Below are positions 1-50,878 of a stretch of DNA of 50,878 bases, one piece after another. This DNA is from Blastococcus mobilis. Lineage in GTDB: Bacteria > Actinomycetota > Actinomycetes > Mycobacteriales > Geodermatophilaceae. The position numbers and the translations under genes were made by a program. Position 1 is the stretch's first letter, and each line of letters starts with the position of its first letter. The stretch covers positions 1 through 50,878 of the forward strand of contig NZ_FZNO01000031.1 in assembly GCF_900188025.1 (NCBI RefSeq), given 5' to 3'. The notes beneath the pieces were generated by a model. That model was not told where the DNA came from and searched no databases. It saw nothing but the letters and a program-made list of their open reading frames with translations.

Positions 1-249
1 GTCCAACACTACGCCGGTCTCCAGTCCACCCGATCCCGGGCCCCTGGTCCGGCGAACCTCCCGGTCCGCGCGGCGCATGGAGAACAGTACACGACATCTC
101 GGGGGCGTGCACGGGGGGTCCTCGGAGGCGGGCCGTCCCGGATCCGCCCGGAGCCGGCGACGCGTAGGAGGACGGCGATCCCATGCGGCCGCGCCCCGAG
201 GCCGTCCCCCCGCAGGGTCCCGACGGGAACGTGCGAACGGCGGGGGGGG
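1..249. other. Window edge without a recognisable gene
   Basis: No reading frame here looks like a real protein: the open frames are short, arginine- and proline-rich translations typical of non-coding GC-rich DNA. The stretch lies downstream of dapB, which is read leftward. Nothing further can be supported. Confidence 0.4.
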
Positions 250-374
250 TCCTTCTACGGGGCGTGCGGAGGACGGGGTCCTTCTACCGAGCCTGCGAAG
301 GGCGAGAGATCTGGGCCGCCCTCCTGCACGGCCCCGACGCGAGCCTGCGAGCGGTGGGGCAGGAGAGTCCTTCC

Positions 375-376
<2 letters not shown>
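250..376. repeat. Dispersed stem-loop repeat, one partial and one full copy
   Basis: The second copy (about 321-376) contains GAGCCTGCGAGCGGTGGGG followed by an AGGA-GTCCTT end. This is the same order of blocks seen near 14.4, 21.5, 28.8, 33.6 and 37.2 kb. The partial copy (about 268-300) has GGACGGGGTCCTTCT next to GAGCCTGCGAAG. It lies directly downstream of the dapB stop, so a role in transcription termination is plausible but unproven. Confidence 0.6.
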
Positions 377-1226
<850 letters not shown>

Positions 1227-1592
1227 TCAGCGCGTCCGGCGCTGCCCGCGAGCGAGCCTCTCCCAGGCCAGGAGGCCGAGGAGGACGCCGACGACGTCCG
1301 CGATCCAGTCGGCGACGGACGCCGACCGGTCCAGCGGTGCCATGCCCTGGAAGACCTCGCTGAGCGCGGCGTAGAACACCAGGAGGACGCCCAGGGAGCT
1401 ACGGCCGATGCCGGCCCAGCGGCCGGTCAGCGCGAGCAGAGCGAACAGCCCGGCATGGACGAGCTTGTCGACACCGGGGGGCGCGAACGGCACGCCGTCC
1501 GCGGGTGTGAAGAGCACCGCCAGGGAGACGAGGACGGCGACGGCGAAGGCGCCCCGGGAGAGGGCGCCGTGCACCCGGAGCGCTGCGCGCAT
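1227..1592 (-). CDS. VanZ-like small membrane protein
   Basis: A product of about 121 residues with three or four hydrophobic helices. The motif around V-D-K-L-V-H-A-G-L-F-A-L-L-A and the later acidic A-L-S-E-V-F-Q match the VanZ-like family pattern (HxxxF ... E.xQ). That family is named after the teicoplanin-resistance accessory protein VanZ, but most members have no known function. A longer frame starts at 1631 but overlaps the preceding peptidase by 26 bp. I prefer the ATG at 1592, which leaves a 13-bp gap. It probably lies in the same leftward unit as the M16 peptidase. Function unknown; no evidence of glycopeptide resistance here. Confidence 0.72.
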   Translation of the reverse strand: MRAALRVHGALSRGAFAVAVLVSLAVLFTPADGVPFAPPGVDKLVHAGLFALLALTGRWAGIGRSSLGVLLVFYAALSEVFQGMAPLDRSASVADWIADVVGVLLGLLAWERLARGQRRTR

Positions 1593-1605
1593 CACTCGCC
1601 TGCGC

Positions 1606-2967
1606 TCAGAGCCGGTCGAGGTCGGACTCACGGTAGGGCCCCACCACGGCCAGGCACGTCTCGCGGTCGAACACCTCCGCCGCCACCGCCCGTACCTGGT
1701 CCTCGTCGACGGCGTCGAGCCGGGCCAGTACCTCCCGCACGGGCAGGTACTCCCCGTAGGAGAGCTCGCTCTTGCCCAGCCGGCTCATCCGGGAGCCGGT
1801 GTCCTCCAGGCCCAGCACCATGCCGCCCTTGAGCTGGCCGCGGCTGCGGGCCACCTCCTCGGGGGTGATGCCCTCGGCGGCCACTCCGTCCAGCTCGGCC
1901 CGGATCAGCCGGAGAACCTCGGGGACGCGCTTCTTGGAGCACCCCGCGTAGACGGAGAAGGACCCGGTGCCCGCGTAGTGCGACAGGGACGAGCCCACGC
2001 TGTAGACCAGCCCGCGCTTCTCACGGATCTCCTGGAACAGCCGCGAGCTCATGCCGCCGCCGACCGCGGCGTCCAGCACGGCGGCGGCGTACCGGCGCTC
2101 GTCGAGCCGGCCCATGGCCGGGGCTCCCAGCAGCAGGTGCGTCTGCTCCGTGCGCCGGGCGATGAGGCCGGCCGAGCGGGCCGGCTTGTGCACCGCTCCC
2201 TCCCCCGTGCGCAGCGGTGCCGGCCGGGTGTCACCGGCCAGCCGGTCGCCGAACGCGGCGGTGACGAGATCGAGCACCTGCTGGTGATCCACTCGCCCGG
2301 CGGCGGTCACGACGATCGAGGGCACGGTGTAGCGGCTGCGGTACCAGCCGTCGACGTCGTCCCGAGTCAGCCCCTCGATCGACTCGACGGTGCCGAGCAC
2401 GGACCGGCCGAGCGGGGTGTCGCCGAACAGCGTCTCGGCGAACAGGTCGTGCACGCTGTCTGCGGGCTCGTCGTCGCGCATGGCGATCTCCTCGAGCACC
2501 ACGGTGCGCTCGGACTCCAGGTCCGCGGCGGTGTTGCAGGCCTCGGTGACCAGGTCCGACAGCAACGTCACGGCCAGCGGGAGATCGCTGGAAAGGACGT
2601 TGGCGTAGTAACAGGTGTGCTCCTTGGCGGTGAAGGCATTCATCTCACCGCCGACGGCATCCATCGCCGTCGCGATCTCCAGGGCGCTGCGGGTGGTCGT
2701 CCCCTTGAACAGCAGGTGCTCGAGGAAATGCGACGACCCGGCCACGGCCGGCCCCTCGTCCCGGGAGCCCACGCCGACCCAGATGCCGAGGGTGGCCGAG
2801 AGGACACCCGGCATCGTCTCGGTCAGGACGCGCAGGCCGCCCGGCAGCTCGGTTCGTTCCACCCGGCCGCCGACCTCGTCGAGGTCGAGCAGGTGGGTCT
2901 GGCCGACGGGAACCGGGGCGGGTGCATCAGCACCCGCCCCGGTTCCCGTGATGTCAGGCGTGCTCAC
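1606..2967 (-). CDS. M16 family zinc metallopeptidase (processing-peptidase-like)
   Basis: The 453-residue protein carries the inverted zinc motif H80-F-L-E83-H84 of M16 peptidases, with the expected downstream acidic ligand region ([13 protein letters not shown]). A second, inactive M16 domain follows, containing the R-x-x-x-Y pattern near [11 protein letters not shown]. The family includes mitochondrial processing peptidase and bacterial PqqL-like enzymes that degrade peptides inside a two-domain clamshell. The gene starts with GTG at 2967 and overlaps the pnp stop by 4 bp, so it is translationally coupled to pnp. This pnp-M16-dapB order is common in actinobacteria. No signal peptide is seen, so a cytoplasmic location is likely. 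The physiological substrate is unknown. Confidence 0.93.
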
Positions 2968-5216
2968 TCACCCGCGGAGGCAGCGGCCTCGGCCGGAGCC
3001 TCGGCACCGCCGGCGTCACCCTCGACGACCGGCACCAGGCTGATCTTGCCGCGGGCGTCGATGTCGGTGATCTCCACCTGCATCTTGTCGCCGACGTTCG
3101 CGACGTCCTCGACCTTGCCGATGCGCTTGCCGCCACCCAGCTTGCTGATGTGCACCAGACCGTCACGGCCGGGCAGCAGGGAGACGAAGGCGCCGAACGG
3201 GGTGGTCTTGACGACCGTGCCGAGGAAGCGCTCGCCGACCTTGGGCAGCGTCGGGTTGGCGATCGCGTTGATCCGGTCCACCGCGGCCTGGGCCGAGGGG
3301 CCGTCGGAGGCGCCGACGTAGATCGTGCCGTCGTCCTCGATGGTGATGTCCGCGCCGGTCTCGTCCTGGATCGCGTTGATCATCTGGCCCTTGGGGCCGA
3401 TGACCGCGCCGATCTTGTCGACCGGGATGCGGACCGTGGTCACCCGCGGGGCGTACGGGCTCATCTCGTCGGGGCCGTCGATGGCCTCGCCCATGACGTC
3501 GAGGATGTGCAGCCGGGCCGCGCGGGCCTGGGTCAGCGCACCGGCGAGGACGTCGGAGGGGATGCCGTCGAGCTTCGTGTCGAGCTGGAGGGCCGTGACG
3601 AAGTCCTTGGTGCCGGCGACCTTGAAGTCCATGTCACCGAAGGCGTCCTCGGCTCCGAGGATGTCGGTCAGCGCGACGTACTCGGTCTTGCCGTCGACCT
3701 CGTCGGAGACCAGGCCCATGGCGATGCCGGCGACCGGCGCCTTCAGGGGCACACCGGCGTTGAGCAGGGCCAGCGTCGAGGCGCAGACCGAGCCCATGGA
3801 CGTCGAGCCGTTGGAGCCCAGCGCCTCGGAGACCTGCCGGATCGCGTAGGGGAACTCCTCGCGGTCGGGCAGGACCGGGACGAGCGCCCGCTCGGCGAGC
3901 GCGCCGTGCCCGATCTCGCGGCGCTTGGGCGAGCCCACGCGGCCGGTCTCGCCGGTGGAGTACGGCGGGAAGTTGTAGTTGTGCATGTAGCGCTTGCGGG
4001 TCACCGGCGACAGCGTGTCCAGCTGCTGCTCCATGCGGAGCATGTTCAGCGTGGTGACACCCAGGATCTGGGTCTCGCCGCGCTCGAACAGCGCCGAACC
4101 GTGCACTCGCGGGATGACCTCGACCTCGGCCGACAGCGGCCGGATGTCGGTCAGGCCGCGGCCGTCGATGCGGACCTTGTCCCGCAGGATGCGCTGGCGG
4201 ACGACCTTCTTGGTCAGCGCGCGGAAGGCACCGGAGATCTCCTTCTCGCGGCCCTCGAACTGGCCGGCCAGCGCGGCCTTGACCTCGTCCTTGAGCGCGT
4301 CGGTGGCGTCCTCGCGCTCGTGCTTGCCGGCGATCTGCTGCGCCTGGGCCAGCTTGTCGCCGACCTGGGCCTCGACCGCGGCGTAGACGTCGTCCTGGTA
4401 GTCCAGGAAGCGGGGGAAGTCGGCGACGGGCTTGGCGGCCTTCTCGGCCAGCGCGGCCTGCGCGTCGCAGAGCGCCTTGATGAACGGCTTGGCGGCCTCG
4501 AGGCCCTGCGCCACGATTTCCTCGGTGGGAGCCGGAGCCCCACCGGCGACCAGGGCGATCGTCTTCTCGGTCGCCTCGGCCTCGACCATCATGATCGCCA
4601 CGTCGCCGTCCGGGAGGACGCGGCCGGCCACGACCATGTCGAAGACGGCGTCCTCGAGCTCGGTCTGGGTGGGGAACCCGACCCACTGGCCGTTGATCAG
4701 GGCCACGCGAGTGCCGCCGACCGGCCCGGAGAACGGCAGGCCGGAGAGCTGGGTGGACGCCGAGGCGCCGTTGATCGCGAGCACGTCGTAGAGGTGCTCC
4801 GGGTCCAGCGCCATGACGGTGATGACCACCTGGACCTCGTTGCGCAGGCCCTTGGCGAAGGTCGGGCGCAGCGGGCGGTCGATCAGCCGGCAGGTGAGGA
4901 TGGCGTCCTCGGAGGGGCGGCCCTCACGACGGAAGAAGGAGCCGGGGATGCGCCCGGCGGCGTACATCCGCTCCTCGACGTCGACGGTCAGCGGGAAGAA
5001 GTCGAACTGCTCCTTGGGCTGACGACCGGCCGTGGTGGCCGAGAGCAGCATGGTGTCGCCCATGGTGACGACGACGGAGCCGGCGGCCTGGCGGGCGAGC
5101 CGGCCGGTCTCGAAGGTGATGGAACGGCTGCCGAAGCTGCCGTTGTCGATGACCGCCGTGGCGGTCGTGACGCCGTCCTCGGCGTCGAACTCAGCGGTGA
5201 TGGTGGGTGCGGACAC
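2964..5216 (-). CDS. pnp: Polyribonucleotide nucleotidyltransferase (PNPase / GpsI)
   Basis: PNPase degrades RNA 3'-to-5' by phosphorolysis; in actinomycetes the same protein was described as guanosine pentaphosphate synthetase. The 750 residues contain two RNase PH-like domains joined by a helical linker. The second has the catalytic region [19 protein letters not shown] and the [14 protein letters not shown] block. A KH domain ([16 protein letters not shown]) and an S1 domain ([26 protein letters not shown]) follow. Start is GTG at 5216, preceded by AGAAGG at good spacing. It sits downstream of rpsO as in most bacteria, separated by a hairpin, and overlaps the M16 gene at its stop. Confidence 0.98.
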
Positions 5217-5441
5217 GTGTCCTTCTCTCTTCTTCGTCGCAGCGGCCTCGTGCCGGCGTGCGACTCCTCTGACGGCCTCGTGCCGTCCTGCGTCCGGGGC
5301 GACCGGTGCTCGATCGAAGCCCTCGGGCGGTGCCGTTCCCCTCCTGCGGAGAACTGATACGTCCCGGGGGCCACTACCGAGGACCGGCCCCTTCTGGGAC
5401 GCGTCCGGCGGCTGGCCGGTTCTCCCCGTGCGACGGGTGCC

Positions 5442-5495
5442 GCACGAGGAAGGGGACCGTCCCGGGATGTCCCGGGAGCGGCCCCCTCGTCGTGC
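5442..5495 (-). terminator. Hairpin between rpsO and pnp
   Basis: Arms GCACGAGGAAGGGG (5442-5455) and CCCCTCGTCGTGC (5483-5495) pair with two mismatches. An inner CCCGGG/CCCGGG stem with a 4-nt loop sits between them. It begins immediately after the rpsO stop. There is no T run, as often in GC-rich actinobacteria. It could be a terminator or an RNA-processing site; in other bacteria the rpsO-pnp spacer is an RNase III target, which is a parallel, not evidence. Confidence 0.55.
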
Positions 5496-5765
5496 TTAGC
5501 GGCGCAGGCCCAGCCGCTCGATGAGCGAGCGGTAGCGCGTGATGTCGGTCTTGGCCAGGTAGTTCAGGAGACGGCGGCGACGACCGACCAGCAGGAGCAG
5601 GCCCCGCCGGCTGTGGTGGTCGTGCTTGTGCGCCTTGAGGTGCTCGGTGAGGTCGCTGATCCGGCGGGTCAGCATCGCGACCTGCACCTCGGGCGAACCG
5701 GTGTCGTTCTCGACCGTGGCGTACTCGGTCATGATCTGCTTCTTGAGCGCGCTCTCCAGCGCCAT
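5496..5765 (-). CDS. rpsO: 30S ribosomal protein S15
   Basis: The 89-residue product is the normal length for S15, which binds the central domain of 16S rRNA and helps form bridge B4 with the large subunit. Family hallmarks are visible: [14 protein letters not shown] near residue 23 and the [18 protein letters not shown] block that contacts rRNA. The start is ATG at 5765, preceded by GGAGG. It lies between ribF and pnp. The 260 bp upstream hold a duplicated GC-rich segment and are the likely promoter region. Confidence 0.98.
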
Positions 5766-5885
5766 GTATCGCCTCCGGGGCGGGTCACGTGTGGCCCCCG
5801 GTCTGGGTCACGGGGGCAGGTTTCACACACGCCGGGTTGCCCCGGCCCTGCCAGCCTACCCGTCCTCCGGACGGAACCGCGGCCA

Positions 5886-6024
5886 GGTGCCGTTCCCCCG
5901 CTGCTCGAAGCCTTTCCCCGTCCCACCTCGGAGGACCCTCCGGGCCCCCGCTCGGCGTGACCGCTCCGCGGCTGCTCCCCGTCGCTCCTCGGGGGGACCC
6001 TCCGGGCCCCCGCTCAGAGCGACC
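5886..6024. repeat. Tandem duplicated GC-rich segment between ribF and rpsO
   Basis: The block GGACCCTCCGGGCCCCCGCTC occurs at about 5933-5953 and again at about 5994-6014, a period of about 61 bp. The flanking bases (CTGCTC...CCCCGTC...CCTCGG) are also repeated. GGACCCTCCGGG-type halves can form short hairpins. It separates ribF from rpsO, so a terminator or boundary role is possible. Confidence 0.6.
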
Positions 6025-6026
6025 CC

Positions 6027-6989
6027 TCAGGTCAGTCCGAGGATCGTTCGGGTGTCGGTGACGTCCTTGGCCATGGCGGCGAGCAGGGCGTCGACGTCGG
6101 GGAAGGCGGCCATGGGGCGCAGCCGCTGCACGAACTCGACGCCGACGTGCTCGCCGTAGAGGTCGCCGTCGTAGTCGAGGACGTAGGCCTCCACCGTGCG
6201 GCGGCTGCCCTGGAACGTCGGGTTGGTGCCGACCGAGATCGCCGCCGGGAACCGCTCCCTGCTCGCGCCGGTACGCGGGTCGCGGGTGACCAGGTGTCCG
6301 GCGTACACGCCATCGGCGGGGACGGCGGTGAACGGGGGGCTCTCCACGTTTGCCGTCGGATACCCCATGTCACGGCCCCGGCGGTCGCCCCGCACGACGA
6401 CCCCGTCCACCCGGTGCGGCCGGCCCAGCGCCCGCGCGGCCGACGCCATGTCACCGGCCGCGATGCAGGCGCGGATGTAGGTCGACGAGATCGTGACCTC
6501 GCCGCCGTCGGACTCGGCGGCGGCGAGCGCCACCCCCTCCACGGCGAAACCGAACCTCCGCCCCTCCTGGGTGAGCGTGCCGACATTGCCGGCTGCCTTG
6601 TGCCCGTAGGTGAAGTTCTCCCCCACCACGACCCGGGCGGCGTGCAGGTGCTCCACGAGCACCGTGTGCGTGAACGACTCCGAGGACAGCCGCATGAACT
6701 CGGGCGTGAAGGGCAGCACGCACATCGCGTCGACCCCCAGCCCGGCGACCAGCTCCGCCTTGCGGTCCATCGAGGTGAGGATCGCCGGGTGCGAGCCGGG
6801 ACGGATCACCTCCGCCGGGTGCGGATCGAACGTCAGCAGGAGGCAGGGACGGCCCATCGCGCGGGCCCGGGCGACGGCGGTGCCGATGAGCTCCTGATGA
6901 CCCCGGTGGACCCCGTCGTACATGCCGACGGTGACGACGGTCCGGCCGAGGTCACCGGGGGTGACGTCCAGCCCACGCCAGCGCAACAC
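6027..6989 (-). CDS. ribF: Bifunctional riboflavin kinase / FAD synthetase
   Basis: RibF phosphorylates riboflavin to FMN and adenylylates FMN to FAD in the cytoplasm. The 320-residue protein has an N-terminal nucleotidyltransferase domain with the H-x-G-H motif (H28-R-G-H31 in VGMYDGVHRGHQ) and the later ISSTYIR signature. The C-terminal flavokinase domain has the M-G-Y-P-T-A-N motif near residue 212. Length is typical of the family. The start is GTG at 6989; no strong ribosome-binding site is visible, so it could begin a few codons later. No FMN riboswitch was recognised upstream. It is 22 bp downstream of the stop of ilvE, in the same direction. Confidence 0.96.
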   Translation of the reverse strand: MLRWRGLDVTPGDLGRTVVTVGMYDGVHRGHQELIGTAVARARAMGRPCLLLTFDPHPAEVIRPGSHPAILTSMDRKAELVAGLGVDAMCVLPFTPEFMRLSSESFTHTVLVEHLHAARVVVGENFTYGHKAAGNVGTLTQEGRRFGFAVEGVALAAAESDGGEVTISSTYIRACIAAGDMASAARALGRPHRVDGVVVRGDRRGRDMGYPTANVESPPFTAVPADGVYAGHLVTRDPRTGASRERFPAAISVGTNPTFQGSRRTVEAYVLDYDGDLYGEHVGVEFVQRLRPMAAFPDVDALLAAMAKDVTDTRTILGLT

Positions 6990-7011
6990 GCGACAGCTCG
7001 TCCCGCGCCGC

Positions 7012-8151
7012 TCAGGCGACCCGGTGCAGCCAGCCGCGGGTGTCGGCGACCCGCCCGTGCTGGATGTCCAGGAGCGACTCGCGCAGCTTCATGGTCAGGG
7101 GGCCGGGGGTGCCGTCGCCGACGACGAAGTCCCCGGTGCGGGCCTTGACCTGGCCGACCGGGGTGATCACCGCGGCGGTCCCGCAGGCGAAGGTCTCGGT
7201 GACGGTGCCGTCGGCCACGCCCTGGCGCCACTCGTCGACGGAGAACCGCCGCTCGGTGACCGTGTGACCCATCGTCCGGGCGAGCTCGATCAGCGAGTCG
7301 CGCGTGATGCCCGGCAGCAGGGTGCCGGAGAGCTCGGGGGTGACCAGCTCGGCGTCGTCCCCGGAGCCGAGGACGAAGAACAGGTTCATCCCGCCCAGTT
7401 CCTCGATGAATTTCTTCTCCACGGCGTCGAGGTAGACCACCTGGTCGCAGCCGAGCGCGCTCGCCTCCTGCTGAGGTAGCAGGCTGGCCGCGTAGTTGCC
7501 GGCGCACTTGACGTCGCCCGTGCCGCCGGGAGCCGCGCGGATGTAGTCCTCGGAGAGGTAGACCGACACGGGGTGGACCCCGCGCGGGAAGTAGGCGCCG
7601 GCCGGGCTGGCGATGACCAGGAAGAGGTACTCCGACGCCGGCCGCACGCCGAGGAACGGCTCGCTGGCCAGCTGGTAGGGCCGGATGTAGAGGGTCTGGT
7701 CGGGGCCGGTGGGCACCCAGTCGCGGTCGGCGTCGACCAGCGCGTCGACGGCAGCGATGAAGGCGTCCTCGGGCACCGGAGGCATGGCCAGCCGCCGGGC
7801 GCTGCGGGCGAAACGGGCGGCGTTCGCCTCGGGACGGAAGGTGGCCACGCTGCCGTCGGGCTGGGCGTAGGCCTTGAGACCCTCGAAGATCGACTGCGCG
7901 TAGTGCAGGGCCGCCGTGGAGGGGTCCAGCTGCAGCGGGGCGTAGGCGGTCAGCCGGGCGTCGTACCAGCCCTCCCCCGCCCGGTACCGGGCCACGAACA
8001 TGCTGTCGGTGAAGTACCGGCCGAAGCCGGGGTCGGCGAGCATCGCGGCGCGCTCGGCGGCCGGGCGACGCGGCACGTCCTCCACCACGAGCGGCACACC
8101 CTCGGTGAACTTCCGCGAGGACGTACGGCTGTCGGCGAGCGTGTCGGTCAT
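7012..8151 (-). CDS. ilvE: Branched-chain amino acid aminotransferase
   Basis: A class IV PLP aminotransferase that transfers the amino group between glutamate and the keto acids of leucine, isoleucine and valine. About 379 residues. The segment GDVKCAGNYAASLLPQQEA holds the PLP-binding lysine, and E-E-L-G-G-M-N-L-F-F and the glycine-rich S-G-T-L-L-P-G-I-T-R motif are typical of the long IlvE subgroup found in actinobacteria. An upstream in-frame GTG exists at 8196. I chose ATG at 8151 because GGGAG lies 4 bp ahead and the protein then starts like its relatives (MTDTLADS). Confidence 0.95.
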   Translation of the reverse strand: MTDTLADSRTSSRKFTEGVPLVVEDVPRRPAAERAAMLADPGFGRYFTDSMFVARYRAGEGWYDARLTAYAPLQLDPSTAALHYAQSIFEGLKAYAQPDGSVATFRPEANAARFARSARRLAMPPVPEDAFIAAVDALVDADRDWVPTGPDQTLYIRPYQLASEPFLGVRPASEYLFLVIASPAGAYFPRGVHPVSVYLSEDYIRAAPGGTGDVKCAGNYAASLLPQQEASALGCDQVVYLDAVEKKFIEELGGMNLFFVLGSGDDAELVTPELSGTLLPGITRDSLIELARTMGHTVTERRFSVDEWRQGVADGTVTETFACGTAAVITPVGQVKARTGDFVVGDGTPGPLTMKLRESLLDIQHGRVADTRGWLHRVA

Positions 8152-8265
8152 GGCTCCCACCTGCATGTGCGCGTGCCCGGGCGTCCCGGCGACCACCGGG
8201 AAGCGTCGTCACACTATCCCCGCCGCGGGCGGCGGCCGTGAGCCGACCGCCACCCCGGGGGCGAC

Positions 8266-8604
8266 TCAGGCCTGGTTCTCCTGGTTGGCCGTCGGGCCCG
8301 CGTACTCGAGCACCTCGTAGGTCCACACGTGAGCGGAGTGCGGAGCGGCCGACGCCAAGGTGTCGCCGCCGCCGTCGTGGGCCCGGTCGAAGTCCTGACT
8401 CGACTGCCAGGCCTCGTAGTCCTCCACGCTGGTCCACCGCGTGTACACCAGGTACTGGTCGGTCCCCTCCACGGGACGCAGCAGCTCGAACCACTCGAAT
8501 CCGGGGGTCTTCTCGACGGCCCCGGCCCGTCCGCGGAAGCGCTCCTCGAACCGCTGCTGCTTGTCCGGGGGAACCGTGATCGCGTTGATCTTGACGACGC
8601 TCAT
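8266..8604 (-). CDS. mhuD: MhuD/IsdG-like haem-degrading monooxygenase
   Basis: A 112-residue antibiotic-biosynthesis-monooxygenase-fold protein whose N-terminus (M-S-V-V-K-I-N-A-I) and the E-x-x-P-G-F ... L-L-R-P-V segment closely follow Mycobacterium tuberculosis MhuD. Residues matching those that hold haem in MhuD are present: Asn7, Trp66 and a histidine at 76 (75 in MhuD, one residue shifted). MhuD cleaves haem to mycobilin and frees iron without releasing CO. The start is ATG at 8604 with GGGGAGG ahead; the longer frame upstream is arginine-rich and not conserved. It is divergent from larB with a 59-bp shared promoter region. Haem degradation is inferred from residues; the fold alone is not specific. 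Confidence 0.82.
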   Translation of the reverse strand: MSVVKINAITVPPDKQQRFEERFRGRAGAVEKTPGFEWFELLRPVEGTDQYLVYTRWTSVEDYEAWQSSQDFDRAHDGGGDTLASAAPHSAHVWTYEVLEYAGPTANQENQA

Positions 8605-8663
8605 GGACCTCCCCTTCCCGCCTCGCCCGCTGGCCAATCGCGCGATACGGCACCCTGGACGGC

Positions 8664-9338
8664 GTGACGTCGAATCGCACCGCCGACCTGGGGTTCGCCC
8701 GGCTGGACCTCGACCGGGCCGGCCGTACCGGCACACCGGAGGTCGTCTACGCCGCCGGCAAGACGCCGACGCAGACCGTGGCCTGCCTCGCCGCCCTCCT
8801 GGACGGCGGCGCCCGACCGGCCTGGGCCACGCGGGTGGACGACGCCACCGCATCCGCCATCCTCGAGCGCTGGCCCGACGCGGTCGTGGACCAGGAGGCG
8901 AGGTGCGCCTTCGTGGGCGGGCTGCCTGCCCCGGTCGGCAACGTCCTCGTCCTCACCGCCGGGACGTCGGACGGGCCGGTCGCCGCCGAGGTCGCCGCCA
9001 CCCTCGCGGCGAGCGGCGTCGGCTGCACCCGGGTCGACGACGTCGGGGTGGCCGGCGTGCACCGGGTGCTCGCGGTCGCTCCCGACCTGGCGGCCGCCGA
9101 CGCCGTCGTGGTCGTCGCCGGGATGGACGGCGCCCTGCCCAGCGTGGTCGCCGGCCTGACCGACCGGCTGGTGGTCGCCGTGCCCACCTCCGTGGGCTAC
9201 GGCGCCGCGTTCGAGGGGCTGGCCGCGTTGCTGACCATGCTCACCGCCTGTGCGCCGGGTGTGCTGGTGGTCAACATCGACAACGGATTCGGGGCGGGCG
9301 TCGCCGCCGCCCGCATCGTCCGGTCGGCCCAGCGGTGA
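8664..9338 (+). CDS. larB: Nickel-pincer cofactor biosynthesis protein LarB
   Basis: LarB is a PurE-like carboxylase/hydrolase that converts nicotinic acid adenine dinucleotide to the dicarboxylated mononucleotide P2CMN, the first step to the nickel-pincer nucleotide. The 224-residue product has the AIR-carboxylase-like block V-L-T-A-G-T-S-D-G-P (96-105), V-A-G-M-D-G-A-L-P-S (151-160) and the C-terminal A-C-A-P-G-V-L-V-V-N-I-D-N-G-F-G. Cys196 there aligns with the substrate-binding cysteine of LarB. It starts with GTG at 8664 without a clear ribosome-binding site and is slightly shorter than family members. It converges on larE with a 10-bp gap. No larC or larA is seen in the window. Confidence 0.93.
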   Translation: MTSNRTADLGFARLDLDRAGRTGTPEVVYAAGKTPTQTVACLAALLDGGARPAWATRVDDATASAILERWPDAVVDQEARCAFVGGLPAPVGNVLVLTAGTSDGPVAAEVAATLAASGVGCTRVDDVGVAGVHRVLAVAPDLAAADAVVVVAGMDGALPSVVAGLTDRLVVAVPTSVGYGAAFEGLAALLTMLTACAPGVLVVNIDNGFGAGVAAARIVRSAQR

Positions 9339-9348
9339 CGGCGAGGCC

Positions 9349-10185
9349 TCAGCGGTAGCGGACGGGGTCCGGCAGCAGCTCGTTCATCGAGCCCGAGCGG
9401 AATCCGCGGGGATCGACCTCGACCCGGCCGAAGCCGGTGACCGAGGCGAGCAGGTCAGGTCGCGCGACCAACTCGTCGACGAGCGCGGCGTCGACCTCGA
9501 CGCGCGCGGTGTCCCCGCCGAGATCACGCACCCGCAGGTCCCGGACCGCCAGCCCGGCGCCGGTCATCGCCGCGCGCAACGAGGTCTCCGCCGCCTCCAC
9601 GCGCGCCAGCGCCTCGGCCGACACGGGCACGCCGTAGGCGATCCGGCTGGCCAGGCACGCGGCGGCCGGCTTGTCGGCCAGGGGCAGACCCCAGCGGCGG
9701 GCGGCAGCCCGGACGTCGTCCTTGGTCATGCCGGCGCGGGCCAGCGGCGCCCAGGCACCCCGCTCCGCGGCGGCGCGGATGCCCGGCCGGAAGCCGGCGC
9801 GCAGGTCGTCGGCGTTGGTGCCCGTGACGACGTCGGCGATGCCGAGGCGGGCGGCCAGCGGTGTCAGGACGTCGACCAGCTCGGCCTTGCAGAACGCGCA
9901 CCGGTCCCCGGCGTTGGCCCGGTAGCCCTCGCGGGAGAGCTCGTCGGTGCGCGGCAGCTCGTGGCGGACCCCCAGGGACTCGGCGAAGGCGACGGCTCCG
10001 CGCCGCTCCGCGGCCGGGAGGCTCGGCGACACGGCGGTGGCGGCCACGACCCGCTGCGCACCCAGGGCGCGCACGGCAGCGGCCAGGACCACGCCGGAGT
10101 CGACACCGCCCGAGAACGCGACCAGCACGCCGGGGACGGCGGCCAGCTCGGCGTCGAGAGCGGCCAGCCGGGAATCGAGGCTCAC
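9349..10185 (-). CDS. larE: ATP-dependent sacrificial sulfur transferase LarE
   Basis: LarE adenylylates P2CMN and donates sulfur to make the thiocarboxylates of the nickel-pincer cofactor. The 278-residue PP-loop protein has S25-G-G-V-D-S30 for ATP binding. It also has Cys177 in PAAACLASR, the position of the sacrificial cysteine (176 in Lactobacillus plantarum LarE). A further Cys96/Cys99 pair lies in GDRCAFCK. The start is GTG at 10185, overlapping the truB stop by 4 bp, so it is translationally coupled to truB, an unusual partner. It faces larB. Whether it acts by sulfur sacrifice or through an iron-sulfur cluster cannot be told from the sequence. Confidence 0.94.
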   Translation of the reverse strand: MSLDSRLAALDAELAAVPGVLVAFSGGVDSGVVLAAAVRALGAQRVVAATAVSPSLPAAERRGAVAFAESLGVRHELPRTDELSREGYRANAGDRCAFCKAELVDVLTPLAARLGIADVVTGTNADDLRAGFRPGIRAAAERGAWAPLARAGMTKDDVRAAARRWGLPLADKPAAACLASRIAYGVPVSAEALARVEAAETSLRAAMTGAGLAVRDLRVRDLGGDTARVEVDAALVDELVARPDLLASVTGFGRVEVDPRGFRSGSMNELLPDPVRYR

Positions 10186-11120
10186 GTCGGTGAGGCTGCC
10201 ACAGCCCCTCCCGGCGGGAAGCCGACCGCCACCCGGGCAGCGGTGCCGGAGTCCTCGAGCAGGGCGACCAGGCGACCGTCCGGGTCGACCGCCGCGTGGG
10301 GGCCCGGCGTCCCCGTCGCCGGGATCCGCTGTCCGTAGGACAGCGCGCGGGCCTCCTCGACCGTGACCTGCCGGGTCGGGAAGACCGAGGTGGCGGCCTG
10401 TGTCAGCGGCAGGAACCCGTCCCCTCCGCCGGCGGCCAGGGCGGCCCCGGCCTCCTCCACCGGCGCCGCCCGCTCGACCGAGAAGGGTCCGGACGCGATG
10501 CGTCGCAGCGCCGTGAGGTGCCCGCCGACACCGAGCGCGGCACCGGCGTCGCGGGCGATCGCCCGGATGTAGGTCCCGGCCGTGCAGGCCACGGTGACGT
10601 CGACGTCGATCAGCTCGGGCTGCGGGCGTCTGATGTCGCGCACGTCGAGCCGGTGGACGGTCACCGACCGCGCGGCGAGCTCCACCGCCTCCCCGGCCCG
10701 CACCCGGTCGTAGGAACGGCGTCCCTCGACCTTCACGGCGCTCACCGACGACGGCACCTGCTGCAGCGGTCCCGTCTGCGTGGCCAGCGCAGCCACGACC
10801 GCGTCGTCACCCAGGTGCGCCGTGGACGACGTGGTCAGGACCTCGCCCTCCCGGTCGTCGGTCACCGTGCTCTGGCCGAGCCGGATGGTGGCCTCGTAGG
10901 TCTTGTCGTGGCCGCCGACGTACCCCAGCAGGCGGGTGGCCGCCCCGACGCCCAGCACCAGCAGGCCCGTGGCCATCGGGTCGAGCGTGCCGGCGTGGCC
11001 CACCTTGCGGACCGAGAGCACCCGCCGGGCCCGGGCGACGACGTCGTGCGAGGTCATGCCACCGGCCTTGTCGACGAGGAGCAGGCCAGGGGGGACGTCG
11101 GCGTCCGGCCGCCGGCTCAT
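10182..11120 (-). CDS. truB: tRNA pseudouridine(55) synthase
   Basis: TruB converts U55 of the tRNA T-loop to pseudouridine. The 312-residue product has the catalytic GHAGTLDPMATGLL motif with Asp47, the V-D-K-x-x-G-M-T-S-H motif near 16-25, the R-R-S-Y-D-R segment, and a C-terminal PUA-like extension. Start is ATG at 11120. It follows the rbfA/nrnA/MATE stretch, the usual actinobacterial surroundings, and overlaps larE at its stop. Confidence 0.97.
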   Translation of the reverse strand: MSRRPDADVPPGLLLVDKAGGMTSHDVVARARRVLSVRKVGHAGTLDPMATGLLVLGVGAATRLLGYVGGHDKTYEATIRLGQSTVTDDREGEVLTTSSTAHLGDDAVVAALATQTGPLQQVPSSVSAVKVEGRRSYDRVRAGEAVELAARSVTVHRLDVRDIRRPQPELIDVDVTVACTAGTYIRAIARDAGAALGVGGHLTALRRIASGPFSVERAAPVEEAGAALAAGGGDGFLPLTQAATSVFPTRQVTVEEARALSYGQRIPATGTPGPHAAVDPDGRLVALLEDSGTAARVAVGFPPGGAVAASPT

Positions 11121-11151
11121 GGCTGGACTCCGACCGTCGTTCGCGCGGGAC

Positions 11152-12453
11152 TCACGTGCCCACCGTTGCAGGCGCCGTCAGCCAGCGGTCACCCGCCACC
11201 CGGACGAGGACGCCGACCAGCCGCAGCGCGACGAACAGGCAGAGTCCGGTCCACACGCCCGCGAGGCCCCAGTCGAGCGGGCCCGCCAGCAGCGACAGCG
11301 GCAGGAAACCCAGGACGGCCGCACCGATCGTCACCGTACGGAGGTAGCCGACGTCCCCCGCGCCCATGAGCACGCCGTCGAGCGCGAACACCACGCCGGC
11401 CACGGGTTGCATCCCGGCCAGGAACCACCAGACGACCTCGGCCTGCGCCAGGACGGCGGGGTCGTCGGTGAAGAGCGGGAGGAGCATCGGCCGCAGGGCG
11501 AGCAGCAGCACCGCGACGAGCAGCCCGGTGCCGAGCCCCCAGAGGCCGACCCGAGTGGCGGTCGAGCGTGCGTCCGCCGGCCGGTTGGCGCCCAGCGCGT
11601 GGCCGACCAGCGTCTGCGCGGCGATGGCATAGGCGTCCAGCACCAGGGCGAGGAAGAAGAAGAGCTGCAGCGCGATCTGGTGGGCCCCGAGCTGCGCCGT
11701 GCCGGCGCGGGCGGCCACGCCGGCCGCGGCGAGGAAGGAGACCTGCAACACCACCGCACGGAGCAGCAGGTCCCGGCCGATGAACAACTGTGCGCGGACG
11801 GCCGCCGGCCGAGGTCGCCAGCCGACGCCCTCGCGCGCGATGGCCCGGACGAACAGCGCCGCGGTCAACGCCTGCCCGGTGACGTTGGCGAACGCCGAGC
11901 CGATCAGCCCGAGGCCGACGGTGTGCACGAGGAACGGGCACAGGAGGAGGCTGACCAGGCTGCCGGTGACCACGTAACGCACGGGCCGGCGGAGCTCCTG
12001 GACGCCGCGCAGCCAACCGTTGCCGGCGAGGGACACGAGGAGCAGGGGCACGCCGAAGGAGGCCACGCGCAACCACTGCTCCCCCGCCACGGCCACCGCA
12101 CCGGGCCCACCGGCGAGCAGGCGGGTCAGCGGTCCGGCGAGGAGCTGGAACAGGACGAGGACGGTCAGGCCGAGGGCCAGGGCGAGCCACGTGGCCTGCA
12201 CGCCCTCCGCGACGGCGCCGGTCCGGTCACCGGCACCGGCGCGTCGGGCGGCACGCGCGGTCGTGCCGTACGCGAGGAAGTTCAGCAACCCCGCAGCCCA
12301 CGCCAGCAGCGCGCCGCCGACCGCGAGACCGCCCAGCGGGACGGTGCCGAGGTTCCCGACGACGGCGGTGTCGACCAGCAGGTACAGCGGCTCCGCGGCG
12401 AGGACGACGAGCGCGGGCAGTGCGAGGGAGAGCACCGAGGGACTACGGGTCAC
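11152..12453 (-). CDS. MATE family efflux transporter (DinF-like)
   Basis: The 433-residue protein has about twelve hydrophobic helices in two homologous halves, as in multidrug and toxin extrusion antiporters. The first half has the conserved P-L-Y-L-L-V-D-T-A-V-V-G-N-L-G near residues 22-36 and the second has Q-T-L-V-G-H-A-L-G-A-N. These resemble the DinF branch, which couples export to Na+ or H+. The start is GTG at 12453, overlapping the nrnA stop by 4 bp, so the two are probably co-translated. The same nrnA-MATE-truB order is seen in other actinobacteria. The substrate cannot be predicted. Confidence 0.93.
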   Translation of the reverse strand: MTRSPSVLSLALPALVVLAAEPLYLLVDTAVVGNLGTVPLGGLAVGGALLAWAAGLLNFLAYGTTARAARRAGAGDRTGAVAEGVQATWLALALGLTVLVLFQLLAGPLTRLLAGGPGAVAVAGEQWLRVASFGVPLLLVSLAGNGWLRGVQELRRPVRYVVTGSLVSLLLCPFLVHTVGLGLIGSAFANVTGQALTAALFVRAIAREGVGWRPRPAAVRAQLFIGRDLLLRAVVLQVSFLAAAGVAARAGTAQLGAHQIALQLFFFLALVLDAYAIAAQTLVGHALGANRPADARSTATRVGLWGLGTGLLVAVLLLALRPMLLPLFTDDPAVLAQAEVVWWFLAGMQPVAGVVFALDGVLMGAGDVGYLRTVTIGAAVLGFLPLSLLAGPLDWGLAGVWTGLCLFVALRLVGVLVRVAGDRWLTAPATVGT

Positions 12454-13457
12454 TCCGCGGCGAGCTCCCGTCGCAAGGCCGCGATCGTCGCCTCACGGTC
12501 GACGTAGGAGCTGTAACCCGCCGCGGCGACGTGCCCGCCGCCGCCGAGCGCCATGGCCACCCGGGCGACGTCCGTGGCGCCACGGGACCGCAGGGACACC
12601 GACCACGAACCGTCGTCCTGCCCCTTGAGCACGCACGCCACGTCGGCCTCCTGCGTGGAGCGGACGACGTCGACCAAGGCCTCGAGCTGTTCGCCGGGTA
12701 GACCGTGTTCGGCGGCCTCGGCAGTGCTCGACCAGGTCCACACGAGACCGGCGGCGACGTCGGTCTCCAGCACGGCGCGTCCGGCGACCACCGAGAGCAG
12801 GCCGAGCCAGCCGAAGGGGGCGGTGTCGAACAGCCGGCGGCTGACGGCGGAGTGGTCGATGCCCGTGGCCAGCATGCGGGCCGCCAGCTCATGGGTGTCG
12901 GGGCGGGTGTTGCCGAAACGGAAGGAGCCGGTGTCGGCGGCCAGACCGGCGTAGAGGCAGGTGGCCAGCTGCGGGTCCAGGCTGACGCCGAGTTCGTCGA
13001 GGAGGCCCGCGACCAGGGTGACGGTGGCCGGCGCGCTGCCGTCGACGAGCTGGACGTCGCCGAAGCCGGGGTTGCTGGCGTGGTGGTCGACCACGACCGA
13101 GGTCCCCGCGGCGTCGAGCAGGACCGAGAGCTCACCGAGGCGTCCGGGCGAGGCCGCGTCCAGGCTGACGAAGACGTCGGGCGAGGACGGGACCGCCGAG
13201 GAGGGCACCAGTCCTTCCGCGCCGGGCAGCCAGCCCAGCGATGCGGGCAGCGTGAAGGGATCGGGGAAGGTGGGGAGGACGCGGGCGCCCCGACGCCGCA
13301 GGCCCTCGGCGAGGGCCAACGTGCTGCCGAGCGCGTCCGCGTCGGGCTGCACGTGACCGGAGAGGACGACGGTGGCCCGGGCGTCGGCCGCCTCGGCCAG
13401 CACCGAGGCCGCGGTGCGGAGCGGGAAGGCTGCCGCACGCGGAGAGATGACGGTCAC
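12450..13457 (-). CDS. nrnA: DHH-family oligoribonuclease / pAp phosphatase (NrnA)
   Basis: NrnA-type enzymes degrade nano-RNA and dephosphorylate pAp, and in actinobacteria also hydrolyse linear dinucleotides from c-di-AMP turnover. The 335-residue product has the metal-binding motifs H35-x3-D39-x-D41, D124-H125-H126 and, in the DHHA1 domain, G-G-G-G-H-V-A-A-A-G near the end. Start is GTG at 13457, 3 bp after the stop of the small upstream gene. It is coupled downstream to the MATE gene. Actinobacteria often keep it next to rbfA. Confidence 0.95.
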   Translation of the reverse strand: MTVISPRAAAFPLRTAASVLAEAADARATVVLSGHVQPDADALGSTLALAEGLRRRGARVLPTFPDPFTLPASLGWLPGAEGLVPSSAVPSSPDVFVSLDAASPGRLGELSVLLDAAGTSVVVDHHASNPGFGDVQLVDGSAPATVTLVAGLLDELGVSLDPQLATCLYAGLAADTGSFRFGNTRPDTHELAARMLATGIDHSAVSRRLFDTAPFGWLGLLSVVAGRAVLETDVAAGLVWTWSSTAEAAEHGLPGEQLEALVDVVRSTQEADVACVLKGQDDGSWSVSLRSRGATDVARVAMALGGGGHVAAAGYSSYVDREATIAALRRELAAE

Positions 13458-13460
13458 CGG

Positions 13461-13706
13461 TCAGGTTTCCGGTCCGGGGTCGGCGGCGGGAGGCGCGTGC
13501 TTCTCCTCCTCGACCGAGCCCCCACCGACCGGGTATCCCGGTCCGCCGTCGTCGGGCTCGTCGGACGCGATGCTCGGCACGTTCCCGATCTGACCGTGCT
13601 TGCCGCCGTCGGTGGGGTCGCCGGCGTCGGGCGCCTTCCGGCCACCCAGGACCGACGTGCCCTGGCCCTCGTCGGGCTCGTGGGGATCCGGGTCGCTCTC
13701 GGTCAC
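13461..13706 (-). CDS. Small acidic hypothetical protein
   Basis: An 81-residue frame starting with GTG at 13706, preceded by GAGGAG at 5-nt spacing and stopping 3 bp before nrnA. The product is hydrophilic and rich in Asp, Gly, Pro and Glu, with no membrane segment or motif I recognise. A longer open frame extends upstream over rbfA, but its translation is low-complexity shadow. The good ribosome-binding site and tight fit between rbfA and nrnA support it as a real, probably disordered protein; no function can be given. Confidence 0.5.
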   Translation of the reverse strand: MTESDPDPHEPDEGQGTSVLGGRKAPDAGDPTDGGKHGQIGNVPSIASDEPDDGGPGYPVGGGSVEEEKHAPPAADPGPET

Positions 13707-13773
13707 ACGTTCTCCTCGCTCGTCGACCACGGGACCGACGCTGGTGTGTCGACCGGTTCGCCCGCGCGCCCGC

Positions 13774-14289
13774 TCACAGCGCGCTCCTGCTCCGAGCGGA
13801 GAGGTCGTCGGCACTGTCATCGGCAGTGTCGGCCCCGACCCTGCTGTCGCCGTCGAGGGCGTCGTCGTCCTCGACGGGCTTCTTGTAGGGATCGGCCTCG
13901 CCGGCGTACTGGGCGCCCTCGCGGGCACGTGCCAGCTCGGCGTCGGCGAGCCGGGCGCGCTCGAGCGCGTCCTCGAGTTCACGGGCGGTGTCCGGAACGA
14001 TGTCGGCGACGAAGGTCAACGTCGGCACGAACTTGATGCCCGTCTGCTTGCCGACCGTGGAGCGCAGGATTCCGGTGGCGCTGGTGAGCGCCGCAGCCGA
14101 GTCCGCGATCTGGGTCTCGTCGCCGTAGACGGTGTAGAAGACCGTGGCCTCGCGGAGGTCACCGGTCACCCGGGCGTCGGTGACGGTCACCATCCCGAGG
14201 CGAGGGTCCTTGATCTGGTTCTCGATCGCGGCAGAGACGATCTGACGGATGCGCACCGCCAGCTTGCGTGCGCGGGCCGGATCGGCCAT
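13774..14289 (-). CDS. rbfA: 30S ribosome-binding factor A
   Basis: RbfA is a KH-fold maturation factor that binds 16S rRNA of immature small subunits, notably during cold adaptation. The 171-residue product has the family start ([18 protein letters not shown]), the [12 protein letters not shown] segment, and the R-x-x-V-G-K-x-T-G-I-K-F-V-P-x-L-x-F block that includes the KH-like turn. The last 45 residues are acidic and low-complexity, beyond the usual domain. Start ATG at 14289. It lies in the infB operon region but is separated from ylxP by two repeat copies. Confidence 0.96.
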
Positions 14290-14370
14290 CGGAGCTCCTC
14301 TGTCAGGGTGCCGGGTCCCGGCACCGTTCGGTCAAGGTCGGCGGGCCGACGGGCACGGCCCGGGTGGCCC

Positions 14371-14465
14371 CGTCCCCGATCCCGCCCCCGGCCTGCGAGG
14401 TGGGGGGACGGTGGCCGGCGTCCCGGGTCCCGCCCCGAGCCTGCCAGGGACGGGGCGGACGGGCC
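14371..14465. repeat. Dispersed stem-loop repeat, two copies in tandem
   Basis: Two adjacent copies (about 14,371-14,415 and 14,420-14,465) share GTCCC-GG/GATCCCGCCCC-GGCCTGC blocks with the other members. They sit between ylxP and rbfA, immediately after the ylxP stop. Confidence 0.6.
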
Positions 14466-14469
14466 CCTC

Positions 14470-14766
14470 TCAGTCGTCGGTGTCGGCGAACAGTTGCCGG
14501 TGCGTCGACAGCAGGGTCACCTCCGGCCGCTCGGCCAGCAACCGCTCGCACGCGTCCAGGACGTCGGTCACCTGGCCGACGTCCCCCGAAACGGTGGCGA
14601 TCCCTACCTGCACACGGCGGTGCAGGTCCTGGTCCCCCACCTCGGCGGCGGCCACGGCGAACCGGCGCCGCAGCTCGGCCACGATCGGCCGGACCACAGC
14701 CCTCTTGCCCTTGAGCGAATGCACGTCGCCCAGCAGGAGGTCAGCGGTGAGCGTGCCCGTGAACAC
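14470..14766 (-). CDS. ylxP: DUF503 / YlxP-like protein
   Basis: A 98-residue protein of the YlxP (DUF503) family, found between infB and rbfA in many Gram-positive bacteria and thought to act in ribosome or RNA metabolism. The conserved start V-F-T-G-T-L-T-A-D-L-L-L and the H-S-L-K-G-K-R motif are clear, as is V-G-I-A-T-V-S-G-D in the core. A longer frame starts at 14790, but the GTG at 14766 has AGGAGG 9 nt upstream and matches the family start. Its ribosome-binding site lies inside a dispersed repeat copy. Confidence 0.88.
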   Translation of the reverse strand: MFTGTLTADLLLGDVHSLKGKRAVVRPIVAELRRRFAVAAAEVGDQDLHRRVQVGIATVSGDVGQVTDVLDACERLLAERPEVTLLSTHRQLFADTDD

Positions 14767-14770
14767 TCGA

Positions 14771-14832
14771 AGGACCCTCCTGCCCCCCACCGTTCGCGAG
14801 CTCGCGCCGGGACCCTGCAGGAGGGCCGTTCC
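14771..14832. repeat. Dispersed stem-loop repeat between infB and ylxP
   Basis: Outer arms GGACCCTCCTGC and GCAGGAGGGCC pair with one bulge around a core containing CACCGTTCGCGAGCTCGCG. It lies just after infB and supplies the AGGAGG in front of ylxP on the minus strand. It could attenuate or terminate transcription, or occlude that ribosome-binding site. Confidence 0.62.
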
Positions 14833-14873
14833 AGCGCGTCACCCGCTCACGGTAGGGGGCAGCGGGTCCCTTC

Positions 14874-17800
14874 TCAGGTGCGCGGGATCTCGCGCATCTC
14901 GAAGGTCTGGATCACGTCGTCGACCTTGATGTCGTTGAACGACCCGAGGCCGATACCGCACTCGTAGCCCTCGCGGACCTCGGTCGCGTCGTCCTTGAAC
15001 CGGCGGAGGGACTCCACCGTCAGGTTGTCGGCGACCACGGCACCGTCGCGGAGAAGGCGTGCCTTCGAGTTCCGGACGATCGTCCCGCTGCGGACCAGCG
15101 AACCGGCGACGTTCCCGATCTTCGGCACCCGGAAGACCTCGCGGACCTCCGCCGTGCCGAGCTGGACCTCCTCGTACTCGGGCTTGAGCATGCCCTTGAG
15201 AGCGGCCTCGATCTCGTCGATGGCCTGGTAGATGACCGTGTAGTACCGGACGTCCACGCCCTCGCGGTTGGCGAGCTCGGTGGCCTGACCCTCGGCCCGG
15301 ACGTTGAAGCCCAGGACGATGACGTCGTCGGCCAGCGCCAGGTCGATGTCGCTCTTGGTGATGCCGCCGACGCCGCGGTGGATGACCCGCAGCGAGATGT
15401 CGTCGCTCACCTCGATCTTCATCAGCGCCTCTTCGAGCGCCTCGACGGTGCCCGAGTTGTCGCCCTTGATGATCAGGTTGAGCTGGCGGTTCTCCTTGAG
15501 CGCGGCGTCGAGGTCCTCGAGGCTGATCCGCTTGCGCATGGAGGCGTTCTGCGCGTTGCGGATGCGGGCCTGGCGGCGGTCGGCGATCTGCCGTGCCACC
15601 CGGTCCTCCTCGACGACCAGGAAGGTGTCGCCGGCACGGGGCACCGAGGTGAGCCCCACGACCTGCACGGGGCGGGCCGGGAGGGCTTCCTTGAGCTTGT
15701 TGCCGTGCTCGTCGAGCAGCGACCGGACGCGGCCGTAGGCGTCGCCGGCCACGATCGAGTCGCCCTGGCGCAGCGTGCCGCGCTGGACGAGCACCGTGGC
15801 GACGGGGCCGCGGCCCTTGTCCAGCTTGCCCTCGATGACGACACCCTGCGGGTCCTGCTCGGTGTTGGCGCGCAGGTCCAGCTCGGCGTCGGCGGTCAGC
15901 AGGATCGCCGCGAGCAGGTCGTCGATGCCCTGCCGGGTGATCGCCGAGACGTCGACGAACATCGTCTCGCCGCCGTACTCCTCGGCGACCAGGCCGTACT
16001 CGGTGAGCTGCTGGCGGATCTTGGCGGGGTTGGCCCCCTCCTTGTCCACCTTGTTCACCGCGACCACGATCGGCACGTCGGCGGCCTGGGCGTGGTTGAG
16101 CGCCTCGACCGTCTGCGGCATGACGCCGTCGTCGGCCGCGACGACCAGGACGACGATGTCGGTCACCTTCGCGCCACGGGCACGCATCGCGGTGAACGAC
16201 TCGTGACCCGGGGTGTCGATGAAGGTGATCGGCCGCTCGACACCCTCGAGCTCGGTGACGACCTGGTAGGCACCGATGTGCTGGGTGATGCCGCCGGCCT
16301 CGCGCGCCACGACGTTGGCGTCGCGGATCGCGTCCAGCAGCTTCGTCTTCCCGTGGTCGACGTGACCCATGACGGTCACCACCGGCGGACGGGACGACCA
16401 GTCCTCCTCGTCGCCCTCCTCGTCACCGAAGGTGAGGTCGAAGGTCTCGAGGAGCTCGCGGTCCTCGTCCTCGGGGCTGACGACCTGGATGTTCCAGCCG
16501 ATCTCGGCGCCGAGCAGCTGCAACGTCTCGTCGTTGACCGACTGGGTCGCGGTGACCATCTCGCCGAGGTGGAACAACGCGGTGACCAGGGCGGCCGGCT
16601 GGGCGCCGATGCGCTCGGCCAGGTCGGTCAGCGAGGCGCCACGGGGCAGCCGGACGGTCTGTCCGTTGCCGCGGGGCAGCTGGACGCCGCCCATGCTGGG
16701 CGCCGCCATCGAGTCGAATTCCTGACGCCGCTGCTTCTTGCTCTTGCGGCCCCGGACCGGTCCACGGCCGCCGGGACGGCCGAAGGCACCGGCAGTGCCG
16801 GCACCCGAGCCACCACGGCCACGACCGCGACCGCCACCGCCGCCGCCGCCGCGGAAGCCACCGCCCGCGGGAGCTCCCGCACCGGGGGCACCGCCGCCGC
16901 CACCGGGACGGAAGCCACCGCCACCGCCGCCGCCGGGACCACCGGGTCGGCCACGGCCACCGGGACCGCCGGGGCCGCCACCGGGGCGCCCGGCGCCCGC
17001 GGCGCGGCCGGGCATCATGCCCGGCGAGGGACGCTGGGGCATCATCCCCGGGTTGGGACGCGGACCACCGGCACCGGGAGCCGGGCGGGGACCGCCGGCA
17101 CCGGGAGCCGGACGCGGACCACCGGCACCCGGAGCGGGACGAGGTCCGCCCGGACCCGGGCGGGGGCCGCCGGGCGCCGGACGCGCGCCAGGAGCGCCGG
17201 GTGCGGCCGGACCGGGGCGAGCCGGGCCACCGGCCGCCGGCGGGCGTGGCGCGCTGCTGAAGGGGTTGTTGCCCGGACGGGGCGCCGGGCGCGGACCCGG
17301 CCGCGGGCCCGGAGCCGGTGCACCACCGGGAGCGGCACCGCCGGGAGCGGCACCGCCGGGAGCGGCACCGCCGGGAGCGGCACCGCCGGGAGCGGCACCG
17401 CCGGGAGCGGCACCGCCGGGAGCGGCTCCGCCGGGAGCTGCGGGACGGGGAGCGGCCCCACCGGGAGCGGCCGGGCGGGGAGCGCCCCCACCGGGAGCTG
17501 CCGGACGGGGACCGGCCGGCCGCGGGGCGGTCGGCTGCTGGGTCGGAGCACTCGCGGCAGGGGCCTGCGGCGCGGGTGCGGCCGGACGCGGACCCGGCGT
17601 GGGCGCGGCCGGACGGGCCACCGGAGCAGCGGGCGCAGCCGGAGCCGGCGCTGCTGCAGCCGGGGCGGCGGGAGCCGGAGCGGCGGGTGCGGGGGCACTG
17701 GGACGCGGGGCGGGCTTGGGGGCCGGGGAGCCGTTACCGGCACCGGTCCTGCTGCCGAGGGCCTCCCGGAGCCGACGGGCCACGGGGGCCTCGACGGTGG

Positions 17801-17909
17801 AGGACGCGGACTTCACGAACTCGCCCTGCTCCTTGAGCGTGGCGAGCACGGTCTTGCTGTCGACACCGAACTCCTTGGCGAGTTCGTGTACGCGGGCTTT
17901 GCCTGGCAC
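14874..17909 (-). CDS. infB: Translation initiation factor IF-2
   Basis: IF-2 is the GTPase that delivers initiator fMet-tRNA to the 30S subunit and promotes subunit joining. The 1011 residues begin with an IF2_N domain ([16 protein letters not shown]). A long Ala/Pro/Gly low-complexity region follows (about 60-385) with AAPGG and GGPRPAPGA tandem repeats. A second IF2_N-like domain precedes the GTPase, which has G1 GHVDHGKT, G3 DTPGH and G4 NKVD. The C-terminal domains follow, with V-G-G-I-T-K-S-D near 900. The N-terminal extension is long but in line with actinobacterial IF-2. It lies between ylxR and ylxP as expected. Confidence 0.98.
17065..17150 (-). repeat. In-gene tandem repeat encoding G-G-P-R-P-A-P-G-A
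   Basis: A 27-bp unit is repeated about three times within the infB low-complexity region, encoding GGPRPAPGA. Synonymous differences between units show it is an old, diverged array. Confidence 0.7.
17321..17445 (-). repeat. In-gene 15-bp tandem repeat encoding A-A-P-G-G
   Basis: Seven or eight almost identical 15-bp units (plus-strand GCCGGGAGCGGCACC) lie in the infB N-terminal extension. The near identity suggests recent expansion by slippage, so copy number may vary between strains. Confidence 0.85.
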
Positions 17910-18063
17910 GGGTCTCCTCTTGGTGAGGCCGGCGGCTTGCCCGCTCGACCTCGTCGTTAGTGGCGCATGGTCATCGTGAGAACTTCACGGCTGAGTCATC
18001 CGACGACGTCCTGTCGACATGCGGACCGGCCTGGTGCCGATCCGACCTCGGAACTGCTGGTGG

Positions 18064-18411
18064 TCACTCCGCAGCGCTGCTGCGATGCCCCACCTCTGTC
18101 GTGCTGCCCGTCCCGGCCCGCGCTCCGGATCCCTCCGCGGAAGGACCGGTGACGTAGGCGCGGAGCGGACCGGCCTCCAGCGGGGTGCTGCCGCCTCCTG
18201 GGAGGCGGAGCGCCCGTGTGAACGCCCGGCGTCGCTCCGCTGCGCGCAGACACTCCGGAGTGGGGTGCACCGATGCTCCCCTGCCGGGGAGCCGCCGCCG
18301 GGGATCCGGGACCAGGGCCCCGGATCGGGCGACGACGCGCAGCAGATCACTGGCCGGAGCGCGTTGCCGGCACCCCACGCAGGTGCGTACCGGTTTCGAC
18401 GTTTCGGCCAC
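18064..18411 (-). CDS. ylxR: YlxR (DUF448) family RNA-binding protein
   Basis: YlxR is a small RNA-binding-like protein encoded between nusA and infB; in Bacillus a homologue affects expression of many genes. The roughly 115-residue product carries the hallmark R-T-C-V-G-C-R (Cys11, Cys14) near its start, then L-L-R-V-V, the G-R-G-A-x-x-H-P-x-x-x-C block, and R-R-A-F-x-R-A-L. The start is GTG at 18411; the frame extends further upstream over nusA but is not conserved there. The last 25 residues are low-complexity. Confidence 0.87.
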   Translation of the reverse strand: MAETSKPVRTCVGCRQRAPASDLLRVVARSGALVPDPRRRLPGRGASVHPTPECLRAAERRRAFTRALRLPGGGSTPLEAGPLRAYVTGPSAEGSGARAGTGSTTEVGHRSSAAE

Positions 18412-18419
18412 CCCGCACT

Positions 18420-19538
18420 CTAGCGCGTGGCGGGCCCGGGATGTTCCGCGCGTCGCGGTGGGGGGCGGTGTGCCGGCGTCCGGCCGCCCGTCGAGCCCGC
18501 CGGTGCACCCGAACGCAGCGGCGGACGACCCACCCCGGGCGAGGGAGTCGCGGCGTCGTCGTCGGGCTGGGCGTCGCTGCGGATGTCGATCCGGCAGCCG
18601 GTGAGCCGGGCGGCCAGACGGGCGTTCTGCCCCTCCTTGCCGATCGCCAGCGACAGCTGGAAGTCGGGGACGATCACGCGGACGGCCTTGGCCTGCGAAT
18701 CGACGACGCGGGCGCTGTTCACCCGCGCCGGGCTCAGTGCGGAGGCGACGAAGGACGCCGGGTCGTCGGACCAGTCGACGATGTCGATCTTCTCGCCGTG
18801 CAGCTCGCTCATCACGTTGCGCACCCGCTGGCCCATCGGGCCGATGCAGGCACCCTTGGCGTTGAGGCCTGGCACCTTCGTGCGCACGGCGATCTTCGAG
18901 CGGTGGCCGGCCTCCCGGGCAACCGCCACGATCTCGACGCTGCCGTCGGCGATCTCGGGGACCTCGAGGGCGAAGAGCTTGCGAACCAGGTGGGGGTGGG
19001 TGCGCGAGACGGTGACCTGCGGACCGCGGAAGGTGCGCGCCACCGACACGACGTAGGCCTTGATCCGGCTGCCGTGGGTGTACTGCTCGCCGGGCACCTG
19101 CTCGGCCGACGGCAGGACCGCCTCCACCTTGCCGATGTCGATGAGCACCGTGCCCTGCACGTTGCGGCGGTCGTGCGCCTGCACGACACCGCTGACGATG
19201 TCGCCCTCCTTGCCGGCGTACTCGCCGAAGGTCTGCTCGTGCTCGGCGTCGCGCAGCCGCTGGACGATGACCTGCTTGGCGGTGCTGGCCGCGATGCGGC
19301 CGAAGTCCGAGGGGGTGTCGTCCCACTCGCGGACGACCTCACCGTCCGGGCCGATCTCCTGGGCCAGCACGGCGACCTCGCCGCTCTTGCGGTCGACGTG
19401 GACGCGCACGTGCTTCGCCGCCCCGTCGGCGTGCCGGTACGCGGTCACCAGCGCCGTCTCGATGGCCTCGATCACCGTGTCGGCGGGGATGCCCTTCTCC
19501 CGCTCCACCGCCTTGAGCGCGGTGACGTCGATGTTCAC
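18420..19538 (-). CDS. nusA: Transcription termination/antitermination factor NusA
   Basis: NusA binds RNA polymerase and nascent RNA and modulates pausing, termination and antitermination. The 372 residues comprise the polymerase-binding N-terminal domain ([17 protein letters not shown] onward), an S1 domain (G-D-I-V-S-G-V-V-Q onward, about 112-180) and two KH domains ([14 protein letters not shown] and [14 protein letters not shown]). It lacks the acidic C-terminal repeats of the E. coli protein, as other actinobacterial NusA do. The last 45 residues are Pro/Arg-rich and not conserved. Its ATG overlaps the rimP stop by 4 bp. Confidence 0.97.
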
Positions 19539-20194
19539 TGTGCTCCTCCTCGCGCCTGCGGGATGCTGCCGGACTCGTCGTCGTCGGCGGACCCCGGGTC
19601 GTCGGTCAGCTCGTCGTCGGTCGGCTCGTCGTCGTCCCGGTCACCGGCGAGCTCGTCCTCACCGGGACCGGGCCGGCCGAACTCGACCTGCACCCGGCCA
19701 CTGCCCAGCTCGCCCCACGGCACCTGCCGGGGGGTCGGGGGACGCTTCTTCGCGCCGGGCTTGCCCTGCGCCTCGACGGCGAGGGTCACGCCCGCGTGGT
19801 CCACCGCAGTGATCCGGCCGGTGACCTCGGTGGTGTGGCCGGCAGGGCCGACGGCCACGGTCACCAGGCGGCCGATGTTGCGTCGCCAGTGCCGCTGGTC
19901 GGTCAGCGGCCGGTCCACGCCCGGGCTGCTCACCTCGAGCACGTACGGCGTGCGCCCCATCCCGTCGTCGTTCTCGTCCAGCACCTCCGACACCGCCCGG
20001 CTGACCTCCGCGATGTCGTCGAGGCTGACCCCCTGGTCCCGGTCGACCACGACCCGAACCACGCTGCGCCGCCCCGCCGGGGTGACGACGAGCTCCTCCA
20101 GGTCGTAGCCCGCCGCTGCCACGACGGGCTCGATCCAGCCGGTCAGTCGCGCGGTGGCCGGGTCGCTGCGCTGGGTGCCGTGAGAGGTGGACAC
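19535..20194 (-). CDS. rimP: Ribosome maturation factor RimP
   Basis: RimP assists late assembly of the 30S head. The roughly 219-residue product has the N-terminal domain L-E-E-L-V-V...[15 protein letters not shown] and the [14 protein letters not shown] motif that marks the family. A 40-residue Asp/Glu-rich tail follows. The start is GTG at 20194 with a strong GGAGGAGGAG ahead; longer upstream frames are not conserved. First gene of the nusA-infB operon. The 286 bp to the divergent lipoprotein gene must hold both promoters, but I see no convincing -10/-35 pair. Confidence 0.95.
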
Positions 20195-20480
20195 GGTCTC
20201 CTCCTCCGGGCTCGAGCGGCCGCCTGGTGCGGAACGCCATGACCCCCCGATCCGGTCACCGACCGGCCTTCGGCGCTGGTCTGACCCGGATGGAGGGCAA
20301 GTGCTCAGGCTACCGCCCGCAGGACAGTGATCCGACCACGCACCTGGAGCGGGCCGCCGGCCCCCGATCCCGCGCCGTCGGACGCGGGCACGGGGTTCGC
20401 ACGGTCCGTCCGTGCCGGACGCGGACGCGCCTGGACCGCAGTACCGGGACCGAGCCGTCCCGGCTGCGAGAATGACAGCG

Positions 20481-20969
20481 ATGTCTCCTCCGCTGCCCTC
20501 CTGCCCCCCGGGCTTCTCCCGGCGCACCCTGCTGGCGGCCTCCGCGGCGGGGCTGGCGGTCCTGGCCACCGGCTGCACCTCCTCGTCCGCCGATGAGCGC
20601 GAGAAGGTCACCAGCCGGCAGGCCGACGAGCTCAGCGCGCAGGTGGCGGTTCAGGAGGCCGTGGTCTCCGCCTTCGTCGCGGCGGGTGCGGCCGACCCGG
20701 CCCTCGCCGCGGAGGTCGCTGACCTCGCGGCACAGGCCGACGAGCAGCTGGCCCGCCTGCGCGCGGCGGCACCGGGCAGCTCGTCGTCGGCACCCCCCGC
20801 CGCCGGTGACGCGCCTCCGGCGCCGGAGACCCGCGCGTGGTTGCGGACCCAGGTGGCGACGGCGGCGGCTTCCCACGCCGCGGCGTGCGTGGACCAGTCC
20901 GGCGCCCGCGCGGCGCTGCTGGGATCGATCGCTGCGGGGCTCGCCGGGCAGGACGGGAGACTGGCATGA
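20481..20969 (+). CDS. Predicted lipoprotein with Tat-like signal
   Basis: A 162-residue secreted protein. Residues 13-32 contain [13 protein letters not shown] followed by the lipobox L-A-T-G-C. A twin-arginine-type signal and lipid attachment at the cysteine are therefore likely. The mature part is Ala/Ser-rich and helical with no recognised domain. Two in-frame ATG codons (20,472 and 20,481) are possible; the second has GAGA at 9-nt spacing. A divergent pair of an alanine-rich protein and a ferritin-like protein next to rimP also occurs in mycobacteria (Rv2843/Rv2844), so this is probably part of a conserved two-gene unit. Confidence 0.78.
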
Positions 20970-20981
20970 CGAGGTCGCACG

Positions 20982-21455
20982 ATGGCTGACGACACCTCCG
21001 ACACGGGTGCGCTCGACGCGCGCACCGAGAACGCGGCGCTCCGCTCGGCCCTCGCGGCCGAGCACGCCGCGGTGTGGGGTTACGGCGTCGTGGGTGCGGC
21101 GCTCGACGCGAGCGCACAGGGCCTCGCCGCGGTGTCGGAGACGGCCCACCGCGACACCCGCGACCGGGTCGTCGACCTCCTGGCCGAACGAGGCGCCGAC
21201 CCGGTGCACACCGCGGGCGGCTACGCCGTCCCGTTCCCGGTGCTGTCGGGGACCGACGCGGCCGCGCTCGCCGTGGTCCTGGAGGACGGCGTCGCCGCGG
21301 CGTGGGTACGGGTGCTCGACCAGGCCGTCGAGCGCACGACGCGCGAGCTCGCGGTCGGCGCGCTGACCGCGGCCGAGGTGCGCGCCGTGGGCTGGCGGGC
21401 CACCGCCGGCCAGACGCCGGCGACTCGTGCGTTCCCCGGCCTGCCGCAGCAGTAG
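20982..21455 (+). CDS. Ferritin-like domain protein (DUF4439)
   Basis: A 157-residue, mostly alpha-helical protein matching the DUF4439 ferritin-like family: the N-terminal L-A-A-E-H-A-A-V-W-G-Y-G-V-V-G-A helix, the R-x-x-R-D-R-V-V-D-L-L segment, then V-L-E-D-G-V-A-A-A-W. Typical ferritin diiron ligands are only partly present (Glu/His in the first helix), so iron binding is uncertain. ATG at 20,982, 12 bp after the lipoprotein gene, suggests co-transcription. Repeat copies follow the stop at 21,455. Confidence 0.82.
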   Translation: MADDTSDTGALDARTENAALRSALAAEHAAVWGYGVVGAALDASAQGLAAVSETAHRDTRDRVVDLLAERGADPVHTAGGYAVPFPVLSGTDAAALAVVLEDGVAAAWVRVLDQAVERTTRELAVGALTAAEVRAVGWRATAGQTPATRAFPGLPQQ

Positions 21456-21608
21456 AAGGACCCCCAGAAGGACCCCGTCCTTCCCACCACTCGCAGGCTC
21501 GCGGCGGGACCCGGGACGGGGCCATGCGACCCCCGCACGCTCGCGGCGGGACCCGGGACGGGGCCATGCGACCTCGCAAGCTCAGGGTGGGACCCGGGAC
21601 GGGGCCGT
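21456..21608. repeat. Dispersed stem-loop repeat, one full and two partial copies
   Basis: The full copy (about 21,469-21,523) has arms GGACCCCGTCC and GGGACGGGGCC around TCGCAGGCTCGCGGCGGGA. Two truncated right halves follow with near-identical G-G-G-A-C-C-C-G-G-G-A-C-G-G-G-G-C-C ends. It fills the convergent gap between the DUF4439 gene and the PBP gene, the place expected for a bidirectional terminator. Confidence 0.75.
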
Positions 21609-21610
21609 GC

Positions 21611-23515
21611 TCAGAGTCCGCCGAGGAAGGCGTCCGTGACGGCGACCGCCGCACTGCTGGACTGACCGCCCTCGACCAGGACGGCGAAGGCGATGTCGCC
21701 CTGGGGCCCGGCGAGCTGGTACCCCATGAACCAGCCGTGCGAGTCCGGCGGGGTGTTGCTCCCGTACTCGGCGGTCCCGGTCTTGCCGAAGACGTCGCCT
21801 CGGTCTGCCAGGTCCGACGCGGTCCCCGAGACCACGACCTGCCGCATCAGCGGGCGCAGCGAGTCGAGCACGGGTTGACCAGGTCCGGCCGGGGCCGGGC
21901 CGGCCGGATCGGCGCCGTCAACCTCGACGGGCGCGGCAGGGGTGCCGCTGGCGATGCCCGCGGCGACCAGCGCCAGCTGGGCAGGGCTCATCAGCACCTC
22001 GCCCTGGCCGATCGCGTTCGCCGCCTTCGTCGTCCCCGTGCTGTCGGCGGGCACGCTGCCGCTGAAGATGCCGACCGGCAGTTTCCAGTCCGCTCCCACG
22101 CCGTAGGCGCCGGCTGCCTCGGCCAGCGCCCCGTCGGGCAGCTCGAGGGCCTGCTGGATGAACGTCGTGTTGCACGACTGCGCGAACGCCTCGGTGAACG
22201 GCACCGTGCCGAGGTCGAACTGGTCCTGGTTCTCGAACTCCCGGCCGTCGACGGTCGTGGTCCCCGGGCAGGGCACCGGGGTGCCCGGGGTGACCGCGCC
22301 CGCGGACAGCAGCGCCGTGGCGGTGATCGTCTTCATGGCCGAACCCGGCGGGAACTGGCCCCCGAGCGCGTTGCTCGCGTCCGCGACCTCGTTCGAGCTG
22401 ACCGCCAGGATCTCGCCGGAACCCGGGCGGACGACGACCAGGTGGGTGGGCAGCTGCTGCCCTGCCACGGCGGCATCGGCCGCGTTCTGCAGAGCAGGGA
22501 CCAGCGGCGTCCGCAGCGGCTCGCCCGGCGCGGGCTCGACCCCCCCGATCTCCACGCCGGTGTCGGCCGTGCCCTCGTCGGTGCTGACGACCGAGACGGT
22601 GAAACCGGGGGTGCCCGTGAGCTGCTCCTGGAAGACGCGCTGCAGCCCGGAGAGGCCCAGCTGGTCACCGGCGACGTAGCGCGGGGACCCGTCGTCCTCG
22701 GACTCCTCGATGACCTCCGCCGTGGCCGCGCCCACACGACCCAGCAGGGCGACGGCGAACCGTGGGGTCGGCGCCAGCAGGCGGGTGTCGGTCGGGAAGA
22801 CCGCGCCGGGCAGGTCGAACACCTGGGCGCGGATCGCCTCGAAGTCGGGCCGGCGCAGTGTGATGACGGGTACGAACTGCCCCTCCGGAGCGGCCTCGAC
22901 GTCGGCGACGATCTCGTCCGCCGCCACGCCGGTGGCCGCGGACAGCCCGGCGGCGAGCGTCGCCAGATCGGTGACCTGGGCGCGATCGATACCGACGTTC
23001 ACCACCTCCGTGGGCGTGAACAGGGGCACTCCGGTGGCATCGGTGATCGCCGCCCGGTCCGGCAGCCTGCGGGTGAGCTCCAGGTGCTGTCCCTCCCCCA
23101 GTTCGGGATGCACCAGCGCGGGCTCGGCGACGACCTGCCACTCCTCGTCGCCCTCCGCCAGGCGGAGCGTCGACTCGTAGCTCCACTCGGGTGCGGCCGC
23201 GAGGTCCCAGGTGGCGGTCCAGCCGACGGTGGCGGTCCCGCCGTCGACGGTGACGGACCCGAGCTCGGTGCTGAGCACGGCGTCGGGCAGGTCCGTCGCG
23301 GTCTGCTCCAGGAGCGCGGTGGCCGCGTCGGGGTCGGTCGTGGCCCGCGCGGCGGCGGCGGTGTCACCGCCGGCCCACGCGTCGAGGAAGCTCTTCGCCG
23401 CGTCGCGGACGTCGCCCTCCGAGTTCCGGGAGCAGGCCCCGAGGACGGGAACGCTCACCACCAGGAGCGCGGTGGCGAGGGCGAGGGTGGGGCGAGGTGG
23501 TGTCCACGGCGGCAC
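21611..23515 (-). CDS. Lipoprotein penicillin-binding protein (transpeptidase)
   Basis: A class B PBP that cross-links peptidoglycan outside the membrane. The 634 residues start with a signal and lipobox (V-P-V-L-G-A-C, Cys28). An NTF2-like N-terminal domain of the MecA/PBP2a type (about 35-140) and a dimerisation domain follow. The transpeptidase domain has S392-A-M-K395, S447-C-N449 and K578-T-G580. The order next to a GNAT and ispG mirrors Rv2864c in Mycobacterium tuberculosis. MecA-type domain arrangement can go with low beta-lactam affinity, but that cannot be read from sequence. The start is GTG at 23,515 without a strong ribosome-binding site. Confidence 0.95.
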   Translation of the reverse strand: MPPWTPPRPTLALATALLVVSVPVLGACSRNSEGDVRDAAKSFLDAWAGGDTAAAARATTDPDAATALLEQTATDLPDAVLSTELGSVTVDGGTATVGWTATWDLAAAPEWSYESTLRLAEGDEEWQVVAEPALVHPELGEGQHLELTRRLPDRAAITDATGVPLFTPTEVVNVGIDRAQVTDLATLAAGLSAATGVAADEIVADVEAAPEGQFVPVITLRRPDFEAIRAQVFDLPGAVFPTDTRLLAPTPRFAVALLGRVGAATAEVIEESEDDGSPRYVAGDQLGLSGLQRVFQEQLTGTPGFTVSVVSTDEGTADTGVEIGGVEPAPGEPLRTPLVPALQNAADAAVAGQQLPTHLVVVRPGSGEILAVSSNEVADASNALGGQFPPGSAMKTITATALLSAGAVTPGTPVPCPGTTTVDGREFENQDQFDLGTVPFTEAFAQSCNTTFIQQALELPDGALAEAAGAYGVGADWKLPVGIFSGSVPADSTGTTKAANAIGQGEVLMSPAQLALVAAGIASGTPAAPVEVDGADPAGPAPAGPGQPVLDSLRPLMRQVVVSGTASDLADRGDVFGKTGTAEYGSNTPPDSHGWFMGYQLAGPQGDIAFAVLVEGGQSSSAAVAVTDAFLGGL

Positions 23516-23535
23516 GGCGACAGACTGTCAGAAAG

Positions 23536-23592
23536 AGGACCCCGTCCCCCTCGCGCCTCGCTGCGCTCGACGCGAGCCTCCGGACGGGGCAG
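23536..23592. repeat. GC-rich palindromic repeat between GNAT and PBP genes
   Basis: GGACCCCGTCC and GGACGGGG ends flank a CTCGCGCC...GACGCGAG inner stem. The ends match the dispersed family, but the core differs, so this is a variant or hybrid copy. Confidence 0.5.
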
Positions 23593-23593
23593 C

Positions 23594-24445
23594 TCAGAAG
23601 AGCACGCTGGCGTACTGCCCGACCTCCCGGAAGCCCACCCGGCGGTAGGCCGCGCGGGCGGCGGTGTTGAAGTCGTTGACGTACAGGCTGACGACGGGTG
23701 CGATCGCGGCGCGCGCGTACTCGACGACCGCTGCCGTTCCCGCCGTCCCGATGCCGCGGCCGCGGTGGGCCGGCGCCACCCACACGCCCTGCACCTGGCA
23801 GGCCGCTCGGGAGACGGCGCCGATGTCGGCCTTGAAGAGGACCTCGCCGTGCTGGATCCAGGCCAGCGACAGCCCGGCCCGCACCATCTCCGCCACCCGG
23901 GCGCGGTAGCCGGCACCGCCGTCGACGCGCAGCGGGCTCACGCCGACCTCCTCGGTGAACATCGCGACAGCGGCCGGGAGGAGGGTCTCGAGCTCGGTGG
24001 GCAGCACCGGCCGGACCCGGGGCTCGGCGGCCACGGCGGCCGGGCCGTCGATGGCCATCAGCGGCTGGCGGGGCCGGTGGTCGCGGGCGGGCCCCCAGTA
24101 CGGCGCGAGCAGGTCCCAGAGGGGCGATACGGATGCGGCCTGGCCGACGATCGTCGAGCAGCGTCGCCCGGCGCGCCGGGCGCGTTCCGCGAAGGCGGCT
24201 GCCGCGGCGCGCTCGGCCCCCGGCACCGCGAAGGGGATCAGGTTGGCTCCGGCCAGACAGACCGCCTCGAGCTCGTTCCCCGCACCGAAGCCCCACAGCG
24301 GCGCGCCGAGCGAGGCCGCAGCGGTGCCGGCCGTCTCGATCCGTCCGGCGAGGACGCACGCCGCGACGGGGTCGGTGGCCAGCAACCGGTGGACGGCGGC
24401 CTCGTCGCCCTCGTCGAGGACGCGGGCGGTGGGCGTTCGGAGCAC
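23594..24445 (-). CDS. GNAT family N-acetyltransferase (DUF4081 type)
   Basis: A 283-residue protein with an N-terminal DUF4081-like region (roughly 1-135) and a C-terminal GNAT domain. The GNAT acetyl-CoA loop is visible as V-A-P-A-H-R-G-R-G-I-G-T-A-G-T, followed by V-S-L-Y-V-N-D-F-N-T-A-A-R-A-A-Y-R-R-V-G-F. The same gene sits next to ispG in mycobacteria (Rv2867c), so its place is conserved. The acceptor substrate is unknown. GTG start at 24,445. It lies between ispG and the PBP gene in a leftward run. Confidence 0.9.
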   Translation of the reverse strand: MLRTPTARVLDEGDEAAVHRLLATDPVAACVLAGRIETAGTAAASLGAPLWGFGAGNELEAVCLAGANLIPFAVPGAERAAAAAFAERARRAGRRCSTIVGQAASVSPLWDLLAPYWGPARDHRPRQPLMAIDGPAAVAAEPRVRPVLPTELETLLPAAVAMFTEEVGVSPLRVDGGAGYRARVAEMVRAGLSLAWIQHGEVLFKADIGAVSRAACQVQGVWVAPAHRGRGIGTAGTAAVVEYARAAIAPVVSLYVNDFNTAARAAYRRVGFREVGQYASVLF

Positions 24446-24467
24446 GGTCGGGTCCGGCTGCCCGGAG

Positions 24468-25628
<1,161 letters not shown>

Positions 25629-25740
25629 GCCAGCCAGTATCCCCTGCGCCCGCGACCGTGCCGGTGACCCGGCTGTGACGTGCGCCGGGGAACGGCGGGC
25701 GGCGTCGGACCGGGGATCCCTCTCCCGACCGGCTGCGGCG

Positions 25741-27099
25741 TCAGCCCAGGGTGATCGGGTTGACGATGTCGGCGACCAACAGCAGCGCGGACAGGGCCAG
25801 GAACACACCGGCGACTAGGTAGGCCACCGGCATCAACCGGGCGATGTCGAAGGGGCCCGGGTCCGGCCGGCCCCGCAGTCGGGCGACCGTGGAGCGGGCC
25901 TTCTCGTACAGCGCCCCGGCGATGTGCCCGCCGTCCAGCGGATAGATCGGCAGCAGGTTGAAGAGGAACAGCACGAGGTTGATGCTCGCCAGCAGGCTGA
26001 GGAACATGCTCAGCTTCTGCTCGGTCGAGAAGTCCTCGAGGGCGAACACCTCACCGGAGATCCGGCCGACGCCGACGACGCCGATCGGCCCGTTCACGTC
26101 CCGCTCCTCCCCGAGGAACGCCGCCCGGAACAGCTGCGGGATGCGCTCGGGAATCTCCACCAACCGCGCCACCGACTGCGCGACGACCATGCCGAAGTAG
26201 CCGGGCACGTCGCTCACGGACTGGCGGGCGAACTCCTGGACCGGGCTGATGCCGAGGTAGCCGGCAGTGGCGGTCTCCCGGCCGGACGCGTCGGTGTAGA
26301 CGGTGTTCTCGATCGGGGTGACGGTCAGTTGGCGCCGCTCGCCGTCACGCTCGATCGTCAGGTCGATCGGCTCGCCGGCCGAACCCCGGATCGCCTCCTG
26401 CACGAGGGTCCAGCTGTCGTAGGCCGTACGGTCCAGCGGCTGTCCGTCGATGGCGACGAGGGTGTCCCCGGGGCGCAGGCCGGCCTTCGCCGCCGGGCTC
26501 TGCTCGGGACGGGCACACGCATCGGCGCCCGCCTCGCACAGTTGGCCCTGCTCGTCGACCGGCGTGCTGCAGGTGGCGTCCTGGGCCGCACCGGCGGGGA
26601 GCACGCACTCCGGGACCGTCCGCAGCGTGGTGGTGGACACCGCGGGCCCCACGGTGGTCAGCAGGACCGTGAAGAACACGACCGCGAGCACCAGGTTGTG
26701 GAAGGGGCCGGCGAACATCACGATGACCCGCTGCCACCAGGGCTTGGCGTAGAAGACCCGGCCGTCGTCCGAGGGCAGGACGTCGTCGAGCGCCTGGCCG
26801 CGCACCTCGGCGATGAAGCTGCGCATGCGGGTGGCGCGCTTGCTCTCGCCCTCCTCGACCGGCGGGATCATGCCGACGATGCGGATGTAGCCACCCAGCG
26901 GGATCGCCTTGATGCCGTACTCGGTCTCACCGCGTCGCCGGGAGAACACCGTCGGGCCGAAGCCGACCATGAACTGCGGCACGCGCATGCCGAACTTCCG
27001 CGCCCAGAAGAAATGGCCGGCCTCGTGGAAGGCGATGGAGAAGAGGAGGCCGATCGCGAAGGCGACGACGCCGAGGACGGTCAGCAGGGTCGCGCTCAG
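25741..27099 (-). CDS. rip1: Site-2 intramembrane protease (RseP / Rip1-like), CTG start
   Basis: An M50 zinc protease that cleaves transmembrane substrates such as anti-sigma factors; Rip1 of mycobacteria sits at the same place between dxr and ispG. The catalytic H-E-A-G-H lies in the first helix ([14 protein letters not shown]). A PDZ domain follows ([14 protein letters not shown]), and the second active-site motif is [12 protein letters not shown]. The first ATG of the frame (26,988) falls after the H-E-A-G-H, so it would give a dead enzyme. No ATG, GTG or TTG precedes it in frame. A CTG at 27,099 has GGAGG 5 nt upstream and gives 452 residues. Confidence 0.9.
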
Positions 27100-27100
27100 C

Positions 27101-28297
27101 TCAGCCTCCGGAGATGACGCCCCGGGCGTGCTCCCGGGCCCACTTCTCGGCGGCCAGCACGTCCTCGACGCAGGTCGGTACGCCGAAGTCCGGCGCGTCG
27201 TCGAGGGTACGCGCGACGAGGTCGACGATGCCGCGGAAGGACAGCCGACCCGCCACGAAGGCGGCGACGGCCTCCTCGTTGGCCGCGTTGTACAGCGCCG
27301 GGACGACGCCGCCGGCCTCGCCCGCGAGGCGCGCGAGCCGGACCGCGGGGAACGCCACCTCGTCGAGCGGGGCGAACTCCCAGGTGCTCGCGGCCGTCCA
27401 GTCCAGGGCCGGCTGCACGACGGGCAGGCGGTCGGGCCAGGCCAGGGCGAGGGCGATCGGGAGGCGCATGTCCGGGGGGCTCGCCTGGGCGATCGTCGCG
27501 CCGTCGACGAAGGTCACCATCGAGTGGACGATCGACTGCGGATGGACCACGACGTCGATGTCGGCGTAGGGCACGTCGAAGAGCAGGTGGGCCTCGATCA
27601 GCTCCAGGCCCTTGTTGACCAGGGTCGCGGAGTTGATGGTGATCACCGGCCCCATGTCCCACGTGGGATGGGCCATCGCCTCCTCCACGGTCACGCCGGT
27701 GAGCTGCTCGGCGGTGCGGCCGCGGAAGGGACCGCCGCTGGCGGTGAGGACGAGCCGCCCCACCTCGCCACGGGCACCACTGCGCAGGCACTGCGCCAGG
27801 GCGGAGTGCTCGGAGTCGACGGGCACCAGCTGGCCCGGGGCGGCGGCCGCGGTCACCAGGGCGCCGCCGGCGATCAGCGACTCCTTGTTCGCCAGCGCCA
27901 CGGTGCGCCCAGCCCCGAGTGCCGAGAGCGTGGGACGCAGCCCGATCGAGCCGGTGATGCCGTTGAGGACGACGTCGGCGGGGCGGGCGGCGAGCTCCTC
28001 GGCCGCCCGGGGCCCGGCCAGGATCTCCGGCAGCGAGTACTCCCCCTTCGACCAGCCGCGCTTGCTGGCGGCGGCGTAGAAGGCCAGCTGCAGATCCTGC
28101 GCGGCCGTGGCGCGGGCGACGGCGACCGTGCGGACGCCGAGGGTCAGCGCCTGCTCCGCGAGCAGCCCGACATCCCCGCCCCCGGCGGCCAGGCCGGTGA
28201 TCTGCAGCCGGTCGGGGTTCTGCTCCGCGACAGCGATCGCCTGCCGGCCGATCGAGCCGGTGGAGCCGAGGAGCGTGACCTGGCGGGGTGAACTCAC
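27101..28297 (-). CDS. dxr: 1-deoxy-D-xylulose 5-phosphate reductoisomerase
   Basis: Dxr makes MEP from DXP with NADPH, the first committed step of the MEP pathway and the target of fosmidomycin. About 398 residues with the NADPH-binding L-G-S-T-G-S-I-G near the start. A-N-K-E-S-L-I follows, then the metal-binding V-P-V-D-S-E-H-S-A and the substrate loop A-S-G-G-P-F-R. An ATG at 28,306 is in frame, but GGGAAGG touches it directly. The GTG at 28,297 has that ribosome-binding site at 9 nt, so I prefer it; the difference is three residues. The stop overlaps the signals for the protease gene. Confidence 0.96.
27105..27109 (-). promoter_or_regulatory. Ribosome-binding site deciding the rip1 CTG start
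   Basis: On the minus strand GGAGG is followed by CTGAG and then CTG at 27,099. It lies inside the 3' end of dxr, whose TGA stop is within the spacer, so rip1 translation is probably coupled to dxr. Confidence 0.6.
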
Positions 28298-28473
28298 GCG
28301 CTGCATCCTTCCCGAGGCCGCTCGCCCGCATCACGGCACGCCGTAGCTCGGCCACCTCCTCCGGTGCTCGACGCCGGCTGCTGCCAGAATGTCGCTGCTC
28401 GCGAACGCGCGAGACAGGACAGGACAGGGCAGCGCCGCGAAGGCGGTCGACGAGCGCCAGCGAGGAGTAACGC

Positions 28474-28761
28474 GTGAGCGAGACGCAGCGGGTCAACCAG
28501 CCCGGTCGTGAAGAGGGCGTCGTCCGCGTCGGTGACCACCCGGTGGAGCACGAGCGGCCCGAGGACTGGGGCTGGCACGGCGAGACCGGCAGGAAGGGCC
28601 GGATCGGCGCGTGGATCTCGGTGGTGATCCTCCTGAGCTACCTCTACGGCAACCACGAGGGCCGGATGGAGGATCTCTGGCTGTTCGGCATCGCCCTGAT
28701 CATGGTGCTCATCCTGCTGTGGGACATCCGTCGCCGGAAGAACGCCTGGCGCAGCCGCTGA
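28474..28761 (+). CDS. DUF2631 small membrane protein
   Basis: A 95-residue protein of the actinobacterial DUF2631 family. The N-terminal half is hydrophilic with V-E-H-E-R-P-E-D-W-G-W-H-G-E. Two hydrophobic segments follow (about 45-58 and 68-84), then a basic R-R-R-K-N-A-W-R-S-R end. The motif W-G-W-H with two helices and a basic tail is what I recognise. GTG at 28,474 follows GAGGAG with good spacing. It is divergent from dxr, as in mycobacteria (Rv2876 region). Function unknown. Confidence 0.85.
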   Translation: MSETQRVNQPGREEGVVRVGDHPVEHERPEDWGWHGETGRKGRIGAWISVVILLSYLYGNHEGRMEDLWLFGIALIMVLILLWDIRRRKNAWRSR

Positions 28762-28769
28762 CCGGCCTC

Positions 28770-28820
28770 CTCCAGGGCACCGCCCCGAGCTTGCGAGGGG
28801 TGGGGAGGAGGAGGTCCGTC
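28770..28820. repeat. Dispersed stem-loop repeat between DUF2631 and VIT genes
   Basis: Contains CACCGCCCCGAGCTTGCGAG-GGGTGGGGAGGA, aligned with the other copies. It sits in a convergent gap, right after both stops. Confidence 0.65.
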
Positions 28821-28821
28821 C

Positions 28822-29538
28822 TCAGGCGACCGTGACGCCGATCAGTGAGCCGACGGCATAGGTGATCCCCGCCGCGGCCACGCCGAACAGCAGCTGGCGC
28901 AGCGCCGCGTACCACCACGGCCGCGGCGTGAACCGCGCCGACAGCGCACCGGCGACCAGCAGTCCCAGCCCGCCGCAGAGGAGCGCGACCCACAGCAGCG
29001 AGACGCCGAAGAGGTAGGGCAGCAACGGGATCAGGGCACCCGTCGCGAAGGTCAGGAACGAGGAGACCGCAGCGACGCGCGGGGACGGCTTGTCCTCCGG
29101 GTTGAGCCCGAGCTCGGCGACGACGTGCAGCCGCAGCGCCGTCGCGGGATCGCGCGACAACTGCACGGCGACGTCGTGGGCCAGGGCCTCGTCCACACCG
29201 CGCACCCGCAGCATCTGGACCAGTTCCGCGAGCTCTCCCTCGGGGTTGCGCTCGAGCTCCCGGCGCTCCTTCTCGACCTCGAGGTCGAGCTGCTCGTTCT
29301 GCGTCCTGACCGACGTGTACTCGCCGAGCGCCATCGAGATGGCCCCGGCCACGAGGCTGGCGCCACCGGCCAGCACGATCGCCCGTGGGGGCGCACCGCC
29401 GCCGCCCACGCCCGCGACGAGCGCGGTGTTGGTGACCAGGCCGTCCATGGCTCCGAAGACGGCCGCCCGCAGCCACCCGCCGGAGACGTCGGCGTGACTG
29501 TGCTCGTGCGCCTCGGCCTCCGGCGGAGCCGAATTCAC
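28822..29538 (-). CDS. VIT1/CCC1-type iron or manganese transporter
   Basis: A 238-residue membrane protein of the vacuolar iron transporter family. The first helix has F-G-A-M-D-G-L-V-T-N-T-A-L-V-A-G-V, followed by the M-A-L-G-E-Y-T-S-V-R segment. A cytoplasmic Glu-rich helical hairpin (E-V-E-K-E-R-R-E-L-E onward, about 100-140) resembles the metal-binding domain of VIT1, and a three-helix C-terminal half follows. These proteins move Fe2+ or Mn2+ by proton antiport. GTG at 29,538 has GGAGG 4 nt ahead; the 62-codon extension upstream is not conserved. The short His-rich start (E-A-H-E-H-S-H) may bind metal. Confidence 0.88.
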   Translation of the reverse strand: MNSAPPEAEAHEHSHADVSGGWLRAAVFGAMDGLVTNTALVAGVGGGGAPPRAIVLAGGASLVAGAISMALGEYTSVRTQNEQLDLEVEKERRELERNPEGELAELVQMLRVRGVDEALAHDVAVQLSRDPATALRLHVVAELGLNPEDKPSPRVAAVSSFLTFATGALIPLLPYLFGVSLLWVALLCGGLGLLVAGALSARFTPRPWWYAALRQLLFGVAAAGITYAVGSLIGVTVA

Positions 29539-29611
29539 GAGTCCTCCTCGCCGCCGCTCGTCGACCCCGGTCGCGGAACTGCCGTACCCAGGCGTGAGCT
29601 CGCGAGCCGGC

Positions 29612-30787
29612 TCACGAATCGCCCTCCGCGCCCAGCTCGACCGGGGGCTCGACGGAGGGCACCGGCACGGCGACGCTGGGGACGCCCTCGACCCGGTCGG
29701 CGGCGGCCAGCTGACCGCAGGCACCGTCGATGTCCTGACCGCGGGTGTCGCGGACCGTCGTCGCGACCCCGGCGGCGCGCAGCCGCGCGACGAACTCGCG
29801 CTGCGCCGGGAGCGGGCTGGCGTCCCAGGGGCTGCCCGGCGTCGGGTTCAGCGGGATCAGGTTGACGTGCGCGAGCTTGCCCGCGAGCAGCGTGCCGAGG
29901 AGGTCGGCACGGAACGGCTGGTCGTTCACGTCGCGGATCAAGGCGTACTCGACCGAGTACCGGCGGCCGGTCTTCCGTGCGTAGGCGTCGGCGGCGTCGA
30001 TGACCTCGCCGACCTTCCAGCGGGTGTTGATCGGCACCAGCGTGTCGCGCAGCTCGTCGTCCGGCGCGTGCAGGCTGACGGCGAGCGTGACGTTGCGGCC
30101 CTCGTCGGTCAGCCGCCGGATGGCCGGCACCAAGCCCACCGTGGACACCGTCACCGAGCGCTGCGAGAGGCCGAGCCCGTGCGGCGCCGGGGTAAGCAGG
30201 GCGTCGAGGGTCTTGCGGACGCGGGCGTAGTTGGCCAGCGGCTCCCCCATGCCCATGAAGACGACGTTGGACAGCCGCCCCGGCCCACCCTCGATCTCGC
30301 CGTTCGCCATGGCCGCGGCGGCGGCGACCGCCTGGCCGATGATCTCGGCAGCGGACAGGTTGCGCGTCAGGCCGCTCTGCCCGGTCGCGCAGAAGGGGCA
30401 GGCCATCCCGCAGCCGGCCTGGCTGGAGATGCACACCGTCGCACGGTCGGGGTAGCGCATCAGCACGCTCTCGACCAGCGCGCCGTCGTGCAGCCGCCAC
30501 AGCGTCTTGCGCGTGCGCCCGTTGTCGGCGGTCTGGTGCCGGACGACGGTGAGCAGGCCGGGCAGCAGCGCCTCGGTGAGCGCCTCGCGGGCCCCGGCCG
30601 GGAGATCGGTCATCTGTGCGGGGTCGGTCACGCCGCGGTAGAAGTGCCGGGCCAGCTGGTCGGCGCGGAACGCCGGGTGGCCGAGCTCGGTGACTGCCGC
30701 GCGGGCCTCCTCGCGGGTCAGGTCGGCGAGGTGGCGCGGGGGCATCCCCCGGCGGGGGGCGTCGAAGACGAGCGGGAGGGCAGTCAT
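29612..30787 (-). CDS. rlmN: Dual-specificity rRNA/tRNA (adenine-C2) methyltransferase RlmN
   Basis: A radical SAM enzyme methylating A2503 of 23S rRNA and A37 of some tRNAs. The 391-residue product has the cluster motif C-G-M-A-C-P-F-C, the preceding V-C-I-S-S-Q-A-G, and [11 protein letters not shown]. It also has a second conserved cysteine near the end (D-I-D-G-A-C-G-Q-L), as expected for the two-cysteine mechanism. The start is ATG at 30,787, whose product begins like mycobacterial RlmN; an ATG four codons upstream (30,799) is also possible. It is divergent from the SpoU methyltransferase gene, with only 33 bp between starts. Confidence 0.97.
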
Positions 30788-30820
30788 GGCGTCGTCCATG
30801 GTCCCACTAGCCTGGCTGCG

Positions 30821-31468
30821 ATGGCCGACACGGAGAGCGAACTCACCTCGCCGGAGGCCGTCCTCGACTCCGTCGGGGTGGGTCCCTGGCCCGGTCCGTG
30901 GCCGGCCGACCCGCGGTTCGACCGCGAGCTGCTGGCGCACGGCGACCGGCGCAACGTCGTCGACCGCTACCGGTACTGGACCGTCGAGGCGATCGTCGCC
31001 GACCTCGACCGCCGACGGCATCCCTTCCACGTGGCCATCGAGAACTGGCGGCACGACCTGAACATCGGCACCGTCGTCCGGACCGCGAACGCGTTCCTGG
31101 CCGAGGCCGTGCACATCGTCGGGAAGAAGCGCTGGAACCGGCGGGGCGCCATGGTCACCGACCGCTACCAGCACGTGCGGCACCACCCCGGGATCTCCGA
31201 GCTGGTCACCTGGACGCGGGAGCGGGGCCTCCCGCTGCTGGCCGTGGACAACCTGCCGGGAGCCCGGCCGCTGGAGACGGCCGAGCTCCCGAGGGCCTGT
31301 GTGTTCCTCTTCGGTCAGGAGGGCAGCGGCCTGTCGGACGAGGCACGCCACGCCGCCGACGGGGTCCTGTCCATCGCTCAGTTCGGGTCCACCCGGTCGA
31401 TCAACGCCGGGGTGGCCGCCGGCATCGCCATGCACGCCTGGGTGAGGCAGCACGGGATGGGCGAATGA
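30821..31468 (+). CDS. SpoU/TrmH family RNA methyltransferase
   Basis: A SPOUT-fold methyltransferase that would 2'-O-methylate rRNA or tRNA. The 215-residue product shows motif 1 ([12 protein letters not shown]), motif 2 ([11 protein letters not shown]) and motif 3 ([13 protein letters not shown]), which build the knotted AdoMet site. It has a 90-residue N-terminal extension before motif 1. ATG at 30,821. The target nucleotide is not predictable. An imperfect inverted repeat follows the stop. Confidence 0.93.
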
Positions 31469-31481
31469 CCCGCCCTGGGGT

Positions 31482-31549
31482 CGACTGAGCAGTTGCGGTC
31501 AACGACACGCCCGGACACGCCGACGCGGACGACCACAACTGCTCGGTCG
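31482..31549. repeat. 19-bp inverted repeat with 30-nt spacer
   Basis: Left arm 31,482-31,500 (CGACTGAGCAGTTGCGGTC) pairs with right arm 31,531-31,549, whose reverse complement is CGACCGAGCAGTTGTGGTC; 17 of 19 positions match. It lies between the methyltransferase and PPK2 genes. It may be a terminator of the former or paired protein-binding sites upstream of the latter. Confidence 0.7.
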
Positions 31550-31626
31550 AGCGGCGGCGGGGCGGGTCCGGCTCGCTGAGCGCCCGCCGAGCTGCGGTTT
31601 CGCCGCAACCCGGCCAGGCTTCGCGC

Positions 31627-32400
31627 ATGAGCCGTCTCGCGGACGCCGACCTCTCCGTCAGCCTGTCGAAGAAAGACGCCAAGAAGCAGCTGGTCGAGGC
31701 CCAGCAGCGGCTGGTGCACCTACGTCTGCTGCTCGGCGGGCAGATCGGCCCCGGTGAGCTCGGTCCGCCGCTGCTCGTGCTGTTCGAGGGCTGGGACGCC
31801 TCGGGCAAGGGCGGGGCGATCAAACGTCTCGTCGGCGAGCTGGACCCCCGGCACGTCCGGGTCGCACAGTTCGCCGCACCCACGTTCGACGAGAAGCGGC
31901 ACCACTTCCTCTGGCGGTTCTGGCCGGTGCTGCCGGGGTGGGGAGGCATGGCCGTGCTCGACCGCACCTGGTACGGCCGGGTGCTGGTCGAGCGGGTGGA
32001 GGGCTTCGCCCCCGAGGAGGCATGGCAGCGGGCCTACGCCGAGATCGTGGACCTGGAGACGACCCTGGCCGCCGAGGGCACGATCCTGGTCAAGTTCTGG
32101 ATGCACCTCTCCCCCGAGGAGCAGCTCCGCCGGTTCGAGTCGCGACAGGCCGACCCGTACAGGGCGTGGAAGCTCACCGCTGAGGACTGGCGCAACCGGG
32201 AGAGGCGGCCGGCCTACGAGGACGCCGTCGACGACATGCTCGACCGCACCGACCATCCCGCCGGTCGATGGCACGTCGTCGCGGCGGAGGACAAGCGGTG
32301 GGCCCGCGTCGCGGTGGTCCGTACGGTGTGCGAAGCGATCGAGTCGGCCCTCCGAGCTCGCGGCATCGACGCCGATCCCCCGTTGGCGGCCGGAGCCTGA
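31627..32400 (+). CDS. Polyphosphate kinase 2 family protein
   Basis: PPK2 enzymes transfer phosphate from polyphosphate to nucleotides. The 257-residue, single-domain product has Walker A G-W-D-A-S-G-K-G-G (55-63), the lid arginines of R-H-H-F-L-W-R-F-W and Walker B L-D-R-T-W-Y-G-R-V-L-V-E-R. Together these are diagnostic for PPK2. The N-terminus has the S-L-S-K-K-D-A-K-K segment also seen in family members annotated as polyphosphate:AMP or ADP phosphotransferases. Which nucleotide it uses cannot be decided. ATG at 31,627; it converges on the DUF2332 gene with a 1-bp gap. Confidence 0.93.
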   Translation: MSRLADADLSVSLSKKDAKKQLVEAQQRLVHLRLLLGGQIGPGELGPPLLVLFEGWDASGKGGAIKRLVGELDPRHVRVAQFAAPTFDEKRHHFLWRFWPVLPGWGGMAVLDRTWYGRVLVERVEGFAPEEAWQRAYAEIVDLETTLAAEGTILVKFWMHLSPEEQLRRFESRQADPYRAWKLTAEDWRNRERRPAYEDAVDDMLDRTDHPAGRWHVVAAEDKRWARVAVVRTVCEAIESALRARGIDADPPLAAGA

Positions 32401-32401
32401 C

Positions 32402-33373
32402 TCACCTCCCGGCGAGCCACTCGACGCGGCCGCCGTGCGGCGCGGTGTGCGCCAGCGGCCGCCCGTCCAGCGACAGCACGAAGGAGGGGGACCAGCCGCC
32501 CGCGTGCGTCCGGCCGGTGCCCGGCACCATGCCGGCGCTCTCCTGCGCGATCCAGCGGACCGGCAGGCTCCGCACCCGCTCCACGAAGGTGCTGCGGTGG
32601 GGCTCGGGGACGTAGGGCAGGACGGCGGTGTGCAGAACCACGGGCGTGGCGCCGTCCGGGACGAGGTCGAGGGCGTCGGGCAGCCGCTCCACCAGGTCCC
32701 CGGCCAGCATGGTCGGCGGCTCCTGCACGGCGACTGCGGCGGCCGTGTCCAGGCGCTGCAGCCGCCCGGCCTCGGCGGGGCCCGGCCAGACGAGGGCGCG
32801 CAGCCACGCGAGGTCGTCGGAGTCCGTGACGTCGAGGGGGTTGAGGTCGATGCCGATGCGCGCGACGACTTCCGGCAGCCGGGACGGCACCGGCACGCCG
32901 CCACTGGTGCTGCACCGCAGGTGCACCGGCTGCCGGGGCCCGACCGGCTGCCCATCGAACTCGTAGCTGTACCGGTCCGGGTACAGGCAGAGCCCCGCGG
33001 AGGCACCCACCTCCACCAGCGCCAGTGGACCGTCGAGCACGGCCAGGGCCGGGAGGAGGGCGGCGCACCCGGCCGGTTCGTTGGTCTGCGTCGCGCGGGC
33101 CAGCATGGTGTCCCGCAGCAGGTCGGCGCCGGCCAGGACCCGGTCGTGCAGCTCCGCGCCGTCCGCCGGCACGCCCCCGAGGAACCGGACGGCCGCGAGG
33201 AGCAGGTTCGGTTGGCGCTTGGCCTCGGGGAGGCCCACCAGGAAGCGCAGGATGTCGCGGTCCTGCGCCACCGCAGCCGCCAGCGTGGAATAGGTGGGCG
33301 ACTCCTCGGCCGCCTCGTCGACGAATGCCCGGTAGCGCTGGGCGGTCCGTACGAGCACCTTGTCGCCCGTCAC
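32402..33373 (-). CDS. DUF2332 family protein
   Basis: A 323-residue actinobacterial protein of the DUF2332 family. Conserved features I recognise are S-P-T-Y-x-x-L-A-x-A-V-A-x-D near the start and L-V-E-V-G-A-S-A-G-L-C-L-Y-P-D-R-Y near residue 118. G-I-D-L-N-P-L-D-V and V-V-L-H-T-A-V-L-P-Y-V follow later. The E-V-G-A-S-A-G and D-L-N-P segments look like a Rossmann-type methyltransferase fold, which is my inference; no activity is known. GTG at 33,373, with only 28 bp to the divergent gene. Ribosome-binding site weak. Confidence 0.85.
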   Translation of the reverse strand: MTGDKVLVRTAQRYRAFVDEAAEESPTYSTLAAAVAQDRDILRFLVGLPEAKRQPNLLLAAVRFLGGVPADGAELHDRVLAGADLLRDTMLARATQTNEPAGCAALLPALAVLDGPLALVEVGASAGLCLYPDRYSYEFDGQPVGPRQPVHLRCSTSGGVPVPSRLPEVVARIGIDLNPLDVTDSDDLAWLRALVWPGPAEAGRLQRLDTAAAVAVQEPPTMLAGDLVERLPDALDLVPDGATPVVLHTAVLPYVPEPHRSTFVERVRSLPVRWIAQESAGMVPGTGRTHAGGWSPSFVLSLDGRPLAHTAPHGGRVEWLAGR

Positions 33374-33401
33374 TCACCCATCGTGCAGGAAGTTTTGTGA
33401 C

Positions 33402-34538
33402 ATGACCGAGGCCGTGCTCCTGCACCTCATCGAGCCGGCGGAGTGGCGGAGGGCCCTGTCCCTCGGCGCCGTCCGACCGCCGTCCCTGGACGCCGTCGGG
33501 TTCGTCCGCCCCTCCCCGCCTGGGCAGGTTCACCTCTCGGCCGAGCGGCTCCATCCCGGACGGCGCGACCTGGTGCTGCTCGTGGTCGACCCGGGCCGCC
33601 TGACCGGCCCGGTGCGCATGGAGGCCGGGGTACCGGCCGGCCCCCGTCCCGGGTCCCGTCCTGAGCCTGCGAAGGGTGGGGAGGACGGGGTCCTTCTCTA
33701 CGGCCCGCTCCCCACGAGCGCGGTCGTGGCGGTCGTGCCGTACCGGCCGCCGGTCGCACCGGTGCTCCCGGCCGCCGACGGCGTCCTCGGCCGGGCGATC
33801 GCCTTCTACTCGTCGCTGCCGGTTCGGCGGGCCGTGCGAGTGGGTGACGTCCCCGGCGGCGTGGCCGTGCCGGACCCGGACTTCCCGCACTCCCGGGACA
33901 ACAACCGGCTCGTCCTGACCGAGCCCGTGGACGCCGCCACCATCACGGCCACCGCCGACGAGGTCGCCGGCAACGCGGGCCTGCCCGACCGGGTCGCCAC
34001 GCTGATGTGGCCGGGCGCGGCGGAGGTGGCCGCCGACCTGGCCCGGCTCGGCTACGACATCGAGGAACAGCTCCTGATGGCCCGTCCCGTGGGGCCGCTG
34101 CCGGGCGGGGAGCGGGCCGAGGTGGTCGAGCAGCGCGAGGTGCACGAGCTCTGGGACCGCTCCTGGCGAACGGACCTGGCGGCCCTCGGCCCTCGGCTGG
34201 ATCAGGTGGTGCCCCAGTTGATCGGCCGCGAGCAGCTCAACGACCGGGTCGTCGCGGTCAGTGACATCGTGGTCCGGGAGGACGGCCGGGTGGTGGCCGC
34301 CGGCCAGCTCCGGGTCGACGGTGCGACCGCCGCGGTGGAGTCGGTGATGACCGATCCGGCGGCCCGGGGCCGCGGGTACGCCGATGCCGTCCTGGCGCGC
34401 TCGCTGGGCCTGGCCACGGAGGCAGGCTGCGACCTCGTGATGCTGGAGGCGGCGGCCGACGACTGGCCCCGGCACTGGTACGCCCGGCGCGGCTTCGAGG
34501 TGGTGGGGTCGACCTGGTGGGCCCACCGGCCGGCGTGA
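33402..34538 (+). CDS. DUF952-GNAT fusion protein carrying an in-frame repeat insert
   Basis: A 378-residue two-domain protein. Residues 5-115 match DUF952: L-L-H-L-I-E-P-A-E-W, P-P-S-L-D-A-V-G-F-V, L-V-L-L-V-V-D-P-x-R-L, then L-Y-G-P-L-P-T-S-A-V-V. The C-terminal part is a GNAT acetyltransferase with A-A-R-G-R-G-Y-A-D-A-V and H-W-Y-A-R-R-G-F-E-V-V. Between the DUF952 strand ending V-R-M-E-A and the L-Y-G-P-L strand lie about 17 extra residues (80-97), encoded exactly by one copy of the dispersed intergenic repeat. ATG at 33,402 follows AGGA. The substrate is unknown. Confidence 0.88.
   Translation: MTEAVLLHLIEPAEWRRALSLGAVRPPSLDAVGFVRPSPPGQVHLSAERLHPGRRDLVLLVVDPGRLTGPVRMEAGVPAGPRPGSRPEPAKGGEDGVLLYGPLPTSAVVAVVPYRPPVAPVLPAADGVLGRAIAFYSSLPVRRAVRVGDVPGGVAVPDPDFPHSRDNNRLVLTEPVDAATITATADEVAGNAGLPDRVATLMWPGAAEVAADLARLGYDIEEQLLMARPVGPLPGGERAEVVEQREVHELWDRSWRTDLAALGPRLDQVVPQLIGREQLNDRVVAVSDIVVREDGRVVAAGQLRVDGATAAVESVMTDPAARGRGYADAVLARSLGLATEAGCDLVMLEAAADDWPRHWYARRGFEVVGSTWWAHRPA
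33639..33698 (+). repeat. Dispersed repeat copy inside a coding sequence
   Basis: This 60-bp segment matches the reverse complement of the intergenic copy at about 21,469-21,523 nearly base for base: the GTCCCGGGTCCCG block, GAGCCTGCGA, then GGTGGG and AGGACGGGGTCCTTCT. It is read through without a stop in the DUF952-GNAT frame. Confidence 0.85.
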
Positions 34539-34540
34539 CT

Positions 34541-35641
34541 TCAGACCGGCGCGAGGACCGACAGCAGCAGGTAGGCCACCGCCGCCGAGGGCAGTAGGGA
34601 ATCCAGCCGGTCCATGATCCCGCCGTGGCCCGGCAGCAGGTTGCCCATGTCCTTGATGGCGAGATCGCGCTTGATCAGGGACTCCCCGAGATCGCCGATC
34701 GTCGACGAGGCCGCGAGGGCCGCGCCGAAGACGAGCCCACCCCACCAGGGACCGTCGAGCCAGAGCACGACGAACGGGGTGGCGACCAGCATGCAGGCCA
34801 GCACCGAGCCGGCCATGCCCTCCCAGGACTTCTTCGGGCTGATCGAGGGCGCCATCGGGTGCTTGCCGAAGAGGACGCCCGCCGCGTAACCGCCGACGTC
34901 GCTGGCCACGACGGTGGCGATGAACGCCAGAACCCGCGCCGCGCCGTCGTCCGGCACCAGGAGCAGGACGGCGAAGCCGGCCAGCAGCGGGACGTAGATC
35001 GCGACGAGAACGCCGGACGCGGCGTCCCGGAGGTAGCCGGCCGGGCCGTGCCCGAGCCGCCACAGCAGGACGGCCAGCGCGGTGAGCAGGAACCCGACCA
35101 CCAGCCCGGTGGGCCCTCGGCTCCAGGCCAGGCCCTCCATGACGAGCGCGCCGACCAGCAGCGGGACCAGCGGGGCGCTGAACCCACCGGCGCGCAGGGC
35201 CCGGGTGAGCTCCACGACCGCGACGAGGATCGCGGTGACGAGGACGGCGAGGAAGGCCGGGCGCCACAGCAGGAGGGAAGCCACGATGACGGCCACCAGG
35301 CCGACGCCCACCCCGATCGCGGCCCGGAGGTCACGGCCGGCACGGCCCCCGGCCGGGCGCTCCGTCGTGGGCAGCTCCTCGACCTCGCCGGGAAGGGGCA
35401 TCGCCGTCGCGGTGGGGACCTGGTCCGCGGGAGGCGGCGGCGGGGACGGCCGGTCGCCGACGATCGGCACCGGACCGGTGTCGCCGTCGGTGCGGTCGGA
35501 CCACGCGACGGGATGCTGCCCCGCCGGCCCGGGTGGACCGACGGTGTCGGAGGTCTGTGCCGCCCGCGAGCCGTAGCGGGGCAACGGCTCGGTGCCCGGC
35601 CCGGAGATCCCGGGACGGTCGGCGGCGGAGGGCGTGGTCAT
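34541..35641 (-). CDS. cdsA: Phosphatidate cytidylyltransferase
   Basis: CdsA makes CDP-diacylglycerol, the precursor of phosphatidylinositol, phosphatidylglycerol and cardiolipin. The 366-residue product has a 105-residue Pro-rich cytoplasmic N-terminus, then about eight membrane helices. It ends with the family signature S-x-I-K-R-D-x-x-x-K-D-x-x-x-x-x-P-G-H-G-G-x-x-D-R-x-D near residues 315-345. Start ATG at 35,641, 21 bp after the frr stop. This frr-cdsA-rlmN order is typical of actinobacteria, although here several unrelated genes separate cdsA from rlmN. Confidence 0.96.
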   Translation of the reverse strand: MTTPSAADRPGISGPGTEPLPRYGSRAAQTSDTVGPPGPAGQHPVAWSDRTDGDTGPVPIVGDRPSPPPPPADQVPTATAMPLPGEVEELPTTERPAGGRAGRDLRAAIGVGVGLVAVIVASLLLWRPAFLAVLVTAILVAVVELTRALRAGGFSAPLVPLLVGALVMEGLAWSRGPTGLVVGFLLTALAVLLWRLGHGPAGYLRDAASGVLVAIYVPLLAGFAVLLLVPDDGAARVLAFIATVVASDVGGYAAGVLFGKHPMAPSISPKKSWEGMAGSVLACMLVATPFVVLWLDGPWWGGLVFGAALAASSTIGDLGESLIKRDLAIKDMGNLLPGHGGIMDRLDSLLPSAAVAYLLLSVLAPV

Positions 35642-35662
35642 GGGGCGGACGGGCCGTCGGGG

Positions 35663-36220
35663 TCAGACCTCGAGCAGCTCGCTCTCCTTGTTCTTCATGG
35701 CCTCGTCGATGCCGTGCACGTGCTGCTCGGTGAGGTGGTCGAGCTCCTTCTCCGCGCGACGCACGTCGTCCTCGCCGGCCTCGCCGTCCTTGGCGATGCG
35801 GTCCAGCTCGTCCTTCGCCCGGCGGCGGATGTTGCGGATGGCGATCTTGGCGTCCTCGCCCTTGGCCCGCGCCTGCTTGACCAGGTCGCGGCGCCGCTCC
35901 TCGGTGAGCTGAGGGAACACCACGCGCAGGATCTGGCCGTCGTTGGTCGGGTTGACGCCCAGGTCGCTGTCGCGGATGGCCCGCTCGATCGCGGACAGCT
36001 GGCTCATGTCGTACGGCTTGATGACGGCCATCCGCGCCTCGGGCACGGTGATCGACGCCATCTGCGGCACCGGGGTGTACGCGCCGTAGTAGTCCACCAT
36101 GATCTTGTTGAACATCGACGGGGCCGCGCGGCCGGTGCGCACCGAGCCGAGATCCTCGCGGGCGACCGACAGAGCCTTGTCCATCCGCTCCTCGGCATCG
36201 AGCAGGGTGTCGTCGATCAC
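35663..36220 (-). CDS. frr: Ribosome recycling factor
   Basis: RRF splits post-termination ribosomes together with EF-G. From the GTG at 36,220 the product is 185 residues, the normal length. Conserved features are L[11 protein letters not shown] near the start, R-T-G-R-A near 31-35, and the [15 protein letters not shown]-x-L-T-E-E-R-R block. An upstream ATG at 36,235 is possible, but AAGGAAG is well placed for the GTG. It follows pyrH in the rpsB-tsf-pyrH-frr-cdsA order. Confidence 0.97.
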
Positions 36221-36309
36221 GGGTCTTCCTTCCATCGGCAGGCGGCCCGATTCATCGGCCGTCGGCTCAACTGCTTGTCGTCTCGGTGTGCTGGCCGGTC
36301 AGTCCGTGC

Positions 36310-37080
36310 TCACGACGGCTGGCTGATCAACGTGCCGATCCTCTCACCTGCGGTGGCCCGCGCGATGTTGCCGTCGCGCAACAGGTTGAACACCACGATC
36401 GGCATCCGGTTGTCCATGCACAGGCTGATGGCCGTCGCGTCGGCGACCTTCAGCTGCTTGGCCAGCACGGTGGCGTAGTCGAGGTCCTCGTACATGACCG
36501 CGTCGGGGTTGCTCCGAGGGTCGTCGTCGTAGACGCCGTCCACACCGTTCTTGCCCATCAGGAGGACCTGGCACTCGATCTCGAGCGCCCGCTGGGCGGC
36601 GACGGTGTCGGTGGAGAAGTACGGCATGCCGGCGCCTGCGCCGAAGATCACCAGCCGGCCCTTCTCCAGGTGCCGGATCGCCTTGCGCGGGATGTAGGGC
36701 TCGGCGACCTGACCCATGGTGATCGCCGACTGCACGCGCGTCTCCAGGCCCGCCTTCTCGCAGAAGTCCTGCAGCGCCAGGCAGTTCATGACGGTGCCGA
36801 GCATGCCCATGTAGTCGGCCTTGGTGCGGTCGATGCCTGCCTGGCTGAGCTCGGCACCGCGGAAGAAGTTGCCACCGCCCATGACGACCGCGACCTGGGT
36901 GCCCTTGGCGACCACCTCGGCCAGCTGCTCGGCGATGCCGCGGACGATGTCGGCATCGACGCCGACCTTGCCGCCCCCGAAGGTCTCGCCGGAGAGCTTG
37001 AGCAGCACCCGGTGGTAGCCGTTGCCGTCGGCCGGCTGGAAGGCAGTGGGGGCGGACAGCGGCGGTGTGGTGTCGGTCAA
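36310..37080 (-). CDS. pyrH: Uridylate kinase (UMP kinase), TTG start
   Basis: PyrH phosphorylates UMP to UDP for RNA, DNA and cell-wall precursors and is allosterically regulated. The amino-acid-kinase fold is clear: [35 protein letters not shown], then [13 protein letters not shown] placed the start at TTG 37,080 (256 residues), with GAGGG 8 nt upstream. A further ATG at 37,140 exists, but it adds a non-conserved segment. Confidence 0.95.
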
Positions 37081-37153
37081 CGCGTCATCCCTCGCTCGAC
37101 ATCGGTTGTCTGATCCTGCCGCATGGGTCGATGAGCCCATGCGGACGAACGAA

Positions 37154-37184
37154 CGGCCCCGCTCCCGGGAAGGGAGCGGGGCCG
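37154..37184 (-). terminator. Strong hairpin after tsf
   Basis: A perfect 13-bp stem, CGGCCCCGCTCCC paired with GGGAGCGGGGCCG, with a 5-nt GGGAA loop. On the minus strand it is followed by GTTCGTTCGT. It lies between tsf and pyrH and should end most rpsB-tsf transcripts. Confidence 0.82.
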
Positions 37185-37194
37185 CCGCGACACC

Positions 37195-37252
37195 AAGGAC
37201 CCCCTGCCCCCCACCGCTCGCACGCTCGCGGCGGGACCCTGCAGGCGGGCCA
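37195..37252. repeat. Dispersed stem-loop repeat after tsf
   Basis: Core CACCGCTCGCACGCTCGCGGCGGGACCCTGCAG-type blocks, matching the 14.77 kb copy in reverse arrangement, sit directly after the tsf stop and before the perfect terminator hairpin. Confidence 0.68.
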
Positions 37253-37254
37253 GT

Positions 37255-38070
37255 TCAGGCCTGGCCGACCTCGAAGCGGGCGAACCGCTCGACGGTCATG
37301 CCGGCCTCGTCGACGATCTGCTTCACCGTGCGCTTGGGCTCGGTGATCGACGGCTGCTCGAGCAGGACGAAGTCCTTGTAGAAGGCGTTGACGCGACCCT
37401 CGACGATCTTGGCGATCGCCTGCTCGGGCTTGCCCTCCTCCTTCGCGGTCTGCTCGGCGACGCGACGCTCGGTCTCGACCGCCTCGGCCGGGACCTCCTC
37501 GCGGGTGAGGAAGCGCGGACGTGCGGCGGCGATGTGCATCGCCAGACTGCGCGCGGCCTCCTCGCTGCCGCCGGTGTACTGCACGGCGACACCGATGGCC
37601 GGGGGCAGGTCGGTCGCCCGCTTGTGCAGGTAGGTCGCGGTGGTGCCCTCGAAGGCGGCGAACCGGCTGAGCACGAGCTTCTCGCCGATGCGGGCGGACT
37701 CGGACTCGACCAGCGCGGCGACGGTCTGGCCGTCGACGTCGGCGGCCAGCAGCGCGTCGACGTCGGCCGGCTTCTGCGCGAGGACGACGTCGAGCAGGCG
37801 CTCGGCGAGCGTCACGAAGTCGGCGTTCTTGGCGACGAAGTCGGTCTCGCAGTCGAGCTCCAGCAGCGCGCCGTCCTTGCTGACGACGACACCGTTGGTC
37901 GTGGAGCGCTCGAGGCGCTTGCCCACATCCTTGGCGCCCTTGACGCGCAGGAACTCGACGGCCTTGTCGTAGTCGCCGTCGGCCTCGGTGAGCGCCTTCT
38001 TGCAGTCCATCATGCCGGCGCCGGTGGCGTCGCGGAGACGCTTGACGTCGGCTGCAGTGAACTCAGCCAT
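37255..38070 (-). CDS. tsf: Elongation factor Ts
   Basis: EF-Ts recycles EF-Tu by releasing GDP. The 271-residue product begins [13 protein letters not shown] and shows the family motifs [16 protein letters not shown] and [12 protein letters not shown], the latter contacting EF-Tu. ATG at 38,070 is preceded by AGGAAG; a longer upstream frame is not conserved. It is the second gene of the rpsB-tsf pair. Confidence 0.98.
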
Positions 38071-38166
38071 GTCACTTCCTCTGTGGTCTGTCGGTGGTGC
38101 TGGCGTGCGGTGCGGACATGCGGGTGCGCCGCACCTCCCGGCCACGGGAGATGCGGCGCGCTCCGA

Positions 38167-39099
38167 TCAGACCGCGGGACGGTCCTTGCCACCGGTGGTG
38201 GCGGGCACGCCCTCGACCGGGGCGACCTCGCCCGCGGTGACCGTGGGCGGCTCGGCCGGGGTCTCCGGCAGCGGGGTGGCGGTGGCATCGGCAGCCGGCG
38301 CGGCGGGGGCGTCCCCACCGGTCAGGAGCTCGCGCTCCCAGTCGGCCAGCGGCTCGTCGCCACCGATGACGGGCTCGGCGGCGTCGCCACGGCCGGCGTC
38401 GGCCTGAGCGGCCGAGCGGGCCATCAGGCCCTCGGCGACGGCGTCGGCGATGACCCGGGTCAGCACCGTGATGCTGCGGATCGCGTCGTCGTTGCCCGGG
38501 ATCTTGTAGTCGACCTCGTCGGGGTCGCAGTTGGTGTCGAGGATCGCCACCACCGGGATGTTCAGCTTGCGGGCCTCGCCGACGGCGATGTGCTCCTTCT
38601 TGGTGTCCACGATCCAGATGGCGCTGGGCACCTTCTGCATGTCGCGGATACCGCCGAGGCTGCGCTCGAGCTTGGCCTTCTCGCGGCTGAGGACCAGCTG
38701 CTCCTTCTTGGAGAGGCTGACCAGGGCGCCGGTCTGCTCGAGGTCCTCGAGCTCCTTGAGGCGCTGGAGGCGCTTGTGCACGGTCTGGAAGTTGGTGAGC
38801 ATGCCGCCCAGCCAGCGCTGGTTGACATAGGGCATGCCCACGCGCGTGGCCTGCTCGGCGACGACTTCCTGCGCCTGACGCTTGGTGCCGACGAACAGGA
38901 TCGAACCGCCGTGCGCGACCGTCTGCTTGACGAACTCGTAGGCGTTGTCGATGTACCCCAGCGTCTGCTGCAGGTCGATGATGTAGATGCCGTTGCGCTC
39001 GGTGAAGATGAATCGCTTCATCTTCGGGTTCCAGCGGCGGGTCTGGTGCCCGAAGTGGACGCCGCTGTCGAGCAGCTGCTTCATGCTGACGACTGCCAT
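38167..39099 (-). CDS. rpsB: 30S ribosomal protein S2
   Basis: S2 binds the small-subunit head and is needed for S1 function and translation initiation. The 310-residue product has the usual [22 protein letters not shown] start and the [12 protein letters not shown] segment. It ends with a 70-residue Ala/Pro/Glu-rich tail beyond the core, as in other high-GC actinobacteria. ATG at 39,099 with GAGAGG ahead. Confidence 0.98.
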
Positions 39100-39399
39100 T
39101 GCAGCCTCTCTCGTGTGCGCGCGGCCACCGGCCGCGCTTCTCGGTTCGTCGCGGGCACCGGGTGGTGCACCGCCCTGGCGTCCGACGGCGCCACACCCCC
39201 GGCGGTTGCCCGTCGGGACCGAGGTGGCGACTGCCCCGCCTGATCCGGCGGGAGGAGGACGCGCGAAGTCGACCCATCGGAACGGGCCGCACCGGACAGC
39301 ATACGCCAGGCCGGGCGGCGGCTTTCCCCCGCGGTCGAGGCCGTCCACAGATCCGCCCACCCGGCTCCACCGGCACCCGCGCGAGCCGACTCTGCCCGC
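39100..39399. other. Divergent intergenic region rpsB / M23 peptidase
   Basis: This 300-bp gap must hold the rpsB-tsf promoter and that of the M23 gene. I see no open frame worth calling and no clear -10/-35 hexamers, which is usual in such GC-rich DNA. Confidence 0.4.
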
Positions 39400-39912
39400 A
39401 TGCGTGCCCGACTCCTGGCCCTGCTGCTCCTCGCCGTGACCGTCGCGTTCGCACCAGCGCCGGCCATTGCGGAAGCTCCTCCCGCCCCGACGCCGTCGAC
39501 CGCCCACTGGACTGCGCCGATGGCCGGCGGCCTCACGGTGACCCGCGCCTTCGAGCAGCTCCCCCACCGGTTCGCGGCAGGGCATCGCGGGACGGACCTG
39601 CAGGGCATGCCCTGGAGCCCGGTGCTCTCCGCTGGGGACGGGATCGTCGTGTTCGCGGGCATGGTCGCGGGCCGGCCCGTGGTGAGCATCGACCATCCCG
39701 GCGGCCTGCGGACGACGTACGAGCCGGTGGACCCCTCCGTGGCCGCCGGGCAGACCGTGGCACGCGGCTCTCCCATCGGCACGCTGCAGGCCGGCCATCC
39801 GGGGTGCCCGGTCCAGGCCTGCCTGCACTGGGGGCTGCGGCGGGACGAGACCTACCTGGACCCGCTGCTGCTCCTGCGCCCGCCCCGGGTCCGACTGCTC
39901 CCGGCGCGATGA
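39400..39912 (+). CDS. Secreted M23 family metallopeptidase
   Basis: A 170-residue exported protein with a signal peptide ([13 protein letters not shown], cleaved near A-I-A-E-A) and one LytM/M23 domain. The zinc ligands are visible: H62-x3-D66 in G-H-R-G-T-D-L and H143 in C-L-H-W-G. M23 enzymes cut peptidoglycan cross-links or stems. A short M23 protein divergent from rpsB is a common actinobacterial arrangement. ATG at 39,400. Confidence 0.93.
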
Positions 39913-40069
39913 TCGGACGTGTTGCGGATGGTTGCCACGCATCGCTCGCGGAGGTCGTCGGCGACCCCGGCGGAGTCGGCGTCCTGTAGGTCGGTCAGGG
40001 CCGCTCGGGCCGCTTCAGGACGACATCGCGGATGCATTCCGCCCTCGCGTAAGCCAGGTGCCTTCCGCG

Positions 40070-40627
40070 TCAGTGTTCGGCCCGCCAGACCCTCGCTCTG
40101 CCGAGCATCTGCTGGATCACCTCTGACTTGGCGTCCGCATAGTGATTCATGTCGGGCCACGGCCTCTGGGCCAGGTCGCGCTTCACAGCCGCGTACCGAC
40201 TCCGGTCGGCCGGGTCCACTCGCAGCCAGTCCCTCAGGTCCACGTAGTCCGTCACGGCCTGGGCGTCGGGCTCGTGGACATGGACGTGCACGTCCTTGCC
40301 GGGCGTGCGCAGCATCCGATGACCTGGCTCACGGACCCGCAAGGCAAAGCCGGCGCCTTCCAGCGCGCTGGCGTATGACGACTCGTCCTCGACGTCCGAC
40401 ACGACAACGAGCACGTCGATGATCGGCTTGGCGGCAAGCCCCGGCACGGCGGTGCTCCCGATGTGCTCGACTGCGAGAGCAGTCTCCCCCAGGGCCGCGT
40501 GGATACGAGCCTTCACCGCAGCGAACCGTGCCGGCCAGGCCGGCTCGTAGTTCGACACGACCACCCTTACGGGCTCCCGGCCACCGATCAGGACGGAGTC
40601 GAGACAGTGATCACGTTCGGTGCCCAT
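40070..40627 (-). CDS. GrpB family protein (UPF0157, nucleotidyltransferase-like)
   Basis: A roughly 185-residue GrpB/UPF0157 protein, a nucleotidyltransferase-fold family with unknown reaction. The Y-E-P-A-W-P-A-R-F motif, the V-E-H-I-G-S-T-A-V-P-G-L-A-A-K-P-I-I-D-V-L-V motif and the later H-V-H-V segment are diagnostic. ATG at 40,627 has no clear ribosome-binding site, and the true start may be a later codon just before V-V-V-S-N-Y-E-P. It looks less GC-rich than its neighbours and sits between two conserved blocks, so it may be a local insertion. Confidence 0.88.
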   Translation of the reverse strand: MGTERDHCLDSVLIGGREPVRVVVSNYEPAWPARFAAVKARIHAALGETALAVEHIGSTAVPGLAAKPIIDVLVVVSDVEDESSYASALEGAGFALRVREPGHRMLRTPGKDVHVHVHEPDAQAVTDYVDLRDWLRVDPADRSRYAAVKRDLAQRPWPDMNHYADAKSEVIQQMLGRARVWRAEH

Positions 40628-40655
40628 GGCTCGACGACCGCGTCCCGGCACACCG

Positions 40656-41471
40656 TCACGCGATGTCGGCGAGCTTGGTGCGCAGGTGCAGGACGGCCTT
40701 GGTGTGCAGCTGGCAGATGCGGCTCTCGGTCACCCCGAGCACCCGGCCGATGTCGGCCAGGGTGAGCCCCTCGAAGTAGTAGAGGCTCACGACCACCTTC
40801 TCCCGTTCCGGCAGCTGCTCGACGGCACGGGCGAGCAGCTGGCGCGCCTCGCCGTGCTCGGCCATGGCCTGCGGGTCGAGCGCGCTCGAGTCCTGCAGGG
40901 TGTCGCCCAGTCGCGGCGAGGCGCCGCCGTCGTCGTCGGTGAGCAGCTCGTCGAGGGCCACGACGTTGACCAGGGACAGCTGGCCGAGGAACTTGCGGAT
41001 CTCCTCGACGTCCATGCCCATCTCGTCCGCGACCTCTTCGTCGGTCGGGCTGCGGTGGAGCCTGGCCTCGAGGTCGGCGACGGTGCGCTCGAACTGGCGG
41101 GCCTTCATGCGGACCGAGCGCGGGATCCAGTCGGTGTTGCGCAGCTCGTCGATGATCGCACCGCGGATGCGGGCCATCGCATAGCTCTCGAACTTCACCT
41201 CGCGGGTGGGCTCGAAGCGGGTGATCGCGTCGATCAGGCCGAAGGTGCCGTACGAGACCAGATCGGCCTGCTCGACGTGGGCCGGCAGACCGCTGCCCAC
41301 GCGGCCGGCGACGTACTTGACCAGCGGCGCGTAGTGGAGGATCAGCCGGTCCCGCAGTCCGGGGTCACGGTCGGCGACGTAGTCGGCCCACAACTGCGCC
41401 AGGAGTGCGTCGGCGTCCGCACGGGACTCCTCGTCGTACTCGTCCAGCCGGTCGATCGTGGCCTCAGGCAC
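40656..41471 (-). CDS. whiG: RNA polymerase sigma factor, WhiG/FliA type
   Basis: A sigma-28-class factor; WhiG starts sporulation in Streptomyces and FliA drives flagellar genes. The 271-residue product has region 2 ([16 protein letters not shown] and [15 protein letters not shown]), region 3 and region 4 ([28 protein letters not shown]). GTG at 41,471 follows AGGAG by 8 nt; the frame extends upstream but is not conserved. The position next to xerC-dprA-comM and rpsB matches whiG of Streptomyces. Confidence 0.95.
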
Positions 41472-41562
41472 GCTCGCGCTCCTCGGTGCTGATGGTCGGT
41501 CCCGCCCTGTGGTCCTGCCCCGTGACTGCTGCGGCTGGTCGTCCCGGCACGCAGCCACCCTC

Positions 41563-42498
41563 TCAGGCGCGCGGATGCGCTTGCGCATGGACCGCACGGA
41601 GCCGCTCGACCGTCACGTGCGTGTAGATCTGAGTCGTCGCGAGGCTAGCGTGGCCGAGCAACTCCTGGACGGAGCGCAGGTCCGCGCCGCCCTCCAGCAC
41701 GTGGGTGGCTGCGGAGTGCCGCAGCCCGTGCGGTCCGATGTCGGGGGCCCCCGGCGTGCCGGCGACGGCGGCGTGCACGGTCCGCCGGGCCTCCCGCGCG
41801 TCCAGCCGTCGTCCCCGGGCACCCAGCAGGAGGGCCGGGCCGGAGTCCGGCGTGGCCAGCGCGGGCCGGCCGCGGGTCAGCCAGGCATCGAGCGCGCGGT
41901 CCGCGGGGACGCCGTAGGGGACGCTGCGCTCCTTGCGCCCCTTGCCGAGCACCCGGAGCAACCGCCGGCCGCGGTCCACGTCGTCGACGTCGAGGCCGAC
42001 GAGTTCGCTCACCCGGATGCCGCTGGCATAGAGCAGCTCCAGCACCACGGCGTCGCGGAGGCCCACCGGTTCCTCGGCGCCGGCGGCGGCCTCGACCAGC
42101 GCGCGCGCCTGGTCGGGGGCGAGCACTCCCGGCAGGACGCGGTGCGCCTTGGGGCTGACCAGCCGCTGGCCGACGTCTTCCGGGCTGAGCCCGGCGCGGC
42201 GCAGGTACGCGGTGAAGGACCGCGCCGACGCGGCGTGCCGCGCGATGGTCGCCCGGCTGTGTCCCTTGGTCCGGCCCTGGGCCAGCCAGCTGCGCAGCGC
42301 GGCGAGGTCCAGGTCGTGCACCTGCCCGCCGCCCCGCCGCGCCAGGTGGTCGAGCAGGCCGACCGCATCGCTGACGTATCCGCGCACGGTGTGGTCCGAC
42401 AGATCCCGCTGGGTGCGCAGGTGCTCCTCGTACCCGTCGAGGGCAGCGGCCAGCGGCGACGGCAGCGCCGCACGCACGTCTGCTGTCCCCGCGGTCAC
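41563..42498 (-). CDS. xerC: Tyrosine recombinase XerC
   Basis: XerC acts with XerD at dif to resolve chromosome dimers. The 311-residue product has the SAM-like N-terminal core-binding domain and all catalytic residues at XerD-like spacing: R162, K186, H257, R260, H283 and nucleophile Y292 (I-Y-T-H). GTG at 42,498. It lies in the conserved whiG-xerC-dprA-comM run, so it is the housekeeping enzyme and not the integrase of the accessory region to its right. Confidence 0.95.
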
Positions 42499-42529
42499 CC
42501 CGGAACCGTCCGACGGCGTTTCCCGACCG

Positions 42530-43786
42530 TCAAGCCGCCGCGCCGGGGCCTCCGGGCCGCCGGGGAGGTGGATGGAGCCGCCAGCCGGTGCCGGTCCACT
42601 CGACGAGGTCGGCCAGCTCGAGCGCGGGAAGGACCCGCAGCACCTCCAGGACGTCGCAGCCGGCGATCGCGGCCAGCCGTTCAGGAGTCACCCCGCTGCG
42701 CACGGGGCAGGCGTCCAGCACCCGTGCCGCGAGGTCGCTGAGCCCGTCCCGCGGCCCGGACGGCCGCTCCGGCAGGTCGGCCAGATCCGTGCCGATCCCA
42801 CCCACCGCCTCGATGATGTGGTCGGCCGACGCGACCAACGTCGCGCCCGCCTGCTCGTCGCGCAGCAGCTCGTGGCAACCCACCGACATGGCGCTGGTGA
42901 TCGGGCCCGGCACGACCAGGACCCCGCGGCCCAGCCGACGGGCCCGCTGAGCAGTCGCCTGCGCCCCCGAGCGCGCCGCGGCCTCGACGACGACGGTGCC
43001 CCGGGTGAGTGCGGCGATCAGCCGGTTGCGAACGAGGAAGCGGTGCCGCAGCGGCGCACAGCCCGGTGGCCACTCGCTGACCAGCAGCCCCGTCTCGGCG
43101 ATCCGGTGGAAGAGCGCGCCGTGGGCGGCGGGATAGGGCCGGTCGACCCCGCAGGCCAGCACCGCCAGCGTCGGCGCCCCGGCTGCCAGCGCTCCGCGGT
43201 GGGCGGCGGCGTCGATCCCGAAGGCCCCTCCCGAGACCACCGTCCAGCCCCGCTCCCCCAGCTGGTGGCCCAGTTCCGCGGCCACGTGCTCGCCGTAGGC
43301 CGTGGACGCCCGTGACCCCACGATCGCCACCGACCGGTCGACCAGCTCGTCGAGCCGTTGGGCGCCCAGCACCCACAGCCCCATCGGCGGGACGGGGGCC
43401 TTCGTGCGGTCCGACTGATCCCTGCGGTTCCCGGGCTCGGCACTCACCGCGACGGTCAGGGCATGGAGCGGCAGCGCCGGCCACTCGTCGTCCTCCGGGA
43501 TCACCAGCCGGGCTCCGCAGCGCTCGGCCCGCGCCAGGTCGGCCAGGGTGGCGTCCTGTTCGGCGCGCGCCCCGACCAGGGACCGGACCCGCTCGGGCGC
43601 CCGGCCGGAGCGCAACCGGCGCACCGCCTCGACGGGGCCGACGTCCTCCACGTAGCGCCAGAGGTCGATCGTGCCCGGCTCCACCGCGCGGCTCAGCCAG
43701 GCCCGCGCGCGCCGCAGACCGGGGTGGACCGGCAGGCCGGTCGCCGGCCCGCCGGCCGCCTCCTCGAGATCCTCGTCGAGGCTCAT
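42530..43786 (-). CDS. dprA: DNA-processing protein DprA
   Basis: DprA binds incoming single-stranded DNA and loads RecA during transformation; it is also kept in many species not known to be competent. The 418-residue product has the Rossmann-like core with [27 protein letters not shown] and [10 protein letters not shown]-terminal winged-helix region (V-L-D-A-C-P-V onward) follows. ATG at 43,786, overlapping the comM stop by 4 bp. The frame continues far upstream over comM but is not coding there. Confidence 0.95.
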
Positions 43787-45063
43787 GCCGCCGTCCTCTG
43801 CAGGCGCATGCCGAGCGCCTCGGCGACCTCGTCGCTGCCGGGCACCGAGTGCCCGGCCAGGTCTGCCAGCGTCCAGGCCACGCGCATGACGCGGTCGAAT
43901 CCCCGGACCGACAGCGCCCCGCGCTCCAACGCCCGCTCCACCAGCCCCAGGGCAGAGCGCGGCACCGCCCACCGCTCGCGCAGCAGCCGCCCGGGAACCT
44001 GGCTGTTGACCGTGAGCCCGGTGCCCGCCAGCCGCTCCCCCGCCGCGGCGCGCGCCACGGCCACCCGACGGGCCACCTCCGCGGTCGTCTCGGGTGGCCC
44101 CAGGCCGTCGAGCCACGCGGCGCGCGTCACCGGTGGGAGGTCCACCCGGAGGTCGATGCGGTCCAGCAGTGGCCCCGACAACCGCGATCGGTACCGGCGC
44201 CGCTCGAGCGAGCTGCACGTGCACGCGGTGTCGCCGGCGGCGCTGGCGCACGGGCACGGATTGGCGGCAAGCACGAGCTGCGCCCGGCACGGGAAGGTCG
44301 CCGAACCGGCCGCGCGATGGATGGTCACCTGTCCGCGCTCCAGCGGTTGGCGCAGCGTGTCGAGCACCGCGCGCGGGAACTCGGGAGCCTCGTCCAAGAA
44401 GAGCACCCCGCGGTGGGCCCGGCACACCGCGCCCGGCCGGATCTGACCGGAGCCGCCACCGATCAGCGCGGCCATGGTGGCCGAGTGATGGGGAGCCTCG
44501 AACGTCGGCCGGGTGACCAGTGGCGCCCCTGAGGGCAGCGTGCCCGCGACGGAGTGGATGGCGGTCACCTCCAGCGCCGCCTGCTCGTCCAGGGGCGGGA
44601 GGAGACCGGGTAGCCGCTCGGCGAGCATCGTCTTGCCTGCCCCCGGCGGGCCGGCCAGGAAGAGGTGGTGCCCTCCCGCGGCCGCCACCTCGACGGCCCG
44701 GCGCCCCGCGGCCTGGCCGACGACGTCCCCGAGGTCGGGAGGTGGCGCCGGCTCGGGCAGTGGGCCCCGGACGTGCCGGGTCAGCGGCTCGCGTCCGGCC
44801 AGGTGGGCGAGGACCTGGCCGAGAGTGCGCGCCGGGAGAACGTCGACGCTGTCGACCAGCGCGGCCTCCTCGGCGTTGGCCGTCGGCACGACGACCTGCC
44901 GATGTCCGGCGCGGGTAGCCGCCAACACCGCCGGCAACACCCCGCGGATGCCCCGCACCGATCCGTCGAGCCCGAGCTCGCCCAGGAGCACCAGCTGGTC
45001 GATCGACTGCTGGGGTACCGCGCCCGAGGCCGCGAGCACCGCCGCGGCGAGCGCGAGGTCAAA
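43783..45063 (-). pseudogene. comM: comM (YifB, Mg-chelatase-like ATPase), N-terminus lost
   Basis: ComM is a hexameric helicase that promotes branch migration during natural transformation. The frame has the AAA+ core (Walker A G-P-P-G-A-G-K-T, Walker B L-F-L-D-E-A-P-E-F) and the C-terminal Mg_chelatase domain. The family is about 500 residues. The visible part begins at F-D-L-A-L-A-A-A-V-L-A-A-S-G, aligned with residues about 80-85 of intact proteins. Upstream, codons turn into unrelated sequence with a stop 7 codons on (TAG at 45,084). The first usable start is GTG 45,039. The missing N-terminus is not elsewhere in the window. Confidence 0.85.
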
Positions 45064-45097
45064 GCAACGGTCAGGACACGTCTAGAGCTGACCAGCC
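45026..45097. repeat. Direct repeat 1, comM junction (att-like)
   Basis: A roughly 72-bp segment spanning real comM codons (45,026-45,063) and foreign sequence with TCAGGACACGTCTAGA (45,071-45,086). It matches 49,306-49,378 with one small gap. In the outer half the differences between copies are all transitions. Confidence 0.8.
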
Positions 45098-45291
45098 GAG
45101 CTGCTTGCCTCGGTGACTTCCCGGGAGCCGCGGCGCCCAGCGACGCTCATACGCTCGAACCAGGACACCGACGCGTCGGTGGGAAACCAGCGCGGCAGCG
45201 CACAGGGCCACTGCTGGAGGATCAGCCGGGGCTCAGCGATGCCGAAGGAGCCCGAAGGCGTCGCGGCAGGCGCTGCTCCAGCTCCGGCCGG

Positions 45292-47895
45292 CTACGACCG
45301 AGGGGTTTCCCTCGGGTGCCGCTCCTTCACCGGCGCAGGGATAGCCGGTAGAGCAGTGTCTGGCGCCGGTGTGGCGGTATCGCAATCGTCAACGGGAGCC
45401 GCCGCGTCGACCAACTGCTCGGCGACTTCGTCGACGTTGACCCAGACTTTCGGATCGGTCCAGTAGCCGGAGTGTCGGCCGGGGGCAGGTTCGGGCTGGC
45501 CGTAGACGTACCAGCAGGTGATCGGGTCCGGAAGCTCCTGATCCGCGGCGGCGGTGCCTATCTCCCGGCCGATGTAGTCGGTCTGGTAGTAGAGATTGCG
45601 CCACGCACGAATGCCGGTCCCAGATGCGGTGGCGGGCCGCAACCGGCTGAGCACAGTGCTGTTGAAGTAGGCGGGGAACGCCCAGCTGTAGAGGGTGCGC
45701 AGCGGCGAGCCGAAGGTGACCAGAGCCACCCTGTTCAGCAACGCTGCCTGTTGCGCTGCCGCCTGCGGCGCCGATCCCTTCTTTGGTGTCGTCTCGTCCG
45801 ACACCGCCACGTCGGACCACTGACCGGGCTGTGGGGACGGCGGGGCCAGCTGTTGCAGGAGAGCGGCCGCGGCGAGGACTGTGCCCTGGCTGTGCGCGAC
45901 CATCACGATCGAGCCGTCGCTGTCGTACACGCGCCACAGACGCCGCCGCAGCTCGGGCACGGCCCGTTCGGCGTAGGAGGGTGGGGCGAGCGGGTGGTAG
46001 GCGCGCGGCCAGAACGTGAGGACGTCCCAGAGAATCCCGATGCGGCGTCGGGCGGACAGATCACGCCACCCGCGGCGCAGCAGCACGATCAACACGACCG
46101 GCAGCCACGCGGCGATCCAGCTCCCTGCTGTGATCATCCACGGCTCGTTCCACGGCTCCTCGTGCTGAACCCAGACGCGGAACTGCACCCAGCCGAGCAG
46201 CACGAGCGCGACCGCGGCGGCGGCACTGAGCACCAGGTCCGTCTCGCGGGGGATACGAGCGGCCCGGCGGGCGCGTGCCACCCGGCCCGCCCACCGCTTC
46301 ACGACCCTCTCCGCGGAGGGCTCCGCGCCGGCAGCGGCGTTCGTGGCAGGGGCGGCGGTGTACTGCCACGCCGTCTCCGTGTCCGGGCGGGGGAAGGCCT
46401 CGCGGTCCTGGTAGTGCCTTCGGATGTCCCTGGCGGCCTGCCGGCGGCCGGCCACCCACCAGGTGGTCCCCTCGATGGCCGCGACCAGCACCACGAACGC
46501 GAGGGGCCCGATGGTCAGGTACGACGTGAGGTCACTGACCACCGGAAAGAGGTAGAGCGTGGGGGTCTTCGGCGCGCCGCTGGGAGTCGCGGTGGACACC
46601 TCGCCCAACCAGTCGGCGAGCCGGATCATGACACCCAACATGACCGCGTTGAGCGCGAGCACGGCCACGATGAGCGCGGCCAACGGGCCGACCCAGCGGA
46701 ACGTGGCCTCCTTCGGGCGCGGGTCGGCTCTGCGGTCGTGCCGAGCCGACGCGATCAGCGCCAGCACCGACACGACCAGCACCAGCACCACGGGGGCGAG
46801 GATGCCGACGAAGGCGACGTTGATCGTGTTGCGCATGCCGGGCAGCGGACCGACCGCCTGGGGGCCGGGGACCAGCGGTTGCGCCCAGGCGAACCCCGCC
46901 GCGGCGACACAGCCGACGAGCGCCAAGAGGGGCAGCAGCCAGAACCACAGCTTGCCGAAGGAGTTGCGGGCGGCGCAGACAAGGGCGGCGGCTATCGCGA
47001 GGCCTGCCGCAAGCCAGGCCACCTGGCGGGTGTTCCACGGGTTGGCGCTGTCCGTCCCGGCCGCGTGCAAAGTGGTCTGAACGGTGTGGACCATGGCGAG
47101 CGCGACAAACGCCAGGCCCGCGGCCAGGTGCGCCACGCCGAGATTCGCGGCGCTGCGCTGGCCGTCCCAGAAGGTGGGCTCCGTCAGGCCGACGTTCGCC
47201 GAGGCAGCACTGGACGAGAGCTGGTCAGGCTCACGCTGGCCCCGAAATGGCGGGCGGACCCGCTCATAGCGGCCGATCGAGCGTCCGGTCAACAGCGCCA
47301 GGATAGCGATGGCCGCGAGTGGCAGAAGTGCACCGAGAAGGATCCGCCGGGCCGGAAACTCGGCCAACGGCGAGGCGCGTAGCAGCCGCAGCGCCCACGT
47401 GTTCCCGGCACAGGCCGGCTGGCCGCCACACTGGTAGGCGATCAGGTCCATCGAGGTCATCGCGGTGAACAGCACCAGGTTCACTGTCAGGCCGAGCGCG
47501 GCCCACCGCACCGCCGCCCGATGCCACCGAAACCATTGCGGCCACCGGTGGGTCCACTGACTGCACATCCAGCCAGCCATGTTGGCCAAGGCGAACGGGA
47601 AAAGCAGCACCCACAGTGCCCGCGATCCGCTGCGCGAGGTCAGCCCGCCCCAGGAGTACGCCTCCACGTGGCGGCGCCGCCGCTGGCAGGTCCTGGGCAG
47701 GTCGGCGGTGCGGTAGAAGCCGGCGATGCGATCGCCGGACACCTGCTGCGGTGCGAGGTCTCCCAGCAAGTCCTCCGGAGTTGCCCCGCCCACTCCATGC
47801 ACCCGGAGCTCGGTCACTCCGCTCAGCGGCACCCCGGGCTCCACCAGGCCCGAGGGCCGGTCCACCGGTCCGGTGTTGAAGCGCTGTACAGGCAC
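45292..47895 (-). CDS. Large polytopic membrane protein with alpha/beta-hydrolase motifs
   Basis: An 867-residue protein of an actinobacterial family without known function. The N-terminus has the oxyanion-type V-T-E-L-R-V-H-G-V-G-G (His33-Gly37). About ten membrane helices follow in residues 93-610 with a few soluble loops. The C-terminal soluble part has A-H-S-Q-G-T, with Ser669 as the likely nucleophile, and V-T-F-G-S-P-L, as in lipases. Splitting of the hydrolase features around an inserted membrane core is typical of this family. GTG at 47,895; a better ribosome-binding site is not seen. It is the only intact large gene of the accessory segment. A membrane lipid target is an inference. 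Confidence 0.82.
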   Translation of the reverse strand: MPVQRFNTGPVDRPSGLVEPGVPLSGVTELRVHGVGGATPEDLLGDLAPQQVSGDRIAGFYRTADLPRTCQRRRRHVEAYSWGGLTSRSGSRALWVLLFPFALANMAGWMCSQWTHRWPQWFRWHRAAVRWAALGLTVNLVLFTAMTSMDLIAYQCGGQPACAGNTWALRLLRASPLAEFPARRILLGALLPLAAIAILALLTGRSIGRYERVRPPFRGQREPDQLSSSAASANVGLTEPTFWDGQRSAANLGVAHLAAGLAFVALAMVHTVQTTLHAAGTDSANPWNTRQVAWLAAGLAIAAALVCAARNSFGKLWFWLLPLLALVGCVAAAGFAWAQPLVPGPQAVGPLPGMRNTINVAFVGILAPVVLVLVVSVLALIASARHDRRADPRPKEATFRWVGPLAALIVAVLALNAVMLGVMIRLADWLGEVSTATPSGAPKTPTLYLFPVVSDLTSYLTIGPLAFVVLVAAIEGTTWWVAGRRQAARDIRRHYQDREAFPRPDTETAWQYTAAPATNAAAGAEPSAERVVKRWAGRVARARRAARIPRETDLVLSAAAAVALVLLGWVQFRVWVQHEEPWNEPWMITAGSWIAAWLPVVLIVLLRRGWRDLSARRRIGILWDVLTFWPRAYHPLAPPSYAERAVPELRRRLWRVYDSDGSIVMVAHSQGTVLAAAALLQQLAPPSPQPGQWSDVAVSDETTPKKGSAPQAAAQQAALLNRVALVTFGSPLRTLYSWAFPAYFNSTVLSRLRPATASGTGIRAWRNLYYQTDYIGREIGTAAADQELPDPITCWYVYGQPEPAPGRHSGYWTDPKVWVNVDEVAEQLVDAAAPVDDCDTATPAPDTALPAIPAPVKERHPRETPRS

Positions 47896-48383
47896 GTCGA
47901 CCCCGCAGGACAGCTAGAGGCATTCGCCCGTGCCACGGTAACGGCGGGGATCTGCACCGCCGTACGTTCAGTGCGCGAGCGGACTGCGGACAGCCGGGCG
48001 GTCCAGTGAACCGGAGCGTGGGCGGGACGGTGCCGCGCGGACATGTCATGCGCTGACGATGAGGGTGATGGACAGGTCGGCCCGCTATCTGCGCTAGGCA
48101 GATAGCGGGGGTCGTCTGCCCGGTCTGGGTGCCGCCGGGGGCGACGTGGCCGAGCACGGCGCGGGCAGCCTCGCGACCACATGAGCTCATCGGTCCATCG
48201 TCGTCACCGGGAGGACAACAGTTGGCCGATGTGTCCCGGGGCTCGTCGGTCTCCGGCACGTCGGCGCGCGGAGACGGCGCGCAGACATCGACCGCGCTCC
48301 GCGCCGTCGGCCTTCCTACGGTCCGGCGGACACGCCCGACGCGGATCGTCAGCCGGTCACCACGACGGCGTGTCTCAGGGGCG
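47896..48383. other. Gene-free stretch with a perfect hairpin
   Basis: No frame here gives a convincing protein. The only structure is a 12-bp perfect inverted repeat at 48,081-48,092 / 48,098-48,109 (CCCGCTATCTGC with GCAGATAGCGGG, loop GCTAG). It is AT-richer than its surroundings. It could be a terminator or a recombination or protein-binding site. Confidence 0.55.
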
Positions 48384-48542
48384 TCAGGGGTACGAGTAGA
48401 CCTTCTCCCGCCGTGTCGCCGGGATCCGGCGGCAGCGGTCGCTGGTCCCCTCGACCTGCCGGTGCCACCGCTCATGCCGGGCCAGGCGATCGACCATCGC
48501 GCTGCACCGCGCACACTCGGTCAGCTCCGCGATACTCGCCAT
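48384..48542 (-). CDS. Small C2H2-like zinc-binding protein
   Basis: A possible 52-residue protein with Cys10-x2-Cys13-x9-His23-x3-His27, followed by a basic stretch. C-x2-C...H-x3-H in the context C-A-R-C-S-A-M-V...H-E-R-W-H resembles small zinc-ribbon proteins found near actinobacterial mobile elements. ATG at 48,542 has a G run directly ahead, not a well spaced ribosome-binding site, so expression is unsure. Confidence 0.4.
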   Translation of the reverse strand: MASIAELTECARCSAMVDRLARHERWHRQVEGTSDRCRRIPATRREKVYSYP

Positions 48543-48672
48543 CCCCCGGACTTCAGGTCTCGCGTGGTCACCGGGGGGGCTGACCTCCCGACTCTCGTCC
48601 GGCAACGCCCCGCCCAGGATCCCGTCACGCTCGTCCGCGGCTCGGGCAGCCGCGTAAGGGATTTGGGGCGGC

Positions 48673-49117
48673 TCAGACCCGCTGGCGCGCTGCGGACTCC
48701 TCGGAGCGCTGCTTGAGGCCGGCAGCCTCCCTCTGCAGGTAGCGCCGGGCGAGGCCCCCGCAGAGCAGCCCCACCACCGACCCGAGGACACCCCCTGATC
48801 AATCCGGAGCGTCGCCTGCGACCCGTCGGCCCGTCGGCCCGTCCGACGACGCGGTGGAAGGCGCGGGTCCGCACCCCCGGGCTGTCGGCGGTCCAGGTGA
48901 ACTGCTCCCCCGCCACCAGGTCGGCGACGGTCCACACCGTCGCCGGCAGCCGGGGCTGCTGGAGGCGCACACGGGAGCCCACCTGCAGGCGCGCGGAGCT
49001 CAACCGGCGCACCGAGGTGACCGACGCCGTCCACTCCGGCCAGGACTCCACGTCGGAGATGACCGCCCACACCACCTCCGGCGCGGCGCTGATATCCACC
49101 GTGAAGTCCGTATGCAC
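48673..49117 (-). pseudogene. SRPBCC (polyketide cyclase-like) protein, frameshifted
   Basis: The first two thirds read as an SRPBCC domain: D-F-T-V-D-I-S-A-A-P-E-V-V-W-A-V-I-S-D-V-E-S-W-P-E-W near the start, then F-T-W-T-A-D-S-P-G-V-R-T-R-A-F-H-R-V. GTG at 49,117 has GGAGG 5 nt ahead. The frame is then lost. A tandem 8-bp duplication (GGGCCGAC twice, about 48,830-48,850) and a 1-bp deletion near 48,800 would, if undone, restore the family C-terminus ending at TGA 48,673. Either a decayed gene or a sequence error; two separate lesions favour decay. Confidence 0.68.
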
Positions 49118-49305
49118 GGCCACCTCCAGGCGCGGCCCGCCGCACCGGGACGAGAACCGGCCCTCGCCCTTCCCACCGCGGGTGCAGGGGAGGAAGTCTC
49201 CGGCTCGCCGGCCGGTGAGGGAAGGCCGAGAACTAAGGCGACGGACACGGCGACTCCCTGCAGAATCCGCGGCGTCCAGAACGGCGACCGGAGCCCAGGT
49301 TCAGT

Positions 49306-49378
49306 GAGGCCGCGAGCACCGCGGGCGGCCAACGCGAGGCCAAAGTGATGATCAGGACACGTCTAGAACTGGCTGGCC
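49306..49378. repeat. Direct repeat 2 (att-like, with comM-like half)
   Basis: Second copy of the comM-junction repeat. The left half (49,306-49,345) resembles comM codons (GAGGCCGCGAGCACCGC identical), but it is out of any comM frame and continues into unrelated DNA. The right half carries TCAGGACACGTCTAGA (49,352-49,367). Confidence 0.8.
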
Positions 49379-49454
49379 CCACCGCCACAGGAACGTTTCG
49401 TGCCCGCGCGCATCTCGCCCTGCCAGCGAGGCCGCAGCCTCACAGACAGAGGAG

Positions 49455-49601
49455 TCAACCGAACTGGGGGCAGTCCCACTTGATGTCGAAGACGTCAAAT
49501 GGCTTGTAGAGGCGATGGATGACGTCGGCAGGCAAGTTGGGAAGGCGCTGTTCCTTGAGGATCACGCAGCGCTTCCGCCGGCCGAGCATGTAGCCCAGCT
49601 C
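49455..49601 (-). pseudogene. C-terminal stub of a gene cut by the IS1380-type element
   Basis: A 48-codon open end reading leftward from the IS boundary: E-L-G-Y-M-L-G-R-R-K-R-C-V-I-L-K-E, then L-P-A-D-V-I-H-R-L-Y-K-P-F-D-V, stopping at TGA 49,455. E-L-G-x-x-x-G-x-x-K-R-x-x-x-L-K followed by L-P-x-D and Y-x-x-F-D resembles, from memory, the end of TIR-like or nucleoside-deoxyribosyltransferase-fold proteins, some linked to defence. The upstream part would lie beyond the IS element, outside the window. Function tentative. Confidence 0.45.
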
Positions 49602-49604
49602 TAG

Positions 49605-50878
49605 CCCGGGGCTTTCACGCCGCGTGATCGGTTGAGGCTGATCGGGAACGCGAAAGGTGCTCCTGACCTGCGAGGATCTGGGTTGTCTAGGTCCTGATCA
49701 ACGCGGAGCCGGGAGCACCTTTCTGGTGAAGAAGACCACTGGGCTCTACCCGCCTCTGGTCGTCGACGAGCACGGCGCGAGCGTGGTGCCGAACGCCGGC
49801 GCGGTACTGCTGCTGCGTAACGCGGAGACGGTTGGTCTGATCTTGGCCCTGACCCAAGCGCTGGGGCCGTGGCAGCGGCCGTTGGCTCGGCATCGACCGG
49901 GCAAGGTGCTGCTGAACCTGGCCGTCGCCTTGGCGATCGGGGGGACTGCCTGGCCGACATCGGCCAGTTGCGCGCCGCACCGGAGCTGTTCGGCCCCGGT
50001 GGCGTCGGACCCGACGGTGTCCCGGCTGGTCGACACCCTCGCTGGTGATGCGACCGAGGCGCTGGCCGCGATCGGCGCCGCCCGTGCCGTCGCCCGCGGG
50101 AAGGCGTGGGCGCTGGCCGGCGCGCACGCCCCAGATCACGACAGTGGCGCGGCCGCACCGCTGGTGATCGACGTGGACGCCACCCTGGGAAACCGCGCAC
50201 TCGGAGAAGGAAGAGGCCGCGCCGACGTTCAAGCGCGGGTTCGGACACCATCCGCTGTGGGCGTTCGTCGATCACGGGGCCGAGGGCACCGGTGAGCCGC
50301 CGGCGTTCCTGCTGCGCGCGGGCAACACCGTGGCCGACCACAAGGCGGTCATCCGCGCCGCGCTCGCCCAGCTGCCCGGTTATGACGGCGCTCGGCGGCC
50401 GGGGAAGAACGTGCTGGTCCGGGTGGACGGGGCCGGCGGCACCCACGGCCTGATCGAGTGGCTCACCCGCCGCCGGCTGTCCTACTCGGTCGGATTCTCG
50501 CTCCCTGCGACCTGGCCTCGATCCAGAAGACCCTTGCCGGCATTCCGGCGGGGGCCTGGTCGCCGGCCTACGACGCCGACGGCCAGGTCCGCCCCGGTGC
50601 CTGGGTCGCCGAGGTCACCGGCCTGTTCGACCCCTCCGGGTGGCCGCCGGGCATGCGGCTGATCGTCCGCAAGGAGCGGCCGCACCCGGGCGCGCAGCTG
50701 CGGATCACCGACCTCGACGGCATGCGGATCACCGCGTTCGTCACCAACACCACCCGGGGCCAGCTGGCCGACCTCGAGCTGCAGCACCGCCGCCGCGCCC
50801 GCGCCGAGGACCGCATCCGCTGCGCCAAGGACACCGGGCTTTCCAACCTGCCGCTGCACGACTTCGCGCAGAACCAGA
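49605..50878 (+). mobile_element. IS1380-family insertion sequence, left part
   Basis: The left end is probably the CCCGGGGCTTTCACGCC at about 49,605-49,621, followed by a 100-bp leader and a transposase reading frame that leaves the window. The right end is not visible, so length and target duplication cannot be given; CTAG just before the left end is a candidate 4-bp duplication. Confidence 0.8.
49726..50878 (+). pseudogene. IS1380-family transposase, four frameshifts, cut by window edge
   Basis: GTG at 49,726 starts V-K-K-T-T-G-L-Y-P-P-L-V-V, the usual IS1380 transposase start. The DDE-type protein can be followed through S-D-P-T-V-S-R-L-V-D, H-A-P-D-H-D, L-V-I-D-V-D-A-T-L, R-V-D-G-A-G-G-T-H and R-K-E-R-P-H-P-G-A-Q-L. 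These stretches lie in different frames. I place single-base changes near 49,943 (loss), 49,996 (gain), 50,190 (gain) and 50,509 (loss). Homopolymer-adjacent positions make sequencing error possible at some sites. Not functional as written. Confidence 0.85.

Follow-up and report, generated by a model that had tools for sequence, protein, structure and literature searches.

Orthologue alignments confirm that a coding copy of a hairpin repeat in a DUF952-GNAT gene of a Blastococcus soil bacterium reads as an in-frame replacement that overwrites the conserved FPH motif of the DUF952 domain. The gene lies in the window, the whole 50,878-nucleotide stretch of DNA that was analysed, which is contig C77 of a 5.09-Mb Blastococcus genome (G000). 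It occupies positions 33402..34538 on the forward strand and encodes a protein of 378 aa whose N-terminal part is a DUF952 domain (Pfam DUF952, E = 1.3e-13, residues 11-111) and whose C-terminal part is a GNAT domain (Acetyltransf_1, E = 2.8e-9, residues 287-365). The repeat copy lies at 33639..33699 on the same strand and was matched at 80.1 bits (E = 1.8e-16 for the genome) by R1, a covariance model made from 26 copies, among them the coding copy itself. Its closest counterpart in the rest of the genome matches at 96% over 55 bp, and the 21466-21521 stretch, once reverse-complemented, matches it at 89% over 56 bp. A sequence-only reading of the window had taken 60 bp of this gene for a copy of a repeat that otherwise lies between genes, and these matches bear it out; a chance likeness is ruled out by the R1 E-values and by the single weak match among 117 other genomes of the class (below).

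We compared the window protein with its orthologues and found that 19 codons at 33639..33695 (forward strand) stand where relatives have 9 (DPxGxxFPH). The window protein reads GVPA-GPRPGSRPEPAKGGEDGVL-LYGPLP, whereas the genus's other orthologues, 15 of 15, read GVPxDPxGxxFPH-LYGPLP or something near it, as do nearly all members of a wider family set (55 rows and the window, 56 in all). Thus, 19 element-derived residues replace 9, FPH among them, with 57 nt in the window in place of 27 nt in relatives, and because 9 residues became 19, the net gain is 10. The sequence-only reading had expected about 17 residues to be added as an extra loop between untouched strands. The reading frame is indeed kept through the copy, but a plain insertion of 17 residues is ruled out by the alignments, and the strands were not left untouched, since the conserved FPH is removed and the other conserved histidine of the domain is gone too. 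The alignment of homologues that the same reading had proposed placed the segment at this site in none of the 55 other family orthologues, including the nearest by identity (L063, 80%). L063, from an assembly filed as 'Bacillus sp. AZ43' (G006, a name that is unverified), falls in the window's genus group, and the tree gives it no firm status as sister to the window. The insert and the codon 36 change described below both come from one assembly. A long gene-conversion donor was considered and rejected, as similarity to other copies ends no more than ~20 nt beyond the left end and ~10 nt beyond the right end.

The repeat consensus, GGCCCCGTCCCGGGTCCCGCCCTGAGCTTGCGAAGGGTGGGGAGGACGGGGTCC, folds as a two-part, G+C-rich hairpin of ~55 bp with one helix of 10 pairs and one of 7. 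Across an alignment of 150 copies from the window genome, which was fitted to the model and hence favours the hairpin, standard pairs made up 97.2% of pair cells, and 249 pair cells had changed on both sides, compared with a mean of 64 in shuffled versions and at most 44 in slid versions. Because the both-side changes far exceed these controls, the hairpin has been maintained while its sequence drifted. Each of the six reading frames was open in 89 to 141 of the 150 copies (five of the six in 115 to 141), so that landing in frame would need little beyond the right length. A known RNA family was ruled out: at gathering thresholds, a search of the window found no Rfam family for the repeat and returned only the cis-regulatory Actino-pnp RNA (RF01688; 53.4 bits), elsewhere in the window at 5302-5388 on the reverse strand.

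At an E-value of 1e-6, R1 matched 76 of 86 Geodermatophilaceae genomes, and at 1e-3 it matched all 16 genomes of the window's genus, with from 1 to at least 147 copies in each (1 in G005, 26 in G003 and 43 to at least 147 in the other 14). Outside the family, there was a single weak match among 117 other genomes of the class. The repeat is therefore nearly confined to the Geodermatophilaceae.

Within the window, R1 recovered copies at all five of the other sites that the sequence-only reading had named (14.4, 14.8, 21.5, 28.8 and 37.2 kb). Two are weaker intergenic copies at 14412..14472 (forward, 48.1 bits) and 14767..14827 (reverse, 47 bits). An intergenic copy at 21464..21524 (reverse) is accompanied by partial copies at 21534-21563 and 21574-21604, and an intergenic copy at 28763..28823 (forward, 77.1 bits) has convergent called genes on either side. 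The fifth, at 37191..37252 (reverse, 56.2 bits), is also intergenic and has counterparts at a similar distance from the DUF952 gene in eight relatives (L061, L063, L064, L067, L071, L075, L077 and L079); because of these same-offset counterparts, some copy positions look old and inherited. R1 also detected a weaker intergenic copy at 23531..23592 (reverse, 46.8 bits) and three weak copies ahead of the first called gene, at 131-186, 203-258 and 317-376 (131..376, forward).

To place the copies of the whole genome, genes were called with a simple codon model of our own. Of 148 above-threshold matches among the best 150 candidates, 147 were placed, the copy in L341 being left out; among those placed, 137 were intergenic, 6 lay inside a called gene and 4 overlapped one in part, in sampled DNA of which 86% is coding. 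The idea of a mainly intergenic palindromic family thus held up. The placement also showed a side preference. Among the copies listed, the GGTCC side faced gene 3' ends 107 times and 5' ends 29 times (p = 1e-11), with a median of 4 bp and a mode of 3 bp from the GGTCC end to the stop codon, whereas the opposite side was neutral (71 versus 66). Divergent gene pairs flanked only 8 of the 136 listed intergenic copies with both neighbours called. The same preference was seen in 121 copies from other loci (84 versus 26) and in 148 copies from Geodermatophilus sp. TF02-6 (G051; 95 versus 37), although spacing to the stop codon was looser in the latter (27 bp at the median, with 41 of 95 copies no more than 5 bp away). 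The 121 copies were drawn from 130 nonwindow matches by leaving out two duplicates and seven partial or weak matches; they contain one further duplicate (120 distinct) and share six copies with the G051 set. Six copies from named TF02-6 sequence recur unchanged in the G051 stretches. The G051 set holds 148 of 165 matches, the remainder being duplicates in overlapping loci and matches less than 250 nt from a locus end.

SPRITE, a terminator-like element of Streptococcus pneumoniae, is likewise a repeated hairpin that has been likened to terminators. An intrinsic terminator is a G+C-rich hairpin with a U run after it; in the hairpin repeat, the hairpin is conserved and lies behind stop codons, and the consensus has no T run in the gene sense.

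Copies inside genes, a count that the sequence-only reading had suggested, are few. Among the copies listed for the window genome, five of the six inside copies lie no more than 61 nt from a called start, and the window copy is the only one that is clearly interior. Inside copies less than ~100 nt from the end of a called gene were left out of the coding count, because starts may be miscalled. In the 121-copy set, all 8 inside copies are at most 43 nt away from a gene end. In L151, L107, L118, L152 and L066, where the copy ends 2 to 43 nt before the gene end, the last codons of called genes come from the repeat, which may therefore supply C-terminal tails. Copies at, or no more than 95 nt behind, the called starts of long genes (G000:C51:205936-205996, L424 1507-1647 and L380 1447-1585) point either to wrongly called starts or to additional in-frame copies at N-termini, of the kind seen in L068 below.

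We then scanned 56 orthologous DUF952-GNAT gene regions with R1. A second loop copy was found in L323 of G051, in the same DUF952 loop and in the opposite orientation; it replaces ~20 residues nearly one for one. In a tree built from the part of the protein behind residue 115, the window and L323 lie on opposite sides of a branch with 100/100 support, and, judged from this tree, the two loop copies arose independently. Furthermore, in-frame N-terminal copies occur in four genomes, Blastococcus sp. LR1 (L068/L320), B. aurantiacus (L070/L306), B. saxobsidens 67B17 (L078) and G040 (L309), the last in the same genus group as LR1. These copies follow a conserved start and are translated in the frame of the window copy, as RPRPGSRPEPAKGGED or variants of it; L068, L070 and L078 were missed by the gene caller and were assigned by hand from that start. 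A shrunken stretch at the N-terminal site of L079/L303 is read, from its sequence, as the relic of a copy. The N-terminal copies could reflect one gain with losses or two gains, both of which fit the tree.

The two loop copies are associated with changes at conserved histidines. In the window protein, codon 36 (33507..33509, forward strand), which in relatives encodes the His of GFVHLS, encodes Arg, and the FPH motif is replaced, so that both conserved histidines are absent, yet the protein still matches the DUF952 profile. In L323, codon 36 encodes Tyr (H36Y) and the second histidine is kept. His36 was present in all 54 orthologues without a loop copy (53 aligned, L339 judged by eye) and in neither of the 2 with one (p = 6e-4), an association noticed post hoc on n = 2. 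Of 56 rows, 54 retain the FPH histidine; the other two are the window and L339. L339 (from G067) is a third lineage with an altered DUF952 loop: the FPHLYG-bearing loop is partly missing in frame, FVHLS is kept, and there is no repeat match.

The distantly related DUF952 protein of PDB entry 2o0q has both motifs, GF[VI]HLS and FPH. The clan listing given in PMC7955679 puts DUF952 (PF06108) in the Pfam ADP-ribosyltransferase (ART) clan, and the same account describes one ART clade with two histidines in the active site. From clan membership and conservation, we infer that DUF952 itself would use its two conserved histidines in ART-type catalysis.

Has the window gene decayed specifically in DUF952? 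Of the sites that do not vary among 28 relatives, 7 are changed in the window, none in L063 and no more than 5 in any other row. At family sites conserved to at least 96%, the window had 8 changes in total (3 of 41 plus 2 of 3 sites in DUF952, 2 of 23 linker sites and 1 of 47 GNAT sites) and L323 had 7 (5 of 42 plus 1 of 3 in DUF952 and 1 of 48 in GNAT); rows without a copy reached similar or higher totals (19 in L340, 8 in L333 and 7 in L041), and the high count of L339 reflects the truncation of its row. For changes assigned to the window branch, the ratios of amino-acid to synonymous changes were 8:20 in DUF952, 24:23 in the linker and 10:18 in GNAT, compared with 5:6, 6:20 and 8:24 for L063. 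The overall difference was not significant (42:61 versus 19:50, p = 0.10), and the excess lay in the linker (24:23 versus 6:20, p = 0.03) and not in DUF952. The suggestion of decay specific to DUF952 therefore leans more on the two histidine sites than on any general rate. Decay of the whole gene is disfavoured, as the frame is open and the GNAT sites are mostly conserved; to judge from its codons, the window gene is not a simple pseudogene.

In G051, 12 of the 148 placed copies lie inside called genes, and 5 are in frame with over 100 nt between them and either gene end. These five are in the DUF952-GNAT gene and in genes for a pentapeptide-repeat protein (L354), a UvrD-like helicase (L408), an MmyB-like regulator (L357) and a bacterial PH-domain protein (L395). 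The helicase was matched in 80 of 85 genomes (G051 included), most often in two pieces that break over the insert, near residues 390 and 455. Matches in one piece came from eight genomes including G051, and the six of the other seven that were aligned carry a different repeat near the site; the hairpin stretch was absent from all 7 aligned helicase homologues. This second repeat, of ~105 bp, lies in frame at one site of the same helicase in six other genomes (L433-L438), in tandem in L434, and in L408 the hairpin element adjoins what looks like a remnant of it. The ~105-bp repeat also has copies in the window genome outside the helicase, with two overlapping matches in the window at 5861-6024. 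The pentapeptide-repeat protein was matched in 67 of 85 genomes; outside G051, the match mostly stops at residues 182-205 and starts again at 232-237. Among its 7 aligned homologues, L493 and L495 contain a short piece that resembles the same element in another frame. For the MmyB-like regulator, the segment was absent from all 13 aligned relatives.

How does the repeat relate to known palindromic elements? REPs, as defined in the relevant passage of PMC12306157, are usually extragenic palindromes that share a consensus and occur in multiple copies, with a length of 14-40 nt in E. coli. The hairpin repeat is likewise mostly extragenic (137 of the 147 copies listed), palindromic and multicopy with a shared consensus, but at ~55 nt it is longer than that definition gives. 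Its likeness is closest to the intragenic REPs of the GTAG and CGTC superfamilies, which the sections of PMC3733652 devoted to them present as palindromic, high-copy and mostly intergenic by gene 3' ends, with a minority in frame and UvrD-type helicases among the decorated genes; loops and linkers are suggested there to tolerate them. Compared with these REPs (20-40 bp in the same sections), the hairpin repeat is longer and two-part, and in the window gene it has replaced a conserved motif. GTAG REPs are mobilized by RAYT, whereas the consensus of the hairpin repeat has no unpaired terminal GTAG tag, and the RAYT-type transposase domain (Y1_Tnp, PF01797) was found in none of the 16 genomes of the genus, in a search whose control was positive in 5 of 14 well-known genomes. 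RAYT mobilization was rejected on this search of the 16 genomes. CGTC REPs have an unpaired CGTC end, a stem of 8-9 bp and a loop of 4-5 nt, whereas the hairpin repeat has no unpaired terminal CGTC, the CGTC of GGCCCCGTCC sitting in paired columns, and has helices of 10 and 7 pairs.

The sequence-only reading had instead likened the in-gene copy to the palindromic elements of Rickettsia. That analogy is fair insofar as those elements are also palindromic repeats found in frame within unrelated proteins, but in the part of PMC10969869 that describes them they are ~150 bp long, and nearly half of the first set lay inside ORFs, whereas the hairpin repeat is ~55 bp long and clearly interior copies are rare (1 of 147 in G000 and about 1-3% across two genomes, among the copies listed). 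Nor is Rickettsia the sole precedent, the nearest described kind being the intragenic REPs reported for many bacteria in those sections of PMC3733652. The hairpin repeat is a family distinct from both the intragenic REPs and the Rickettsia palindromic elements, though it works alike; from the Rickettsia families it is set apart by their description. Full-text searches of open-licence papers found no description of it. Word searches found 'palindromic' used only for CRISPR in PMC9686282, on the Geodermatophilaceae, and no mention of Actinobacteria, Geodermatophilus or Blastococcus in the main text of PMC3733652.

We consider it probable that a REP-like gene-end hairpin was copied via short homology into the DUF952 loop of a protein that was losing DUF952 activity and using its GNAT domain, swapping FPH for a Pro/Gly/charged tether. 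The element normally lies just behind stop codons, and its hairpin in that position, despite a consensus without a T run, suggests that it is probably part of mRNA 3' ends. DUF952 would have lost, or have been losing, its presumed ADP-ribosyltransferase-type activity, leaving the loop free to change, while the GNAT domain is presumably still in use. Since 27 nt gave way to 57 nt in a replacement rather than a clean insertion, and since no RAYT was found in the genus, the copy may have arrived by short-homology-driven copying or repair. Nearly all copies being intergenic, landings in genes would be rare or soon lost, most of them probably removed by selection. In-gene copies are found at termini and in loops and linkers, as well as in a DUF952 domain whose first conserved histidine is gone, and could survive there because most reading frames of the element are open. 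The L323 loop copy, which accompanies the loss of His36 without loss of the FPH histidine, fits an early loss of His36.

The order of events could have been the reverse, which we regard as possible but considerably less probable: the element would have struck the loop of an active DUF952, killing or altering the domain, and the other histidine would then have been lost by drift. L063, the nearest relative by identity, has neither change, as such an order allows, and the order of the two changes is not readable from one lineage. In G051, however, the loop copy goes with H36Y while the FPH histidine next to the element is kept, which speaks against the insertion having come first.

That the element is a selfish coding palindrome of the Rickettsia type, selected for compatibility with translation and habitually entering proteins, seems unlikely. 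In-frame copies do recur in several genes, those of the window, the N-terminal site and the helicase share a reading frame, and most copies are open in the majority of their frames. However, the openness of five of six frames needs no coding signature, copies in the other genes are read in different frames or lie the other way round, and, among the copies listed, only 1 of 147 in G000 and 5 of 148 in G051 are over 100 nt away from either end of a called gene, against the 86% coding share of sampled G000 DNA.

We give slightly less credence still to recruitment, in which the Pro/Gly/charged loop would have given the DUF952-GNAT protein a new regulatory or binding function and the motif replacement would be adaptive. 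The gene is open, synonymous changes outnumber amino-acid changes in both domains on the window branch, and the same loop was independently rewritten twice, but the two replacements differ in orientation and peptide, and G067 simply lacks part of the same loop. Assemblies can err at repeats, and one assembly lies behind the window, but an assembly or sequencing artefact is highly improbable given that continuous orthologous gene flanks the copy on both sides, that the copy is only ~60 bp long and keeps the frame, and that similar events occur in other assemblies.

Intragenic palindromes were known already from Rickettsia and some other bacteria, and the relevant passage of PMC10969869 terms the contribution of the Rickettsia elements to novel or modified proteins unexplored. 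The present case shows an element overwriting a conserved motif, beyond adding a loop, and documents a family-wide hairpin repeat just behind stop codons. Relatives with and without a copy in the same gene provide natural protein pairs that are directly comparable. A bolder proposal, which we advance with considerable doubt, is that the gene-end hairpin is a recurrent source of new protein sequence in the Geodermatophilaceae and that it rewrites the same ART-type loop upon loss of the first histidine, whereby an enzyme domain would come to serve GNAT as a fixed tether; its choice of site would then be nonrandom, with the N-terminus and, twice in independent lineages, the loop being used.

The window also contains a separate 54-bp direct repeat, at 45044-45097 and 49325-49378, whose two copies are 80% identical and lie 4.3 kb apart.
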